DNA of 64,000 nt, taken from Bacillota bacterium (lineage in GTDB: Bacteria > Bacillota_A > Clostridia > Lachnospirales > Lachnospiraceae). Location of the stretch: the NCBI GenBank assembly GCA_023443625.1, contig JAEZTQ010000001.1, positions 1 to 64,000 of the forward strand, written 5' to 3'. How positions within the stretch are numbered: the stretch's first letter is position 1; each line of letters opens with the position of its first letter. Below, piece by piece: positions 1 to 64,000 of the stretch. The position numbers were made by a program, and so were the translations under genes. The notes below the pieces were generated by a model that did not search any database, had not been told where the DNA came from, and saw nothing but the letters and a program-made list of their open reading frames with translations.

Positions 1-8
1 AAGGCACT

Positions 9-30
9 AAAAAAGCACTCTTTCGAGTGC
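9..30 (-). terminator. Intrinsic terminator after tRNA-Thr
   Basis: On the minus strand a perfect 6-bp stem (GCACTC/GAGTGC) closed by a GAAA tetraloop is followed by six U. It lies about 55 bases past the 3' end of the tRNA gene, so it probably ends the rlmB-sigH-tRNA transcript. Confidence 0.85.
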
Positions 31-85
31 CTCCATCTTTTCATTATTATCTCTCAAAACCCTGTATTATCTAGCTTTCCTATTA

Positions 86-158
86 AGCTGCCAACGGGAA
101 TCGAACCCGTGACCTCCACCTTACCAAGGTGACGCTCTACCGACTGAGCCATGGCAGC
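86..158 (-). tRNA. tRNA-Thr (anticodon GGT)
   Basis: The minus strand folds as a standard 73-nt cloverleaf. The acceptor stem GCTGCCA/TGGCAGC is a perfect 7 bp, the anticodon loop is TTGGTAA (anticodon GGT, reading ACC/ACU), and the T arm carries GGTTCGATTCC. The discriminator base is U and CCA is not encoded. It sits just downstream of sigH, an arrangement common in clostridia. Confidence 0.95.
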
Positions 159-166
159 AGATACTC

Positions 167-799
167 TTATATTTCTTTGAGTACTTGGTTTAATTTAGTT
201 TTAATTCTTGTTAATGCATTATCGATTGACTTCGGTTTCTTTCCTAAAACTTCTGCAATCTGGACATATTTCAAATCTTGCATATACAAGGTTAAAACTT
301 GTTTTTCCAGGTCGCTCAGGCGCCTTACAAGTTCATATTCTATCATACTGGTATTCTCTTTGTCAATAACTAATTGCTCTGGATTCAATACATATTTTTG
401 GTGTATTATGTCAACTAGCGTTTCTTTTTCCTCAATATCGTTTCCTTCTCCATATGCTGGTGAATCAAGGGAAATATAGGTGTTTAATGGGATGTTTTTC
501 TTGCGGTTTGATGCTTTTATTGCACTATAAATCTGACGAGATACACATAAGTCTGCAAAGTTAAAGAAGGAGTTTTCTTTATCCGACTGATAATCACGAA
601 TTGCCTTGTATAGTCCTATCATTCCCTCCTGTATCAAATCATCCCTATCTCCACCAATTAAGTAAAGGGCTTTTGCTTTGTTTCGCACTAGATATTTATA
701 CTTTTCCATTAGATAATCTATGGCAGGCCGATCTCCATTTTGAATCCTGCATACGATCTCTTCATCCGGCAACATTTCATATTTAGTTGCAGCATTCAT
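167..799 (-). CDS. sigH: RNA polymerase sporulation sigma factor SigH
   Basis: A 210-residue sigma-70-family factor that directs transcription at entry into sporulation and stationary phase in Firmicutes. Region 2 is clear near residues 20-100 (DDLIQEGMIGLYKAIRDY, then the aromatic FFNFADLCVSRQIYSAI helix). Region 4 lies near the C-terminus (LSDLEKQVLTLY, then an HTH reading VQIAEVLGKKPKSIDNALTR). A TTG start exists 9 bases further upstream, but the GGAGG at 810-814 is only one base from it and ten bases from the ATG at 799, so the ATG is preferred. The gene follows rlmB, as is usual in clostridia. A 21-codon mini-ORF ends one base before this start, which suggests translational coupling. Confidence 0.93.
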   Translation of the reverse strand: MNAATKYEMLPDEEIVCRIQNGDRPAIDYLMEKYKYLVRNKAKALYLIGGDRDDLIQEGMIGLYKAIRDYQSDKENSFFNFADLCVSRQIYSAIKASNRKKNIPLNTYISLDSPAYGEGNDIEEKETLVDIIHQKYVLNPEQLVIDKENTSMIEYELVRRLSDLEKQVLTLYMQDLKYVQIAEVLGKKPKSIDNALTRIKTKLNQVLKEI

Positions 800-800
800 A

Positions 801-866
801 CTATCCAATCCTCCATGTTTTAAGAGGATTCCTTTTACCGTAGAAGGATTCCTCCCTTGTTATCAT
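801..866 (-). CDS. Short upstream ORF coupled to sigH (21 codons)
   Basis: The ATG at 864-866 is preceded by AAGGAGGGG with a 6-base spacer, a near-ideal ribosome site and better than that of sigH itself. It encodes MITREESFYGKRNPLKTWRIG and stops with TAG at 801-803, leaving one base before the sigH ATG. The sigH ribosome site lies inside this mini-ORF. I infer a leader peptide or coupling device; no family is recognised and expression is unproven. Confidence 0.45.
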   Translation of the reverse strand: MITREESFYGKRNPLKTWRIG

Positions 867-975
867 GAGATACCCCTCCTTGCCTGTAGAAAGATACCTC
901 CCTTGTTACTAAGAATATTAGCTTGTTATTAAGGATTTTACCTCATAATTATCAAATGTCTCTTCATTATGAGGT
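851..975. repeat. Repeated Shine-Dalgarno-like motif and inverted repeat between rlmB and sigH
   Basis: The sequence ACAAGGGAGG followed by a similar 20-base stretch occurs twice on the minus strand, 46 bases apart (851-860 and 897-906). Further upstream the perfect 10-base inverted repeat ACCTCATAAT/ATTATGAGGT (940-949 and 966-975) could form a stem in the message leading into sigH. The role is unknown; it may control SigH translation. Confidence 0.5.
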
Positions 976-1092
976 TGTCCTCTTGTTTTATGGATGTCTC
1001 CTTATCCAAGCATCTTCCTTATATGCAAGGAATATCTTAATATCTATAAACTTTATTCTAGGATAACTTGTCTTACTCAATGAGTTACTTGT

Positions 1093-1833
1093 CTAATTAA
1101 GTCTCTGTCTGACAATCTCATATGCCATGATACCCATAGCAACCGATGCATTCAGGGAATCTACTTTACCAAACATGGGTATCTTAGCAGTGAAATCACA
1201 TTTCTCTTTCACCAGTCTACCCACGCCTTCCCCTTCGCTTCCAATTACTAAACCAATAGGTCCCTTAAGGTTCAATTGATACATGAGTTCGCCTTCCATA
1301 TCTGCACAGACAAACCACAATCCTTTTTCCTTTAACTCTTCAATGGTAACAGATAGGTTAGTTACCTTGGCAACAGGAAGATAGTTAATGGCTCCCGCAG
1401 ATACCTTTGCTACTGTTGCTGTAAGTCCAACTGCCCTACGCTTTGGAATTATGATACCATGGGCTCCGGCTTGGTGGGCTGTTCTAATGATTGCTCCAAG
1501 ATTATGAGGATCTTCAATGCTATCAAGGAAGATAATAAAGGGTGGTTCCCCCTTCTCCTCAGCTGCTTTTAAAATATCCTCCACCTCTGCATACTCATAG
1601 GCTGCTGCATATGCAATCACACCCTGATGCTTCTCTGTCTCAGAAAGCTGATCCAATCGTTCTTTTTTCACAAAAGTAATGATGCAATCTGTCTTCTTGG
1701 CCTCTCTTACTATGGACTTGACAGGACCATCCTGACATCCATCTAAAACAAATAATCTATCAATGGTTTTCCCGGCACGAAAAGCTTCCATTACTGCATT
1801 TCGACCTTCTATTGTCAATTCCTCATATCTCAT
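1093..1833 (-). CDS. rlmB: 23S rRNA (guanosine-2'-O)-methyltransferase RlmB
   Basis: A SpoU/TrmH-family rRNA methyltransferase of 246 residues that methylates the 2'-OH of a guanosine in 23S rRNA (G2251 in E. coli numbering) using S-adenosylmethionine. The substrate-binding domain is near residues 5-80. The SPOUT catalytic domain shows three family motifs: DSIEDPHNLGAIIRTA, IGSEGEGVG and SLNASVAMGIMAYE. Its ribosome site is AGAAAGG, 12 bases from the ATG. The next gene downstream is sigH, a common clostridial order. Confidence 0.9.
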   Translation of the reverse strand: MRYEELTIEGRNAVMEAFRAGKTIDRLFVLDGCQDGPVKSIVREAKKTDCIITFVKKERLDQLSETEKHQGVIAYAAAYEYAEVEDILKAAEEKGEPPFIIFLDSIEDPHNLGAIIRTAHQAGAHGIIIPKRRAVGLTATVAKVSAGAINYLPVAKVTNLSVTIEELKEKGLWFVCADMEGELMYQLNLKGPIGLVIGSEGEGVGRLVKEKCDFTAKIPMFGKVDSLNASVAMGIMAYEIVRQRLN

Positions 1834-2018
1834 TCATGTACCAAACCTTTCTGTAATTACCCTATTATCTTATTAATGAATCTTGCTTAGACATAATACA
1901 GTTCACTATAGTACTTCTGGTAATCACGCTTAGTTATGTGCTCCATCCAGTCCATATTGCAAAATACCACTCAAGGTTAAGAATTCCCCTATATGTTCTC
2001 TACTAAATTATTATTAGA

Positions 2019-2891
2019 TTAGCCCTGCATTCCATCCATATATTCTTTGAAAGCAGCTTTCCAGTCCTTCATCACATACCCATGCCTCTCTCGAAGAGCT
2101 TTATTATCAAGAACTGAATACATAGGCCTTTTTGCCGGAGTGGGATAATCAGAGGTTGGTATTGCTTCTACCTCCATCGATATACCTGCTTCTTTAAAAA
2201 TTGTTTCAGCAAATTCATTCCATGTGGTACTTCCCTCACAAGTAGCATGATATATACCATAACTTTCTGTATTCATAAGAAATATAATAGCTCTTGCCAG
2301 CTCCATTGCACTGGTGGGGGTTCCATATTGATCCGATACAACTCTAACCTTTGGATTCGTTTCTGAAAGTCTTAGCATTGTTTTTACAAAATTCTTGCCC
2401 TCTCCATAAACCCAGGCAGTTCGGAGGATAAACATCTTTTTTGCATATTTTTGGACAAATTCATCTCCTGCCTGCTTTGTCCTTCCATATGCACTAATGG
2501 GATTGGTCATACTCTCTTCATTATAAGGAACCTGAGCTTGTCCATCAAATACATAGTCCGTGGAGACATGAACTAACTTAGCTCCAATTCTATCTGCTGC
2601 TATTGCTAAATTCTTCGGTCCTAGGGCATTAATCTTATATGCCTTTTCCTCTTGAGTCTCACATAAATCAACCGCTGTCATAGCAGCGCAGTTAATAATA
2701 ATATCTGGCTTAACTTTATCTATATAGCTGTTCACAGCCATCTCATCAGTAATATCCAAAACATCAATTAAATGTTCATCCATCTGTACAGCATCTGTCC
2801 GATATAGTTCATATTCTCCTTTGTCATGAAGAATACGATAGAGAGCCAGGCCTAACTGACCGCTAGCCCCGGTAAACATTATTTTTTTCAT
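2019..2891 (-). CDS. rfbD: dTDP-4-dehydrorhamnose reductase (RfbD/RmlD-like)
   Basis: A 290-residue short-chain dehydrogenase of the RmlD type. That family reduces dTDP-4-keto-L-rhamnose with NAD(P)H, the last step of dTDP-L-rhamnose synthesis for surface glycans. Visible are the Rossmann motif TGASGQLG near residues 8-15, the STDYVFDG stretch, and the catalytic YGRTK tyrosine/lysine pair. An ATG four codons upstream overlaps the GGAGGT ribosome site, so the ATG at 2891 is the start. The other rhamnose genes (rfbA, B, C) are not next to it, so the exact substrate is inferred from sequence alone. Confidence 0.85.
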   Translation of the reverse strand: MKKIMFTGASGQLGLALYRILHDKGEYELYRTDAVQMDEHLIDVLDITDEMAVNSYIDKVKPDIIINCAAMTAVDLCETQEEKAYKINALGPKNLAIAADRIGAKLVHVSTDYVFDGQAQVPYNEESMTNPISAYGRTKQAGDEFVQKYAKKMFILRTAWVYGEGKNFVKTMLRLSETNPKVRVVSDQYGTPTSAMELARAIIFLMNTESYGIYHATCEGSTTWNEFAETIFKEAGISMEVEAIPTSDYPTPAKRPMYSVLDNKALRERHGYVMKDWKAAFKEYMDGMQG

Positions 2892-2903
2892 AAATACCTC
2901 CAT

Positions 2904-3395
2904 GTGACATTCTCATAATTCTATTCTATAAATATCTATATCCATTAAGCTTTCAAAATTAATTAATAGAAAGAAAACTTATTTTCTTAAAAGCTAGGTA
3001 AAATCGCATCCTTATCCGATACTAAAATCTCCATATCATCAGTCACTGGTCAACAATACTACCCTACCAATAAACTCATGGAGTGGATATGATTAACAAG
3101 CATAAACATAGTATAATCAATTCATATTCAAATTACAATATCTTTTAAAGCCTGTCCCCTTACAAAGTAGATCTTAGTGTTAACTTGCTGACACTTAGCG
3201 CACCAGCGTAGTGGGAAGCCATAAAGTTCCCCACAAAAAAATGCACATCTAAGGTCATCAACCTAAGGAATATTTTCAAAGATTACATAATTTGAAAGCT
3301 CAAGGGTATTGGCAATACTTGCTTTTGGTTTGCAGTTTTCTAAAAATATAATAGGATTGGTGCTCATATACAGCTTTCCAATCCTAGAATTATGA
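2904..3395. other. Intergenic region, 492 bases, no gene found
   Basis: No convincing coding frame or RNA gene was seen. There is an imperfect GTGGG...CCCAC stem near 3210-3235. It is followed by A on the plus strand and preceded by U on the minus strand, so it is not a terminator. A degenerate CTTAGTGT/ACACTTAG pair lies near 3174-3200. It may hold the leader and promoter of rfbD, but no clean -35/-10 pair was found. Confidence 0.4.
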
Positions 3396-3770
3396 TTAGC
3401 TTACCATACCGCCAAGCATTCCGCCTATGCTACATACAATAAAGACTGTCAATAGATTTCCAAAAGGCAGGGGAGAAACCCTGTTCATTAATAAAGAGAT
3501 TAATAACAGTACCATAAAGAATAAAACCCCGAGAAAAAGTCCCCATAGGAATTTCTTCTGCTCCAGTTTCTTCCCTATAAGAAAGCCTCCGACAAAAGTA
3601 GATACAATATAGGAAAGTACTATTCCTCCGCTAATAACCGTACTGGATAAATCCAGCTTTAACATAAGAAAGGATAATAGCAGTAAAATAAATGCACTTA
3701 TAATATAAGAAAATAGTAACCCCTTCAATAGAGTAAATATCTTCGCATTTTGTTGTAATACCCTATCCAT
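3396..3770 (-). CDS. Small four-helix membrane protein, TIGR04086 type
   Basis: A 124-residue protein that is almost entirely hydrophobic, with four predicted membrane helices (about residues 12-38, 45-65, 72-95 and 100-122). Glycine-rich turns such as FVGGFLIGKK and IGGMLGGMVS resemble the TIGR04086/YrzE family of small clostridial and bacillar membrane proteins, whose function is unknown. GGAGGTGTCC precedes the ATG at 3770; a start six codons upstream would overlap that site. It is a single gene between rfbD and a secreted glycosidase-like gene. Confidence 0.7.
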   Translation of the reverse strand: MDRVLQQNAKIFTLLKGLLFSYIISAFILLLLSFLMLKLDLSSTVISGGIVLSYIVSTFVGGFLIGKKLEQKKFLWGLFLGVLFFMVLLLISLLMNRVSPLPFGNLLTVFIVCSIGGMLGGMVS

Positions 3771-3847
3771 TGGACACCTCCATGTCATGTATGATATAAT
3801 ATATTATACTGGTATCCAATTTATTCCTGAGATAACAGACAGGTCTT

Positions 3848-5185
3848 TTATTCTTCAAGTAATCCATCTTCAGAATATATACAGGCGGCATTCCATAGAA
3901 GCCATTCTGAATAACCGACACTATATACTCCTTCTATCTGCTGTCTTAATTCTTCCCCTCCATATTCCATGTAATTCTTAACCCAGGTAGCAGTAAAATC
4001 TTGAAGCCAAGGTCTGACAATTGCCCGGTGTTCACCTTCAGGAATTTGGTCAAGCTTCATCAAAGAAGCAGTCAAAACCTTGCGTATGATATTATATGGC
4101 TCCAGGTCCGGGTATTCTATACCATAATTTCCTGCCCCAAAGTGAGAAGGGTAAATCATGGGACAGATATAATCTAAATATTTTGACATCTCAACATAAT
4201 TTTGTCCTACCAAGCCTGCATCTATAGAACTACTGATAATGGTTCCGTAAACATCAGCCGACATATACACACCCAGTGGCTTTATCTTTTTATAAGCGTA
4301 TTTTGTAAATTCAGTTATAATCTCCTCTTTACTCTTCGTTTTGGCATCTTCTCCAAAATCAGCCTCCGCTATTCCTTTGCCGGTGGAGAAGCGAATATAA
4401 TCAAATTGAATTTCATCAAATCCAACGGCTGCTGCTTGTTTTGACACTTCTATAAGATAATCCCATACTTCTTTATTATAGGGATTGACCCAACATTCCC
4501 CATTATTATCCCTAAACAGGCTTCCATCCTTATTTCTAATAGCCAAATCATTACGTTTTTCAGCCAAATAAGGATCTTTAAAAGCTACAACACGAGCAAT
4601 CAAGTATATATTCTTACTCTTTAAGGTACTGATTAAAGCATTTATATCCGATATTGTATTAGTGACTGCTCCAATTTCTTTGGCAACAGGATGATCCATA
4701 TCATAAGATATCTTACCTTCGTCACCCTTTACATCAATTACCAATGCATTGATTTCCGATGTTTCTACCATAGTGAGTATGTCATTCATCTTAACAGACT
4801 CTACGGTATTGGCAGTTAAATAGATCCCTTTAACAACAGTCGGTTCTCGTCTATTGACTACTTCCAAGGAATCAGCCTCCTCGGACGGAACTTGTATAGG
4901 TGTAATAGTTGAGATTGTTGTCGGCATTATAGAAGGCGTTCTTGCTGGAGACTTAGTTGGCTCATTCTTCGGTGTTATAGTTGCCACATTGGTATTTGGC
5001 TTAGGATTATCCGTCCTATTATTCCCTGCATATATCTTTTCCTTTATAGTGATAAAAGCTATTAGACCGATGCAAATTAGTATAAGTATAAGAAATACAA
5101 AAAACCAATTATGTTTTTTGCCCCTTTTCCCTCTTTTCCTATTAGAACGATCATAGTCAATAATCATATCACGCTTAGTTCCCAT
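3848..5185 (-). CDS. Membrane-anchored putative glycoside hydrolase (DUF4015 type)
   Basis: A 445-residue protein with a basic cytoplasmic N-terminus (RSNRKRGKRGKKH), one membrane helix near residues 28-50, and a Thr/Pro/Ser-rich linker near 60-110. The rest is an extracellular domain of the putative glycosyl hydrolase family DUF4015 (PF13200-like, TIM-barrel). Family-type stretches are VKGIYLTANTV, INALVIDVKGDEGKISYD, GFDEIQFDYIRFSTG and YICPMIYPSHF. The substrate is unknown, probably an extracellular or cell-wall glycan. AGAGG lies 7 bases before the ATG at 5185; the 14 upstream codons have no ribosome site. Confidence 0.75.
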   Translation of the reverse strand: MGTKRDMIIDYDRSNRKRGKRGKKHNWFFVFLILILICIGLIAFITIKEKIYAGNNRTDNPKPNTNVATITPKNEPTKSPARTPSIMPTTISTITPIQVPSEEADSLEVVNRREPTVVKGIYLTANTVESVKMNDILTMVETSEINALVIDVKGDEGKISYDMDHPVAKEIGAVTNTISDINALISTLKSKNIYLIARVVAFKDPYLAEKRNDLAIRNKDGSLFRDNNGECWVNPYNKEVWDYLIEVSKQAAAVGFDEIQFDYIRFSTGKGIAEADFGEDAKTKSKEEIITEFTKYAYKKIKPLGVYMSADVYGTIISSSIDAGLVGQNYVEMSKYLDYICPMIYPSHFGAGNYGIEYPDLEPYNIIRKVLTASLMKLDQIPEGEHRAIVRPWLQDFTATWVKNYMEYGGEELRQQIEGVYSVGYSEWLLWNAACIYSEDGLLEE

Positions 5186-5249
5186 ATTAATACCTCTACT
5201 TTTCCAATATGTGGCTAATGTTATCACAAACTCTTTTATTATATTTACT

Positions 5250-6320
5250 CTACCTACTTTTTAACTGATTCTGAATCTTGTTAAAGACTGATACAATATC
5301 CGGATCAAAATGAATACCTGACCCTTTGTTTATTATTTCCATTGCTTTTTCATGGGAATAAGCCTGTCCATAAATTCTGTTATTCACCATATTATCATAT
5401 ACATTAACTATGGATACAATCCTTGCACACAGAGGAATATCTGTACCACCAAGCTGCGACGGATAGCCAGAGCCATCCCAATTTTCATGATGATCCTTAG
5501 CTATACATATGGCTAGCTTTAAGAAATCATTATGTTCATTCATGGCGTATATCTCATTTAATATAGCTTCTCCTCTAGTGGTGTGAGTCTTCATTATTTC
5601 ACTTTCCTCTGGTGTTAAGCTATGCTTCATTAGAATCATGTCACTGAGTACCATTTTACCAATATCATGTAGCTGTGATGCCAGTTCTATGGCATCAATA
5701 AAGCTATTGGTTATATGGTTTCTATAATGAGGTGACATCTGAAGGCTGATTGCAAGTAATTTACTGTTTTTTCCCACAAATTCAAGATGCTTTCCTAAGT
5801 TAATGTCTCTTTTTGCTAATATGCTAGTTAATGCTCTAATTAAATTTTTCTGTTCTTCATATTGTTTGCGAATTTGATCATTTATGATTTTATAAAGTTT
5901 TTTATTATATATTTCCAGTTCTTGCTTCATTTTATGCATTTGAAGATGTGTATTTATTCTTAATGTTACCTCTTCTACCTCAAAGGGCTTTGAAATATAG
6001 TCCACAGCTCCAGCGCGAAATCCTTTGATTTTATCTTCTGCTGAACTAAGTACTGATATAAAGATTACTGGTATATCCCTCGTATTTACATTCTTCTTCA
6101 GCATGGAGCAAAAAACAATCCCATCAATATCCGGCATCGATACGTCCATTAATATCAAATTAGGAGTCAGAGCCTCGATAGCATTTACTGCTTGTCTTGC
6201 ACTTGTTACCGGTCTGGCAATATAGCCTGCATTACGTACTATTTCAGCTAATATAACCAGATTTGCATTGACATCATCAATAACTAAAATATTTGGGGGT
6301 GAAAAAGGCAGCTTCTCCAT
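5250..6320 (-). CDS. Response regulator with HD-GYP phosphodiesterase domain
   Basis: A 356-residue two-domain regulator. The receiver domain (about 9-125) has the acidic pair DD at 15-16, phospho-acceptor D59 in LILMDVSMPDIDG, and the conserved Lys in SKPF. A short coiled coil near 130-165 leads to an HD-GYP domain (about 165-350) with LHDIGK at 217-222 and HHENWDGSGYP at 277-287. These are the metal and substrate motifs of cyclic-di-GMP phosphodiesterases. It starts 14 bases after the histidine kinase gene stops, so the two form an operon and probably a phosphorelay that lowers cyclic-di-GMP. Confidence 0.9.
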   Translation of the reverse strand: MEKLPFSPPNILVIDDVNANLVILAEIVRNAGYIARPVTSARQAVNAIEALTPNLILMDVSMPDIDGIVFCSMLKKNVNTRDIPVIFISVLSSAEDKIKGFRAGAVDYISKPFEVEEVTLRINTHLQMHKMKQELEIYNKKLYKIINDQIRKQYEEQKNLIRALTSILAKRDINLGKHLEFVGKNSKLLAISLQMSPHYRNHITNSFIDAIELASQLHDIGKMVLSDMILMKHSLTPEESEIMKTHTTRGEAILNEIYAMNEHNDFLKLAICIAKDHHENWDGSGYPSQLGGTDIPLCARIVSIVNVYDNMVNNRIYGQAYSHEKAMEIINKGSGIHFDPDIVSVFNKIQNQLKSR

Positions 6321-6334
6321 ATTGGTTTCTCCTT

Positions 6335-7843
6335 TTAGATACTAGCCTTAAATTCATTTAAGATGGAAAGCGATAAATCATAGTTCTCTTTTCTGATAGC
6401 TATTAATAACCGTAGAATACACTTTGATCCGGCTTCATCTTCCTTCGGTAATAGATTTTTCATACTATATGCTAGTTCCTCAGATTTCTCCCAATTTTCC
6501 ATTTCAATGCAAATGGTAAGCTTCTCCAAAAGCTCATTAATAATAAGCATTCCACCCTTTACATCATTAAAATCATTATCATGATCATCTGGTGTAATTT
6601 TCTTAAGTATCTTATTTATATAGTCCATATCTGAAATGTTATTCATATCTTTGTTGCACTCTGTAATCATGCTGCCTCTATCAATATAATGGCCTTCATC
6701 TTCATAGCCTTCATCTACGTCAAAAATCTCATTATGAGGTAACCCAAGTCGGACCGAGAAAGTAAAAGTACTTCCCTTATTCTTCTCACTATCTACTTCT
6801 ATGGTACCATTCATAGCCTCTACCAATTTCTTGCAAATGGAAAGGCCCAGTCCCGTACCTCCAAATCTTCTTGTAATAGAACTGTCGACTTGAGAAAAAC
6901 TTTTAAAGAGCTTGTCTTTTTCTTCACGACTGATACCTATACCCGTATCAATTATCATAAAGAACAACTCAACAAATTGGCCTGTTTGATATTCCTTTAC
7001 AATTTCTAAAGTAATTTGTCCAACTAATGTAAATTTAATGGCATTTGAAAATAAATTATTTAATATCTGCGCCAGTCTATGCTCATCTCCAATGACCCTA
7101 TCCGGTATATCATCAGAAATATCCAAAAAAAGTTTTAAACCTTTCTCATTGATATGAACAATATTGATATCTACGATATTTCTAATAAAGTCTCGAAAAT
7201 TGAACTCCCTCTGCTCAATTACCAGCTTATTATTAGATATTTTCGCAAAATCGAGAAGATCGTTAATTATCCTATTCATGTTATTACAGCAACGCTTGAT
7301 GATATTCACCGCTTCTTTTTGATTAGGTTTTAACTCCATATCCAATAGATTATTACTAAAGCCCATAATTCCATTAACCGGTGTTCTAAGTTCATGAGCG
7401 ATCCTTGCTACTAATTCACTGCTAACATTATGAATATTGCTTAGGTCATTCTTTAAACTATTGATTTCCTGCATCGCTTCCCTTTTCTCTGTTACATTGA
7501 TTGCTGTGCATATACCAATAGACCTCTTTTGATTACTTATGGCTGTCACTTTTAATTTAACAGGAAAGCAGGTTTGATTCTTTCTGTAGGCCGTGGTTTC
7601 CGAAAGTGCATTTTTAAATTTGTCTTCTATTAGTAATTTATTATTGCGATATACAAATACATTTTTAAAAATTTCATAAATTGGGACATCGAATATATCA
7701 TTACCATAATTCAATGCATCTGCTGTAGAAGAGTTGCAATCAATTATATTACCTTTAGAATCAAAAAATATTATAATCTCTTGAGAATGCTCCAATAATA
7801 ATTTATATTTTGAAATCATTTGCTGATTTGAAAAAATATTCAT
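6335..7843 (-). CDS. PAS-domain sensor histidine kinase with degenerate Hpt-like tail
   Basis: A 502-residue soluble kinase. A PAS domain spans about 12-130. The HisKA domain has its phospho-acceptor H150 in ARIAHELRTP. The ATPase domain (about 250-368) has N-box NNLFSNAIKF, DTGIGIS and GGTGLGLSICKK. An acidic linker (375-430) leads to a helical tail near 433-500 that reads like a histidine phosphotransfer domain. There the expected His is Tyr459 (AYSMKNLL instead of AHxLK). There is no membrane helix, so the signal is cytoplasmic. It is co-transcribed with the HD-GYP response regulator. Confidence 0.88.
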   Translation of the reverse strand: MNIFSNQQMISKYKLLLEHSQEIIIFFDSKGNIIDCNSSTADALNYGNDIFDVPIYEIFKNVFVYRNNKLLIEDKFKNALSETTAYRKNQTCFPVKLKVTAISNQKRSIGICTAINVTEKREAMQEINSLKNDLSNIHNVSSELVARIAHELRTPVNGIMGFSNNLLDMELKPNQKEAVNIIKRCCNNMNRIINDLLDFAKISNNKLVIEQREFNFRDFIRNIVDINIVHINEKGLKLFLDISDDIPDRVIGDEHRLAQILNNLFSNAIKFTLVGQITLEIVKEYQTGQFVELFFMIIDTGIGISREEKDKLFKSFSQVDSSITRRFGGTGLGLSICKKLVEAMNGTIEVDSEKNKGSTFTFSVRLGLPHNEIFDVDEGYEDEGHYIDRGSMITECNKDMNNISDMDYINKILKKITPDDHDNDFNDVKGGMLIINELLEKLTICIEMENWEKSEELAYSMKNLLPKEDEAGSKCILRLLIAIRKENYDLSLSILNEFKASI

Positions 7844-7928
7844 TATAATACCTCTTCTAATTGCATATTAGATTGCTCTTTCTGTTAAATATTATGATAT
7901 TTTCCATTAGTACATTTGTCAAATAGAA

Positions 7929-7975
7929 TTTGTATCTACAAAATAGTAGAGTAAAATTACAACTATTTGTAGTTG
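7929..7975. promoter_or_regulatory. Two inverted repeats between the kinase and the XRE regulator
   Basis: TTTGTA-tc-TACAAA (7929-7942) and CAACTA-tttg-TAGTTG (7960-7975) are perfect palindromes whose centres are 32 bases apart, about three helical turns. Both contain a CTATTT(T)GTAG-like core. The second overlaps the -35 box of the XRE gene. They lie between divergent genes, so the XRE protein could control both sides; this is inference. Confidence 0.5.
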
Positions 7976-8002
7976 ACAGGGTCATTTTTTTGGTTATATA
8001 AT
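7973..8002 (+). promoter_or_regulatory. Sigma-A promoter of the XRE regulator
   Basis: TTGACA at 7973-7978 and TATAAT at 7997-8002, both exact consensus, with an 18-base spacer. The -35 box overlaps the palindrome at 7960-7975. Confidence 0.85.
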
Positions 8003-8058
8003 ATTTTTGTTAAAAAATCACGATTCGTGCATTTTTGATGCATAGGAAAGGTTGTCAT

Positions 8059-8397
8059 ATGAATTTTAATGTACGTTTGAAACAATTACGACTAAAAAAC
8101 AAACTAACTCAGGGTGAACTTGCAGATATTCTTGGCTTAAAACCTACGGCCATTTCTAATTATGAATCCGAGAGAAATGAACCTTCATTTGATAAACTAA
8201 TCTTGTTATCAAAGTATTTTGATGTATCTTGTGATTATTTATTAGGTGTCACTGATTCTTACCTACCGGTTGAGGGAGAAGTGTTAGATAAAGACATTGT
8301 AGAATTCTTTGATTTGTATCAACAATTGTCTCCTGAGAATGTTACTGAAATCAAAAAGTATATTAGATACCTATTATACAAGCAAGATAATGCTTAA
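8059..8397 (+). CDS. XRE-family helix-turn-helix regulator
   Basis: A 112-residue DNA-binding protein. An N-terminal HTH_3/Cro-CI domain occupies about residues 4-60 (RLKQLRLKNKLTQGELADIL, then KPTAISNYESERNEPSFDKL). A short C-terminal helical part may dimerise. GGAAAGG lies 7 bases before the ATG at 8059; upstream TTG and ATG codons lack a proper site. The overlapping palindrome in its promoter suggests autoregulation. Targets are unknown; the divergent kinase/HD-GYP operon is a candidate. Confidence 0.88.
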   Translation: MNFNVRLKQLRLKNKLTQGELADILGLKPTAISNYESERNEPSFDKLILLSKYFDVSCDYLLGVTDSYLPVEGEVLDKDIVEFFDLYQQLSPENVTEIKKYIRYLLYKQDNA

Positions 8398-8472
8398 AAC
8401 AAATAGTGCCATCCATATTTTACAGAACCGGCTCAGCATATGCTTACTAATAAATGATGACTAAAAATAATA

Positions 8473-8513
8473 AGGGAATGTTGCTTAACCATTAGCAGCA
8501 TTCCCTCTTTTTG
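8473..8513. terminator. Bidirectional terminator between convergent genes
   Basis: A 13-bp stem with one G-U mismatch (AGGGAATGTTGCT/AGCAGCATTCCCT) is followed by CTTTTTG on the plus strand and by TTATTATTTTT on the minus strand. It serves the XRE gene and the convergent SEC-C gene. Confidence 0.88.
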
Positions 8514-8523
8514 TTAATATAAA

Positions 8524-9030
8524 TTATGCGTTAGCACCGCAGCATTTCTTGTATTTTTTACCACTTCCACAAGGACAGGGATCATTTCTTCCTATCTTCT
8601 TATCCTTAATCACAGTACCGGATACTTTCTGTTCCCGGTATAATTCTTTTCTTCTATCCGGTGTAAGTAATGTATCCCACACCTCCATCTCATAAAGCCA
8701 ATCTGCTTTTGCTTCTATCATATTGTAGTATAGCTTTTCTTTATCAATAGGTAACTTAACTAAGGTATCAGCATCCATCTCATCAATTGGGTTTGGAGTT
8801 ACCAAACTATCATTAATACCATCCAAGAAACCAACAAAAATGCCCAACTCCGTATTAAATTCCTTCGCGAGAGAAGATACTGTACCCTCCCAAACTTTAT
8901 CTACGTCAGCAAGTAAAATCTCATAGATACCTTTCTCAATGTTAAAATAGTTTGCCCAGAATAGTTGGCCATCACGACCATTCATATCTTTTCCGTATGC
9001 ATACTCTCTCCACTCTTGTAATAAACTCAT
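8524..9030 (-). CDS. SEC-C metal-binding domain protein
   Basis: A 168-residue protein. Residues 1-140 have no domain I recognise: acidic and helical, with several Trp. The C-terminus is a SEC-C zinc motif, [16 protein letters not shown], as found at the end of SecA and in many small proteins that bind SecB-like partners or ribosomes. The ATG at 9030 sits 9 bases after GAGGAAGG. The open frame runs further upstream only into a palindromic element, so longer starts are rejected. Function unknown beyond zinc binding. Confidence 0.75.
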
Positions 9031-9085
9031 GACTTTCATCCTTCCTCGTACAGTTTTCTTAACCGCAAGCGAAATATTAAATAAT

Positions 9086-9290
9086 GCGATAAGCAAAGTT
9101 CCTAAGTAAAGCTTACCTAGGCTAGCTGCAAGCTAGACTTTACTCGCTGTTGCTCCTTATCGCTTCACGATAAGCAAAGTTCGTAAGTAAACTTACTCAC
9201 TCGCATTGCTCGGTCCATGAATATAACAAAATTCGCGAAAGTAAGCTTTCTGAATTTTGTTATATTCATAGACCTTTGCTTATCGCGAAC
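9086..9290. repeat. Composite palindromic element, about 205 bases
   Basis: CGATAAGCAAAG occurs directly at 9087-9098 and 9168-9179 and inverted at 9274-9285, so the ends are inverted repeats. The left half (9086-9163) can close GCGATAAG with CTTATCGC and holds an inner CTAGCT-gca-AGCTAG hairpin. The right half holds an 18-bp perfect stem (9217-9234 with 9252-9269), extended by GGTC/GACC after one mismatch and capped by GAAAG/CTTTC. No coding sequence is seen. It resembles a miniature palindromic repeat or structured RNA. Confidence 0.7.
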
Positions 9291-9506
9291 ATTATAACAT
9301 GAAAATTCTTTTATTTCTATGGTGAAATATTTTTATTTGATGTATAAATATAGATTTTCTGTATCATAATAGTAATATCCTAATGTGGAACAAAGGCGTT
9401 CCGTTATAAGGATGTAAATGCGTATGCTCTTTCATAATTGGACTCCCCCTCCAATTATGATTACCAAAGAGAAGTTAAATACTTATCCTCCCCTTTTTAG
9501 CAGATA
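9291..9506. other. Intergenic stretch with further small hairpins
   Basis: No gene is seen. GGAAC-aaaggc-GTTCC lies near 9387-9402. CATAATTGG/CCAATTATG (9433-9441 and 9451-9459) is a perfect 9-bp stem around a C-rich loop, itself flanked by CTCTTT (9427-9432) and AAAGAG (9466-9471). None has a U-tract. Confidence 0.5.
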
Positions 9507-9528
9507 GCCTGTTGCGGATGCAACAGGC
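9507..9528. terminator. Hairpin downstream of the GH95 gene, possible terminator
   Basis: A perfect 9-bp stem GCCTGTTGC/GCAACAGGC with a GGAT loop lies about 70 bases past the end of the GH95-type gene. Neither side has a strong U-tract, so it could be a weak terminator or an mRNA 3' protecting stem. Confidence 0.4.
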
Positions 9529-9596
9529 CATTTGCTTTAATACTAGGACGTCCTATCTATAAGGGTTTCAGCAATTTCAATTAGTCAATTTAAATT

Positions 9597-12215
9597 TCAA
9601 AACATATATGAAATAGTTATTTCTTCGTGCATTTTAAATTCTATTTCATCACCATTCATATATATATCTCCTTTTGATGTTTTAAAAGATCCTTTACCAA
9701 CCTGACATCCAATTTTAATTGTTTGATCTGTATTCGAGCATATTGTACATGCCACTTTTCCTTTTTTTATATCCCACTCTAGCTTTATAACCTGAGCATT
9801 TGTCCTCGTCATAAGTCCGTTAATGGAGCCTTTTTCCCATGATTTAGGCAATGCAGGGAGAAGTTCGATTTCTCCGGTATTCGAATATACTAGCATTTCA
9901 TTAATGATACCTACGGTCCCAATTGATGTATCTGTGCAGTATACCCCAATACTTCTATCTGTATTGTGATCTGTCATTAACGATGTATAATAAATATCAC
10001 TTGACATAATGGTATTAAGCAAATCATATGTTACTTCTCCATTTTTCAATCTTGCAGCAACCAATGCCTTATGAACCCATCCATGTGAGGCCGTATCATC
10101 TTTACCCATATTTTCACGATTTCTATTGGAAATTGCTGTATTACAAGCAATAGTTAGTTTTTCGTTATTGTGTGTTTCATACGCAGGCCATGCACAATAT
10201 AGGTGGCTTATATGGCGGTGAACATTATTCTCTTCATACTCATTCAGAGCCCATTCACAGAGTGCACCTGTCTTGTCATATTTGTAATCGGGAAGCTTTT
10301 CCATGAACTTTTCCCACTTTTTCACTTCCTTTTCATAACCCTCGTATGCCAATGCTTTTTCTAACTCGATTATCATCTTAAAACCATCCCTAGCCGCCGA
10401 AATGTCCATAGTAGCATTTGCAGTTATTGTACTGCTATAGCCTTTCGGTTGGTTTTCAGGAGAATAGGATGGAATGATGATGTATTTTTCTCCGTTTAAT
10501 AGTTCCTGTTTTCCCTTTTTATAGCAGGCTTTCCCATTAATATCCATGTAATATTCCGGAGTACAAAGCTGTTCCCAGAAGTTAGCCTGTTTCTTAGCAA
10601 GAGGGTGTAATATATCCTTTAATAAATCAAGATTTTCCTGGTGATATAAGTGACTTATCTTGTCACTTACAGGTACTTTTTGGTTTCCATAACATTGCCA
10701 GAATTCATAAATTGGTAAAATCATCCAGCTTGCACCGGCATTCCAGTATTGAAATGGATAATATTGATCATATTCCACCATGACAGCACTATCCCCATCG
10801 GTATTAACAGGAACTAAAATAGCATTACTCATTCCGTAAACCATGGCTGCATTCTTTTCCCAATCTTTTAACTGTCTTAGGATGAAATAGATGTATCCAA
10901 TTGCTGCATCATAAACATTGCCTGTGTTCATTCCAGATACCTGAATATTCACGTTGGCATCCATCGTGTAGGCACCGCTCCATCCAGGATTCCATTCTCC
11001 CGTCCAAAGCCCACAAAGCCGTGGAGCCGAGAAGCCTGAACTGCAAATCATTGCATATCTGCCTTGATTATAAACCCTTTCAACAAACGCATCCAGTAAA
11101 CTTTTGCTGCTCTTTTGCATTGTTAATAAATCCTCGTTATAAGTATCTTTATACTCCTCTGAACCAAGAGATAAAGAAACTGATTGATATAGCTTTGAAT
11201 GCTTTTTCCTATGAGGTATCAGTGCTAAATCGTAAGAAAAACAACCTCTTTCATCCATATATTTTTTAGCAACCTTTTCCGTATCAGACAGCAATTCAGT
11301 TACAATATCATACTCTTTGGTTTCTGCAAATTCACTTAGTTTACCCATATGATGTGTGCGTGAAGTCTTTGTGATTAAATATATTTCATCCGCATCTGCG
11401 ATGCTAATAACGGGGTTTTTCTCACTCCCTATATTAATCACTTCCTTCGTATCATTTTCTATCCTCTTCTTTTTGGTTCCACCTACCACAATAACTCTGG
11501 TAACACCTGCAAACCCACCTTCTGCCAACTCACTTCCTTCAAAGGACGGGTAATGTGCCACCATAGAGAGATAAGAGCAGCCTTCGTCTACAAGTTTTTT
11601 ATATTGCAGGTTTTCTTCGGGATAATTTCCCTTACCCCCAAAGTAACCTTGGTTATAATTCTTTATGCCAGAAGCATCATCAATAGAGATATTAACATTG
11701 ATTTTTGCTCCTGCATCTGATTTGGTTATTTTTGTGATAGTCACATTATCTTCTCTTGAAGTAAAGGTACTCCTCGTCCAGTATCCATTTTTATCTGTAT
11801 AGTTTACTTTAATCTCGGCAGTTTCATAATCTGTCTCCCGGGTATAATTTAATATTTCCTCTTTTGGCATATTCAATCTGACTTGGTGACCCGGATGAAA
11901 ACAATAAAGAAAGGTGCGCTTTCTGTCATGAACATTCCAACTATCATCAAAATTTATGACTGCCTGTCTGGCTTCTTCAAGTTCATTCGATACTTCAGGA
12001 GGCACAATTCGAGGTTGTGTCGAGGGGATAATAAAGTACATATTCTGGTAGATTAGTGTTTCAGAATAAGGAGCGCAGGAGCATACAACACCATTTTCAC
12101 CGTTTCCGGAAACCATTCCGTCACGCCATCCTGCTTCTGACTTATCATATTGATCATATGGAATAATATCCGTAAATGAGTTAGAAATAACTTTTGTACT
12201 ATACTTTTTTGACAT
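9597..12215 (-). CDS. GH95-type glycoside hydrolase (alpha-L-fucosidase or alpha-L-galactosidase)
   Basis: An 872-residue protein with no signal peptide, so probably cytoplasmic. It has the GH95 three-part layout: a beta-sandwich N-terminal region starting with WRDGMVSGNGENGVV, a central (alpha/alpha)6 barrel with GLWTGEWNPGWSGAYTMDANVN, SYSPENQP and DTASHGWVHKALVAARL, and a C-terminal beta-domain. GH95 enzymes remove terminal alpha-L-fucose or alpha-L-galactose by inversion. Similarity to characterised fucosidases looks distant, so the sugar is uncertain. AAAGGACTAAAAT precedes the ATG. The AraC regulator just upstream on the same strand is the likely controller. Confidence 0.75.
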   Translation of the reverse strand: MSKKYSTKVISNSFTDIIPYDQYDKSEAGWRDGMVSGNGENGVVCSCAPYSETLIYQNMYFIIPSTQPRIVPPEVSNELEEARQAVINFDDSWNVHDRKRTFLYCFHPGHQVRLNMPKEEILNYTRETDYETAEIKVNYTDKNGYWTRSTFTSREDNVTITKITKSDAGAKINVNISIDDASGIKNYNQGYFGGKGNYPEENLQYKKLVDEGCSYLSMVAHYPSFEGSELAEGGFAGVTRVIVVGGTKKKRIENDTKEVINIGSEKNPVISIADADEIYLITKTSRTHHMGKLSEFAETKEYDIVTELLSDTEKVAKKYMDERGCFSYDLALIPHRKKHSKLYQSVSLSLGSEEYKDTYNEDLLTMQKSSKSLLDAFVERVYNQGRYAMICSSGFSAPRLCGLWTGEWNPGWSGAYTMDANVNIQVSGMNTGNVYDAAIGYIYFILRQLKDWEKNAAMVYGMSNAILVPVNTDGDSAVMVEYDQYYPFQYWNAGASWMILPIYEFWQCYGNQKVPVSDKISHLYHQENLDLLKDILHPLAKKQANFWEQLCTPEYYMDINGKACYKKGKQELLNGEKYIIIPSYSPENQPKGYSSTITANATMDISAARDGFKMIIELEKALAYEGYEKEVKKWEKFMEKLPDYKYDKTGALCEWALNEYEENNVHRHISHLYCAWPAYETHNNEKLTIACNTAISNRNRENMGKDDTASHGWVHKALVAARLKNGEVTYDLLNTIMSSDIYYTSLMTDHNTDRSIGVYCTDTSIGTVGIINEMLVYSNTGEIELLPALPKSWEKGSINGLMTRTNAQVIKLEWDIKKGKVACTICSNTDQTIKIGCQVGKGSFKTSKGDIYMNGDEIEFKMHEEITISYMF

Positions 12216-12259
12216 ATTTTAGTCCTTTCATGTTAAAAATATATTCAAGGACATTATAA

Positions 12260-12288
12260 AACGCTATGGTTATATAAACCATAGCGTT
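12260..12288 (-). terminator. Hairpin between the AraC and GH95 genes
   Basis: A perfect 12-bp stem AACGCTATGGTT/AACCATAGCGTT with a 5-base loop, followed on the minus strand by TTTTAT. It probably ends the AraC transcript, so the GH95 gene would need its own promoter. Confidence 0.65.
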
Positions 12289-12364
12289 AAGCGACTTTGT
12301 TAAAGGGAAAATGTCGCATTAAGTGTTATTGCGAATATAATAAAAATATGCTAATAAATAGACC

Positions 12365-13216
12365 TTATACTTTCCCATAAAAATGAGTTTTGCGATAATT
12401 ACTCGGGGTCTTATTATAATGTTGTTTGAAGGCTCTACTAAAAAATGAATAGTTTTTATAACCAACCTGAAAGCATATCTCTTCTAATGTGAGCTTTGTT
12501 GTAGATAACAACATAGCAGCATGACTCAATTTTGATTGAGATTTTATTGTTGAAAAGGATACTCCATACATATCTTTAATAAATCTTTGAGTTTGCCTTG
12601 TGCTAACCTTCAACTGATCACTTAATGAGGAAAGGGTAACGGTTTTATAGTTAAATAGAAAGGCTTCATCAATAAGAATGTTACGCCTGTCATCCAAGTT
12701 GAGTAACGGAGTGGAAATCTCATTCTTAACATTTATTAATGATCGAACCAGTGTAATAAAAATTGACTGTATATTCTGATAGATCATATCTAAATAACCA
12801 TACTGCTTTTGAGTAGATTCTCTAACGATATTATGGAAGAAAACTTCAAGCTCATTTTGATTCTTATCATAATAACCATTTGACAAGAGGCACTCCCACA
12901 TAGAATCTTTTTCAACTCTTGATACAAGTTCAAATGCCAGATGGTACTCCTCCAAAAAATCCATGGGATTACTCCATTGTTCGTGGTTGGTTCTTGGAGG
13001 CAGAAGATAGAAGCACCCCTTAGATAAAGGCATTTCAAATACATCAGTTCTCAGAGTACCCTGCCCACCTGTTACATAATGAAGTTCATAATAACTGTGC
13101 ATATGATTTGTAAAGGATTTATGAAAAACACCCCAATTACCGCCAATAATTTTCATGGAACAATTCTCGAGCTTAATGAGAATATTAAAATCCTCTAGTG
13201 GAATACCAAACTGCAT
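12365..13216 (-). CDS. AraC-family transcriptional regulator
   Basis: A 283-residue regulator. An N-terminal cupin-type sensing domain occupies about residues 15-150 (HSYYELHYVTGGQGTLR, then a PPRTNHEQW stretch). A C-terminal pair of HTHs spans about 180-280 (TLSSLSDQLKVSTRQTQRFI and TLEEICFQVGYKNYSFFSRAFKQH, ending KTPSNYRK). GAGGTGATTATA precedes the ATG at 13216. It lies directly upstream of the GH95-type gene and probably activates it in response to a sugar. Confidence 0.88.
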   Translation of the reverse strand: MQFGIPLEDFNILIKLENCSMKIIGGNWGVFHKSFTNHMHSYYELHYVTGGQGTLRTDVFEMPLSKGCFYLLPPRTNHEQWSNPMDFLEEYHLAFELVSRVEKDSMWECLLSNGYYDKNQNELEVFFHNIVRESTQKQYGYLDMIYQNIQSIFITLVRSLINVKNEISTPLLNLDDRRNILIDEAFLFNYKTVTLSSLSDQLKVSTRQTQRFIKDMYGVSFSTIKSQSKLSHAAMLLSTTKLTLEEICFQVGYKNYSFFSRAFKQHYNKTPSNYRKTHFYGKV

Positions 13217-13443
13217 TATAATCACCTCAAATTCATTGTAAAGGAAAGCCTGCCGCAGGTCAACATAGTTTTATCTATGAACAGTTCCAAAATAGGCTCA
13301 TAATTATGGAAGACAAGTCCGCATGTTCATTTCTTGCGTAAGATCCAAATAAACCAGTTTTTATATCATTTACTGTTCTTGTTTAGCTACACAATATTCT
13401 TTGTAACCAACATTATACACAATATTGGAGATAACTTGGTATA

Positions 13444-14616
13444 TTAATGATGAAAAAACCGTGTCTCAGTAAATGCCATTGCTATACCGAATTTATTACA
13501 TGTTTCAATTACATTATCATCCCTAATGGAACCTCCTGTCTGAGCAATATAACAGACTCCACTTTTCCTAGCCCGTTCTATATTATCCCCAAATGGGAAA
13601 AATGCATCTGAACCCAATGATACTTCAGTTAATTTTGTCAACCATTGAATCTTTTCTTTCCTTGTAATTGGAATTGGCTTTTCAATAAAGATATTTTCCC
13701 ATATTCCATCTGTTAATATATCCGGATAATCATCTGAAATATAAGCATCAATTGCATTATCTCGATCAGTTCTTTTTATATCATTTTTAAATGCAAGATT
13801 TATCACTTTAGGATTTTGTCTTAAAAACCAAGTATCAGCTTTACTACCGGCAAGTCTAGTGCAATGAATTCTAGATTGCTGACCTGCGCCTATGCCAATT
13901 GCCTGTCCATCTTTTACATAACATACCGAATTGGATTGAGTATACTTAAGTATAATTAAAGATATCACTAAATCTCTTTTTGCTTCATCTGGTATTACTT
14001 TATTTTGTGTTGGTATCGTGGATAACATATCCTCCGTTATTTTAACATCATTACGCTTTTGTTCAAAAATTATTCCATAGACTTCTTTTGTCTCTGTTTC
14101 CTTTGGATTATAATTTGGATCAATTTGTATTATCAAATAAGTTCCTCGGCGTTTATTTTTAAGTATTTCTAACGCTTCTTTGGAATAGGATGGTGCTATT
14201 ATCCCATCAGAAACTTCACATGATAAGTACTTTGCTGTTTGTTCATCACACTCATCTGATAGAGCCACAAAATCACCATAAGATGACATTCTATCCGCAC
14301 CCCTTGCTCTTATATATGCTGTAGCAATATCGGATAAATTTGAATCTTCAACGAAACATACTTTTTTTAAGGTTTCAGTTAATGGAACAGATACAGCTGC
14401 TCCTGCAGGACTGACATGTTTAAATGAAGTTGCGGCAGCCATTCCTGTAGCTTTTTTTAATTCTTTTACAAGTTGCCAACTATTAAATGCATCTAGTAAG
14501 TTAATGTACCCTGGATTTCCATTAAGGATTTTGATTGGAAGCTCACTATCCTTCATAAAAATTCTAGCAGGGTTTTGATTTGGATTACATCCATACTTTA
14601 ACGTTAATTCTTTCAT
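13444..14616 (-). CDS. purH: Stand-alone AICAR transformylase (PurH C-terminal domain type)
   Basis: A 390-residue protein matching only the formyltransferase part of PurH; the IMP-cyclohydrolase domain is absent. It transfers a formyl group from 10-formyl-tetrahydrofolate to AICAR, the penultimate step of IMP synthesis. Seen are LKYGCNPNQNPA at the start, SFKHVSPAGAAV with the catalytic Lys-His, and SLGSDAFFPFGDNIERA near the end. The ribosome site is GGAGTG. A ZTP riboswitch and a good promoter precede it. Similar single-domain enzymes occur in clostridia; the cyclohydrolase must be encoded elsewhere. Confidence 0.9.
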   Translation of the reverse strand: MKELTLKYGCNPNQNPARIFMKDSELPIKILNGNPGYINLLDAFNSWQLVKELKKATGMAAATSFKHVSPAGAAVSVPLTETLKKVCFVEDSNLSDIATAYIRARGADRMSSYGDFVALSDECDEQTAKYLSCEVSDGIIAPSYSKEALEILKNKRRGTYLIIQIDPNYNPKETETKEVYGIIFEQKRNDVKITEDMLSTIPTQNKVIPDEAKRDLVISLIILKYTQSNSVCYVKDGQAIGIGAGQQSRIHCTRLAGSKADTWFLRQNPKVINLAFKNDIKRTDRDNAIDAYISDDYPDILTDGIWENIFIEKPIPITRKEKIQWLTKLTEVSLGSDAFFPFGDNIERARKSGVCYIAQTGGSIRDDNVIETCNKFGIAMAFTETRFFHH

Positions 14617-14639
14617 TTAGTTACACTCCTTTTTCAACA

Positions 14640-14771
14640 AATAAAGAGTCGACAATCCGGACTCTTTGCCCAGACGGTCGACTCTTATTTTTGACAAGCG
14701 AATTGGCTTTCCAATTCATCTTGTATGTTATACTTCATGTGGTTTATTCCACTTCCGTCAGTTGTATAACC
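14640..14771 (-). ncRNA. ZTP (pfl) riboswitch controlling purH
   Basis: The minus-strand leader has the hallmarks of the pfl RNA, which binds ZTP/ZMP. P1 is GTTATAC/GTATAAC. After the first P1 strand comes ACTGACGGAAG, then P2 GTGG-aataaa-CCAC. A linker leads to the 3' domain with the highly conserved CCGTCTGGGCA. A 10-bp stem AAGAGTCGAC/GTCGACTCTT (14644-14653 with 14677-14686) is followed by a U-rich run, so P3 may double as the expression-platform terminator. ZMP is the PurH substrate, which fits its place before this gene. Confidence 0.88.
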
Positions 14772-14780
14772 TATGTGCAA

Positions 14781-14809
14781 AATGTATCATTATTTACTAA
14801 ATTTGTCAA
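14781..14809 (-). promoter_or_regulatory. Promoter of the ZTP riboswitch-purH transcript
   Basis: On the minus strand TTGACA (14804-14809) and TACATT (14781-14786) are separated by 17 bases, just upstream of the riboswitch P1 helix. Confidence 0.75.
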
Positions 14810-14969
14810 GTCATTAAAATTACCCGTTTATTACAAAGCTATACGTAACTTTCATATAAGATGATGATATATTGTGGCACCCTGTATAAGTACCTATCTT
14901 ATATTTTAACTGTAATTTAGAAGCCTAAACCCAATCTAAAAGTACAATAAAGCAAATGAGAAATTTTAT

Positions 14970-16577
14970 TTATACTAGATGCCTTAGTATATTTACTTGG
15001 CCTTGTAACCATGAAACAACCTCAGATTTCTCTTTGTTCGTAGGAGGAATATGTTCCCAAAGTTCAATAAAGTAATCATATATGGATTTAACTAATGTAG
15101 GTTCCGTAATAGATGTATGTATTTCCTGTGTGTCAGTAAATTGATTCCTTGATTCAAACAATACAGCAGTCCTTTCTTTTACAACACAACAAAAACTTTC
15201 CATATTCTCAGTACAATTATAATCATCTGGAAGAAATGCAATCTTATAGTTGTCATATTCTAGGAGAAGACTTATAATGTTTTCCAAATATTCAATAATA
15301 TCATGGATATCCATATGTATAGTTTCAATTCCTTCATAGCTATATAAATAAAACTGATGATTTTTTATTAGATCTTTGATAGATGACGCCATATATACAT
15401 CCTTATATTCATAATTCTGTATATTTGATAGAAATGCCTGCAACCGTTTTCTATAAAATTCCATTGATGTAATCTTTGAATCGCTGGAGTGCTCTCTCCT
15501 ACCTAAGAACTTCCAATATAAATGTTCAGGGAGTGTTAATACACTAAAGCAATATTTATACAAGAAGCGATTACCGATATCATCTTCACTATCTGCTAAA
15601 TAATGACTATAATCCGTACGATTAGTGAAGATATTTACGATAGGCAGAGCTTTTTTTACCATAAAAACCTTAAAGTGGCTTTGATAAATTCTAATAGCAG
15701 GCTTACTTTTTATATATAAGCCACAATTAATTATAGAATGTGAATTAGTTGAAAAGCCAGTAAGAACTCCGATATCGGGGACGACAACAAGTTCATCACC
15801 GATTGCAATACTGTCATAGTTTTTAATATAATAAGGCATAAATTTACCTGTTTGAACCAGAGGTATCATACAATTAATAAATCGAAGTGTTCTAGCCGTA
15901 TTGCTATTTAATCTTATTAATAGAATGATATGCCATCCATTGTTAATAATCTTTAGTAAAGTATTTCTCCAATTAATTATAGAATTATTGGATGAACTTT
16001 CTGTACTAAAAAAATTATTATAAGTAATATAGATTATATCATTACTCCTGCATCCTTGTTTTACAGCACTTTCTAATAAATCGAAACTAGCCTCTAAAAT
16101 ATTTTCTGTTCCCAAAACCACCTTGTCTTCACTTGATAAATCAACATATGGAACATTATTATGTTCCATATGGTTAAGCAGATTATTATTAAGAACTTTA
16201 GATATTTGATCTTTGTTCGATGAATTAGTTTTAATTTCTTTACGCTTTTTTTTATTGCTTTCAATAGAATATCCCTGTGTCTCGAATAATATCTTTTTGA
16301 TTTTTTTCTTAATACCATCTGCCACCTCTCCATCTACACACACATTCATAAAAATTGTATTTATTTGCTGTTCTTGAAGTGTATTATGAACATTATTAGA
16401 AAGATATTCCGAAATACTTTCAACATAATTGGAGTTATAAGGAGGCACCCTCTTTCCATGAATCCAGCGGTTAACTAATGAGCTATCTACATTAATCGCT
16501 TTGGATAATCGGCTATAACTTATATCCAAGGCGGATAGTAAGAACTTCAGACAATCACCAAAAGTAATATTGGGCAT
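14970..16577 (-). CDS. Helix-turn-helix protein of unknown function, 535 residues
   Basis: Not recognised beyond its N-terminus. Residues about 1-65 look like a Cro/CI-type HTH (LLSALDISYSRLSKAI, then VDSSLVNRWIHGKRVPP). A Lys-rich linker lies near 90-125. The rest, about 160-530, is a large alpha/beta region with alternating hydrophobic strands (NDIIYITYNNFF, GWHIILLIRLN, DELVVVPDIGVLTGF). This could be a phospholipase-D-like or other effector-sensing domain, which is speculative. GGGAGGG lies 12 bases before the ATG. It is a single gene with very AT-rich codon use and is probably a transcriptional regulator. Confidence 0.6.
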   Translation of the reverse strand: MPNITFGDCLKFLLSALDISYSRLSKAINVDSSLVNRWIHGKRVPPYNSNYVESISEYLSNNVHNTLQEQQINTIFMNVCVDGEVADGIKKKIKKILFETQGYSIESNKKKRKEIKTNSSNKDQISKVLNNNLLNHMEHNNVPYVDLSSEDKVVLGTENILEASFDLLESAVKQGCRSNDIIYITYNNFFSTESSSNNSIINWRNTLLKIINNGWHIILLIRLNSNTARTLRFINCMIPLVQTGKFMPYYIKNYDSIAIGDELVVVPDIGVLTGFSTNSHSIINCGLYIKSKPAIRIYQSHFKVFMVKKALPIVNIFTNRTDYSHYLADSEDDIGNRFLYKYCFSVLTLPEHLYWKFLGRREHSSDSKITSMEFYRKRLQAFLSNIQNYEYKDVYMASSIKDLIKNHQFYLYSYEGIETIHMDIHDIIEYLENIISLLLEYDNYKIAFLPDDYNCTENMESFCCVVKERTAVLFESRNQFTDTQEIHTSITEPTLVKSIYDYFIELWEHIPPTNKEKSEVVSWLQGQVNILRHLV

Positions 16578-17121
16578 CTAACAAATCATCCCTCCCTCTA
16601 TAAACTTGACAAAGCCATGAAATAAACATTTAGACACCATTATTTATATAGCTTCGAGGCTTGGTTAAACTCGTTATCACCATAAATTTGAATTGATGAC
16701 TGTACCTGATTGACGACTGGTTAGAAGACTGCAATCAATAACAAGCATAAATATCATAGATAGAACTAATCATTTTTAGTTAAATATTATCTATTTGATA
16801 GCATCTGTATAGCAAAGATATTGAGTTTATGAATCCTAATACTATGTATAACAAGTCCACACTTATTTTACCATGATTTAACCCCTTTTCAAGCGAATTT
16901 AAGTAAAAGATGCTACTATTTACCATAATTCTTTCACCCAATAACTCTCGAGACCATGATACACAGTCTATTCCAAGGTAAACATTTATTGAACTAATGC
17001 TATAACTTAAATTCAATGCTGATTTGTCATGGCCGTGGCATTGACATTAATGTTTAAATATAGAAATGAAAAGAAATTAAAGATATTATTGGGTTAATAA
17101 AAACAATAATTGGAGGTATTT
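16578..17121. other. Intergenic region between the HTH gene and the chemoreceptor
   Basis: About 540 bases between divergent genes. A 78-codon open frame on the minus strand (16780-17016) lacks a ribosome site and resembles nothing known, so it is not called. No clean promoter pair was found for either gene. Confidence 0.4.
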
Positions 17122-19128
17122 ATGTTGCATTTAAAAAGTATTAGAACGAAGTTATCCTTATTTTTTGGGATATTGGTATTCTTTATTTGTTTGGGGCTCG
17201 GAGTCGTGTCCAATATAGCATCCAGTAGAGCGTTGTCAAGCAATATTGATGAATCAATTTCTCAAATGGCTAAGGAATCTGCCAAAGGAGTTGCAAGAGA
17301 ATTGAAGGTCCAAGCAAATGCATTAGAAGCATTGGCCGGAAGCGATTGGCTAAAAAATAATAACTTAACAATAGATGAAAAGCTGGCGTTATTGGAAAAT
17401 GAAGTAGAAAGAAGCAGTCATATCAGAATGGGTATTATAGATTTACAGGGAAATACAAAATCCACAGACGGGACAAGTTCTAATGTTGCTGAAAGAGATT
17501 ATTTTACCAATGCATTAGCTGGAAATATATCCATTTCAGATCCACTTGTTAGCAATGTTGATGGCACGGTGGTATTGGTTTATGCAGTCCCCATAAAAGA
17601 GAACAATCAGGTAAAGGGAATATTAACTGCTGTACGACCTGGAAATGCCTTAAGTGATTTTACTAATGATATCCAATTTGGGGATAGCGGACAAGCTCTA
17701 ATGATTAATGGCAATGGCACTACGATAGCCCATCAGAACACTGACCTTGTTATGGAAATGTATAATACAATAGAAGAAGCGAAAGAAGATGATGAATTAC
17801 AAGCTCTGGCTAATTTGATGAGATTAATGACAGAAGGGAGAGAGGGCGTCGGTGAATACAGCTATCAGGGTGTAACAAAATACATGGGATATGCTCCGGT
17901 AGAAGGAACTAATTGGTCATTATCAATCACTGCTCCAAAAACAGAAGTAATGGCTAAAGTAAGCCAACTCACATTAATAATTGTAATTGTATCATTTGCA
18001 TTTATTGCAATCAGTTTAGCTATTACATTAATAATTTCTAATAGTATTGCAAGCCCGATTAAAAAAGCTGCTGATTTTTTGAAGAATGTGGCAACAGGGG
18101 ATTTTACACAAGAAGTATCCGAGCAATCCCTTAATAAGAAGGACGAAACGGGTATTCTTGCAAATTCAATACACACCATGCAACAATCAATAAAAAAAAT
18201 AATTGAAACAGTTATTGAGGAATCAACGAATGTAAGCCAGATGCTAACAACAATTAATACTGGAATGGATCAACTTAATAAGAATATTGAAGAAATTTCC
18301 GCTACCTCAGAAGAATTATCTGCAGGGGCTGAGGAAACTGCTGTATCTACGGAAGAAATGAATGCCACCTCAACAGAAATTGAAAAAACGGTAGAAGCAA
18401 TTGCAACAAAGGCGCAGGAGGGTGCAGGTATTGTAAGTACCGTAAATAAAATGTCAGTAGAAATGAAGAGCAATGCAATCTCCTCAAAAGGAAATGCGGT
18501 TGAGATATACGGAAAAACAAAGAATGATCTGCAGAGCGCAATAGAACAATCCAAAGCAGTAAATCAAATCGACGAACTATCCGAGGCAATTCTAGAAATA
18601 ACATCACAAACCAATTTACTCGCATTAAATGCAGCGATTGAGGCTGCAAGAGCAGGTGAGACAGGAAGAGGTTTTGCAGTGGTTGCTGATGAAATTAGAA
18701 CACTGGCGGAAAATTCAAAAAATGCAGTTTCCAGAATACAGGAAGTTACGAAGACTATATTCATGGCTGTCAATAACCTCTCCACCAGTTCAGGTGAAAT
18801 CCTTGAGTTCATTGATAGGCGAGTATTAACGGATTATGACATACTTGTTGATACAAGTGAGCAATACAGTCAGAGTTCAGCAAGCATAAACGATATGGTA
18901 ACGGATTATAGTGCTTCTTCTGAAGAGCTCTTCGCTTCAATGCAGAACATGGTGAAAGCAATAGAAGAAATAACAAGTGCCTCTAATGAAGAAGCGCAAG
19001 GAGCATATAATATAGCTCAGGAGGCATCAGCCATCGCCATAAAGTCAAATGATGTAATCAAGCTGGCAGAAGCAGCAAAAGTTAAGTCAGAAGCATTAAT
19101 AAAAGCTGTTTCCGTATTTAAGATATAG
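17122..19128 (+). CDS. Methyl-accepting chemotaxis protein
   Basis: A 668-residue transmembrane receptor. TM1 is near residues 8-30. An extracellular double-Cache sensing region spans about 35-275 ([25 protein letters not shown] is split here: [14 protein letters not shown], then [10 protein letters not shown]). TM2 is near 280-305, then a HAMP linker and a cytoplasmic signalling coiled coil. The hairpin tip is canonical: [18 protein letters not shown] then [12 protein letters not shown]. It would signal to CheA/CheW to bias flagellar movement. GGAGG lies 6 bases before the ATG at 17122; four upstream codons overlap the site. No chemotaxis genes are adjacent. Confidence 0.92.
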
Positions 19129-19255
19129 AGAGGGAGAAAGAATGCATAATACAAGACAGATTCAATAGTTGACGTGCACAGACTGGTATGCATTAGCAAA
19201 GTCATAAAAGCTATTGCGTATCAGTCTTTCTTTACCCCCCTGGAGGAGCGTATGC

Positions 19256-20377
19256 TTATAATACATTACCTAATGCTTTTAACAATGCTTCTGAGAATTC
19301 CTTAGGCTTATCAATAAATGGAATATGCCCCGTATTCTCCATTGTTATAAACTTTTTATTTGGTGCAGAAATATCATTGAAATAATTAAGTGCCATACTA
19401 TGGGGTGTTATCCAATCGCAATTCCCAGCAATAATTATAACCGGAACTTCATATTGCAAATTATAATCGTACATTGATAATTTACCTTCTGATAAAAGTG
19501 CTTCATAAAGCTCGCTGTTTGATTCGATGAGCTTGTCGAAATTCAACATCCATTTTAAGTCGTTGAATGTCATGTACGGCGAAAACAAACGAAGAGAAAC
19601 CATCTCCAACGCTGACATACTATCACCGGACGGTAGATATTTGTCTTTAAGCTCCCGAAACTTCATAAACTCTGTAACATTTGGTTTATCAAATTTATCA
19701 AAGGTCATTACCAATTCAAGCTTTTCTCCTATTTCCTGCGCATCTTGGGTCTTACCTGCCTTATTCGCTAAACGTATTGCTTCTTCTGCTGATACTTGCT
19801 CAGATTTCTTAAAATCCAACATTTGGCTTATACCTATATAAGCAGATACCTTATCGGGATGTTCTCCCGAATAAATCCCACCGAGAAAGGTCCCCCAAGA
19901 ATGACCCATAACAATAACTTTCTCTTTGTCATACTCTAAACGGATATAATCCACCAACTGGTCTAAGTCCGACAGCAATAAATCCAAAGTAGGTTTTTTG
20001 GCTTCCTTATTGTGGTAATAAGTATTCCCGCAGCCACGCTGGTCCCAGTGAACTATGGTGTAATCTTGCTCTAAATCTGTTTGCCAATAATATGAATAAT
20101 ATGCCATATTACTCCCCGGACCGCCGTGAAGCATAATAATAACTGGGTTAGAAATATCTTGCCCGCGAATTTGTATATATTGCTCAATCCCACCTATGGT
20201 TACGTATTCGGACTTTTGAATGCCAGTATCCGAGGAAATTTTGTATTTTTGAGCGTTGATAATTCGTCCGATAATGATTGTTAATGCAAACAAAATTATC
20301 AATCCAAGAAATATGAGCAGAATTATTTTTATCACTTTTTTTCCCTTTTTGAATTTAGGCTTTGGTTTTTCGTTCAT
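19256..20377 (-). CDS. Membrane-anchored alpha/beta hydrolase (S33 proline-iminopeptidase-like)
   Basis: A 373-residue protein. A basic N-terminus and one membrane helix near residues 18-40 are followed by an alpha/beta-hydrolase fold. Seen are the oxyanion motif IIMLHGGPGSN, WDQRGCGNT, the nucleophile elbow GHSWGT, and the acid and base near GNCDWITP and TGHIPFID. These are family S33 features; the natural substrate is unknown. AAGGAG precedes the ATG at 20377. It starts 14 bases after the XRE/TPR regulator gene, so the two form an operon. Confidence 0.85.
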   Translation of the reverse strand: MNEKPKPKFKKGKKVIKIILLIFLGLIILFALTIIIGRIINAQKYKISSDTGIQKSEYVTIGGIEQYIQIRGQDISNPVIIMLHGGPGSNMAYYSYYWQTDLEQDYTIVHWDQRGCGNTYYHNKEAKKPTLDLLLSDLDQLVDYIRLEYDKEKVIVMGHSWGTFLGGIYSGEHPDKVSAYIGISQMLDFKKSEQVSAEEAIRLANKAGKTQDAQEIGEKLELVMTFDKFDKPNVTEFMKFRELKDKYLPSGDSMSALEMVSLRLFSPYMTFNDLKWMLNFDKLIESNSELYEALLSEGKLSMYDYNLQYEVPVIIIAGNCDWITPHSMALNYFNDISAPNKKFITMENTGHIPFIDKPKEFSEALLKALGNVL

Positions 20378-20390
20378 GATATAAATCTCC

Positions 20391-21506
20391 TTATTCCGTA
20401 TTTGCATAATCAGTTATTCTTTGAACGATACTTTTATAGCGGGGATTATCTAGGAGCGGTGCAAAAGCTGAGATTCCTGTTAAATCTTGCAGCATATTTT
20501 TCTTGAGCAGTTTTTCGTCATACTCAACGGTAGAGCCCAGTTCTTTGCTGTCTAACCATTCATCAATATCTGTAAAAAAATCATCTCCGCCCAGTTTGAA
20601 GGGTAAGGGTGTACCCAAGCACAAATCCGCATATTTTCCCAGCAGTTCAAGGGCTTTTTCTGTATCTCCATGCTTGCAGTACATACTTGCACCAAATAAA
20701 TATGCCTTTACCAATGTGTTCACATTAAGTTTAGCTACCCCATACAGGTGAATGAGTATCATTGCCCTCTCAAAGGCGATTTGGGCATGGGTAAAACTAT
20801 CCTCGGTCAACGCCGTGTAATATAGCGTGGTTTCAATAAAGCAGAGCAAATAATGATACATACCGCACTGGGTGATTTCTTTGGCTTTGGCAGTATTTCC
20901 TGCAAGTAGAAAAGCCCGTGATATAAGGCTGTCCTCGGTTATATCCGATGTGTTCAAGGATTCACCCAATAAAGTGAAAACCTCATCGGGTGATTCAAGC
21001 ATGATACAGCAATGACATTGTATATACAACGCATTTCTTGTGAGTAAAGCATCCCTGCACTCCGTCACGACATGCTCACATAGACTTTTTGCTTCCTTTA
21101 TTAATTCGTACTGCCGTTCTTCGGGGGCACTCACAGAATGATTGATAAACAATACCGCCATTTGATAAAGCAAGGGGAAACAAGCATAATATTTTTTGAT
21201 TATTTCCCTACATTCACCCATGACAATATCGAAAGATTTTGTTGTAAAGTCCCTTGACAGTCTGTGGCATAATTTTCGGGCATCCTTGCGGGTAAGCTGT
21301 GGCGAATAACCTATTAGCTCATCCACACTAATATTGAAGAACGCCGCCAACTTTGGTAACAGAGTAATATCGGGATAACTCTGCCCTTTCTCCCATTTGG
21401 ATACAGCCGCTTTTGATACACCCATGTATTCGGCGAGGTTCTCTTGAGTAATGCCCCTACTCTTCCTTTTTCGGATTAGTATATCTGCTATTCTTATCTC
21501 GTTCAT
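20391..21506 (-). CDS. XRE-family regulator with TPR-like C-terminus
   Basis: A 371-residue protein. The N-terminal HTH (about 6-62) is textbook: RKSRGITQENLAEYMGVSKAAVSKWEKGQSYPD with breaks at known helices. The rest is an all-helical region of TPR-like repeats (for example LGGDD and CKHGDTEKALELLGKYADL), a layout typical of peptide-sensing or stress-sensing XRE regulators. It is first in an operon with the membrane hydrolase. A palindrome over its own promoter suggests autoregulation. Its base composition is slightly less AT-rich than that of neighbours. Confidence 0.88.
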   Translation of the reverse strand: MNEIRIADILIRKRKSRGITQENLAEYMGVSKAAVSKWEKGQSYPDITLLPKLAAFFNISVDELIGYSPQLTRKDARKLCHRLSRDFTTKSFDIVMGECREIIKKYYACFPLLYQMAVLFINHSVSAPEERQYELIKEAKSLCEHVVTECRDALLTRNALYIQCHCCIMLESPDEVFTLLGESLNTSDITEDSLISRAFLLAGNTAKAKEITQCGMYHYLLCFIETTLYYTALTEDSFTHAQIAFERAMILIHLYGVAKLNVNTLVKAYLFGASMYCKHGDTEKALELLGKYADLCLGTPLPFKLGGDDFFTDIDEWLDSKELGSTVEYDEKLLKKNMLQDLTGISAFAPLLDNPRYKSIVQRITDYANTE

Positions 21507-21557
21507 AAAAACACCTCTACCTAAATTTTAATAGTAGCCCACAACAATAACAAGAGA

Positions 21558-21599
21558 GTTATAGTTGACTTTGGTTAAACTAATCAACCATTGGTTGAT
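21558..21599 (-). promoter_or_regulatory. Promoter with overlapping operator of the XRE/hydrolase operon
   Basis: On the minus strand -35 TTGATT (21582-21587) and -10 TATAAC (21558-21563) are 18 bases apart. The -35 box lies inside the palindrome ATCAACCA-t-TGGTTGAT (21583-21599), so a bound repressor would block the polymerase. A further half-site GGTT is at 21572-21575. Confidence 0.7.
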
Positions 21600-21674
21600 G
21601 GAACCTTCTGAACTTCATACAGCCATAGCCTGTATCCATTACTTAATATTATAGGGTGGGAATCAATATATTTA

Positions 21675-22958
21675 TTACTTATTCAGCTTAGACAGATCTA
21701 TTTCCGCTGTCCCATTAAAACTTGTAGGAATGTTCAAGTCATCCAGGGTGGATAATATAAGTCCTGTTTTATTGTTATGTATCTTCTTTCCGATCGTTAC
21801 AGAACTTTCACTAACAGTATAAGCATGGGAAGCTCCATTTAATTGAACATTGATTCTCCATGACCTGTTTTCCCTATGGATATCAATAAATCTTTCTGTT
21901 GAATCTTTATAGACATCTGTCAGTTTATCATTTTTCAGGTTTACATAGTAGGGATAATTGGGATCATAAAGGTAGATACGCTCATAACCATCATCTGTTA
22001 TTTCTATAGGTTTACTGGTATCTGTCACCATGGCATGACCCTGACTGTGTCCATTTTCATCGAACCATAAGACTTCAACCAATAGAGGCTCTTCATTATC
22101 CCATTCGTTCAAAACTTTGACATAGTCCCTGTAGCTTTCATAATAATCAGCCAGATCCCCATATATTTGATAACGCTGGATAATTTTTGCAAGTTCAGAA
22201 TTCTTTTTTAACATGGCTTCTTTCTTGGACCAGTCTGCTGCAGCTATCTGCATTTTACTGTAGCCGTCCTTACTTAGTATCTCTACATTAGGAAGAGAAA
22301 TCTTTCCTTGATGAAACAGCATTGCTGTGATCGCCATGCCAAAGCAGTTTCCTTTCCATTTATTTTGTCTTTTATCAATCTTTTTTAAGGTTTCTTTATC
22401 TAGCTTGCCAAATATTTTCGTATATTGTGCATGATCTATTTTATAATTTCCCACCGGCATATATCCGAAGGAGGTTCTAGTGTTTTCTATGGGCCAGGCG
22501 TCAATGGTAACATCAAATGTATTGCCCAGCTTCTTCCAAGTCTGTTTTTCTCCTGAAGTCGCTTTGACCCCAGTGGGATAGGTTGATTTGACGATTAAGG
22601 TCTTATCATCAAGAGTTAGATTTATGTCTACATAAATCGATGGTGTTTTTTTATTGTTATAAACATATAAATCCTTAGCCTTATAGGAACCATCTAAATT
22701 TTTCTTTAAACTTTTCCACTTAAGGTCACCCACTTTAAAATTCAAATTCGGAGTCTTCAGAAGAACAGCATGATAAGAATCTTTATCTTTTTTTATTGAT
22801 ATTACCATCCCCTCATTGCCGCCGGAACTTCGTTCCCATCTTCCTATCAGTGGGTCTGTAGCTGCACTATTTGCAGACGTATCCATTCCGGACCAGAAAA
22901 TGGGGATTATCAGAATTACAAATCGTATTATTATTTTTACTATCTTTTTTCCCTTCAT
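21675..22958 (-). CDS. Secreted papain-fold-like protein of unknown function
   Basis: A 427-residue exported protein. A basic start and hydrophobic segment (residues 1-25) form a signal peptide. Residues about 35-140 are beta-rich with LIGRWERS, like a lipocalin-type cap domain. The region 160-330 shows a possible Cys-His-Asp set: GNCFGMAITAM, then GHSQGHAMVTD, then IYLYDPNYP. This pattern is typical of C39-like or transglutaminase-like cysteine hydrolases, and the spacing is right. The substrate is unknown. AAAGGAG precedes the ATG. It is transcribed alone. Confidence 0.65.
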   Translation of the reverse strand: MKGKKIVKIIIRFVILIIPIFWSGMDTSANSAATDPLIGRWERSSGGNEGMVISIKKDKDSYHAVLLKTPNLNFKVGDLKWKSLKKNLDGSYKAKDLYVYNNKKTPSIYVDINLTLDDKTLIVKSTYPTGVKATSGEKQTWKKLGNTFDVTIDAWPIENTRTSFGYMPVGNYKIDHAQYTKIFGKLDKETLKKIDKRQNKWKGNCFGMAITAMLFHQGKISLPNVEILSKDGYSKMQIAAADWSKKEAMLKKNSELAKIIQRYQIYGDLADYYESYRDYVKVLNEWDNEEPLLVEVLWFDENGHSQGHAMVTDTSKPIEITDDGYERIYLYDPNYPYYVNLKNDKLTDVYKDSTERFIDIHRENRSWRINVQLNGASHAYTVSESSVTIGKKIHNNKTGLILSTLDDLNIPTSFNGTAEIDLSKLNK

Positions 22959-23381
22959 TGTTTAGCTCTCCTTTATGTGTTTTCATCTTTAGTATAATTA
23001 ACTACACAAACAACCTTTACTTAATCAATTAATATAATTGGCATATTCTCCATCTGCTGCAGAAAGTCGATCACACTGCATATAATACTGGATTTTTTCC
23101 ATCTCCACCTTTCCTGTGAATTTTCAAGAGGTTTTATGGTATTTTTGGATACTAATGTCATATTATAATATTTAAACCTGTAATTCAATATAGGTATAAA
23201 ATAATCTGATTCATTACTGATAAATTGGTTTTATTGCTATAGTTCAACTTGTGGTATTCAAAACTACAACATATTAAATAGAGGGTTGTTTGCTGTGTTT
23301 TATGGTAATAGCATTTTTATCATTTGTAGCAATTGATCCAATAAGTCATTAACATCAAAAACATCTATATCTATCATGGAT
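22959..23381. other. Intergenic region, about 420 bases, one possible small ORF
   Basis: It lies between the secreted protein and the ABC-F gene. It is AT-rich with no clear terminator. The only item noted is the 25-codon frame at 23025-23102. Confidence 0.4.
23025..23102 (-). CDS. Candidate small ORF, 25 codons
   Basis: ATG to TGA on the minus strand, beginning MEKIQYYMQC and ending GEYANYIN, preceded by AGGAAAGG five bases from the ATG. The composition looks protein-like (charged and aromatic residues mixed), but the length is at the noise limit. It could also be the remnant C-terminus of a lost gene; an in-frame stop lies nine codons upstream. Confidence 0.25.
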   Translation of the reverse strand: MEKIQYYMQCDRLSAADGEYANYIN

Positions 23382-25271
23382 TCATTCAACATATGAAGCC
23401 ACAGCCACATAATTCTCTAGATAGTCCTCCAGTTTACGCTCTTCCCGAATCAACTGATCATTAATTTCACTCAGTTTAGCATAATCACAGGCAATTTCTG
23501 AGTTTTCCATCAACGCCTTTATTCTTTCAATCTCCCTTTCCGTCTCTTCTACCATCATTTCTATCTTTCTCATTGACTGCTTCTTTCTATCCAGAGCTTT
23601 TCTATCCCACTCCTTTCCAGTAGGAACTACTTTTGGACCATTTGTCTGATCTACATATTTAGTGGGAGCTTGCTCTCTGTCAATATATTCCTGATAACCA
23701 AAAGGGTAATAACTCACCCTATCTTTTTCAAATACCAGAAGGGAATCTGCTATTTTTTCTACGAAATACCGGTCATGGGATACGAACAGAACTGTACCTT
23801 CATAGTTCATGAGCAGAGTCTCCAGAGCTTCTTTCCCAACGATGTCCATGTGATTTGTCGGCTCATCCAGGATAAGAAGATTGGGTCTTTTCTTCAAACT
23901 TTTAGCAAGACTCAACCGAACCCTTTCTCCTCCTGACAGCTGACAAACCTTTTTATATACCGTATCCTGCGTAAATAAGAAGCATCCAAGAGCTGAACGA
24001 GCCTCCGACAAAAACATGTCCGGGAATTCATCGCAAAAATCCTCTAGTACAGTCCTGTCGCTCTCATCCTGGACAAGCTGTTGGTCAAAATACCCCGGAT
24101 CGATTTGAAATCCATAGGAAAATGACCCCTCCAGCTCATTAACCTGCCTCACAAGTGTCTTCAGAAGCGTCGATTTTCCCGCTCCGTTTTCACCGATCAC
24201 TGCAAGTCTCTGCCCCTTCTTTAGTTCAAAACTCACTTCACATAGGGGCTTGTCATAACCAATAACAAGTCGGTTTACCTTGAGAACCTCCTGCCCTCCC
24301 ACTCTTAGGGGCTTAAATTCTGCACGAAAGGTCTTAAGGTCGTATTTTTCCGGTGCTGGGACAAGGTCCATGTGTTCGATCTGCTTCAGTTTAGATTTGG
24401 TCATAGCAACCTTAGTTGGATGATGCTTATACTTCTCGATTAATGTCATGAGCCTTGCGATTTCCTTCTGCTGCAATTGATAATCCTTCTGCTGCTTATC
24501 CCAGTTTAATTGCTTCTGTTTTACAAAAGCTGAATAATTGCCTTGATATCGAGTCATTTTCCTATGTTCGATTTCATAAGTTACATCTGCTATCTTATCT
24601 AGAAACATTCTGTCATGGGAAATGATAACCACAGCCTTGGGATACTGCTTTAAATATCCTTCAAGCCATTCAATGGTGGGCAGATCCAGATGATTAGTAG
24701 GTTCATCCAATAGCAGAATATCGGGCTTACTTAACAGCAGTCGAATGAACGCTAGCTTCGTTCTCTGCCCGCCAGAAAAGTTCTTGATGGGACGTTTTAG
24801 ATCTGTCAGAGCAAATCCAAATTTGGTAACAATAGTTTCTATTTCCCATTGATAAGTATAACCTCCCGAGTTCTCAAAAAACTCCAGTGTTTTTGAATAA
24901 CTCTCCAACACTTCCTTAGATTGGTCTGTTTCCATTTGAATACAAAGCTGTTCCAGCTTTACCTTCCATTCAAGCAAAGTTGCAAAGGCCTTTAAAAGCT
25001 CTTCTTCTGCAGTTAAATTCTCATTCTCAAAGCTGATCTGCTGTAGGAACCCAATGGTTATATTACTTGCCTTGCTGATCCAGCTACTTTCATCACTGTC
25101 TAGATTATCCAGTGGAAGCATCCCGGCAATCAGCTTAAACAAAGTGGTCTTTCCACAGCCGTTTCGACCGACAACTGCGATTTTCTCTGTATTTCTTATT
25201 TCAAAATTAACATGATCAAGTATGGTATCAGATGCATATTTCACAAGGCCCTTATTTATTTGATAAATCAT
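23382..25271 (-). CDS. ABC-F family ATPase (YdiF-like or ribosome protection)
   Basis: A 629-residue soluble protein with two ABC ATPase domains and no membrane helices. Domain 1 has VGRNGCGKTT, NFSGGQRTKLAFI and LLLDEPTNHLD. Domain 2 has IGENGAGKSTL, QLSGGERVRLSLA and LLILDEPTNHMD. Between them lies the Lys/Gln-rich linker typical of ABC-F factors, and a C-terminal coiled coil spans about 545-625. ABC-F proteins act in the ribosomal E site as translation factors or antibiotic-protection proteins. The ATG at 25271 has GGAAAG nine bases upstream. The leader carries a mini-ORF and two terminators, a layout typical of inducible resistance. Confidence 0.88.
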   Translation of the reverse strand: MIYQINKGLVKYASDTILDHVNFEIRNTEKIAVVGRNGCGKTTLFKLIAGMLPLDNLDSDESSWISKASNITIGFLQQISFENENLTAEEELLKAFATLLEWKVKLEQLCIQMETDQSKEVLESYSKTLEFFENSGGYTYQWEIETIVTKFGFALTDLKRPIKNFSGGQRTKLAFIRLLLSKPDILLLDEPTNHLDLPTIEWLEGYLKQYPKAVVIISHDRMFLDKIADVTYEIEHRKMTRYQGNYSAFVKQKQLNWDKQQKDYQLQQKEIARLMTLIEKYKHHPTKVAMTKSKLKQIEHMDLVPAPEKYDLKTFRAEFKPLRVGGQEVLKVNRLVIGYDKPLCEVSFELKKGQRLAVIGENGAGKSTLLKTLVRQVNELEGSFSYGFQIDPGYFDQQLVQDESDRTVLEDFCDEFPDMFLSEARSALGCFLFTQDTVYKKVCQLSGGERVRLSLAKSLKKRPNLLILDEPTNHMDIVGKEALETLLMNYEGTVLFVSHDRYFVEKIADSLLVFEKDRVSYYPFGYQEYIDREQAPTKYVDQTNGPKVVPTGKEWDRKALDRKKQSMRKIEMMVEETEREIERIKALMENSEIACDYAKLSEINDQLIREERKLEDYLENYVAVASYVE

Positions 25272-25341
25272 GGATATCATCTTTCCTTTCGCTTAAAATC
25301 TCTTGGTTAATAGTAAATATTAAGTCGGCTTTTAAAAGCGC

Positions 25342-25381
25342 AAAAAAGTCGGATCAGGTTGTGTCTGCAAACCTGTCCGAC
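25342..25381 (-). terminator. Attenuator terminator T2 before the ABC-F gene
   Basis: On the minus strand GTCGGA-CAGGTT pairs with AACCTG-a-TCCGAC (12 bp, one bulge), followed by six U. It lies between the leader ORF and the ABC-F start, about 70 bases before the gene. Confidence 0.85.
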
Positions 25382-25431
25382 AGTTTATGGGTTCATAAGT
25401 TAATCTAAAAAACCATTAATTTCCTTATAAC

Positions 25432-25464
25432 AAAAAACTGCAGACAGGCCAATACTGTTGCAGT
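25432..25464 (-). terminator. Attenuator terminator T1 before the ABC-F gene
   Basis: On the minus strand ACTGCA-ACAG pairs with CTGT-c-TGCAGT (10 bp, one bulge) around a 7-base loop, followed by six U. Together with T2 it forms a tandem attenuator in the ABC-F leader. Confidence 0.75.
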
Positions 25465-25508
25465 CACATTTTAAATGAATCAATCCTGATCACTACTTCT
25501 TAAACTAG

Positions 25509-25579
25509 GATGCCAAATGAGGTACTCAAATAATCCTCATGAAGAATATCAGGAGAATTATTGGACAATGTTTGGCATC
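25509..25579 (-). promoter_or_regulatory. Long-range stem after the leader ORF
   Basis: GATGCCAAA (25509-25517) and TTTGGCATC (25571-25579) are perfectly complementary and enclose a smaller TGAGG/CCTCA stem. The first strand in the transcript begins 8 bases after the leader-ORF stop, where a stalled ribosome would cover it. Confidence 0.5.
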
Positions 25580-25586
25580 AGCTATT

Positions 25587-25688
25587 TTAAGAAATGAGAC
25601 CTCCGAGCAAAGTATAGCCAACTTTTTTCAATTGTGGTCTTTGCGCGGAGATAAGTTTCACTGTTCTAATCTTAGTTGTAGGTTTCAC
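25587..25688 (-). CDS. Leader peptide ORF of the ABC-F gene (33 codons)
   Basis: The GTG start has AAAGGAAG 7 bases upstream, close behind a good promoter. It begins MKPTTKIRTVKLIS, contains the basic/aromatic stretch RPQLKKVGYT, and ends LLGGLIS. It is followed by a stem and two terminators, as in antibiotic-responsive leaders where ribosome stalling prevents termination. The stalling sequence is not recognised. Confidence 0.6.
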   Translation of the reverse strand: MKPTTKIRTVKLISAQRPQLKKVGYTLLGGLIS

Positions 25689-25720
25689 AGAATTTCTTCC
25701 TTTCGATCTTGTTTTTGATC

Positions 25721-25748
25721 ATTATACCATATATTCCAATAAATGCAA
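25721..25748 (-). promoter_or_regulatory. Promoter of the ABC-F leader
   Basis: TTGCAT (25743-25748) and TATAAT (25721-25726) on the minus strand with a 16-base spacer. Transcription would start about 25 bases before the leader ORF. Confidence 0.75.
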
Positions 25749-25789
25749 GTTACCATAATATTGTAAATTTCTTCCTATTAGGCCTTAAA

Positions 25790-27460
25790 TTATAAACTTT
25801 TAATTTGAATTTTAATTAATCTTAATTTAAGACGTTCCGCCTCATCATATAGAGCTAACATATCCTTTTTGAACTGGGGATAATTCGTCTTACATTCCTC
25901 TATGTTACCTCTCATATAGAGTGGTTCAAAATATTCACCCATTCGATCTGCCAATTTATCTTTTAATGCCTCTATTTCATCAGTTATTGTCCCCAAATCA
26001 CCTACGGTTGACTTCATTCGATAATATAAATGAATAAAATCCCAAAAGTTTAAATCTTTTACAGTAATATCTTTTTTATTATGAAAATAATCTCTTAAAA
26101 ATTGGAAAATTACTCTTACATAAGGATCTCTAAACTCATAATTATAATATTCCTTATAATCCATACTATCTTCCAGCAATCCTTCTTCTTTTAATTGGTG
26201 GAAAATTGGTGTATTATAAAAAATTCTTAATGCATTAATGTAATCATCAAAATGAAAGCCCCTATGTTTCACTAGAAATTCGTAATTTGCCTTTAATCTT
26301 GCAGCATCGGAATGGGGATTCATCATAATAAACCCAAAAATGGGATCAATTCCGCACATCTTAAATATTCTTAATGCCTCCTCATTATCTTTCACCCTGG
26401 CTCTTTTATTATAGTATATCAGGTCCTCATCATTTCCTGCCTCAAGCCCGATTAAAACCACCCTAAAACCTGCTTCGTACATCAATTTTATGATTTCAAT
26501 ATCTTCTGGTATATCTTTAAAGGATTCCGCCCTAATATAACCTCTAAATCCAAACCTAACAGGATATTCCAGTAATGCCAGGCATAATTGTTTTAATCTT
26601 TCTTTACCAACATCTCCAGGATCCTCCATACTGCAATCCTTTAACGCAAAAAATTTCACACCCTTTTCTTCATATATATGAATGATTTCATTTGCAATAT
26701 CTTGCGGGCTTCTACCTGACCATTTCAGATAATGATTGGATATTCTACAAAAACTACAATTACCCATACAGCCATGAGAGCCACAAAGATAGGCCGTCAT
26801 ACCATGTTCAAATTTGAGATAACTTCGATCTGCCCAGGGTAATAGATTAATATCAGTATTACAAAAAACTTTTCCTTCTCTAATATTCTGCCCTACGATA
26901 TTTTGGCTATCTCCTATAATTTTCTCTATTGTAAATCCTTTTTCCATACCATTAATAACCTCTAAGAAAGGATATTCCGGATATCCTAGAAGTATAAAAT
27001 CTAATTCCTTGCAATCATCTAAAATAGGATTAAATGCTTCTGTAGCAAACCTTCCACTCATTCCTATAATACTATCTTCTTTTATCTGCTTTACTTTTTT
27101 TGCTACAATATATGCTGCTTCTCTGCTATTATTATCTCCATACAAAAGGATTACATCAGCATCTAAATTAACTATATTAAATGACTCTTCACATTTTAAG
27201 CAGTTGATATAATCTAGCTGCACAGGAATTCTATTTCTTTTGATAAATGCATATACTCTGCCAATATCATTATTGTCGATATTCTCATAATCATTATCAA
27301 AATCTTCTTTATACTGAACCTTTTCATAATATAAATTTATAATTTGTGCTACCATACTTATCTCCTCAATGTTTACTAATTCTTCAGCTATTATTCCTTT
27401 TATTTCTTCATAGGATATTTTCTTATCTACTAGGTCTGACAAGTGAAATTGCTTTCTCAT
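25790..27460 (-). CDS. B12-binding-type radical SAM enzyme
   Basis: A 556-residue class-B-like (BchE-type) radical SAM protein. The N-terminal half (about 60-190) looks like a cobalamin-binding Rossmann domain (ADVILLYGDNNS, then DFILLGYPEYP). The radical SAM core starts with the cluster motif HGCMGNCSFC (CxxxCxxC), followed by FALKDCSMEDP and VVLIGLEAGNDED. A helical C-terminus completes it. Such enzymes methylate, rearrange or oxidise unactivated carbons. It is last in the cluster, 10 bases after the PIG-L gene, and lacks a clear ribosome site, so translation may be coupled. Confidence 0.82.
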   Translation of the reverse strand: MRKQFHLSDLVDKKISYEEIKGIIAEELVNIEEISMVAQIINLYYEKVQYKEDFDNDYENIDNNDIGRVYAFIKRNRIPVQLDYINCLKCEESFNIVNLDADVILLYGDNNSREAAYIVAKKVKQIKEDSIIGMSGRFATEAFNPILDDCKELDFILLGYPEYPFLEVINGMEKGFTIEKIIGDSQNIVGQNIREGKVFCNTDINLLPWADRSYLKFEHGMTAYLCGSHGCMGNCSFCRISNHYLKWSGRSPQDIANEIIHIYEEKGVKFFALKDCSMEDPGDVGKERLKQLCLALLEYPVRFGFRGYIRAESFKDIPEDIEIIKLMYEAGFRVVLIGLEAGNDEDLIYYNKRARVKDNEEALRIFKMCGIDPIFGFIMMNPHSDAARLKANYEFLVKHRGFHFDDYINALRIFYNTPIFHQLKEEGLLEDSMDYKEYYNYEFRDPYVRVIFQFLRDYFHNKKDITVKDLNFWDFIHLYYRMKSTVGDLGTITDEIEALKDKLADRMGEYFEPLYMRGNIEECKTNYPQFKKDMLALYDEAERLKLRLIKIQIKSL

Positions 27461-27470
27461 TGATGGGCAT

Positions 27471-28190
27471 TTAAAAAATACTAATCAATTCATCTACTAA
27501 ACTTAAGAAAAATTTCTTTTCACCAAAATGAAAAGCCTCTGCTTGCTTTATAGCTTTTAAATGCATACTTTTCCCTCTATAATTGCCCAAAGCTTCTGTT
27601 ATTTCCCTTATATGCATAAAATTAAGCTGACTTTTGTATTGTTCTAATATTTTCATTTTATCACTGAACTCTGTAGTTATATTAATCAACAAATTTGCAT
27701 ATAAGGGACTCATTACTTCATATAGGGCAACAAATACCTCATATTCCTTCATAGGCTTTAATGCTTTTTGTAAAAAGTAAGTCGTATATTGATGATCTAT
27801 GTGTTGGTCTAATAACCATGGTGTAAAAATAATCTCCGGTTGAAAATCCTCAATACATTCTTTTATAGTCTGTAGGGCATCCGTAAGATATAAATGGGAG
27901 TCCTCATGTCCTAAAAAAATCTGTTCCAGTTTATATTTTTCCCAAGCCCCTTTAGCTTCTTCCATTCTTAAGGTAATATCTCCATCAAAAACACCATATC
28001 GGCCATCTGTCATATAAATAATCTTTACCTCGGCCCCTTCCTGTAAGTATTTTAGGATTGTACCGCCACAGCCAATTACTTCATCATCTTGATGTGGAGA
28101 TAATACAAGTATCTTTTTGGCTGGAACTAATGCACCAATTTTTGATTGTATCTGACTGATATTTTTTATAAGTAATTTCTCATTCTCCAT
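27471..28190 (-). CDS. PIG-L family N-deacetylase
   Basis: A 239-residue zinc hydrolase of the LmbE/PIG-L family, which removes N-acetyl groups from GlcNAc-type sugars. The zinc motif is LSPHQDDEVIGCGGT near residues 29-43, and the third ligand is in LDQHIDHQYT. BtrD/NeoL-like members deacetylate 2'-N-acetylparomamine in aminoglycoside pathways. The listed start is the ATG at 28190, five bases after the upstream radical SAM stop, so the two are translationally coupled. Its presence hints that the cluster product contains an amino sugar. Confidence 0.85.
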   Translation of the reverse strand: MENEKLLIKNISQIQSKIGALVPAKKILVLSPHQDDEVIGCGGTILKYLQEGAEVKIIYMTDGRYGVFDGDITLRMEEAKGAWEKYKLEQIFLGHEDSHLYLTDALQTIKECIEDFQPEIIFTPWLLDQHIDHQYTTYFLQKALKPMKEYEVFVALYEVMSPLYANLLINITTEFSDKMKILEQYKSQLNFMHIREITEALGNYRGKSMHLKAIKQAEAFHFGEKKFFLSLVDELISIF

Positions 28191-28195
28191 AAAAT

Positions 28196-29182
28196 TCACC
28201 ACTTTTCTTTATCATTCATGTGATCTTTTATTTTCTTTACGACTTCACAGTTGGTATAAGAACAACTAGATGTTAATTCACAATTACTTATCTTCTCTCG
28301 TACTTTCCTTCTTGTCTCTAATATTTTCTCTATCCCATCCTGCTCAATATGTCCTAAGGTAAGATGTTCACCATCTTTAATATATACGCAGGAGGTAGCA
28401 TAGCCTTGGCAATTTATGAATAATGCATTTTCCAGCCATACACAATATCCCGTCTTTCCCCCATTTAGCTTCATGTATTGTTCCATCTTCGTAAAAAAAT
28501 GCTCTATTGTGGGGTTTACATGAATAATTCTCTGCCATCTGTAATAATTTCTTCTAAGGAGGAGTTGTTCCTGCTTCGTTAAATACTCTCTACTTTCCTT
28601 CTCTGTATAATACTTACTATATTCCTTTGACTCGTTTAAGAATTGAATTGCTATCCCGCCATCCAGTTCTAACTCTTGATAAAGTTCAAATATATTATCA
28701 AGTTGTGATGCTGTGCTTTTTAAAATGGTGACTGAAAAACCTACGACTGGTATTTCGAGTCCCCTTTCCTTCTTTTTCTCCATAAGCAGCTTAATACCCT
28801 CTAATATTTTATCTAAGTTACCACCTCTGATTTTTTTAAAATCCTCAGGACTTAATGTTTCAATAGAAATATTCAGGCTATGAAGACCGCTGTCTATAAT
28901 CTTGTCAACATTGTTTGCTGTTAATAAACTTCCATTGGATATAATACATACTTGAATATTTTTATTTCTTGCATATTGAATCATGTCAAATAATTGTGGA
29001 TGCAGGAAGGGTTCACCTTCTCCTTGAAGCTCTATGCATTCAATACCTGCAATTTGATCAATAATTGCCTTATATGTATTAAAATCCAAATCCATTTGTT
29101 TCATATGTCTTCCAGAACAAAACGCACAGGTAAAATTACATCTTGTCGTTGGTTCTATTTGTATTAATTTAATTTGATTCAT
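28196..29182 (-). CDS. Radical SAM/SPASM-type enzyme
   Basis: A 328-residue radical SAM protein. The SAM-cluster motif TTRCNFTCAFC lies at about residues 12-22, followed by ECIELQGEGEPFLHP and ISNGSLLT. The C-terminal region has several Cys (YCVWLEN, INCQGYATSCVY, NCELTSSCSYTNCE), indicating one or two auxiliary Fe-S clusters of twitch/SPASM type. BtrN, the 2-deoxystreptamine dehydrogenase, shares this layout, as do peptide-modifying enzymes, so the reaction is not assigned. Its ATG lies inside the end of the carrier protein gene (14-base overlap). Confidence 0.82.
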   Translation of the reverse strand: MNQIKLIQIEPTTRCNFTCAFCSGRHMKQMDLDFNTYKAIIDQIAGIECIELQGEGEPFLHPQLFDMIQYARNKNIQVCIISNGSLLTANNVDKIIDSGLHSLNISIETLSPEDFKKIRGGNLDKILEGIKLLMEKKKERGLEIPVVGFSVTILKSTASQLDNIFELYQELELDGGIAIQFLNESKEYSKYYTEKESREYLTKQEQLLLRRNYYRWQRIIHVNPTIEHFFTKMEQYMKLNGGKTGYCVWLENALFINCQGYATSCVYIKDGEHLTLGHIEQDGIEKILETRRKVREKISNCELTSSCSYTNCEVVKKIKDHMNDKEKW

Positions 29183-29441
29183 TGGCTTCGGCCTGTTTTT
29201 TCTCTACATAATCAGCTATGGTGTCTAAGGTTCTAAAGAGTTCAACCGACAAATCTTCATCAGCAATTTCAATATCAAATATTGTCTCCAATCTTACTAC
29301 AAGCTCAATAGCTACAATGGAATTCAAATTAAAGGCTTCAATAATGTCCGTATCTTCTGTAATACCATGAAAATTAACATCTTCTCTTAATACTGCACAT
29401 ATAGCTTTTTTTACTTTTTCATAAATTTCATTTCTTTCCAT
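29169..29441 (-). CDS. Acyl/peptidyl carrier protein 2
   Basis: A 90-residue four-helix carrier protein. The phosphopantetheine site is the Ser in FNLNSIVAIELVVRLE (the family DSL becomes NSI). The acidic helix II and the ending DTIADYV are typical. AAAGGAG precedes the ATG. It overlaps the radical SAM gene by 14 bases, so the SAM enzyme may act on the carrier-bound substrate. Confidence 0.85.
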   Translation of the reverse strand: MERNEIYEKVKKAICAVLREDVNFHGITEDTDIIEAFNLNSIVAIELVVRLETIFDIEIADEDLSVELFRTLDTIADYVEKKQAEANESN

Positions 29442-29523
29442 TATCCTTATCTCCTTTTATATGATTATTTTTATTCAGTTGCAAAACTTTATTAATTATG
29501 TAATTCATGAGTTTCGCAATCAC

Positions 29524-30438
29524 CTATATAATTACTTTATGTGTTTTCACATATTCTACATATTCTTCGATATCCCTAATTTCTCCAGAAAGTAATTTAC
29601 CCAAATGATATATCTTCTCTTCAGGATGACATTCATAAAATTTACCAATGGAGGCTTCTAATGCTTCATTAAAATTCATGCGAGCGTGCATCATATGGTA
29701 ATTATGTCCCTGCTCCAGATAAATAAACTTAACATTTTCTTTGTATAGCCTAAAACCTAATTCAAAATCCTCAGCTCCCCACTCCTTTCCAAAACATAAA
29801 TTAAACCCTCCCACCTTATCTAAAAGGGATTTTTCACAGGACATATTTGCACCTGTACAAGATAGCCATTGAAAACCATATATATTCTTTTGAAAGGTAC
29901 TTAGAATAATCCTTTCCATCAAAGTTATCTTACTTTGCTTGTGGATTTTCAATATGTCTCTAATATCTTCCTTCTTTATACAGTATTGCTTAACAATTTC
30001 TAAGCTGTCTCTCCCCTGATGTTCATACATCTCCCCTGTGGAAGGATTTTTAAAGAACTTTAAATAGGGTAAATTGTAAATATTACCATGAGCTACACAG
30101 CTTTCCTCATTATGGGCATTCACATGTGCCTCTACAAATGTTGGAGCCACTATTAGATCGTCATCACAAAAAATAATAATATTCCCACTTGCCATTTCTA
30201 TTCCTTTATTTCTGGCAGCAGAACGTCCTTCATTATCCGTCTTGATATACCGTATGGGAAGACCTTGCTCTAAGATCTTTAACATATCTTTGGTCCCATC
30301 TAAGGAGCCATCATCCACGATAATAATTTCAAAATGATTAAGATCCATTGTCTGATACCTAAAGGATTCCAAAGTAAGTTCCAGTCGTTCTTTCTTATTA
30401 AAGGTAGGCATTACAATACTGGCTATAGTTTTATCCAT
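29524..30438 (-). CDS. Family 2 glycosyltransferase
   Basis: A 304-residue GT-A fold enzyme. SIVMPTFNKKERLELTL begins the nucleotide-binding fold, IIVDDGSLDGTKD follows, and IIFCDDDLIVAP contains the metal-binding DxD equivalent. The acceptor-side stretch GAEDFELGFRLYKE matches the GT2 ED motif. It transfers a sugar from a nucleotide sugar to an unknown acceptor, presumably the cluster product. It lies 14 bases after the second permease gene. Confidence 0.85.
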   Translation of the reverse strand: MDKTIASIVMPTFNKKERLELTLESFRYQTMDLNHFEIIIVDDGSLDGTKDMLKILEQGLPIRYIKTDNEGRSAARNKGIEMASGNIIIFCDDDLIVAPTFVEAHVNAHNEESCVAHGNIYNLPYLKFFKNPSTGEMYEHQGRDSLEIVKQYCIKKEDIRDILKIHKQSKITLMERIILSTFQKNIYGFQWLSCTGANMSCEKSLLDKVGGFNLCFGKEWGAEDFELGFRLYKENVKFIYLEQGHNYHMMHARMNFNEALEASIGKFYECHPEEKIYHLGKLLSGEIRDIEEYVEYVKTHKVII

Positions 30439-30452
30439 CTACTCATCTCTTT

Positions 30453-31265
30453 CTAACTGCTAGCGCTTGTATAATTTCTAATTGCTTTTTTCCATATAAG
30501 CCTTACAAGAAGTATACATAAAACCGGTGCTGTAATTCCCCATAGGATTGCTCTATAATCTAGCCTTCCTATAACAAATAAAAATGAATAATTACTAATA
30601 AGAAATATAGGAAATAAAAAGGTTCCAATCCCTTGTATCCACCTTTTATAAATCTTCATGGGCATATTATTCAAATACCATAGGGCATCTGCTATTTCAT
30701 GCACTGCTGTTCCTTTAATTGTCCAAAAACATAGCAATTCCGGTATTAGGGTTACACAATAAGCAATAATTACACCAGTAAAAATAAATCCTAAATAACC
30801 AAACACAGTTACAGCAGTGAGTGGAATACCTGCCCTTTGCCATCCTATACATACACAGATAATTCCTGCTATAATATTAGGTATTGCTGCTGCAATTTCA
30901 ATATTGCGTAGTGTTACCATAAACTGAAGTGAAACAGGCTTGGTTATAAACATGTCTAAAGAACCTTCTCTTATATATTCCTGTATCTTTGCGAAATTAA
31001 AGAAGAAAAGTGACACATGAATTCCTGACATAATAATAAAGGTTCCTGAATATATCAAGATATCATCCGGTGTTAAGCCCTTTAAAGTTGTTCCCGCATT
31101 ATATACCACCAAAACATATAAAAGCTTTGTAAAAAGAAAAGCAAATTCTACAGCAAGACTCATAAAGAAATTGGCACGATATATCAATAGTATAACAAAG
31201 CAATTTTTTACAAATTTGTAATATATGTATATGTGTCGTTTTATTTCCCTTAATATATTACTCAT
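30453..31265 (-). CDS. ABC-2 type permease (PF06182/DUF990-like), second subunit
   Basis: A 270-residue integral membrane protein with six predicted helices. It matches the ABC-2 permease class of DUF990-like proteins, which pair with a second permease and one ATPase. Family-like stretches are EGSLDMFITKPVSLQF and a conserved IPNIIAG turn. It begins 3 bases after the first permease stops. It probably exports the cluster product. Confidence 0.82.
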   Translation of the reverse strand: MSNILREIKRHIYIYYKFVKNCFVILLIYRANFFMSLAVEFAFLFTKLLYVLVVYNAGTTLKGLTPDDILIYSGTFIIMSGIHVSLFFFNFAKIQEYIREGSLDMFITKPVSLQFMVTLRNIEIAAAIPNIIAGIICVCIGWQRAGIPLTAVTVFGYLGFIFTGVIIAYCVTLIPELLCFWTIKGTAVHEIADALWYLNNMPMKIYKRWIQGIGTFLFPIFLISNYSFLFVIGRLDYRAILWGITAPVLCILLVRLIWKKAIRNYTSASS

Positions 31266-31268
31266 ACA

Positions 31269-32063
31269 TCATCCCCCCACTGCTTCATACTTCTTAAGGC
31301 CTATTTTCCAGAGTATTTGAAGTAAAAGACTTAATAATATGATCCATACCACTTGAATAATCATACTTGGGAGAATTTCTTCTACTTTAATATTTCCATT
31401 CAAAATATTAATCTGAAAATAAATCGTGTATTGAAAGGGTAAAAACCTCAATATATTTGTGATATGTTCACCAAACACATCCAGTGGAAATACACCTCCA
31501 CTCACTATATTTATAACCAAACCTAAAATTAAAAAGGCTCCCCATGCTTCAGTAATCCAAAAAGCTATAACACTTACAACAAACCCCAAAACAATATTAA
31601 TAATAATGCCCAATAGTACGGCCACAGCAAAATATAATAATCTTATGGGTTCCACTCTAAAGAAGGATTTCATGCTTGCAATCACTAAAATGATTGAAAA
31701 AATAATTGTAAAAATGAAAAACTGTACTGATTTTTTTCCCAAAAAGCAACAGATCTGATATTTAAAATAGCCCATTGGCTTTACAATATATTTATTCAAT
31801 CCTCCATTTTTAATATCATTGGCTAACTCCCACTCGCACCCAGCTGTAACTAATTTTGATATGATACCCGCTAATATTGTATACATAATCATGGAGGAAT
31901 ACGTATATCCATAGACAATACCTGTCTTTGAGCTTTCAAACAATGCTGTCCAAATAAAATATTGTGTTACCGTTGGAACAATAGTGCTGATAATCCCCAA
32001 AATAAAATCAAATCTGTATTCCAGTGAATTTTGTAATCCAATTTTAAAGGATTTAATATACAT
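31269..32063 (-). CDS. ABC-2 type permease (PF06182/DUF990-like), first subunit
   Basis: A 264-residue membrane protein with six helices and the same family signature (NGGLNKYIVKPMGYFKYQ). AAGGGG lies 6 bases before the ATG at 32063; a GTG five codons upstream lies in that site and is not used. It follows the ATPase gene by 15 bases. Confidence 0.82.
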   Translation of the reverse strand: MYIKSFKIGLQNSLEYRFDFILGIISTIVPTVTQYFIWTALFESSKTGIVYGYTYSSMIMYTILAGIISKLVTAGCEWELANDIKNGGLNKYIVKPMGYFKYQICCFLGKKSVQFFIFTIIFSIILVIASMKSFFRVEPIRLLYFAVAVLLGIIINIVLGFVVSVIAFWITEAWGAFLILGLVINIVSGGVFPLDVFGEHITNILRFLPFQYTIYFQINILNGNIKVEEILPSMIIQVVWIILLSLLLQILWKIGLKKYEAVGG

Positions 32064-32078
32064 TTGTGTCCCCTTCAC

Positions 32079-33062
32079 TTATGCCTCTCCTTTCTTGTAA
32101 AGCAAAGCAACCCCTTCTTCTATTGGAATTTCCTCTACATTGAAATCGATGACAGGTAAGTTTTGGAGCAATCTCATAGCACAATTTTTAACCTCATCCT
32201 TTGCGACCTGTAATGTAAAATCCAGATTATCCTGTTTTACAATTAGTCCGTATTCCGCAATTTTTTCCACGGATACTTCATATTCCAGCTTAATTTTTAG
32301 TAGTTTATTATGGCCAATAAGGCTATTTATCTCTTTTAACTCTCCATCATAAACTATAGAGCCCTGGTTTAAGATAATTGCTCTCTTACACAGGTTTTCT
32401 ATATCATTCATATAATGACTTGTAAGAATAATTGTAGTTTTAAATTCTTTATTATACCCACTAATAAAGTCCCTAATATTTCTTTGGGAGATGATATCAA
32501 GTCCTATGGTTGGTTCATCTAAAAACAGCACCTTTGGTTTATGTATCAGGGAAGCAATAAGCTCCATCTTCATCCTCTCTCCCAAGGACAGCTTGCGAAC
32601 CTGAATTTTTAGTAAATCCTTTACCTCTAAGAGCTCCGTTAAATATCCAACGATTTCGTCATAATCCTTTTTTTCAATTTCATAAATACATCTATTTAAC
32701 TCTAAAGATTCATTTGCAGGAAGATCCCACCACAGTTGATTTTTTTGTCCCATAACTATGGAGAACTGTCTCTTGAAATCCTTTTTCCTTTCCCAGGGTT
32801 TATATCCCATTACACGAATATCACCTTGGGTTGGATATAAAATTCCAGAAAGCATTTTAAGTGTCGTTGTCTTTCCAGCCCCATTTGCACCTAAAAATCC
32901 AATTATCTCCCCTTCTTCAATACGAAAGGAAATGTCATTGACTGCATTTCTTACCAGCTTTTTTCTGGAAAATAAACTTTTCACAGAATTTTTAAGACCT
33001 ACTTCTTTTTCGTAATAATCAAATTGCTTACTTAAATTCTTAACTGTAATTATGTCTGCCAT
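32079..33062 (-). CDS. ABC exporter ATP-binding protein
   Basis: A 327-residue ATPase. Walker A is GANGAGKTTTLKMLSG, the signature is LSLGERMKMELI, and Walker B is VLFLDEPTIGLD. The C-terminal extension of about 80 residues is typical of ATPases paired with DUF990-type permeases. GGGAG precedes two adjacent ATGs; the second (33062) is better spaced. It is first of the three exporter genes. Confidence 0.88.
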   Translation of the reverse strand: MADIITVKNLSKQFDYYEKEVGLKNSVKSLFSRKKLVRNAVNDISFRIEEGEIIGFLGANGAGKTTTLKMLSGILYPTQGDIRVMGYKPWERKKDFKRQFSIVMGQKNQLWWDLPANESLELNRCIYEIEKKDYDEIVGYLTELLEVKDLLKIQVRKLSLGERMKMELIASLIHKPKVLFLDEPTIGLDIISQRNIRDFISGYNKEFKTTIILTSHYMNDIENLCKRAIILNQGSIVYDGELKEINSLIGHNKLLKIKLEYEVSVEKIAEYGLIVKQDNLDFTLQVAKDEVKNCAMRLLQNLPVIDFNVEEIPIEEGVALLYKKGEA

Positions 33063-33072
33063 CATTAACTCC

Positions 33073-34059
33073 CTAATTAATCTTTACAAGTATTTTAATT
33101 AAATTCTCAATATGTTCTATACCCTGTTCCTCTAATATAATTATTTGCTCTATTCTTTTTGCAATACGTTGCTGCAAAGCCAAGTCCATATATATACTAA
33201 GCTTAAATATCAAATTTGATATTTTCTCCCATTGTCTTTCTATTTCCCCATAGATTAATACACACTGGTGCGCTTCATCACAAGGCCACTTTTTCATTAC
33301 TTCTTCCAAAAACATCCTCATATTTCGTCTTGTTTTATATAAACCGCCTCCCCTATTCATCTCATAAAAGTATTTATAGATTTCCTTTTGGTTCTGGCTT
33401 TTTTCAAAGCTTAATTTAAAATGCCTCATACCAGTAATTCCATAATACTCCTCTTGGGCTTTACTAATTTTTCTTATATTATCAACAACTTGTAAAAGCC
33501 CCTTAACCACTAACTCTTTCTCTGTATATTTCCACCCAATCTGATTATCTAGAGTGTACTGTATCTCTATGATGCCATCTTTTTGCATCATCTGATTCAT
33601 ATTAGCTTTTGAAACCATGATTTTTTCATTACTAAATATGGTTAAAGCAGTATCGCTATCTTCTAGAATTACAGCCATTACCCATAGATGACTTTTCTGG
33701 TAATTATATGCTTCTGGTAAGAAGAACTCATCAAGCCATAGCATTGGGATTACCTTGGCTTCTAACAAGTCAGAGATACGATTTAAAGCAAGCTCCTTAC
33801 AGGTAAATTGTTCCTTCTGCAGAGGTTTTATAAAATATTCGTTCAAACGAGAAAATAAACTTTCAAATTCTTCACTTCGGCCATGTACCACTGATGGTAT
33901 GCCAGTTGTTATGGTTGTAAAATAAAAGCCCATAACACCTACAATCCCACCTAACCAAAACTCTTCATACCAAATCTTATATGCACTAAGATATTTCTTA
34001 AGATTAGCAAGAAAACAAAAATCACCTTTTTGATCAGCATTACCTAAGAGATTATCCAT
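33073..34059 (-). CDS. BtrH_N/DUF4872-like acyltransferase, second copy
   Basis: A 328-residue protein. The N-terminus has Cys15 in GDFCFLANLKKYL, then an EEFWLGGIVGVMGFYF stretch like BtrH (acyl-ACP:amine transferase of butirosin synthesis). A conserved His (KSHLWVMAV) follows, but the expected Asp after it is not obvious. The C-terminal half resembles DUF4872 (YYGITGMRHFKLSF, then NRGGGLYKTRRNMRMFLEE). Two in-frame ATGs follow AGAAAGG; the one at 34059 suits that upstream-pairing site. It starts the second sub-operon, just after the tandem repeats. Confidence 0.6.
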   Translation of the reverse strand: MDNLLGNADQKGDFCFLANLKKYLSAYKIWYEEFWLGGIVGVMGFYFTTITTGIPSVVHGRSEEFESLFSRLNEYFIKPLQKEQFTCKELALNRISDLLEAKVIPMLWLDEFFLPEAYNYQKSHLWVMAVILEDSDTALTIFSNEKIMVSKANMNQMMQKDGIIEIQYTLDNQIGWKYTEKELVVKGLLQVVDNIRKISKAQEEYYGITGMRHFKLSFEKSQNQKEIYKYFYEMNRGGGLYKTRRNMRMFLEEVMKKWPCDEAHQCVLIYGEIERQWEKISNLIFKLSIYMDLALQQRIAKRIEQIIILEEQGIEHIENLIKILVKIN

Positions 34060-34088
34060 AATAATAACCATGCCTTTCTCAATACTTG

Positions 34089-34353
34089 CCTTCCCTTTGA
34101 GTTAGTTTGTGCCGAGGATTACGCAGGCACAAACTTCTAAGTGTGAAAATTGCTTTTATTTTCACACTAACAGTACATTCCTTCCCTTTGAGTTAGTTTG
34201 TGCTGAGGATTACGCAGGCACAAACTTCTAAGTGTGAAAATTGTTTTATTTTCACACTAACAGTACATTCCTTCCCTTTGAGTTAGTTTGTGCTGAGGAT
34301 TACGCAGGCATAAACTTCTAAGTGTGAATTATGCTTTTTAATAATTCACACTA
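34089..34353. repeat. Tandem repeat, three copies of about 90 bases, each with two hairpins
   Basis: Copies begin at 34089, 34180 and 34270 (period 91 and 90) and are nearly identical; the last is cut short. Each starts CCTTCCC, has a GTTTGTGC...GCACAAAC stem and an AGTGTGAA...TTCACACT stem, and ends near CTAACAGTACAT. They fill the space between the ligase gene and the second BtrH-like gene. A shorter form of the same repeat is found at 49131-49262. Confidence 0.88.
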
Positions 34354-34368
34354 TCCCCATTATAATAA

Positions 34369-35787
34369 TTACATAACCTTTGATTTTCCTAATCCAGACT
34401 TTTCTATTCCCTTGACCCAGGTAATAATGCTTGGTACTTTATAAGCAGCCAAATATTTTCTACAATGGGTTATTACTTCACTTATGGTTAAGCTATCCTT
34501 TTTCCTAACTATAATTGCTTCAACCTCTTCACCGAACTTCTCACTGGCATTTCCTTTGACGTAAACATCCAGAATATCCGGATGCTGTCTCAAACAATTT
34601 TCAACTTCTATAGGATTTACTTTAAGTCCTGTAATATTAATAAGACGGTCAGCTCTTCCTTTAATCCATAGGTATCCATCCTCTAACTCACATAAATCCT
34701 GTGTCAAATACCCTTTAGGATCAAAGGGTTCTTCTCCAATATAACCAATTGCCATTCCTTTACTGATTACCATTAGGGTTGACTCTTCTAATCCATCAGC
34801 TGTAACTAATTTAAGTCCAACATTTTTTAATGGTTTTCCTACATATTTTATTGCTTTCTCTATTTCATTACATAAGTTAACAGCTATCGTACCTGTCTCT
34901 GTACTGCCATATTCTTGATGTATTACTTTATTTGTTAAGTCATAAAAATCTCTGAAGCATTTCTCTTCTAATCTACTGCCGGCGCATACGCACAAACGTA
35001 AACTGCTACAATCATAGCTAGCTGACTTTAGCTGGCCGCAGATTAATTTATACATATATGGCACGCCATGAAAAACAGTGATTTTCTCCTCTTGTATAAT
35101 ACGCAGAACCCTGGCAGGTACAAAATTACTCATAAGAAATATGGTAGCACCACAATTTAAAGCACTCAGCATACAGGAATCAAAAGCATAGGAATGAAAG
35201 AAGGGAACTACTCCAATAAATCTATCCTGATTACTAAAATTTAATGTACTAGAATAATTTATTAGAGCCTCTTTCAAATTGGTATGGGAGTTCATTACAC
35301 CCTTAGGTTTTCCTGTAGAACCTGAGGTATATAGTATGGTAGATATTTGTTTCTCATCTAAAATCATGTGCTGTAAATAGTGTTCAAAACCCTTAGCTTG
35401 TTCATATTTCAAGTACTCATTATTTACTATGATTGTTATAAGAGACTTATTAAAATCAAATAATTTCTCTTGTAAACTATCCGTAATAATGAATTCCACA
35501 TGATTTTCTTTTATGATGTCTAATATTTCATGCCTGAATTTGGTATCAACTAAAATGGCTGTAGCTCCTAAGAGATTAATTGCAAAATATGATACAATAA
35601 ACTCCGGACTATTGTTAAGCCAAAGGAGTACCTTTTTGCCTGCTCCACAGCCCTTATTTAATATGTATCCGGCAAAATTCTGAATATATTCCTTTAGCAT
35701 TCCGTAGGTTATTTCTATATCTGATGTTTTCAAAGCTACCCACATATTATCTATATTAGGATTATTGAATATGACATCACTTATCAT
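34369..35787 (-). CDS. AMP-forming adenylating ligase
   Basis: A 472-residue ANL-superfamily enzyme that activates a carboxylic or amino acid as an adenylate and loads it on a carrier protein. Motifs are TILYTSGSTGKPKGV (A3), EYGSTETGT (A5), GRADRLINITGLKVNP (A8), and the A10 lysine in EKSGLGKSKVM at the very end. It is stand-alone, without a fused carrier domain, and follows the carrier protein gene by 25 bases, so carrier protein 1 is the likely partner. The substrate cannot be read with confidence from the pocket. Confidence 0.88.
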   Translation of the reverse strand: MISDVIFNNPNIDNMWVALKTSDIEITYGMLKEYIQNFAGYILNKGCGAGKKVLLWLNNSPEFIVSYFAINLLGATAILVDTKFRHEILDIIKENHVEFIITDSLQEKLFDFNKSLITIIVNNEYLKYEQAKGFEHYLQHMILDEKQISTILYTSGSTGKPKGVMNSHTNLKEALINYSSTLNFSNQDRFIGVVPFFHSYAFDSCMLSALNCGATIFLMSNFVPARVLRIIQEEKITVFHGVPYMYKLICGQLKSASYDCSSLRLCVCAGSRLEEKCFRDFYDLTNKVIHQEYGSTETGTIAVNLCNEIEKAIKYVGKPLKNVGLKLVTADGLEESTLMVISKGMAIGYIGEEPFDPKGYLTQDLCELEDGYLWIKGRADRLINITGLKVNPIEVENCLRQHPDILDVYVKGNASEKFGEEVEAIIVRKKDSLTISEVITHCRKYLAAYKVPSIITWVKGIEKSGLGKSKVM

Positions 35788-35812
35788 GTCTTCTTTCCTT
35801 ATTTAAAATGAA

Positions 35813-36061
35813 TTAACAAGCTACTTCTAAAACATAAGCTGCGATCTTATCAATGGAACTTAGTTTTTCATACTCCCAATAATCATCTTCAATTACAATC
35901 TTAAATTCTTTCTCTACTTCCGTTAGAAGCTGTAAAAATACTAGAGAGCTTACTTGTAAGATTCCAGTAACAAATGCTTCATTTATTACTAGCTCCTCTG
36001 CCTCTGCTATATTATTCTTTAAAATATCGATGATACGTTCTATTACCACCTCTTTACTCAT
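35813..36061 (-). CDS. Acyl/peptidyl carrier protein 1
   Basis: An 82-residue carrier protein. The attachment Ser is in GILQVSSLVFLQLLTEVE (SSL in place of DSL), and DKIAAYVLEVA forms the last helix. GGAGGT lies 6 bases before the ATG at 36061 and inside the end of the previous gene, so expression is tightly coupled to the UbiV-like protein. Confidence 0.8.
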   Translation of the reverse strand: MSKEVVIERIIDILKNNIAEAEELVINEAFVTGILQVSSLVFLQLLTEVEKEFKIVIEDDYWEYEKLSSIDKIAAYVLEVAC

Positions 36062-36063
36062 AT

Positions 36064-36894
36064 TCATACCTCCAATAAATTTTTTATCAATGGAAGGGAA
36101 GCTTCATTAATGTATGAAAAAATCACCTTATCATAACCAGTCCAGGAAAGGGTTGGTTCAATTCTTTTCATTAAGACTGTACCTTCAAAATATAAATCAG
36201 GATACTTTTCCATTTGTTCATGATTTGCAGGTCGAATAATAATTTCCTTGTTTAAACAGAGATGGCTGCAATTATAATTCGCAACTGTAATACCTTTATC
36301 TTTTGCTATGGGGCATGCCCGGGAGACAGCGGCAATTGTATTATCAATAAAGCCAATAATTTCAAAATTCTCTTCTTTGATTTTTTTAAGGCTTTCTTCT
36401 TCCTTACTAAATATTGAGGTTTCAATACCTTTAATATTCCAATCTTTAAAATACTCCATCTTTTCTTGTTGATAAAAATTATTTTGAGCAAAATAGGATT
36501 TTGCCTCAGGGTCCTCTTGGGCCACGTGTATTTCTCCCCAGATCCAACGATTTATACTTTTTGTAAGTAATCGTCCCAAATAAATTGAAGCATTCTTATT
36601 TTTAGCTTGCTTTAATTTATATAATAAGCCCAGATCATTAATACTAACTGATATCCCTTGGTCTAATAATTCTAGTACATTGTTATATTCATAATCCATC
36701 CTTGCCATATTTACTTTTGGACTAATATAGTGAAAGTTCAATTTGCTATCATGGGCAATGTCTCTTAACTCATTTATATTGGGTATACGCTTATAACAAT
36801 TATAATCTCCAAATAGGATCCATTTTGCTGGGATATCCTGAGACAATATATCCTTTAATTGTTCAGTGCTGCTTATATATATTCCAATATCCAT
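36064..36894 (-). CDS. UbiV-like U32 family iron-sulfur protein
   Basis: A 276-residue protein I match to UbiV. After FGDYNC (Cys about 33) comes the barrel stretch SINDLGLLYKL. Further on is SRACPIAKDKG, then NYNCSHLC. In UbiV the four 4Fe-4S ligands sit in LGEAVC, SARC and CETCC contexts, so all four cysteines appear to be kept. UbiV works with UbiU in oxygen-independent hydroxylation of ubiquinone precursors. Here it is next to a U32 partner and a carrier protein, so I infer an anaerobic hydroxylation or related step on a carrier-bound substrate. Confidence 0.68.
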   Translation of the reverse strand: MDIGIYISSTEQLKDILSQDIPAKWILFGDYNCYKRIPNINELRDIAHDSKLNFHYISPKVNMARMDYEYNNVLELLDQGISVSINDLGLLYKLKQAKNKNASIYLGRLLTKSINRWIWGEIHVAQEDPEAKSYFAQNNFYQQEKMEYFKDWNIKGIETSIFSKEEESLKKIKEENFEIIGFIDNTIAAVSRACPIAKDKGITVANYNCSHLCLNKEIIIRPANHEQMEKYPDLYFEGTVLMKRIEPTLSWTGYDKVIFSYINEASLPLIKNLLEV

Positions 36895-36908
36895 TTACAC
36901 TTAGCTCC

Positions 36909-37886
36909 TTAAATCCTATCTAATCCTATGTAAGTTTTTGATATAGAACTAGATATATATTTGCATTGTTGTTTTTGGCAATAGGATCTTTTCCACCAGC
37001 TTGGCAATATCTCATCCCTTAATGCATCATACTCTTCTTTGCTCATTTTCTTGTTACGAAGTGCTTTTAATAATTTCGAGTAAATGGAGGTGATCTCATA
37101 ATTCAACTTCATGTCCAAATCTCTTCCGACTAACTTCGTCGCATATAGGCCCGTTTCATTTAATGTATGCATTGAACAGACACTGCAGGCTAAGGAAGCA
37201 TTGACATATTGACAGGCATGGGTGAATTCACCATCTTCAATCACCTTGTAAACATTTCTACAGGGAATACCTAGCAAATCCGCAATACCTTCACCAAAAT
37301 TATGTTTTAGATTACAATCATCATAAAAGGAGCAGCCATAATGTCCAAAAATCTCAATCTCTAGCTTGGTTCCTTCTGTAAGTTCTTTGATTTCGTCTAA
37401 GGTCAATTGATAGGATAAAACAATTCTGTTAACTCCCAACTCTTCGAAAAACTGTATCTGCTCTTTATTAATAATTTCAAAAAATGTGCTTGCTGCAATA
37501 TGTGTTTTTATACCTTGTTTCCTCAAAAACTGAACAGCACCAATATCCGCCACAATAATAGAATCTACTCCTATATCAATTGCATTGGTAACATACTTGT
37601 AAAATTCCTTTAGATATCCCTTGGAGCCATCGGGATTATTCGCCAGAAAGGGGAAATTTGCTGTAAACATAACTTGGACATCTTTGCCATGGGCATAGTT
37701 TACAACATCCTTAAGTTCATCAAAATCAGGACAATTAATTTCACCTTTTGGATTATATCGCCCTCGTCCATTAAAGCTTAAGCTTTTAAAGGTAGTGCTA
37801 TCCGCACCTAGATAAATCTCTTCTCCTCCAGCTTCAATCTGCTTGACCGTTGTTTCATAACCGTTAACAGGTACTAGCAATTTCAT
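36909..37886 (-). CDS. UbiU-like U32 family iron-sulfur protein
   Basis: A 325-residue U32-family protein. It starts MKLLVPVNGYETTVKQIEAGGEEIYLGA (split: LLVPVNGYET, then GGEEIYLGAD), a classic U32 opening, and continues SIIVADIGAVQFL and IHAAST-like HIAASTFFEI. The cysteine region reads EIFGHYGCSFYDDC, then GIPCR and SLACSVC, suggesting a 4Fe-4S site. U32 members include UbiU, TrhP and RlhA (hydroxylases or hydroxylation helpers) and older putative peptidases. The gene is 14 bases before the UbiV-like partner, which supports a UbiU-UbiV-type complex. Confidence 0.75.
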   Translation of the reverse strand: MKLLVPVNGYETTVKQIEAGGEEIYLGADSTTFKSLSFNGRGRYNPKGEINCPDFDELKDVVNYAHGKDVQVMFTANFPFLANNPDGSKGYLKEFYKYVTNAIDIGVDSIIVADIGAVQFLRKQGIKTHIAASTFFEIINKEQIQFFEELGVNRIVLSYQLTLDEIKELTEGTKLEIEIFGHYGCSFYDDCNLKHNFGEGIADLLGIPCRNVYKVIEDGEFTHACQYVNASLACSVCSMHTLNETGLYATKLVGRDLDMKLNYEITSIYSKLLKALRNKKMSKEEYDALRDEILPSWWKRSYCQKQQCKYISSSISKTYIGLDRI

Positions 37887-37913
37887 GTAACCTTCTCCTT
37901 TATATAAACTTCA

Positions 37914-39485
37914 CTATTCATACTTTCCAAGGGAAATTGCGAATAAAACAATATTAGGACAAATGGGTAGTTTTATAGCTTTAAGAGCTTTTCTTTCAAT
38001 TCTATATAGCATTGCATATATCCCAACATCCCAAGCATGTTCTTCGATTTCATCAATAAATCCACATCGGCCATTCCATATCATTGTATTTTTAATAAAT
38101 GGATTAGGTATTGCTGAATCAGGAACTTCTATTGAAACCATAATGCTTGTATCATCTTTATATTGTATTTCTATCTCCTCTTCGAAGGAGGATAAATCTC
38201 CATACCCCATAAGCATAATACAGTCATAATCATTGGAAGCTACAGCTATAGTTTGTCCATAACATTTTATACTGTCATTTTGCTTTCCCTTAATAGGTTC
38301 ATGATAGAACTTCATTCTTCTGAGTTCCCATATTTCTTTGTTAACTGTTTCATCAACATAAAAGAAATACCTCATGCCATCTATATTGGCAACGGATTGT
38401 TTTTCATTATAAATTCCAAAGCTTTGATTATTGTAATAATTCTTTATTGGTACAAAAGTAATTTGATCCGGTTCTTTAATATCAACGGCTTCCTTATTCT
38501 TTATATAGATTTCTTTTTTTTCTTTCCAGTTCTCTATGAGCTGAACTGTATTTTCCTCTAATGATGCTGTTCTTTCCAATCTATCTATAACTTTTTTTAC
38601 TAAATTATCTGCATTGGTTAGGAAGTATCCTTTTAATAACATACCTCGAATCTGATTCCATTCTAATGTAATTTTCTCCATGTTCTCTTTTACTCTTCTA
38701 ATGTTATAATCTTCTTTTTGCTCTAGAATAAAATCAATTAATCTCACAAAATTAGCACGGTCCGCCATGATTCCACCTAAATTAAATATGATAGGTTCAA
38801 TCCATATGCCTCCATGGGTATTATCAATTTCTTTTTTTAAATCAAAGCCCTGTCTCATTGCATCTGCTAGACGCATTATATCTTGTATATCCTTCAATTC
38901 CTGGGTATTTCTTTTTAACTTATTAATTGAATAGTTGAATACTTCTTCTACATCAATTTCCTTATCATAATCAGGCAAACATCTGATGGTCCAGTATTTA
39001 CCATTGTTGCCATTTAGGAGATCGTCAAAGGATAGGGGGACATTTTGCTTTTTAAGCATACAATCCACGCAATAAATACACTCCTTTTCTCTATCTACTC
39101 CTACTGCCAACATAGCGTGAGGTAAATTGTTTTCAAATTTCTTATAGTGTTCATTCCAAGGAAAATAATAAGTACTGATAAAGATCATAACTGGATTGCC
39201 CTGGTCTATCTCTTCTTCTAATATGTCTAAGAGATTTTCATTTACTTTAACTTCTTTTTTAATAATCTCTATGCCATGATATCTTTTCAGATAGTTCATG
39301 TTTAAAACAGCACGACTTTTTATTCTTTCCCCTATTTTTTCTGCGGAAGCTTCTTCCCTATACTCAAACCCCCATGAACCTGCAAATAACATTTCATATC
39401 TTCTATTATGTACACTTGCATAGCAAGCCACTGCTTGATCATAGCAAGGCATATCTCCTAGATTTTTAATGGGTATATCTATCAT
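37914..39485 (-). CDS. BtrH-like acyltransferase with extra C-terminal domain
   Basis: A 523-residue protein, first gene of the cluster. Residues about 10-170 form a BtrH_N/papain-like fold with Cys14 (MPCYDQAVAC), a later His (NLPHAMLAVGVD) and Asp (IYCVDCM), consistent with a catalytic triad. BtrH moves an acyl group from a carrier protein onto the amine of ribostamycin. A DUF4872-like helical region (about 190-320, HGGIWIEPIIFNLGG) follows, then a beta-rich domain of unknown role (about 340-520). GGGAG precedes adjacent ATGs. The product amine acceptor is unknown. Confidence 0.65.
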   Translation of the reverse strand: MIDIPIKNLGDMPCYDQAVACYASVHNRRYEMLFAGSWGFEYREEASAEKIGERIKSRAVLNMNYLKRYHGIEIIKKEVKVNENLLDILEEEIDQGNPVMIFISTYYFPWNEHYKKFENNLPHAMLAVGVDREKECIYCVDCMLKKQNVPLSFDDLLNGNNGKYWTIRCLPDYDKEIDVEEVFNYSINKLKRNTQELKDIQDIMRLADAMRQGFDLKKEIDNTHGGIWIEPIIFNLGGIMADRANFVRLIDFILEQKEDYNIRRVKENMEKITLEWNQIRGMLLKGYFLTNADNLVKKVIDRLERTASLEENTVQLIENWKEKKEIYIKNKEAVDIKEPDQITFVPIKNYYNNQSFGIYNEKQSVANIDGMRYFFYVDETVNKEIWELRRMKFYHEPIKGKQNDSIKCYGQTIAVASNDYDCIMLMGYGDLSSFEEEIEIQYKDDTSIMVSIEVPDSAIPNPFIKNTMIWNGRCGFIDEIEEHAWDVGIYAMLYRIERKALKAIKLPICPNIVLFAISLGKYE

Positions 39486-39626
39486 CATTCTCCCTCTCTA
39501 TTATATTAAAATTCAATCTCAGTAACGTACTAAGTATATACACTTACTTAGCTAAGGATATTACGGCTGGGACAACCTTAATATGTAATATAATGTGTAA
39601 TTTATCCAGTTGGTAATTAACTTTAT

Positions 39627-39665
39627 CCCTATCATAAACCATCTAGAGGATAGGTTATGATAGGG
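39627..39665. terminator. Hairpin downstream of the GH31 gene
   Basis: CCCTATCATAAACC pairs with GGTTATGATAGGG (13 bp, one bulge), about 25 bases past the GH31 stop. The minus-strand side lacks a clear U-run, so it is a weak or factor-assisted terminator, or a 3' stabilising stem. Confidence 0.5.
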
Positions 39666-39689
39666 CTCTTTCGTCTTCATGTAAGGATA

Positions 39690-42029
39690 TTAGATTTCAA
39701 TTTGCATCATGGTGCTTCCAGGCACTGCAGTTTTACAGATATCTGTACCGGCAACTTTAATATAAAAGGTTTTATCCGTGGACTCATAGGATATACGGAT
39801 GATACTACCCCCTCGTTCTGCCTTTATTTCATTTGTTTTATTAGCCTCACTGTCATAAACAAAGGCAAGGGCTGATGCACCTTCTTCCAAATTGTATAAG
39901 GTTACGGATGCCTCCTGCATATAGTCATAAACAAAATTATTACCAAAACTACCATATACTATAATTGAGTTAGATCTGGCTAAAACAGGCATTTCAAAAT
40001 AATTACATTCTTTCGTGTAGTATTTATTCCCTTCATACATTTCACCTGTATTAATATCCTGCCAGGTACCTTCAGGTACATAGAAACTTACTTTTCCTTC
40101 TTCATTCATGACAGGAACAATCATTAAATTATCACCAAACATATATTGCTGATCCAGATACTTACAAACAGGATCATTACTATAAGCCATAATCATTGAC
40201 TTCATCATGGGGATACCAGTTTCATGGGTTTTAATAGCCTGAGCCCACAGATAGGGCATCAATTTACCTTTTAACTTGGTATAATAACGTAATACATCAC
40301 AGGCTTCCTCTCCATATAACCAGGGAACTCGGTAGGATGTGGAGCCATGGAGCCGACTATGAGTGGACATGAGTCCAAAAGCACACCATCTTTTATAGAT
40401 ATCCTCAGAAGTTTTTGCTTCAAAGCCTCCAATATCATGACTAAAGAAACCGAAGCCCGATGAGCATAGGGATAATCCCCCACGAAGGGTTTCTGCCATA
40501 TTGGAATACCAGCCAAAACAATCGCCACCCCAATGAACGGGGAATTTCTGGCTGCCTACGGTTGCGCTTCTTGCAAAAAGACAGGCTTTATCTTTACCAA
40601 AATACTCTTCCAATGCCTCAAATACGCATTTATTATAAAGATATGTATAGTAATTATGCATTTTTATAGGATTCATACCATTGTAATAGCTGCACTTTGT
40701 TGGAATTCTCTCCCCAAAATCGGTCTTTATATTATTAACTCCCATTTCAAATAAGCTTCTTAGTAATTCTTTAAACCAAAGATAAGCTTCGGGATTAGTA
40801 AAATCTACAATTGCCATACCCGGCTGCCAATAATCCGTTTGAAATACACTTCCATCCAGATTTTTAATAAAATATCCCTTCTCTTTGCCGATAGGAAATA
40901 ACTTAGAACGTTGGCCAATGTATGAATTTAGCCACACACAGATTTCCAATCCCTTTTTATGAAGTTTAGTCAACATTTCTTTAGGATTTGAAAATTGCCT
41001 CTTATCCCATTCAAAATTACACAATTCAAATTCCTTCATCCAAAAGCTATCAAAATGAAAGACCTGAAGGGGAATATCTCTGCTAGCCATCTCATCAATA
41101 AATGAATTGACTGTATCTTCATCATAACTGGTTGTAAAGGATGTAGATAACCATAGTCCAAAGGAATAAGCAGGGGGCAATGCAGGTTTTCCCGTTAAGG
41201 AGGTATAATTACTTATTACTTCCTCCAAATTCTCTCCACCAATGATAAAGTATTCTAGTTCCTCTCCAGGAATGGAAAAGGATACCTTAGACACCGTATC
41301 AGAATTTACCTCAAAGGATACTTTATCAGAGCTATTGACAAGAACTCCGTAGCTTTTAGAGGAGAGGTAAAATGGAACTGTTTTGTAGCTCCGATCTGTA
41401 TTGGTTCCTCCATCGCTATTCCAAGTTTCAATACTTTGTCCATTCTTTACAAATGGTGTGAACTTCTCACCAAATCCATAGATGCACTCTCCAGCATCAG
41501 TATCAAGTTGTTCTCTGATATAGGTAGTATTTGCGTCCTGGGGATATTCAAAAAACCAATTATCTTCTTGTTGTTCCATTCTGGTATTTGCTACAAATTT
41601 ACTCTCTGTAATATAGGAAGTGGATCTCCAGCTATTACCGGTCAAATATTTATCCTTATAATAATACTTGATATCCCAGGTTTCTCCATCCTGAATTACC
41701 ACCTTAGTATCTCCTGAGATTAATTCTACACAATTCTTAGTTCTACGGATGAGTGGCTGAAAATCACTATCTTCATTTAATTCAAAGTGGGGTATATTAT
41801 CTAATTGTCCTTTGAAATGAACCATACTAACTTTAATAATATTTTCTTTCGTTGAGGTAAAGGATAATTCAAGATTTGGTCCCATGAGTGTTTTGGCCCT
41901 ATCCTTACCCGTATAAGGTGTTGCTATAATATTAATAGAATTATCTGTTATACCAATTTCGAATGGTTGTTCAGCGTACATGATTTCATAGCCCTTTTTC
42001 GTTACCCAGCAACCCTCATTAAACTTCAT
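39690..42029 (-). CDS. yicI: GH31 alpha-xylosidase (YicI-like)
   Basis: A 779-residue cytoplasmic enzyme without signal peptide. GH31 features: FHFDSFWMKEFELCNFEWD around the -1 subsite, the nucleophile Asp in NNIKTDFGERIPT (KTDFGE is typical of alpha-xylosidases rather than alpha-glucosidases), and the acid/base Asp in HWGGDCFG. It releases terminal alpha-linked xylose, for example from xyloglucan oligosaccharides. AGGAGG precedes the ATG. It has its own promoter and a divergent AraC-type regulator next door. Confidence 0.88.
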   Translation of the reverse strand: MKFNEGCWVTKKGYEIMYAEQPFEIGITDNSINIIATPYTGKDRAKTLMGPNLELSFTSTKENIIKVSMVHFKGQLDNIPHFELNEDSDFQPLIRRTKNCVELISGDTKVVIQDGETWDIKYYYKDKYLTGNSWRSTSYITESKFVANTRMEQQEDNWFFEYPQDANTTYIREQLDTDAGECIYGFGEKFTPFVKNGQSIETWNSDGGTNTDRSYKTVPFYLSSKSYGVLVNSSDKVSFEVNSDTVSKVSFSIPGEELEYFIIGGENLEEVISNYTSLTGKPALPPAYSFGLWLSTSFTTSYDEDTVNSFIDEMASRDIPLQVFHFDSFWMKEFELCNFEWDKRQFSNPKEMLTKLHKKGLEICVWLNSYIGQRSKLFPIGKEKGYFIKNLDGSVFQTDYWQPGMAIVDFTNPEAYLWFKELLRSLFEMGVNNIKTDFGERIPTKCSYYNGMNPIKMHNYYTYLYNKCVFEALEEYFGKDKACLFARSATVGSQKFPVHWGGDCFGWYSNMAETLRGGLSLCSSGFGFFSHDIGGFEAKTSEDIYKRWCAFGLMSTHSRLHGSTSYRVPWLYGEEACDVLRYYTKLKGKLMPYLWAQAIKTHETGIPMMKSMIMAYSNDPVCKYLDQQYMFGDNLMIVPVMNEEGKVSFYVPEGTWQDINTGEMYEGNKYYTKECNYFEMPVLARSNSIIVYGSFGNNFVYDYMQEASVTLYNLEEGASALAFVYDSEANKTNEIKAERGGSIIRISYESTDKTFYIKVAGTDICKTAVPGSTMMQIEI

Positions 42030-42084
42030 GAATATTAACCCTCCTAATGTCTTTACTCTTTTTATTTTTAATGCTAATATTAAT

Positions 42085-42114
42085 ATTATACTTTTTTTAC
42101 ATTAATTTCTACAA
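42085..42114 (-). promoter_or_regulatory. Promoter of the GH31 gene
   Basis: On the minus strand TTGTAG (42109-42114) and TATAAT (42085-42090) with an 18-base spacer, in the space shared with the divergent AraC gene. Next to the -10 lies an AT-rich near-palindrome (TAATATTAATATTA). Confidence 0.65.
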
Positions 42115-42168
42115 TTTTCCTGATATCAATTAACATTATTTTGATATTTTTTCCATATGGGGGCTACC

Positions 42169-43083
42169 ATGCTAAATAAACGATTTTATGAGGAGCAAAT
42201 GCAGCATAGAACCGCTGAACTTCCAATTGCATTGCATCAGTTGGAATATATAGATGGGACTGATCTTCTCTTCTACCTTCATTGGCATAAAGAGTTTGAA
42301 TTTCTTATTGTGACAAAGGGAAAAATAGAATTCACAATTGAAGATAGAATATACCACTTAAGCACCGGAGACTGTGTTTTTATAAATTCAAACCTCTACC
42401 ATAGTGCAAAGGCTATTAATAGAAATAGCTGCAGCTTTTTTGCCATTGATTTTTCCTATGAATTCTTAAATGAAGATCTACATACTCATTTTAGCAGGGA
42501 GTATATACGCCCGGTAATTGATGGAAAGTTAGTTTTTACTGAAGTCATTCATTCGAGCAATGCCACACCTGTATCCTGGCAGGTTCAAGCAATTAATCTC
42601 TTGAATGAAATAAATAATTGCGGAGAGAAAAACCTGGCATTTTATGAACTTATGATTAAGAGTCGCATATATAGCATCTGGGAATTATATTACAACAATG
42701 CCCTATTAAGAAATAATGAAAGCAATAAAGATTTAGAACTGAGAAACCGTTTAAAGCCAGTAATTGAATATATTAAAAATAATTATCCCTATGAAATTAC
42801 CCTTTGTGACCTCTCTGAAATTATACCTATGAGTGAAGGACAATTCTGCCGTATCTTTAAAGATACCCTAAAGGTTTCACCTTTTCAATATTTGATGAAT
42901 TATCGAATTATGAAAAGTTGTAGCCTACTTATAGAATCCAATAAAAAAATTGGAGAAATTGCAAATCTCTCTGGTTTTAATAATATTAGCTATTACAATA
43001 AAGTTTTTTTGAAAATAATTGGGTGTACCCCCAAGCAATATAGAGAATTATATGTAACACCCTTCAAGAATGAAGATAACTAG
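42169..43083 (+). CDS. AraC-family regulator beside the GH31 gene
   Basis: A 304-residue regulator. The N-terminal cupin domain (about 20-110) includes LHWHKEFEFLIVTKG and LSTGDCVFINSNLYHSA, a typical sugar-sensing layout. The C-terminal HTH pair (about 200-300) reads TLCDLSEIIPMSEGQFCRIF and KKIGEIANLSGFNNISYYNKVF, ending GCTPKQYRE. The start is the ATG at 42169 with GGGGG ahead. Divergent from the GH31 gene, it probably activates it. Confidence 0.9.
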   Translation: MLNKRFYEEQMQHRTAELPIALHQLEYIDGTDLLFYLHWHKEFEFLIVTKGKIEFTIEDRIYHLSTGDCVFINSNLYHSAKAINRNSCSFFAIDFSYEFLNEDLHTHFSREYIRPVIDGKLVFTEVIHSSNATPVSWQVQAINLLNEINNCGEKNLAFYELMIKSRIYSIWELYYNNALLRNNESNKDLELRNRLKPVIEYIKNNYPYEITLCDLSEIIPMSEGQFCRIFKDTLKVSPFQYLMNYRIMKSCSLLIESNKKIGEIANLSGFNNISYYNKVFLKIIGCTPKQYRELYVTPFKNEDN

Positions 43084-43101
43084 CCTAATATTATTCGTAG
43101 A

Positions 43102-43842
43102 TTACATCCACATACCTCCATCGATATGCAATACTTGTCCAGTGATATAGCTTGCCTTATCAGATGCCAAATATACTGCAAGTTCAGCCACCTCCTCGAC
43201 TCTGCCAAACCTTCTGAGGGGAATTTGCTCTAGTGCAGAGCTTTTAATTCTTTCTGGTAGACGATTGTTCATATCAGTATTTATAAATCCAGGGGCAATA
43301 GCATTTACTGTTATATTTCTATAGGCTAATTCTTTCGCTACAGCTTTTGTAAATCCTATAATACCAGCTTTTGAGGCAGCATAATTAGCTTGACCTGCAA
43401 TTCCAATTATTCCGGATACAGAAGCCATATTTATGATACGTCCTTGTCTTTGCTTCATCATTTGCTTTGCAACTAGCTTAGTCATATAGAAAGTACCTTT
43501 TAAATTAGTATTCAAGACTGCATCAAAATCTTCCTCCGACATATTTACCAGTAACCCATCCCTGACCACTCCAGCATTATTAACTAAGATATGGATAGCC
43601 CCATAATCCTCAATTATTTTCTTTATAAAACCCTCACATTGCACTAAGTTTTTCACATCACATTTTACAATTGTAATGGAATAGCCAAGTTCATTAATTT
43701 CCCTTTGGAATTCCTTTGCTTCCTGCTCATTATTACTATAGGTGACTATGACTTGGGAACCACTTATTGCCATCATAATTGCTACTGCTTTCCCTATTCC
43801 TCTGGTACCACCAGTTACTATAGCTACTCTTTCCTTTAACAT
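43102..43842 (-). CDS. fabG: 3-oxoacyl-ACP reductase FabG
   Basis: A 246-residue short-chain dehydrogenase. The NADPH-binding motif is VTGGTRGIGKAV near residues 9-20, NNAG follows, and the catalytic set is Ser (ASVSGIIG) and YAASK. The end is GQVLHIDGGMWM, as in FabG. It reduces 3-oxoacyl-ACP in fatty acid synthesis. It is alone, far from a fab operon, so it may serve another ketoreduction. AAGGGGTG lies 6 bases before the ATG at 43842; an upstream in-frame extension lacks a site. It converges on the AraC gene with 18 bases between. Confidence 0.85.
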   Translation of the reverse strand: MLKERVAIVTGGTRGIGKAVAIMMAISGSQVIVTYSNNEQEAKEFQREINELGYSITIVKCDVKNLVQCEGFIKKIIEDYGAIHILVNNAGVVRDGLLVNMSEEDFDAVLNTNLKGTFYMTKLVAKQMMKQRQGRIINMASVSGIIGIAGQANYAASKAGIIGFTKAVAKELAYRNITVNAIAPGFINTDMNNRLPERIKSSALEQIPLRRFGRVEEVAELAVYLASDKASYITGQVLHIDGGMWM

Positions 43843-43951
43843 TTTATTCACCCCTTCCTTGGTACTTCTTGTTTTATTGTATATGTTAATATTTACCATA
43901 TTATATATTATTATTTATATCACATCTATTCCTATAGTTCAACAATTTCCT

Positions 43952-45268
43952 TTACCACTTCTCATCCTCCAGATTAATTCCAGTGGTGTATATTGTCCTG
44001 TTAATAATCATATTACCAGTAAAATCAATACGAAAAACCTCCTTTACCTTGTCTTTCGTTATTTTAAAACCATGGATGGTATAATCCAGTAGATTATCAA
44101 GGTGTAGAATACAGACAATGTTGCCTTGGTCAGATTTTTCAATCCAAAACATTTGGGGGTAGCTCATCTTATCCAGACAATTTTTAATTATATCCTTCCC
44201 TCTTGTATTACATATTTCATATTGTAAATGTGTAGTCATACCTATTGTTGATGTAAAAAATATATCTTTATAATAGATTTCTTCATCACCATCATTATCT
44301 ATATCCCCTCCATAAAAGACACGGGAATTAAAGGAGTATGCTTTCTCATCAACATAATCCTTAAATTCATTTTCCTTCAGCAACCTTTCTGCACTTCCCA
44401 GTACTTTGTAATCATTATATCTTGTATGATATGCATACTGATCCAAACCAATCTTTTCACAGCTCTTCGCAATACTCTCCAGACTCTTATCCTTTAAGTC
44501 AATATTCACTTTATATTCCATGGCATCTCTACTTAAAAATATTCTCTCCTGTATCCTGCCATCGATAAAACAGATAAGCTCAAAACCGTTATCGATCTTG
44601 GTATTATAATCAAAAGTAGTCTGTAACAGATAATTTTTTCCCTCAAAATTTATAAAAGCAAGTTCCTGGGTGACTTCAATAAAACTGGCATCTGTCATGG
44701 TATAGGTACCATCAGTATTCCCTTTCAGCAGATATCTGCTGGAATTACCCATAGAGCCTCCATCATTAATCCAGAAATACAAATCCTGTACCCCATCGTT
44801 ATCTGCATCTACCTGTAACACTTTTCCTGTACTTGCTTCTACCATATCAACATATTCACCGATTACCTTATCCTTGGAGAAACTGTTTATTTCATCCTTA
44901 TTAAGCTCTTTATCACTAATAATAGGGGAAAAGGAATTAAGACTATCATCCTTTTTTATGCTATTTTCTATAAATGTTAATAAACCCTCCGGAATATAAG
45001 TTGGGCTCTTTGGTTCTTTTAAACTATCTATTGTATCAGTATTATCAATTCCTTTCGTAATCTCCGGAGTCACAGTTATTGTCCTATTAGTATCTCTCTG
45101 CTCCGCCGCCGGAGTTATCCCAGGTGTAACGGTTATTATCGTATCAATATGATCCTGATCCACCATAGAAGTTATCTGAGCTTCGTCCTTAATGTTCTTA
45201 CATGCAGTCAATCCAAACAATAAAAGTCCTATCACTAAAATTGTTAATCTTATTTCTTGTTTCCTCAT
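43952..45268 (-). CDS. Lipoprotein of unknown function with Asp-rich calcium-like loops
   Basis: A 438-residue exported lipoprotein. The signal peptide ends in LTAC with Cys23 as the lipid anchor. A Thr/Pro-rich spacer (about 30-85) contains a duplicated ITVTPxITxx sequence. The body is beta-rich with DADNDGVQDLYFWIND and GGDIDNDGDEEIYYKD, FG-GAP/EF-hand-like Asp loops that may bind calcium. No family is recognised with confidence. AGGAGG precedes the ATG. It is probably surface-exposed. Confidence 0.75.
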   Translation of the reverse strand: MRKQEIRLTILVIGLLLFGLTACKNIKDEAQITSMVDQDHIDTIITVTPGITPAAEQRDTNRTITVTPEITKGIDNTDTIDSLKEPKSPTYIPEGLLTFIENSIKKDDSLNSFSPIISDKELNKDEINSFSKDKVIGEYVDMVEASTGKVLQVDADNDGVQDLYFWINDGGSMGNSSRYLLKGNTDGTYTMTDASFIEVTQELAFINFEGKNYLLQTTFDYNTKIDNGFELICFIDGRIQERIFLSRDAMEYKVNIDLKDKSLESIAKSCEKIGLDQYAYHTRYNDYKVLGSAERLLKENEFKDYVDEKAYSFNSRVFYGGDIDNDGDEEIYYKDIFFTSTIGMTTHLQYEICNTRGKDIIKNCLDKMSYPQMFWIEKSDQGNIVCILHLDNLLDYTIHGFKITKDKVKEVFRIDFTGNMIINRTIYTTGINLEDEKW

Positions 45269-45360
45269 CTTACTCCTCCTGATATGTAGTTATTCCCCTT
45301 TTTAACATAAGCATATCACCATTGTTTCCCAAAATCAAACTAGATTTATCCTCCACTTAT

Positions 45361-45398
45361 AGCAACAACCCACTGCAATGACGCAGTGGGTTGTTGCT
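45361..45398. terminator. Perfect 16-bp hairpin between DUF6054 and lipoprotein genes
   Basis: AGCAACAACCCACTGC pairs exactly with GCAGTGGGTTGTTGCT around a 6-base loop. On the minus strand no U-run follows; on the plus strand ATCTTTTATAT follows. It lies just past the DUF6054 gene and may be a terminator or a stable mRNA end. Confidence 0.5.
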
Positions 45399-45412
45399 AT
45401 CTTTTATATAAT

Positions 45413-45757
45413 CTAATGATTTTTAATAAAGTTTTCTACTGAGTCTCTGCATAATTCCAGAAATGTTTCTTCTCCTATGGTATTTATCTTAAAGAATACT
45501 GCCTGGCTGCCTCCTGAGGTAATGGCACATACAATTAGATCTTCACCGGTTCCTATAATAGTTACACTCATGCTTACACGGTTACCTCCAGCCATACTGT
45601 ATCGTTCATAAACCCGGATAGCTACGCGTGAATCAACCAAGTCAATATTACTACCATCCTCATAGCTTACTGAAGAGCTGCCATTGGTAATATCTTCATG
45701 TACCCAATTCAATAAATCGTTGAAGTTTCCCTTCAATCTCCGTTCATATTTAGCCAT
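45413..45757 (-). CDS. DUF6054-type small protein
   Basis: A 114-residue soluble protein resembling the DUF6054 family of clostridia: a beta-rich start (MAKYERRLKGNFNDLL), YEDGSNIDLVDSRVAI, and VSMSVTIIGTGEDLIV. The function is unknown. Starts at 45757, 45769 or 45787 are in frame. GAAAGG is 13 bases before the first and one base before the second; I take 45757 because AAAGG pairs with the far end of the anti-Shine-Dalgarno. Confidence 0.65.
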   Translation of the reverse strand: MAKYERRLKGNFNDLLNWVHEDITNGSSSVSYEDGSNIDLVDSRVAIRVYERYSMAGGNRVSMSVTIIGTGEDLIVCAITSGGSQAVFFKINTIGEETFLELCRDSVENFIKNH

Positions 45758-45906
45758 GCTTTTAACCATTCCTTTCATTATATTCAACTACTAATTTAAT
45801 TTATTCATCCCAATAATACCACATTCACAATTCAGATCAATTTATTTTTCATCTTTAATTTCTAATTTCAATCTGCTTCATCTCCATAGGTACTGCTTTG
45901 CCTACC

Positions 45907-47970
45907 CTACAATACTAGCATAGATTCCATTCCTTCAAAATTGATTGTTTTTGTATTTCCCGCCTTAAGTTCTATGGTCACATTCCCATAGGCCCCTGAA
46001 GAAGCTCTGTCTTCATATATTATCTTAGCAATGGGGAATAATTCATCTTCCAAGAAGTCTACAAGACTTTCTTTTGTGATAACCTGTGATATCAGTACAT
46101 AGGGTTCATAGGCACCGTATTGCTTTCTACTTTCTGTATGTGCATATAGGATAATGGATTTTTCAGAATCCGGATTTGTTCCTAAGCTTCTCACGTAATC
46201 TATGGCTTCCCAGCCATCATATACGGTCATAGCCAATTGTTTTTCTCTACCAGTATAATCTTTGCCTTTTAAAATAATTGCTTTAGCAGAACCTAATCCT
46301 TTATGAATAATTTCTGTCCCATTATCAGGAAACCCATATGCCCCCAGGGTTAATGAGATTGGCCTTCTATACAACCTCATCTTATCAACACGGATAATTC
46401 CATAGGGAACAGTAAAATCAGCTAGATTTAATGCCTGCAACCAGTGAGCTTCTGTTTCTAAATTGTAGTTAAAGAACTGTCTACGATATAAAACACCATC
46501 TTTTGCACCATTCCAAAAAGTAGCATTACCACGCTGCAATTCCCCTGTTATATTATCTTTTAATACATACTGCTGTGCTTCAATCTCTGGATTGTTACTT
46601 GGGGTAGCTTCCCAGGGATATTTGGTATTAAAAGTAAGTTTTGAATAATTCCACATGCCATGGAAGTCACTTTTATTCTTTAACACTTTGCCTGTACGAA
46701 GAATTGTTTCACCACTTGCTTCATGATTGCTAAAGCATAGGGCTGGTCCATGTAAAACCGTCTCCTTCACTTCATCTTTGTGTAACTTTTCCCAGGTTCC
46801 ATTGTTTTCTCTCTCAGTCCAGTAAGGATGATCTTTTGGTAAATGCAAACAAAGAAATGCTTTACCCATCCATAAGGGAGACGTTGCGCAGGAATACCCT
46901 TGGACAGATGGTGAAAACTGTCCATAGAATCCCAAAGTTGGGACCCCCTTATACAGGAAATCTTCTCTTGTTATAAATTGTAATAAGGAGCCTGATGCAA
47001 TTCGTCTGGCTAGACCAGGATTTACCTTGGGATTATGTAAATAAAAATTAGCTTCAAATGGACTAGTGGTTGCATTCCTATAAATATTGCTTCTTCCCCA
47101 CATATTGGTAAAACCATCATAATCAAATAAATCAGCATAGCTTTCCATTAATTTATTTGAGTTTTCTTCAAAACATTTTGCAATATATGGTTCGTTCTCA
47201 TAACCATACCACTTGTTCCAAAGAGGCGCATATACGTTGAATGCCCAACAAGAATAGTAATCAAAGGAATGTCCATCACGATACCATCCATCTCCAGCAT
47301 AGTAATTTAATATGGCTTGTGCATGATCTAACATAATTTCTCGATCAATTGCATAACCTTCCATATTTAGAAAAGCCAAATCCAGCATATTAAACATACG
47401 CCAATTTTGTGGAACTGTATTAGCATGGGCAAAAGATGAAATAAATGCAGCAATCCTATCTTTTTCTTCTTTTGAATAACTATCCCATATCTCATTTTTG
47501 CATATCCAAAGACCGATCACTAAAGCACATGTTTCCACTGTTTGTTGAAAAGCTCTGTGGGGATCTGCATAATTAGTTAATCCTTGTAAATCCTCATAAT
47601 TCCCAACATAAATAGAATCACCCTTAGTACAAGCTCGAAGTACTTGTGTCTTATAATAATCTCTCATGCTATATCCGCAAATTTCCATATTCGGTTCATC
47701 ATGTATTAAAGGAGCCGCAATAAAGAAGGACCTTGTAAGTCCTTCAAATATCTCTGCTTTTCTTTCTGCCTTTTGTATGTCTACGGGAGAATAGAAATGG
47801 GGATATGTTATTTTTGTTTCTTTTCTTGGCATAAGGAGAGGATCTTCAAACTTATTGACATGATTAAAAATACCTGTGAGAAGATATTTACCTGCTTCAA
47901 TCCAGCTCTCTCTAGTTAATCCTGTGTAAGGACTTAATTTATAATCTACTGTTTGGGGTAAAAAAGCCAT
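45907..47970 (-). CDS. DUF2264 family protein, possibly a GH154-type beta-glucuronidase
   Basis: A 687-residue cytoplasmic protein. Residues about 10-380 match the DUF2264 helical barrel (YPHFYSPVDI, HRAFQQTVETCALVIG, NWRMFNMLDLAFL, DGHSFDYYSCWAFNVY). A C-terminal beta domain follows. From memory, some DUF2264 members were classed as GH154 beta-glucuronidases acting on plant arabinogalactan; I am moderately sure of this. GAAGGAGG lies before the ATG at 47970, and it starts 11 bases past the GH88 stop, so they form an operon for uronate-containing glycans. Confidence 0.72.
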   Translation of the reverse strand: MAFLPQTVDYKLSPYTGLTRESWIEAGKYLLTGIFNHVNKFEDPLLMPRKETKITYPHFYSPVDIQKAERKAEIFEGLTRSFFIAAPLIHDEPNMEICGYSMRDYYKTQVLRACTKGDSIYVGNYEDLQGLTNYADPHRAFQQTVETCALVIGLWICKNEIWDSYSKEEKDRIAAFISSFAHANTVPQNWRMFNMLDLAFLNMEGYAIDREIMLDHAQAILNYYAGDGWYRDGHSFDYYSCWAFNVYAPLWNKWYGYENEPYIAKCFEENSNKLMESYADLFDYDGFTNMWGRSNIYRNATTSPFEANFYLHNPKVNPGLARRIASGSLLQFITREDFLYKGVPTLGFYGQFSPSVQGYSCATSPLWMGKAFLCLHLPKDHPYWTERENNGTWEKLHKDEVKETVLHGPALCFSNHEASGETILRTGKVLKNKSDFHGMWNYSKLTFNTKYPWEATPSNNPEIEAQQYVLKDNITGELQRGNATFWNGAKDGVLYRRQFFNYNLETEAHWLQALNLADFTVPYGIIRVDKMRLYRRPISLTLGAYGFPDNGTEIIHKGLGSAKAIILKGKDYTGREKQLAMTVYDGWEAIDYVRSLGTNPDSEKSIILYAHTESRKQYGAYEPYVLISQVITKESLVDFLEDELFPIAKIIYEDRASSGAYGNVTIELKAGNTKTINFEGMESMLVL

Positions 47971-47981
47971 ACTACCTCCTT

Positions 47982-49100
47982 CTACCAAATGAATATCTCT
48001 TGGTTTGTTAATTTCCAAATTGCTTCTATATAATAATAATCACCATAAATAATCGAAAATTCATGGTTTTCATCATGATATGCTGCAGTACACTTTTCAA
48101 TAATATTATCACAATCTAGAGCGTAATTGGATCTATTCTCATGAAGTGTCTTTAGCAGTTTTAAAGCAGCTTCTTCATATTTGTCAGTTTCTTCACTCCC
48201 TGTGAATTTTCCTAATTCCAATAGACCACATGCCGCAATTGCGGATGCTGTAGAATCTTCCCACCTACAGTCAGAAGGTTGCCTAAAGTCTACTGGCATA
48301 AGTCCATTTTCAGGGATATTTGCGATGAAATAATTAGCGATTTTCTTTGCACAATCCAAATATCTCTCTTCCCTTGTATGTATATAACTTAAGGTAAAAC
48401 CATATAATCCCCAAGCCTGTCCTCTTGTCCAGGAGGAGCCTTGCTCGTACCCCTGTCCACCAAAATCCTGTACATAATCTCCAGTTTCACTATTGAACTC
48501 CACAATATGTTTTACAGATCCATCTTCTCTCACAAAATTCTTTATTACAGTATCAGCATGCAACTTAGCTATATGCATATATCTAAAATCACCTGTTTCT
48601 TTATATGCCCAATATAGTAAGGGTAAATTCATCATAGAGTCAATAATTGCCCACCCAGCTCTTTTTTCATCTCCATTATCATTCCAGGCTCTGATAAATT
48701 TACCAACTGGATTAAATCTTCCTGCCAGATTAGCCGCAGCAAGAAGACCTCTATTATGAGATTCCTTATTACCAGTCAATCGATAATTTGCTACTGATGT
48801 TGTTAACCATTTAAATCCACTATCATGGTCCATACCCCAATAGTTCATCAGGTTTTTATCGAGTTTAATTTCATTTTCAATAGCTGCCTTTTTATAGACA
48901 TCCTCTTGAGTAGCATTATATAGCTGCCACATCATACCGCCCCAAAAGCCATTTGTCCACCAACATATATTCTCTGTACAATCATTAAAAATCCCATTCA
49001 AAGTTGTATAAGGAATCTTATGATGGCTTCTCTTCGTTACAACAAGCATCTTTTCCTTGATTTTATCAGACGCTTCCACTGCCCATTTCAAGTCTCTCAT
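47982..49100 (-). CDS. GH88 unsaturated glucuronyl hydrolase
   Basis: A 372-residue cytoplasmic enzyme of the GH88/GH105 (alpha/alpha)6-barrel class. Such enzymes hydrate the double bond of 4,5-unsaturated uronic acids left by polysaccharide lyases. Seen are WTNGFWGGMMWQLY, the catalytic Asp pair in DHDSGFKW and IIDSMMNLPLLYWA, and GSSWTRGQAWGLYGF. The GH88 motif spacing fits better than GH105. GGAGG lies 9 bases before the ATG at 49100. The DUF2264 gene follows. A repeat block lies just upstream. Confidence 0.82.
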   Translation of the reverse strand: MRDLKWAVEASDKIKEKMLVVTKRSHHKIPYTTLNGIFNDCTENICWWTNGFWGGMMWQLYNATQEDVYKKAAIENEIKLDKNLMNYWGMDHDSGFKWLTTSVANYRLTGNKESHNRGLLAAANLAGRFNPVGKFIRAWNDNGDEKRAGWAIIDSMMNLPLLYWAYKETGDFRYMHIAKLHADTVIKNFVREDGSVKHIVEFNSETGDYVQDFGGQGYEQGSSWTRGQAWGLYGFTLSYIHTREERYLDCAKKIANYFIANIPENGLMPVDFRQPSDCRWEDSTASAIAACGLLELGKFTGSEETDKYEEAALKLLKTLHENRSNYALDCDNIIEKCTAAYHDENHEFSIIYGDYYYIEAIWKLTNQEIFIW

Positions 49101-49130
49101 AGTACCCATCCTCCATTCTGATACTAATGC

Positions 49131-49262
49131 GAAAAATCTTAATTTTCATACTAACAGTACATGCCTTCCCTTCTAAGTGTGAATTATGCTTTTTATAATT
49201 TACACTAACAGTACATGCCATCCCTTCTAAGTGTGAAAATTGCTTTTTATTTTCACATTATC
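49131..49262. repeat. Short-form tandem repeat upstream of the GH88 gene
   Basis: Two and a half copies of a 54-base unit (TTCTAAGTGTGAA at 49171 and 49225) with an AGTGTGAA...TTCACA stem, ending CTAACAGTACATGCC. It matches the 34089-34353 repeat but lacks the GTTTGTGC/GCACAAAC hairpin. Both blocks sit just upstream of the first codon of a minus-strand gene. Confidence 0.8.
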
Positions 49263-49417
49263 TTCCCTAAGCTAACCTTTTACTCCTAATGTGCTATTCC
49301 TTCTGCAAAATACCTTTGTAATAATAAAAAACACAAGAATGAAATACATCCCAGCACACTATTTCTTGGTGAAATATGTGGGTTGTCTTTACTTTCTTAT
49401 GGGTTTATAGTACAACT

Positions 49418-49446
49418 TTGACAGAATGTTTTTAATATCATATAAT
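49418..49446 (+). promoter_or_regulatory. Promoter of the AraC gene beside GH88
   Basis: TTGACA (49418-49423) and TATAAT (49441-49446), exact consensus with a 17-base spacer. A 5' leader of about 130 bases follows and contains a 10-bp hairpin (49535-49559). Confidence 0.85.
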
Positions 49447-49534
49447 AGTAGAAAACTAACATATTCTGCTTTTTATATAGGATATAATGTGATTACAAAA
49501 GGCAATTCACCATGGAAAAATTGTGCTCTTCATA

Positions 49535-49559
49535 GCATGAAAATCTATGATTTTCATGC
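49535..49559 (+). promoter_or_regulatory. Leader hairpin ahead of the AraC ribosome site
   Basis: GCATGAAAAT pairs perfectly with ATTTTCATGC around CTATG, ending 20 bases before GAAAGG. It could modulate translation of the regulator. Confidence 0.5.
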
Positions 49560-49597
49560 CTCAAGTTTGGAGCTTACTGAAAGGAATGGTTATTATA

Positions 49598-50404
49598 ATG
49601 ATAAATATATTACAAGGTGGTTGTGGAACCAGGCATCCCAGTCCTTTTATAATGTTGCGTAATGATGGCTTAAATAATTATTTGCTTTTAATCATACGAA
49701 GTCATGGAGAATTTACAATTGATCAAAAACACTATATAGTGGAGGCAGGACACGCTATTATCATTTCCCCAAAAATCCCTTATTCTTACCATAACCCTAA
49801 GGGTGATTATGTTAATGACTGGCTTCACTTTCAATTTCAAAATCCAGCGGATATTCCTACAAATCTGCCAAGATTGAACGAGCCATTCCCTATTGGTAAT
49901 CATCGTTTCTATACAACCTTTATTCAACAGATATTATGGGAAAATACATATAATAAATCCCACTATTCCCAAGACAATATCCTTGGGTTATTCCATGTCC
50001 TTGTCAATCATTTAGCCTTAGCCTACGAATGCAAAGATATACCCCAAAAAAATATTTCATATCAAGAAGAATTACAGGGTATACGTCTTAAAATTCAAAA
50101 TACCATTACAGAACAACATTCAATTAAAGAAACCGCTAGGGCAATGGGATTAAGTGAATCTTATTTTCAACATATATATACAAATTTTTTCAAAATCTCC
50201 TTTCAACAAGATATTATTCAAATGCGTGTAGAATATGCTAAATTCATCATTAGAACTACAGATATTCCTATTGAACATATTAGTGAGATGTGTGGATATG
50301 TAAACGAAGTACACTTTTATAGACAATTCAAAAAGTTAACAGGTACCACACCTGCTAAATATAGAAAAAGTTCTACAGATAATGATGAACACAATGAATT
50401 GTAA
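49598..50404 (+). CDS. AraC-family regulator beside the GH88 operon
   Basis: A 268-residue regulator. The N-terminal sensing domain (about 1-150) contains GGCGTRHPSPFIMLR, then YLLLIIRSHGEFTI and EAGHAIIISPKIPYSY. The C-terminal HTH pair (about 170-260) reads SIKETARAMGLSESYFQHIY and PIEHISEMCGYVNEVHFYRQFKKL, ending GTTPAKYRK. In-frame ATGs at 49586 and 49598 are both possible; the second is chosen for spacing from AAAGG. Divergent from GH88, it is the likely activator of that operon. Confidence 0.87.
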   Translation: MINILQGGCGTRHPSPFIMLRNDGLNNYLLLIIRSHGEFTIDQKHYIVEAGHAIIISPKIPYSYHNPKGDYVNDWLHFQFQNPADIPTNLPRLNEPFPIGNHRFYTTFIQQILWENTYNKSHYSQDNILGLFHVLVNHLALAYECKDIPQKNISYQEELQGIRLKIQNTITEQHSIKETARAMGLSESYFQHIYTNFFKISFQQDIIQMRVEYAKFIIRTTDIPIEHISEMCGYVNEVHFYRQFKKLTGTTPAKYRKSSTDNDEHNEL

Positions 50405-50492
50405 CCTCTTCACTGTGTTCATCCATCTAGAGCAATATTCTCATCCTTAGGCGATGAAATATTGAATCCTTATGTTTCCTTTGTTAATCCTT

Positions 50493-52124
50493 TTACTTTC
50501 TTCCTGCACCACCACCACGGCTGCTTCCACCGCCACCAGAGGATGACCTTCCTCCACCAGAGGATCTTCCTCCACCAGAGGAACCACCAGAGAAACTTGA
50601 TCTGCCACTACCTCCCGAAGATCTTCCTGCACCGCCTCCACGGCTAAATCCACTTCCTCCAGAAAAACTGCTGCTTGAGGATGATTTCCCTGCTCCACTA
50701 CTGCTTCCCCCAGAACTGCCTCTGGAGGTCGACCTGCCGGCTCCTCCGCTACTTCCCCAGAAACTGCTACCGGAGCTAGCTCTACCGGCTCCTCCATCAC
50801 TCCCCCAGGAACCGCCACCGGAGCTAGCTCTACCTGCTCCTCCATCACTCCCCCAGGAACCGCCTCTCCCTGATCCGGGATGCCCTCCTCTATAATAATG
50901 ACCGCCTCCCATTGGAGGATGTCCATGGCGTCCCCAATAACCACCGGGACCATAGATTCTTACATATCTTGGACTGTATGGATTAAAAGGAACACCATAA
51001 GCGTCAAGATAATGTCTTCTACGATTTGATCTTACTACCAATAAAATGATGGAAATGAAAACCAACATTACAATTGAGCCAAAGAAAATTTCAGGTGGGC
51101 CTGCTTCCTTTTCGGAATTATAATCTATTTCTCTAGTATTCGTACCTGGTTTTGTAGTGTTTGTATTATTGTTTGATTTTTTTAAATTTGTCTTAAACAG
51201 AGTATAAAATCTGTTAGCTACATCAATGGCTCCTTGATTATAATTTTTTGCTGCAAATTTTGGTTCTAAAACATTATCTAAGATGTCTCTTAAAACCTTC
51301 TCTGAAGCATATTCTTCTATCTCTTCCCCAGGTAATAGCCAATAGTTATCATCTTCCTTATATAAGACCAATAACACATCTTTGCTTCCAAGATTGATAT
51401 CTTCAAAGATTCTAATTGCATCCTCTTTGAAGTTAAGGCCATCTTCACAATAATCTGTAGTTACTACATAAAATCCTGCATTATATATTTCCTTGGTTTC
51501 TGTACTTTTCTTATTAATATATTCTGTGGCTTTATTACTGATGATATCTGCATCGTCAAATAAATACTCTCCTACAGTTTCACTGTTATTATTATTTATA
51601 TCTATCTCATCAGACTCACCGGATCCATTCTTCCATTGTCCACCTAATTCTTGTATAAATGTACCATATGTCTTTTCTACGCCAGCACTATAGTCCTTTG
51701 CTGCGAAATCTGGTTCCAAATACTGCCCCAGGATACTAGATATCTTACCACTCGTAAGAGTATCTTCTAAACCTTCCCCCTGCATTGCCCAGTAATCATC
51801 ATCACCAATGGATAATAGAAGTAAAAGACCGTTGTTTTTCTCTTTTGCTCCAATTCCCCATTCATTAAACAGATTCATGGCATATGTCTCGAGGGATTCA
51901 CCATCTGTAAAATCAATGGTCACCACAACTACTTGGGCCCCTGTTTGTTCCTCTAACTGGTTGCCATATTCCATAATATCCTCTTCAACATCTTCATTAA
52001 TCACATCAGCAAAATCATTGACATAAAATTCATCCGTAGGCTGTAATGTATCTGCCGCTGCTGTTTTACTTGGTATAATACATGCAAGCAAAAGAATAAG
52101 TACTATCATACTAAATTTTTTCAT
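50493..52124 (-). CDS. Double TPM-domain membrane protein with Gly/Ser-rich tail
   Basis: A 543-residue protein. A signal peptide (about 1-24) precedes two TPM domains (about 32-155, EFYVNDFADVINEDVE, then GLLLLLSIGDDDYW; and about 190-315, DADIISNKATEYI, then DVLLVLYKEDDNYW). A membrane helix (about 350-372) leads to a long cytoplasmic tail rich in Gly, Ser and Arg. The tail includes 16-residue tandem repeats (SWGSDGGAGRASSGGG). Single-TPM YgcG proteins are more usual; two domains are notable. It is co-transcribed with LemA-like and XpaC-like genes. Confidence 0.85.
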   Translation of the reverse strand: MKKFSMIVLILLLACIIPSKTAAADTLQPTDEFYVNDFADVINEDVEEDIMEYGNQLEEQTGAQVVVVTIDFTDGESLETYAMNLFNEWGIGAKEKNNGLLLLLSIGDDDYWAMQGEGLEDTLTSGKISSILGQYLEPDFAAKDYSAGVEKTYGTFIQELGGQWKNGSGESDEIDINNNNSETVGEYLFDDADIISNKATEYINKKSTETKEIYNAGFYVVTTDYCEDGLNFKEDAIRIFEDINLGSKDVLLVLYKEDDNYWLLPGEEIEEYASEKVLRDILDNVLEPKFAAKNYNQGAIDVANRFYTLFKTNLKKSNNNTNTTKPGTNTREIDYNSEKEAGPPEIFFGSIVMLVFISIILLVVRSNRRRHYLDAYGVPFNPYSPRYVRIYGPGGYWGRHGHPPMGGGHYYRGGHPGSGRGGSWGSDGGAGRASSGGGSWGSDGGAGRASSGSSFWGSSGGAGRSTSRGSSGGSSSGAGKSSSSSSFSGGSGFSRGGGAGRSSGGSGRSSFSGGSSGGGRSSGGGRSSSGGGGSSRGGGAGRK

Positions 52125-52138
52125 TATTTAATCCTTCC

Positions 52139-52687
52139 TTATTCAAATAATTCCAATGGTTTGACAAAGGTTATTCTTCTTAAAACATTTGCAGGAAACC
52201 GTTTTAAGCATTTATTGTAATCCATTGCGCATTCATTATAACTACTGTGTGAGATAATCAATTGTCTTGATTCCACATTTACCACAAAACTGTCTCTATA
52301 ATACTGGTCTCTCTCTTCCAAATTCATCGAACCCAAAGCTTCATATAAATTCATTGCCGAAACTAATAATTCTTCTTTCGCTTCATATTTATCTCCCGGA
52401 GTAGCTGCACTGTTTACTAAATCTCGCTTTCTTACAACTTCCCTTATTCTTTTATCCTCCTTATCCATATATCTACCAGCAACAACGGTCAAATTAAAGC
52501 ATTGATCAGTTATGTATTCCAAATCCTGTTGTATACCCTTTCCATTCTTTTCTTCACCGCTATAAAATATAAGTAATGTCTCATCTCTAAGCTTTATCAA
52601 TGAAAAATGGGAACCAATTAATATAGATAGCAAGACAATAAAAACGGTAATCCTAATTGCTATTTTTCTATTTTTAAGGTATTTCAT
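52139..52687 (-). CDS. LemA-like membrane protein
   Basis: A 182-residue protein with one N-terminal membrane helix (about 10-30) and a helical outer domain. The end, SSYNECAMDYNKCLKRFP then FVKPLELFE, matches the conserved LemA pattern (YN...YN...RFP...F). LemA proteins commonly occur beside TPM (YgcG) genes. The function is unknown. AGGAGAAC precedes the ATG. The downstream gene starts 14 bases later. Confidence 0.75.
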   Translation of the reverse strand: MKYLKNRKIAIRITVFIVLLSILIGSHFSLIKLRDETLLIFYSGEEKNGKGIQQDLEYITDQCFNLTVVAGRYMDKEDKRIREVVRKRDLVNSAATPGDKYEAKEELLVSAMNLYEALGSMNLEERDQYYRDSFVVNVESRQLIISHSSYNECAMDYNKCLKRFPANVLRRITFVKPLELFE

Positions 52688-52725
52688 ATAGTTCTCCTAT
52701 CTGGTCATTAAAATCTGGGCTATAC

Positions 52726-53349
52726 TTACTTAGTATATTGATCCATCTGAAGCATTTTATCCATTACCTCTATATCTATTAAGGTTTCCATTACCTTATC
52801 TTCATTTAAATCGTCTAATACCTTGTTATAGGCTATGACTAGTTCATTCATAAATTCCTCGATTTTTTGCATTCCTGTGGCTTGATTAACTCCTATCTGC
52901 CCTTGTATCTCCAGTTCCTTGTAGTTATCAATGAGTTTTACCGTAGTAGGCAGATAATAAAGAAAAAACTGACTTATTTTTGAACCTTTACTCGGGTATT
53001 TTTTTATGTACTCAATGATCTGATGGGAATAATTTTCTATGGCACCTATTTGTTTCTTAACATTATCATTGGATATGGCATTACGTAATAATCTTATCCT
53101 ATCCAAATTATCTTTAGCGGATATCAACATATCGTCAATGTAAGAATCTCCTGAATTAATATTCTTGTATTTTTTATTAACAAATAAAGTGGGTATAACA
53201 TAAGCTGCAATCAAATACAATAAAATCGATAATATACCTGCTATTAAAAAATCTATCATACGATATAAGGGAAAAAGAAATGCATATACAATCCATAGTA
53301 ATCCGATTAAATAAATTGGTACAACTGATTTACTTTTTACTATCTTCAA
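52726..53349 (-). CDS. XpaC-like membrane protein (5-bromo-4-chloroindolyl phosphate hydrolysis family)
   Basis: A 207-residue protein with two N-terminal membrane helices (about 10-30 and 34-55) and a helical cytoplasmic part (NIDDMLISAKDNLDRI-like YIDDMLISAKDNLDRIR). It matches the XpaC family seen with LemA/TelA-type genes in Firmicutes. AGAGGTGA is 5 bases before a TTG at 53349; the GTG at 53358 overlaps that site. It is first gene of the TPM operon. Confidence 0.7.
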   Translation of the reverse strand: MKIVKSKSVVPIYLIGLLWIVYAFLFPLYRMIDFLIAGILSILLYLIAAYVIPTLFVNKKYKNINSGDSYIDDMLISAKDNLDRIRLLRNAISNDNVKKQIGAIENYSHQIIEYIKKYPSKGSKISQFFLYYLPTTVKLIDNYKELEIQGQIGVNQATGMQKIEEFMNELVIAYNKVLDDLNEDKVMETLIDIEVMDKMLQMDQYTK

Positions 53350-53843
53350 AGCTCTCACCTCTTTATGCGCATTATCCTACAATTTCCTACATTATAGCAA
53401 TATTCCCCTTACTTCACAAGTTATAAGCTGATTAAAAATGCTTGTTTATTTCTAATTTTCTCTTAATAACGAATTAAAAGATATAAATCATGCCTGCTAG
53501 TTATTGATTTATCTATTACTTATATTGTAAAATTAATATGTACCCTTGAACTTTATGCAAAGATAAAGCTCAACTATTCACTTCACAAACAAAGGAGACA
53601 TCTCTGATATGTCCAGACATGGGAATTTAAGAAAATTTGCAACAAACCACAACTTTTGCAATATTCTGAGCAACCCCTGCAATTCTAATCTCTATTATTC
53701 TATGCTACAATATTTCTGACATATGGTTTCCTGCGGGAGCCTATCTTACAAGATATGAAGCCTTTTCTTCGGCACATGGAAGAAAAACTATGGAAATAAA
53801 CTTGGCTGGTTTGGGAAGCCATCACGAAAGGAGTAAGCAAAGA
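53350..53843. other. Intergenic region before the UxuB-like gene
   Basis: About 490 AT-rich bases between divergent genes. A TACAAT -10-like box lies at 53706-53711 without a matching -35. A 36-codon candidate frame is listed separately at 53609-53719. Confidence 0.4.
53609..53719 (+). CDS. Candidate small ORF, 36 codons, with a good ribosome site
   Basis: AAAGGAG lies 11 bases before the ATG at 53609. The peptide starts MSRHGNLRKFATNHNF and ends YYSMLQYF; it has three Cys/Asn-rich stretches and no hydrophobic run. It lies 125 bases before the oxidoreductase ATG. It could be a leader peptide or chance. Confidence 0.25.
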   Translation: MSRHGNLRKFATNHNFCNILSNPCNSNLYYSMLQYF

Positions 53844-55457
53844 ATGAGATTAAATCATAGAGGATTGCAAAATAGGAAGGCTTGGCAGGAAGCAGGCTAT
53901 CACTTACCAGAATATAACCGTACCTTAGTAGAAGAAGAAACAAAGAAAAACCCTCGCTGGATACACTTTGGAGCAGGCAACATCTTTCGTGCCTTCCAAG
54001 CCAATGTGATGCAAGAGCTTCTTAATAAAGGTATCTGCAAATCCGGTTTAATTGTAGCCGAAGGTTATGATTATGAAATAATAGAAAAAATAAACCGTCC
54101 CCATGATAATTACAGCATCCTTGTAACCTTAAAGGCAGATGGTTCTATAGAAAAGAGTGTTACTGGAAGTATTGTAGAATCCTTAGTCTTAGATAGTGAG
54201 AACAAAGAAGAGTTCCAAGGTTTAAAGGATGTTTTTCGTAATCCCAGTCTGCAAATGGCCAGCTTTACTATCACTGAAAAGGGGTATCTTCTTTATAATG
54301 GAGCCGGTCAGCCTTTGCCTTCTGTTGAAGTTGATTTTCATAACGGACCAAGGGCACCCATAAGCTACCTGGGTAAGATCACGGCCCTTATTTATGAACG
54401 CTACCTTAATGGCCAACTTCCCCTTGCTCTTGTCAGCATGGATAACTGCTCTCACAATGGCACCTTACTTTCCAATGCAATTGTGACTTATGCAAAACAT
54501 TGGGTTACCATGGGATTGGTTGAGGATACCTTTGTCAGCTACCTAACTAATCCACAAAAAATATCCTTTCCCTGGAGTATGATAGACAAAATTACCCCTA
54601 GACCAGATGTGAAAATACAGGACTTATTAGCAAAGGATGGTATTGATGATATTGCTCCAATCATCACTGGAAAGAACACCTATGTTGCTCCCTTTGTAAA
54701 TGCAGAGGAATGCCAATACCTTGTAATTGAAGACCATTTTCCCAATGGGAAACTACCTCTTGACCAGGCAGGTATTATATATACCACAAGAGAAACTGTA
54801 GATAAGGTGGAAAAGATGAAGGTTTGCACCTGTTTAAATCCCTTACACACTACACTTGCAATCTTCGGCTGCCTCCTGGGATATGAACGTATCTCAGAAG
54901 AAATGAATAATCCTGCTCTTAAAAAGTTGGTGGAGATTATCGGTTATCAGGAAGGTCTGCCCGTGGTGGTGAATCCGGGTATCATCGAGCCTAAAGCATT
55001 TATTCATGAGGTTTTGAACGTGAGAATTCCTAATCCCTTTATGCCGGATACACCACAACGTATTGCAACAGATACCTCTCAAAAGCTTTCCATTCGTTTT
55101 GGGGAAACAATAAAAGCATACCAAGGTTCCAACAAATTCCATACTACAGACCTTAAAATGATACCTCTCGTATTCGCTGGTTGGTTACGTTACCTTATGG
55201 CAGTGGATGATGAAGGTAATCCCTTTACACTAAGCCCAGATCCCCTCTTAGACTCCCTTTGTCCGTTTCTTAATGAACTGCGCCTTGGTCACACAGCAGA
55301 AGCTGAAGCTATTCTCAAACCCGTCTTGGCAAATGCAATGATATTTGGTGTTAATTTATATGAAGCAGGCCTTGCACAACAAGTTCTAACCTATTATAAA
55401 GAATTATCCGCAGGTACTGGTGCTGTAAAGATGGTACTAGAAAAATATCTAAGTTAA
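53844..55457 (+). CDS. Mannitol dehydrogenase-family oxidoreductase (UxuB-like)
   Basis: A 537-residue NAD(P)-dependent polyol dehydrogenase. RWIHFGAGNIFRAFQ starts the Rossmann domain. The substrate domain has SMDNCSHNG and the catalytic Lys region near PRAFIHEVLN-like PKAFIHEVLNVR. Family members include UxuB (D-mannonate to fructuronate), UxaB and mannitol dehydrogenase. The uronate genes nearby favour UxuB. AAGGAG lies 10 bases before the ATG at 53844; codons upstream are not supported. A terminator follows. Confidence 0.82.
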   Translation: MRLNHRGLQNRKAWQEAGYHLPEYNRTLVEEETKKNPRWIHFGAGNIFRAFQANVMQELLNKGICKSGLIVAEGYDYEIIEKINRPHDNYSILVTLKADGSIEKSVTGSIVESLVLDSENKEEFQGLKDVFRNPSLQMASFTITEKGYLLYNGAGQPLPSVEVDFHNGPRAPISYLGKITALIYERYLNGQLPLALVSMDNCSHNGTLLSNAIVTYAKHWVTMGLVEDTFVSYLTNPQKISFPWSMIDKITPRPDVKIQDLLAKDGIDDIAPIITGKNTYVAPFVNAEECQYLVIEDHFPNGKLPLDQAGIIYTTRETVDKVEKMKVCTCLNPLHTTLAIFGCLLGYERISEEMNNPALKKLVEIIGYQEGLPVVVNPGIIEPKAFIHEVLNVRIPNPFMPDTPQRIATDTSQKLSIRFGETIKAYQGSNKFHTTDLKMIPLVFAGWLRYLMAVDDEGNPFTLSPDPLLDSLCPFLNELRLGHTAEAEAILKPVLANAMIFGVNLYEAGLAQQVLTYYKELSAGTGAVKMVLEKYLS

Positions 55458-55509
55458 TTCATAGGGTAAAGGATATTACGTATGACAGTGAAATTGAAGT
55501 TGCCCTTAT

Positions 55510-55552
55510 AGCAATAGCCTGCCACGTTGGGGCAGGCTATTGCTTTGGTTTT
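55510..55552 (+). terminator. Intrinsic terminator after the UxuB-like gene
   Basis: A perfect 14-bp stem AGCAATAGCCTGCC/GGCAGGCTATTGCT with a 7-base loop is followed by TTGGTTTTT on the plus strand. It lies between two convergent genes. Confidence 0.85.
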
Positions 55553-55589
55553 TGAGAAACTATGACAGATTGTTAATTTTGTATTTGTT

Positions 55590-57461
55590 TTAACCTTGAA
55601 TCGTATTTTCTTCCATGTAATTATAGCTTGGAACAATCTCATGTACAAGTTTACGTATATCAGAACATTCATTTACCGCAGCTTCTTCCAGCTCCTTTAT
55701 TCTTGCAAGGAATTCCCCTTCCTCAATGGGGATTGGTCTGCCAATATGTATCAGTTTATTTGCTGTACTTAAAAGCCCTTCTTCATCTAATAATAACTCT
55801 TCATAAAGCTTCTCACCAGGACGTAATCCTGTATAAATAATGGATATATCTTTTCCAGGTACAAAACCCGAAAGACGGATTAGGTTCTGTGCTAACTCCG
55901 AAATCTTAATTGGTTCCCCCATATCGAGAATAAAAATTTCTCCACCTTTTGCATATGCTCCAGCTTGAAGAACCAAGGTGACTGCTTCTGTAATGGTCAT
56001 AAAATAACGTATAATTTCGGGGTGTGTTACGGTTACCGGACCTCCATTTTTTATCTGTTCTTTAAATAAAGGAATCACACTTCCGTTACTTTCCAACACA
56101 TTACCAAAGCGTACGGCAACATATTCTGTCTTTGAGTGATTATTAAAGGTTTGCATAATCATTTCACATATCCTTTTAGTGGCCCCCATAATATTGGCGG
56201 GGTTCACAGCTTTATCCGATGATATTAAAACAAAACGTTCCACTCCGTAATAATCTGCTGCCTTTGCCACTTTATAGGTTCCTATTACATTGTTTTTTAT
56301 AGCTTCATTGGGGCTGTCTTCCATTAGTGGTACATGCTTATGTGCCGCCGCATGATATACGATATGGGGCTGATAATTCTCAAAAATCCAATTCATCCGC
56401 TTCGTATTACGTACAGATGCAATTAAAATAACCAAATCTAATTGAGGATATTTATTCTTCAACTCCTGTTGTATAAAGTAGGCATTGTTTTCATATATAT
56501 CAACAATAATCAATTGCTTTGGATTATAACCTGCTATTTGTCTGGAGAGTTCACTGCCAATTGATCCACCACCCCCTGTGACCAAAATCACCTTACCAGT
56601 TATATAATTCATAATATTGGGGTTATCTATCTGAATTGGTTCCCTCCCAAGCAAATCCTCAATCTGTACCGGACGCAGAAAGCTTACACTGATTTCTTCA
56701 TTAATCAACTGATACATGCCTGGCAGTATTTTTAAGGAGCATTCTGTATTTTTACAAATAGTACTAATTTCTTTTATTGTATTCCTTGGCACGGAGGGCA
56801 TTGCAATAATTATATCAGTAATTTTCTGTGCTTTTGCACATTCAATAATACAAGACCGATCGCCCGCAATCTTAACCCCCTGGATATAGCTGTTAATTTT
56901 ACTTTTATTATCATCAATAACGCATACAACAACTCCTTCTACATAATTGCTACTATTAATTTCTTTAATAATAGCACTTGCAGCTTCGCCTGCGCCTATT
57001 ACCATAATACGCTTTTTGACATTTCTTTGAGATCTGTAGGATAATTGTCGAGCATAGCGATAAAAAAAACGATTTCCACTGATGGATAAAATCAAAAATA
57101 CAGTACTTAAGGGATAATAACTCCTGGGCACATTTAACCTCATAACAATATACATCCCCACCAACTGAAGGAAACCTGATATTATACAAGCAAATAAAAT
57201 ATTAGCCATCTCTTCAATTCCAGCATATTTCCAGAGGCTGTGATAAAGGCGAAACACAAAAAATACAAATATTGTAGTTATTGAATTAATTACAGCATAC
57301 ATCAGAACATTTTCAGAAAAATAGACAGGTACTTCGCTAATATTGAAATTAAACCTTGCTAATAAGGCCAAGTAGGCTGATATATTAATTAATATAATAT
57401 CTAACGTAATAAGAAATAACCTTCTTATAAAAAGTTGTTTATCCATTATAATTTGTTTCAT
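55590..57461 (-). CDS. Membrane-bound nucleotide-sugar 4,6-dehydratase (CapD/FlaA1/PglF type)
   Basis: A 623-residue polysaccharide-biosynthesis protein. Four membrane helices (about 10-120) are followed by a CoA-binding-like domain (about 140-260, MVIGAGEAASAIIKEI). The extended SDR domain (about 285-560) has LVTGGGGSIGSELS, SSDKAVNPANIMGATKR and RFGNVLESNGSVIP. These convert UDP-GlcNAc to 4-keto-6-deoxy sugars for capsule, teichoic acid or glycoprotein. The Met in place of the catalytic Tyr (MGATK) is typical of this large subgroup. AGGAAAGG precedes the ATG. Confidence 0.9.
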   Translation of the reverse strand: MKQIIMDKQLFIRRLFLITLDIILINISAYLALLARFNFNISEVPVYFSENVLMYAVINSITTIFVFFVFRLYHSLWKYAGIEEMANILFACIISGFLQLVGMYIVMRLNVPRSYYPLSTVFLILSISGNRFFYRYARQLSYRSQRNVKKRIMVIGAGEAASAIIKEINSSNYVEGVVVCVIDDNKSKINSYIQGVKIAGDRSCIIECAKAQKITDIIIAMPSVPRNTIKEISTICKNTECSLKILPGMYQLINEEISVSFLRPVQIEDLLGREPIQIDNPNIMNYITGKVILVTGGGGSIGSELSRQIAGYNPKQLIIVDIYENNAYFIQQELKNKYPQLDLVILIASVRNTKRMNWIFENYQPHIVYHAAAHKHVPLMEDSPNEAIKNNVIGTYKVAKAADYYGVERFVLISSDKAVNPANIMGATKRICEMIMQTFNNHSKTEYVAVRFGNVLESNGSVIPLFKEQIKNGGPVTVTHPEIIRYFMTITEAVTLVLQAGAYAKGGEIFILDMGEPIKISELAQNLIRLSGFVPGKDISIIYTGLRPGEKLYEELLLDEEGLLSTANKLIHIGRPIPIEEGEFLARIKELEEAAVNECSDIRKLVHEIVPSYNYMEENTIQG

Positions 57462-57660
57462 TTGCTATGTAACCTTTCCTTCGTAATGGAATTTATATTA
57501 AATAGCTTAATATTTCATTACGCATAATAATTCAAATACTATATTAGCATCTAAATAAATGATTTACAATCTATGAATTATTAATAGGTAAAAAACTTCT
57601 TTACATATTAAATTCAGCATAAAAACAAGAAAGTGACAGCTGTTCCTAATATGCAAAATA

Positions 57661-57733
57661 GTCTCGGATGTACCGAGACTGGTGCGACTGCCTGTCGCAC
57701 ATAAACACCCCACTACAAAATGTAATGGGGTGT
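57661..57733. terminator. Three adjacent hairpins between the CapD-like and LRR/transglutaminase genes
   Basis: GTCTCGG/CCGAGAC (57661-57679), GTGCGAC/GTCGCAC (57682-57700) and ACACCCCA..TACA/TGTA..TGGGGTGT (57705-57733) follow one another. The last is about 20 bases past the stop of the minus-strand gene at 57754 and is followed by TTTAT, so it is the probable terminator. Confidence 0.6.
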
Positions 57734-57753
57734 CAAAATCTTCATTCTCTTCA

Positions 57754-60543
57754 TCATTTATTATAATCTGCAGGACAAATTGGATAGTTTGTATAATCAT
57801 ATTGCCACTCATGATCCAGACTCATCTGGGCATCACTGATCAAAAAGTAATCATACCTTATCCTGTCTTCATCCCATGAGGGATCATCCCAAGTAGTATC
57901 GATATGATAATAAGATCCATCCAATTTAACAATGTTCCAAGCATGTCCAATACCGAATGAGTATAAACCATTATACGCAAGGCCTGTTACATAATGACAC
58001 TCAATTCCAGCAAGCTTCATTAAGAGGCCAAAAGCTTTTGCATAGCCCTCACATACAGCTGTTCCATACTCAAATACCGCCCTTTCCATAAAGGAGGTAT
58101 CCGGTATCGTCCCTTCAACATAGTTCATATGGTCATAGTTTGTATTTCTTACCACCCAGTCATGAGCTCCTTTAATAATGTCATAGTCATTAACAGCTGT
58201 TGCCTTAAGATTGTTTATGACCGAAAGAGCTTTCTGTAATGTGGAATAATCCTCCATACCTAATAGGTTCTCTGCTCCGTTTAGATAGCACTCTGCGATA
58301 CCTGCAAATCTCGTATTTTGAAATGCTGAACCCACCGAAAAGGTACGAGCTCTGTTAATTTCTGCATTTACCGTAGTTAAGTTGTAACATTCGGTAAAGG
58401 CAAAATCTTCTATATCAACTGTAGAAGCAGGGATATTAACTTCTCTTAGATTTTCAAATCCAGAAAAAGCCCCACTACAGATGGTTGTGGTATTTACTAA
58501 GGTTACTTTTCTGACATTTTTATAAATATATTTAAGAATATGATTTGAGTCAATCTCCTCCATATTGAGATAGAGTTCCTCTATCTTACAGTCCTGTCCA
58601 TCACCCTTTATTCCATAGAAAAGGTTCTGCTTGGTATATTCATTATAATGAATAACCTTACTCTCTAATCGAAGGACTCTTAGATTAGAGCATCCATAGA
58701 ATGGACCATAAGCTGCAATATGACCTCCACTCTCGTATACCGTTTGGGTTCCGGGAATTGTAATTTCTGTCAAAGCAGTACATCCAGCAAAGGCCATGGC
58801 TCCCAGGCTGGCTACCTCTCCTGTGAGGGTAATTGACTTCAAGGATATACAGTTTGCTAACGCTCTTAGACCAATTGATATGGATTTGCCTTGTAAGGAT
58901 ATCGAAGTAAGACTTTTGTTATTGTAAAAGCAATCCATCTCCAATGCGATAGTATCACCACTCCAGGTTACGGTTTTTAGGGTAGCACACTGTCCAAATC
59001 CTGTACGAACTATGGTAACGGGAAGACCTTCCACTTCAGACAGAATAACAGCATTTTTTGTTCCACTTTCTGCCCCTACCACAGAGGCAAAGGCATCTCC
59101 AAGTTCATAGATGACGCCATTCATTGTCACTCGTTTTCCTGTACCTGATGTATTGCCAGAGTTACCACCAGTGTTTGAATTTCCATTCTGATTACCCGAA
59201 CCAGAGGAATCTCCTATATCGGTATCGGGTGTCTCTATGACCTCTTCTCCCTCTACCTTTATTTCAAGGACTGCTCTTTTACTTCCTATACTTACAGTTA
59301 AATAATAAGTACCTTTTTCTTCCGCATATAATGTTACACGATTGCCATCTTCTCTGATAGTAGCCTTAGAAGGATTTGATATGGTCCATTCCATATCCGC
59401 GTCCCCTGGTAAATTAACACTATAGCTTTCCTCTGTATGGACATTGATTCTCGTTTTTCCACTTATCTTGAAATCAGCAGCTTCACCTACATATATGGTT
59501 GTAGTCATTTCATAGATGGATTCAGGCGTATTATAACACAAACGAAGCTGTGTTCTTCCAGCTTTCAGTCCTCTTACTATAATCTCTTCGTCTGTTTCGT
59601 TATAGATTTCGGCTATTTCCTCATCCTCAATAAACCAATCGGAATTCTTTTGTACTTGTTTGGAATTAACAGAGAAGGTAGTGGTTCCAGCAATGGTAGT
59701 ATTTGGATTACCAATAATTTGCAAATCATTTACCTTAACTGTCTTTTCTCCATATCCATCAGATGTCTCTGCGCTAATCTTAAAAGTACCAGCTTTCAGT
59801 GCAGTAATTTCCTGCCGGATCCCATTTCCATCTCCCAGATAAGCAATATTATCATCAGATACATACCACCAGTCCGCCATATAGGGATCATTACTGATCG
59901 TATAGGTAAAGGTCTCCCCCACAATCATGCCGTCTTCTCCTGATATGACTAGTTGATCCATCGTCGGAGCTAATATCTTTACTTTACAGCTACTTTTCAG
60001 GGAGCCTGCAGTTGCAGTTACCGTCACAGTACCACTAGAAAGACCAGTTAATTCTCCTGTGGAAGGGTTGATACTCGCCAGCTCCTTATTGGATACACTC
60101 CATTTTACTTTACTCTTACTTCCATATACCTTTGCTTGAAATTGAAAGCTATCTTCCATTACAACTTCATTTGCTTGCTTCGTAATATCTATATATGGTT
60201 TTTTTACCGTGACATATAAATATTTCTTATATGTCTTTTTATTATGCTTAATGGTTACAGTGATTTTGGCAGTCCCAGTAGCTACTGGAGTTACCTTACC
60301 TTTCTTTGATACAAGTGCAACCTTCTTATTAGACGTACTGTAGGTTACTGTAGCGGATTTTGATAGATTATTTACTCCTATTACATGGGTATTATATCCA
60401 ATATATAAGGTGGTCTTGGTTGTCTTAAGTTCAGGTGTTGCAGCCGCCCAAACCTCATCTTTCCCTTGGTTAATGGTGAATAGCACCAAGAGAACTCCTA
60501 GGACTAAAAGTATCTTTCTTCCCCATCTTGCGTAATTTTGCAT
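57754..60543 (-). CDS. Secreted Ig-like/LRR/transglutaminase surface protein
   Basis: A 929-residue exported protein. A signal peptide cuts near residue 35. Then come BIG2-type Ig-like domains (about 40-440, for example SKKGKVTPVATGTAKITV), a Gly/Ser/Asn-rich linker (about 455-480), BspA-type LRR_5 repeats (about 490-745, FAGCTALTEITIPG), and a transglutaminase-like domain near 770-920. The catalytic set is Cys (GTAVCEGYAKAFG), His (GHAWNIVKL) and Asp (HIDTTWDDP). It may cross-link or cleave surface proteins. AAAGGAG is 8 bases before the ATG at 60543. The upstream ECF pair is in a separate transcript. Confidence 0.85.
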   Translation of the reverse strand: MQNYARWGRKILLVLGVLLVLFTINQGKDEVWAAATPELKTTKTTLYIGYNTHVIGVNNLSKSATVTYSTSNKKVALVSKKGKVTPVATGTAKITVTIKHNKKTYKKYLYVTVKKPYIDITKQANEVVMEDSFQFQAKVYGSKSKVKWSVSNKELASINPSTGELTGLSSGTVTVTATAGSLKSSCKVKILAPTMDQLVISGEDGMIVGETFTYTISNDPYMADWWYVSDDNIAYLGDGNGIRQEITALKAGTFKISAETSDGYGEKTVKVNDLQIIGNPNTTIAGTTTFSVNSKQVQKNSDWFIEDEEIAEIYNETDEEIIVRGLKAGRTQLRLCYNTPESIYEMTTTIYVGEAADFKISGKTRINVHTEESYSVNLPGDADMEWTISNPSKATIREDGNRVTLYAEEKGTYYLTVSIGSKRAVLEIKVEGEEVIETPDTDIGDSSGSGNQNGNSNTGGNSGNTSGTGKRVTMNGVIYELGDAFASVVGAESGTKNAVILSEVEGLPVTIVRTGFGQCATLKTVTWSGDTIALEMDCFYNNKSLTSISLQGKSISIGLRALANCISLKSITLTGEVASLGAMAFAGCTALTEITIPGTQTVYESGGHIAAYGPFYGCSNLRVLRLESKVIHYNEYTKQNLFYGIKGDGQDCKIEELYLNMEEIDSNHILKYIYKNVRKVTLVNTTTICSGAFSGFENLREVNIPASTVDIEDFAFTECYNLTTVNAEINRARTFSVGSAFQNTRFAGIAECYLNGAENLLGMEDYSTLQKALSVINNLKATAVNDYDIIKGAHDWVVRNTNYDHMNYVEGTIPDTSFMERAVFEYGTAVCEGYAKAFGLLMKLAGIECHYVTGLAYNGLYSFGIGHAWNIVKLDGSYYHIDTTWDDPSWDEDRIRYDYFLISDAQMSLDHEWQYDYTNYPICPADYNK

Positions 60544-60706
60544 TCTTACTTCTCCTTTGTAGTCATATTGATCTATCATTTGATTATTATGTACTCTGAC
60601 ATTTATTATAACATTTAATACTATATTTTTCCACCATATATAGCCAAAATATGTAGTATAATAAGTGCAAAATTATCAAAATCATTGCTTTGAATTTGCA
60701 AGAATG

Positions 60707-60741
60707 AAAAAACAGCTAGAGTTACTACTCTGCTGTTTTTT
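60707..60741 (-). terminator. Intrinsic terminator after the anti-sigma gene
   Basis: On the minus strand an AACAGC-AGAGT stem with one bulge is flanked by A-runs and followed by TTTTTT. It separates the sigma/anti-sigma operon from the LRR/transglutaminase gene. Confidence 0.85.
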
Positions 60742-60807
60742 CATAAACCATTAATTTTTAGTGATTAACTATATTATAGTAATGTTCCTTTTGCAACCAT
60801 AAATTAT

Positions 60808-61671
60808 TTAATGGAAAGAATCGATAATTCTTTTTAATTCCAACAATTTAATATCTCCCTTTAAAGTATATTTTATATTACTATCATAAAATATCGCTGT
60901 ATAATTATTTATTCTGGCAGAATTATTATTTCCTATAATTTGTGCTTCTATTCCGTTTGATCCTGTATACGTTTCATGGTAGTTATATGATAGACCCGAA
61001 TAATCTTCATTCGATCCTACTAATTTCTTTTTTGTACCTGTGATAAAAAAATCGATATTTAAGCTAATCGGTGAAGCATATTTGTCATCCTCTGTTTGAG
61101 GATATTTATAACCAGCACCAGTTCCTTGCCTCTCAAATTCTTTTAGATCACCAATAATATACAAGTAGCTCATGATATTTACGGAATTCGATCCAAACTT
61201 CTCATCGCCGTCAAGGGGATACCATAATACTACCTTCTCCTCATATTCCTCATCATATGCCAAATCACTGGTTAATATATTAATTCCAAGTTCATCTGTG
61301 CAATTTTTTAAGGATGTATAATACTTCGTTCCTGTGTAAACTCCATAATAATCAAATTTTTCAGGTTTATTGACTGTAATTAGATTCATGTTCACTTCGG
61401 GTAGTACGATACTTTGGGATGTTACCCTATCCTTCACAAAAAATTCAGATGCAAAGGTATAAACATGCTTCCAATTAATGGTGACAAACAAGATTATACA
61501 TGCTGCAATAACAGCAGTGAATTTTCCTCTCATTGTTTTTGTCCTATCGGCAACTACTTTATCATTAAATAGTTTATATATATGATCCGTAGATAAATGC
61601 GTCTGCTCTTCCAGTATATAGATCTGTTCAAAATCATCCGTTATTACTCGATTTGATTTACAAATTTTCAT
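60808..61671 (-). CDS. Membrane-anchored anti-sigma factor (DUF4367-like C-terminus)
   Basis: A 287-residue protein. A cytoplasmic start (about 1-48) would bind the sigma factor. One membrane helix spans about 50-68 (FTAVIAACIILFVTI). The extracellular domain ends NIKYTLKGDIKLLELKRII, typical of DUF4367. It overlaps the sigma gene by 14 bases, the usual anti-sigma arrangement. AAAGGGG precedes the ATG. The signal sensed is unknown. Confidence 0.78.
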   Translation of the reverse strand: MKICKSNRVITDDFEQIYILEEQTHLSTDHIYKLFNDKVVADRTKTMRGKFTAVIAACIILFVTINWKHVYTFASEFFVKDRVTSQSIVLPEVNMNLITVNKPEKFDYYGVYTGTKYYTSLKNCTDELGINILTSDLAYDEEYEEKVVLWYPLDGDEKFGSNSVNIMSYLYIIGDLKEFERQGTGAGYKYPQTEDDKYASPISLNIDFFITGTKKKLVGSNEDYSGLSYNYHETYTGSNGIEAQIIGNNNSARINNYTAIFYDSNIKYTLKGDIKLLELKRIIDSFH

Positions 61672-62215
61672 AGGAATATCCCCTTTCAGATAAGCTTTTT
61701 TTCAACTTTCTTCTGGCTCTAACCAACTTCGCTTTTACTGTATTTGTATTCAGTTGCATATCCTCCGATATCTTTTTCACTGTATCTCCATCCAAGTAAT
61801 GCTTTTTAATTATCTCCTTGTCCGGAAATTTTAACAAATCTACTTCATTTAGCAGTATGTCCTTTGTTTCGTTGTCTATCATCTTGAATTCCGGCGAAGT
61901 ATCTCCAGTGATTTCAGCAGCATCTTCCATAAATATTAAGTTATGGTTTTCCCGCAATTTGTTAATTGCCATGTTTCTTGAAATCATACCAAGATAATTT
62001 TTCAAGGTTCCCTTCTTTGCATCCAGCTTATCACTTTGCTTCCATAGTGCAAAGAAAACATCTGCAACAACCTCCTCCACATCTTCAGTCCTCATAGAAG
62101 CAGAAATTCTACTTTTAACAATCGCTCCAACATAATTCTTATATGTGTTAATAACTTCTTCGTAAGCGTTCATATCTCGCCGCTTCAGCCTTGTTATCAG
62201 AATTTCATCCTCCAA
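61658..62215 (-). CDS. ECF-type RNA polymerase sigma factor
   Basis: A 185-residue sigma-70-family factor. Region 2 lies about 10-75 (YEEVINTYKNYVGAIVKSRI, TEDVEEVVADVFFALWKQ). Region 4 lies near 125-175 (FPDKEIIKKHYLDGDTVKKISEDMQLNTNTVKAKLVRARRKLK, broken here). The start is a TTG with GGGAG four bases upstream. It is co-transcribed with its anti-sigma factor. Confidence 0.88.
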   Translation of the reverse strand: MEDEILITRLKRRDMNAYEEVINTYKNYVGAIVKSRISASMRTEDVEEVVADVFFALWKQSDKLDAKKGTLKNYLGMISRNMAINKLRENHNLIFMEDAAEITGDTSPEFKMIDNETKDILLNEVDLLKFPDKEIIKKHYLDGDTVKKISEDMQLNTNTVKAKLVRARRKLKKSLSERGYSYENL

Positions 62216-62391
62216 TTATCTCCCTCCCCATAAAAAACTTAATACGTATTTTCATTTATTTCAGCTGATATTAGTATAATCACATCATTACCCTTTTTGG
62301 TTGCATATCAAAACAACACGAATTACATCTCGTATCAGACCCTGGAAATTCTCCATAAAGCACACACCTTTGCTATAGCTCTGTTGCCGTT

Positions 62392-63966
62392 TTATTTTGC
62401 TATTAATCCTGTTTCTATCAAGAATTCATTTGCTACAACATTGGGTTCCATCAGGAGCACATCTACTTTATAATTTAGCTCTATCATAACTTCATCCGTA
62501 AGCTTATCACCCAACTCTTCAATGATTGCAATCAACTCCGGATAGGTTTCTAATGTTTCCTTTCTTACTAACGGTATAGCATAGTAGGGGGGGAAGAAAT
62601 TTTTATCATCTTTCAAAGTTACTAAATCAAATTTCTTGAGAAGTCCATCTGTAGAAAAAGCATCAACTATATCAGTTTCTTTATTATCCAATGCTAAATA
62701 TCTTGAGGATCCATCAATTCCAATCGTATCTTTGAAGTTAAAACCATAGTATTTGGTAAGACCAGGTAATCCATCCTCTCGATTTAAAAACTCAAGTGTA
62801 GTTCCAACCGTCAATTTTGAAGCTACATTTGATAAATTACTAATCGTTTCTATGTTATATTTATCTGCAATTTCTTTGGTGGTAGCCAATACATAGGTAT
62901 TATTAAAACCCATTTGCTTTAATACCACTATATCAAACTTCTTATCAAAGTCAGATTTTACAGTATTATAAACCTCAACCATGTCAGTGATTGGGGGGTA
63001 ATTTAGGGTGTCACCATAGGCCGTCCCACTATAATCAATATACATATCGATATCTCCTGATTTCAATGCGGAGAAGCAGACCTGTGTTCCTCCCAAATTT
63101 ATTTTCCGCTCAACCGCTATATCAGTTCTATCTTCAATTAAGTCAGAAAACAAGTGGGCTAATATATGTTGCTCTGTAAAATCCTTACTGGCAATTCTAA
63201 TAACATACTGATTTTTATTAAAATTTGCGACTGCTGTGAATGCAAATATTAAAATAGTTACAATAGTAAAAAATGATAGTGTTAGCTTTTGTGTCTTTCT
63301 ATCCCTTACGAGTTTTTCTTTTGAATTGCTATTTTTTTGAAGGCTCATTGGAGTAACAAGTTTTTCCACCAGACCAACAAGAAAATCTACCAATAAAGCC
63401 AACAGACAAGCTGGAATGGCACCTGCGAGTATCTGATTATTATTCACTGTTCTTATTCCTGAGAATACTAAAAAGCCCAGTCCTCCAGCACCAATAAAAG
63501 CAGCCATAGTCATCAGCCCGACTGCTGTTACAGCAGAGATTCTTACACCTGCCATAATAACAGGCAAGGCAAGGGGTATTTGTATTTTTGTTAATATCTG
63601 AAACTTTGTCAAACCGATACCACGGGCAGCCTCTAAGGTTTGCGGATTAATGTTTTGAATTCCTGTATATGAGTTTTTTATAATTGGTAATAAGGAGTAT
63701 AATATTACCATAACTATAGCGGGGAGCGTGCCAATACCTAAAAATGGTATTGCAAAACCTAAAAGTGCCATACTTGGGATTGCCTGAATTACATTTGCTG
63801 CTCCAATTATGGGTTTGTTAAGCTTATTGACATAACTAATTAAAATTCCAAGTGGAACCCCTAATATAATTGCAAATCCTACAGCAATCACTGTTAATCT
63901 TATATGCTCCATGGTCAGTTCTGCAATTTGATCTCTGCTATTGATTAAATACGTTATAAAATTCAT
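62392..63966 (-). CDS. Fused ABC permease/substrate-binding protein (OpuB/EgtU type)
   Basis: A 524-residue fusion. The N-terminal 210 residues are a six-helix permease (EAARGIGLTKFQILTKIQIPLALPVI, split as EAARGIGLTKFQILTK, is the ATPase-docking loop). A further membrane segment near 230-250 leads to an extracellular binding domain (about 255-524; IASKDFTEQHILAHLFSDLIE, then YIDYSGTAYG). Such fusions import glycine betaine, choline, carnitine or, for EgtU, ergothioneine; the substrate is not decided here. GAGGAGG precedes the ATG, which overlaps the stop of the upstream gene (TAATG). Confidence 0.86.
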   Translation of the reverse strand: MNFITYLINSRDQIAELTMEHIRLTVIAVGFAIILGVPLGILISYVNKLNKPIIGAANVIQAIPSMALLGFAIPFLGIGTLPAIVMVILYSLLPIIKNSYTGIQNINPQTLEAARGIGLTKFQILTKIQIPLALPVIMAGVRISAVTAVGLMTMAAFIGAGGLGFLVFSGIRTVNNNQILAGAIPACLLALLVDFLVGLVEKLVTPMSLQKNSNSKEKLVRDRKTQKLTLSFFTIVTILIFAFTAVANFNKNQYVIRIASKDFTEQHILAHLFSDLIEDRTDIAVERKINLGGTQVCFSALKSGDIDMYIDYSGTAYGDTLNYPPITDMVEVYNTVKSDFDKKFDIVVLKQMGFNNTYVLATTKEIADKYNIETISNLSNVASKLTVGTTLEFLNREDGLPGLTKYYGFNFKDTIGIDGSSRYLALDNKETDIVDAFSTDGLLKKFDLVTLKDDKNFFPPYYAIPLVRKETLETYPELIAIIEELGDKLTDEVMIELNYKVDVLLMEPNVVANEFLIETGLIAK

Positions 63967-64000
63967 TATTGTTCTACCTCCTCAGAATCTAAGTATTGTT
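63966..64000 (-). CDS. 3' end of an upstream gene, probably the transporter ATPase (partial)
   Basis: Only the last ten codons are in the window (QYLDSEEVEQ and a stop) in frame on the minus strand. The stop overlaps the start of the permease fusion by one base, so the two are coupled. By position it should be the ATP-binding subunit, but no domain is visible. Confidence 0.5.
   Translation of the reverse strand, partial: QYLDSEEVEQ

Follow-up and report, generated by a model that had tools for sequence, protein, structure and literature searches.

The window, a stretch of 64,000 nucleotides from a probably anaerobic bacterium, contains a 14-gene cluster that we read, with a probability of about 0.6, as encoding non-canonical thiotemplated biosynthesis of an exported small molecule. 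Fourteen intact open reading frames, all on the minus strand, run tightly packed from 39488 to 25790 with intergenic spacing of -14 to +82 bp; the sole exception is a 297-bp gap between the ligase and BtrH332 genes. A previous sequence-only reading had described 14 closely spaced genes on one strand with one repeat-filled gap, and all of these were found; its start coordinate (25790) is correct, whereas its end (39485) stops 3 bases before the ORF begins at 39488. The features, in gene order, are:

37914..39488, minus strand: BtrH524, predicted papain-like acyl transferase acting on carrier proteins, of the CtaG/CcbD/AziU3 fold, whose beta-rich C-terminal part resembles AziU2 (PF14399 and fold matches)
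36909..37886, minus strand: U, U32-family protein of 325 aa with seven conserved cysteines (PF01136, 110.8 bits)
36064..36894, minus strand: V, UbiV-like partner of U, 276 aa, cysteines 33, 194, 209 and 213 (TIM-barrel model)
35813..36067, minus strand: carrier protein 1, VSSL motif, Ser41 (PP-binding, 17.6 bits, below the cut-off of 20.8)
34369..35787, minus strand: stand-alone AMP-forming acyl ligase (PF00501, 218 bits, and motifs)
34089..34328, minus strand: palindrome-rich tandem repeat with a 90-bp unit present 2.6 times, separating the ligase and BtrH332 genes
33073..34071, minus strand: BtrH332, second, weakly BtrH-like protein (PF14399, below cut-off)
32079..33065, minus strand: ABC exporter ATPase (PF00005, 93.3 bits)
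31269..32078, minus strand: ABC-2 permease 1 (PF06182, 81.9 bits)
30453..31265, minus strand: ABC-2 permease 2 (PF06182, 138.6 bits)
29524..30438, minus strand: GT2 glycosyltransferase (PF00535, 108.5 bits)
29169..29441, minus strand: carrier protein 2, LNSI motif, Ser41 (PP-binding, 35.3 bits, above cut-off)
28196..29182, minus strand: radical SAM/SPASM enzyme, CX3CX2C at residue 15 (PF04055, 73.3 bits; SPASM, 23.9 bits)
27471..28202, minus strand: PIG-L deacetylase (PF02585, 87.9 bits)
25790..27460, minus strand: BchE-like radical SAM enzyme, CX3CX2C at residue 231 (PF04055, 44.7 bits)

Domain matches were thus found for the ligase, carriers, GT2, radical SAM pair, PIG-L and ABC-2 exporter that had been named from the letters, with carrier 1 under its cut-off. 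Motifs that we take to be catalytic are present in the ligase, the carriers, the radical SAM proteins, PIG-L, GT2 and the ATPase. As also claimed before, no NRPS or PKS module was detected: Pfam searches of the 14 proteins returned no condensation, ketosynthase or multidomain module. Neither a phosphopantetheinyl transferase nor a regulator is among the 14 genes. An ABC-F gene (23382-25280), considered as a self-resistance gene, was dropped from the cluster because it lies 509 bp away and has a G+C content of 0.409, against 0.308-0.359 in the 14 genes.

From gene content, motifs, the fold kinship of BtrH524, cysteine patterns and the recurrent linkage of U/V pairs with genes of these kinds, all of them observed, we infer the reactions, their order, the substrate and the acceptor. 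The AMP-forming ligase would activate a carboxylic acid and load it onto carrier 1, and the U/V pair, by analogy with UbiU/UbiV, would hydroxylate the carrier-bound chain without O2, perhaps with prephenate as oxygen donor, an analogy taken from the literature. BtrH524 would then take the chain onto Cys15 and pass it to an amine, either of an amino sugar prepared by GT2 and PIG-L or of a group on carrier 2. The presence of PIG-L and GT2 makes an amino sugar a plausible acceptor. The two radical SAM enzymes may supply further modifications, and the ABC-2 transporter would export the product. More tentatively, at slightly less than even odds, we propose a recurrent and unrecognised clostridial strategy, in which pairs made of a U32 protein with seven cysteines and a UbiV-like protein would hydroxylate carrier-bound intermediates of thiotemplated natural-product pathways without O2, here together with a transferase fusing AziU3-like and AziU2-like parts. 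Strict anaerobes cannot depend on oxygenases, and how they oxidize natural-product scaffolds is poorly known. If U/V pairs do hydroxylate carrier-bound substrates, enzymes linked until now to quinone and RNA modification would become natural-product tailoring tools, and the pair could be used to spot clusters without NRPS/PKS modules. Among the papers listed in searches of the open-licence literature, we found neither a pathway with this gene set nor any natural-product cluster containing a U32 pair, which is no proof of absence.

The best solved relatives of the ligase are MenE, FadD13 and 4CL. An amino-acid substrate is not supported: in an alignment to EntF of E. coli, the FD residues of the two proteins do not line up, and the PFFHSYAF segment of the window's ligase is acyl-ligase-like. 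D-alanylation, which the sequence-only reading had given as an example of a known pathway to which the ligase and carriers might belong, is likewise not supported. Carrier 2 scored only 21.8 bits on the DltC model (cut-off 68), no DltA appears in the 25 of 109 ligase model matches listed, and no DltB- or DltD-type match is among those listed.

The best NCBIfam models for two of the enzymes were matched below their cut-offs: exopolysaccharide EpsD for GT2 (150 bits, cut-off 370) and BshB1 for PIG-L (80.1 bits, cut-off 182.5), while the BchE-like enzyme reached 83.1 bits on the BchE model, far under 481. The EpsD match, together with PIG-L and the ABC-2 exporter, might be taken as a hint for cell-envelope decoration, in which an acylated amino sugar or glycan unit is exported but retained in the envelope rather than released as a diffusible product. 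However, the cluster has a single GT2, and no lipid-carrier transferase, polymerase or flippase is found among its 14 genes. Combined with the rarity of the proteins (9 BtrH524 and 23 V rows found, the window's own included), which better suits specialized metabolism, envelope decoration is unlikely.

Similarly to UbiU and UbiV, U and V form an adjacent pair in which U is a U32 protein and V carries a similar cysteine motif. All seven cysteines of U are aligned in 36 of 40 rows. Three of them align with UbiU cysteines, the fourth UbiU cysteine falls in a different column, and four further conserved cysteines are found in U, which is far below the cut-off of the UbiU equivalog NF047963 (NCBIfam; 64.4 versus 440 bits). 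The V motif, CXnCX14CX3C, is of the same kind as the UbiV-type CXnCX12CX3C, but the spacing is not exact; in 20 rows three of its cysteines are invariant and one is conserved at at least 90 percent. Of the U32 pair claimed from the letters, then, only the 325-aa member is recognized by profiles: the 276-aa V of the window had no Pfam or NCBIfam match up to E 0.01, none of the 22 members of the V alignment, window's included, matched a U32 or UbiV profile in either database (other families appeared at chance level only), and no U32 profile of Pfam matched 9 distant V-like proteins. In profile comparisons V resembled U (E 0.0037, probability 9) and E. coli UbiV (E 0.016, probability 3) only weakly, and among its structural matches the U32 protein 5d88 ranked level with many unrelated barrels. 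The V sequence gave 0 matches to solved structures and none to plasmid sequences, and the 22-row alignment, searched against genome contigs, picked up 15 stretches with no confirmed relative. In a further difference from the UbiU/UbiV system, no UbiT-type match is among the 14 proteins. The earlier suggestion of a product made without oxygen is partly supported, by the U32 kinship and the cysteine motifs.

Only ubiquinone and RNA are named as substrates of characterized U32 oxidases in the available part of one review (PMC11574389), and 8 of 23 U/V loci in other Clostridia (L040, L042, L044, L048-L050, L052 and L053; labelled by reading) have ordinary surroundings, so that the pair alone is no proof of biosynthesis. 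Both points would fit an RNA- or quinone-modifying hydroxylase standing outside the pathway. This is quite unlikely given the U tree, in which the window's group (23 rows, weak support 80/83, possible long-branch attraction flagged) contains 0 of the 8 ordinary-locus pairs; among its 9 rows with known surroundings, assigned by hand, 8 are labelled biosynthetic (L038 loosely) and 1 is unclear. A chorismate mutase-DAHP synthase fusion lies near the U/V pair of L038, a hint only toward prephenate as donor.

BtrH524 (524 aa) exceeds the cut-off of the BtrH_N family PF14399 (36 versus 29.7 bits). Its predicted model (pLDDT 76.8) has the papain-like core and helical second half of the CtaG/BtrH/CcbD transferases, and its fold matches are CtaG, CcbD and AziU3/U2. 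C14, H123 and D141 (523-aa numbering) are invariant in 9 of 9 BtrH524 sequences, window's included, and constitute a putative catalytic triad, C15-H124-D142, whose equivalence to residues of CtaG is based solely on their order and spacing. This fold kinship supports the carrier-based pathway with BtrH-type acyl transfer proposed before. AziU3/AziU2 is reported to act in ring formation in azinomycin, by sulphate elimination. BtrH524 shows similarity to each of the two chains of that complex, two proteins there and one here, and could close a ring instead of forming an amide; this is very unlikely, since CtaG and CcbD, amide-forming according to the source text available, fit BtrH524 about as well, and no sulphotransferase match was found in the 14 proteins. 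The second BtrH_N-like protein claimed, BtrH332 (332 aa), fell short at 22.7 bits; hhalign related it weakly to the BtrH524 family (E 0.0016, probability 16), and against solved structures its sequence matched only 4 antibody chains (E 1.8-1.9).

Besides the AziU3/AziU2 and UbiU/UbiV systems, the closest described pathways are those of butirosin, the lincosamides and closthioamide. The butirosin pathway includes a PIG-L protein, radical SAM enzymes and a glycosyltransferase, and uses an ATP-grasp ligase and deoxystreptamine genes; the latter two have no counterpart in the domain matches of the 14 proteins, and the ligase here is AMP-forming. BtrH itself shares the BtrH_N domain and transfers an acyl group from a carrier to an aminoglycoside, as far as the available text goes (PMC10318531). 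In lincosamide biosynthesis (CcbD/LmbD), where CcbD matches BtrH524 in fold, condensation is a carrier-dependent amide bond formation to an amino sugar; unlike here, the pathway is from Streptomyces and joins proline or alkylproline to a thiooctose, and the part of the source available mentions no U32 pair (PMC12945683). Closthioamide biosynthesis in Ruminiclostridium cellulolyticum (CtaG, CtaI, CtaE/CtaH), whose CtaG has the BtrH524 fold, similarly uses discrete carriers and a predicted acetyl-CoA-synthetase-type loading enzyme. Only there are a thioamide synthetase (CtaC), an ATP-grasp enzyme (CtaD) and a transglutaminase (CtaJ) found, and a U32 pair, PIG-L and GT2 go unmentioned in the available text (PMC6772006).

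The sequence-only reading, partly supported overall, had set linkage of homologues against scattering. In the part of that check that was run, linkage survives: carrier, ligase or radical SAM genes accompany U/V pairs more often than they occur in controls, and some relatives of U, V and BtrH524, the only proteins searched, lie on contigs of equal size. Near relatives of U and V are found on contigs of 16,660, 22,174 and 113,854 bases, of which the 16,660- and 22,174-base contigs also have BtrH524. With the window queries, at least two of carrier, ligase, BtrH and radical SAM genes were present in 7 of 23 U/V loci and 0 of 20 controls (p = 0.0076), and at least one in 10 of 23 and 3 of 20 (p = 0.043); with extended queries on L036-L053 the corresponding counts were 4/18 versus 0/20 (p = 0.041) and 9/18 versus 4/20 (p = 0.054). 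Controls were 20 stretches at hand-chosen round positions, not random, in 7 of the genomes. ABC ATPase was kept out of the count because it is frequent in controls as well (6/20, against 12/23 U/V loci). Likely near-duplicates (L036/L037 and L039/L047) weaken these statistics, and some stretches are short (L046, 6.6 kb with a U fragment only; L048, 7.7 kb). L006, with a U32 protein in a genome without V match, was excluded, and the survey of surroundings leaves out G1066, G935:C158, G270, G362, G133, G056, G069 and G077. The window queries found no BtrH-like protein in the 23 loci; BtrH co-occurrence there comes from Pfam, one hhalign comparison and queries drawn from those loci.

A chance meeting of two independent units (BtrH524-U-V-carrier 1-ligase and BtrH332-exporter-GT2-carrier 2-radical SAM-PIG-L-radical SAM) would place the sole large gap at their junction, and the equal-sized contigs concern only U, V and BtrH524, all of the first unit, but it is very unlikely, as L002 and L004 have carrier, ABC ATPase and BtrH-like genes together with U/V, and in L036 the pair is accompanied by genes for a ligase, a radical SAM enzyme and an ABC ATPase. 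Elsewhere in the window the 30-base core of the 90-bp unit has no extra copy, even with as many as 3 mismatches allowed, and the 297-bp gap folds better than its shuffles (z = -4.4).

The 14 ORFs of the cluster, which we class as a non-canonical thiotemplated cluster, lie on the minus strand of the window from 39488 to 25790. Pfam cut-offs were exceeded by the 524-aa BtrH_N protein (BtrH524, a putative acyl transferase), the 325-aa Peptidase_U32 protein (U), the AMP-binding ligase, the second of two discrete carrier proteins (carrier 2), ABC_tran, two ABC2_membrane_6 proteins, GT2, PIG-L and two radical SAM proteins. Scores below cut-off were obtained for carrier 1 and the 332-aa BtrH-like protein. 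Motifs that we take to be those expected for activity were found in the cluster proteins, and Ser at position 41 is kept in both carriers. Because the best solved relatives of the ligase are MenE, FadD13 and 4CL, and the FD motif of EntF is not in register in the ligase–EntF alignment, the acid loaded by the ligase is more likely to be something other than an alpha-amino acid.

By sequence U belongs to the U32 proteins. Its partner V (276 aa) gave no domain match in the Pfam and family-model scan, and no sequence family was detectable for it. The predicted structure of V is a confident TIM barrel (pLDDT 87.9), for which the U32 protein 5d88 ranked 34th among solved structures, within a group of tied barrels. 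Four cysteines of V (Cys33, Cys194, Cys209 and Cys213) are arranged as in UbiV (CXnCX12CX3C; PMC6747719), except that V has X14 in place of X12. V can be aligned with E. coli UbiV over short stretches at Cys33 and at a DLG motif; the V–UbiV profile comparison is weak. In the U alignment, 36 of 40 rows keep all seven conserved cysteines, the exceptions being UbiU and the rows from loci L006, L038 and L045. UbiU and UbiV are described in PMC6747719 as a heterodimer with one [4Fe-4S] cluster per subunit; U and V adjoin in 21 of the 23 U/V loci fetched from other genomes, which fits a heterodimer. L004 has one ORF between them, and in L046 U remains as a fragment only. Prephenate may be the common oxygen donor of U32 oxidases (PMC11574389). 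In one locus a chorismate mutase-DAHP synthase fusion (L038:16815-17912) is separated from V by 6.5 kb, which at most hints that prephenate is supplied near U/V; the same stretch holds four CapK-like ORFs.

V was found in 8/391, 11/392 and 11/397 genomes sampled at class, order and family level, counts that include the centre genomes and come from overlapping draws; a narrower first V profile gave 2/397. Of 29 genomes sampled in the genus of one U/V genome, G002, V was found in G002 alone. Those relatives with U and V that bear a name belong to the Lachnospiraceae, which suggests an anaerobic clostridial host.

Of the four gene types carrier, ligase, BtrH and radical SAM, two or more were present in 7 of 23 U/V loci versus 0 of 20 control stretches (p = 0.0076, the 14 window proteins as queries); with these queries BtrH was found in 0/23 loci. 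Where the longest contig has the same length for two rows, we infer that both proteins lie on it; on this basis a U row is on the same contig for 9 of 22 non-self V rows and for 3 of 8 non-self BtrH524 rows. Searching genome contigs with U gave six loci, five of them with V. PF14399 had eight matches in these five U+V genomes, two within 10 kb of V (0.044 expected by our arithmetic); a third near V, below cut-off, was 13 kb away. By our reading, eight of the 23 loci have ordinary surroundings. Six of these (L040, L048-L050, L052, L053) form one fully supported group in the U tree, and none of the eight falls in the weakly supported 23-row group containing the window (80/83).

L001 encodes three carriers, an AMP ligase, one BtrH_N protein above and one below cut-off, a BtrH-like protein by eye, and two radical SAM proteins (one matched by a window protein, another by eye). 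L002 has a carrier, ligase, BtrH_N protein above cut-off, GT2 and ABC-2 exporter; L004 has two carriers, radical SAM proteins, an ABC ATPase and a BtrH-like protein with no Pfam match (hhalign E 2.2e-8). ABC ATPases and, by eye, CapK-like ligases occur in L003 and L005, as does 3-dehydroquinate synthase II (L005 by Pfam, L003 by eye). Near carriers, L001:11922-13043 and L004:12172-13026 are tRNA-synt_2b-like, each slightly below the Pfam cut-off, and are possibly amino acid:carrier ligases. A recombinase-like ORF (L002:17769-18869, by eye) adjoins the L002 U/V cluster, which, together with the single V-bearing genome among 29 of its genus, makes the cluster a possible mobile island. ORFs resembling an agr regulator, kinase and AgrB (by eye) lie near U/V in L003 and L005. 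In L036 and L037, two distinct U/V pairs share one cluster, where an AMP ligase and several radical SAM proteins of B12R-like type are also encoded. In L051, U and a 450-aa V-like partner are flanked by ORFs of 1506 and 3004 aa, which have ligase matches and are NRPS-like by size.

In the most economical scheme, every reaction of which is inferred, the ligase would activate an acid and load carrier 1, the U/V pair would then hydroxylate, and BtrH524 would transfer the product to an amine, either an amino sugar prepared by PIG-L and GT2 or an amine presented by carrier 2; radical SAM enzymes would tailor the product before export. The cluster resembles closthioamide and lincosamide condensation in its working but fits neither, and it shares parts with butirosin without fitting it. 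The combination of a U/V pair, a composite BtrH524 and a PIG-L/GT2/radical SAM set was not found among the matches listed from an open-licence literature library.

Intergenic spacing in the cluster is −14 to +82 bp, except for a 297-bp gap between the ligase and second BtrH-like genes, which contains:

34089-34328, tandem repeat, 2.6 copies of a 90-bp unit

Strong hairpins are predicted in this gap (z −4.4). Within the unit a GTTTGTGC/GCACAAAC hairpin is nested in a TTTTCACACT/AGTGTGAAAA palindrome, and no further copy of its core was found elsewhere in the window. The cluster's upstream neighbour is an alpha-xylosidase gene, and downstream, 509 bp away, is an ABC-F gene (23382-25280) with higher G+C than the cluster. 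The ribosomal-protection-like product of this ABC-F gene scored 620 bits with the OptrA model (cut-off 1450) and 448 bits with a generic model, above the cut-off of 380. Ten other window genes scanned belong to ordinary families or none, and a ZMP/ZTP riboswitch lies at 14661-14775.
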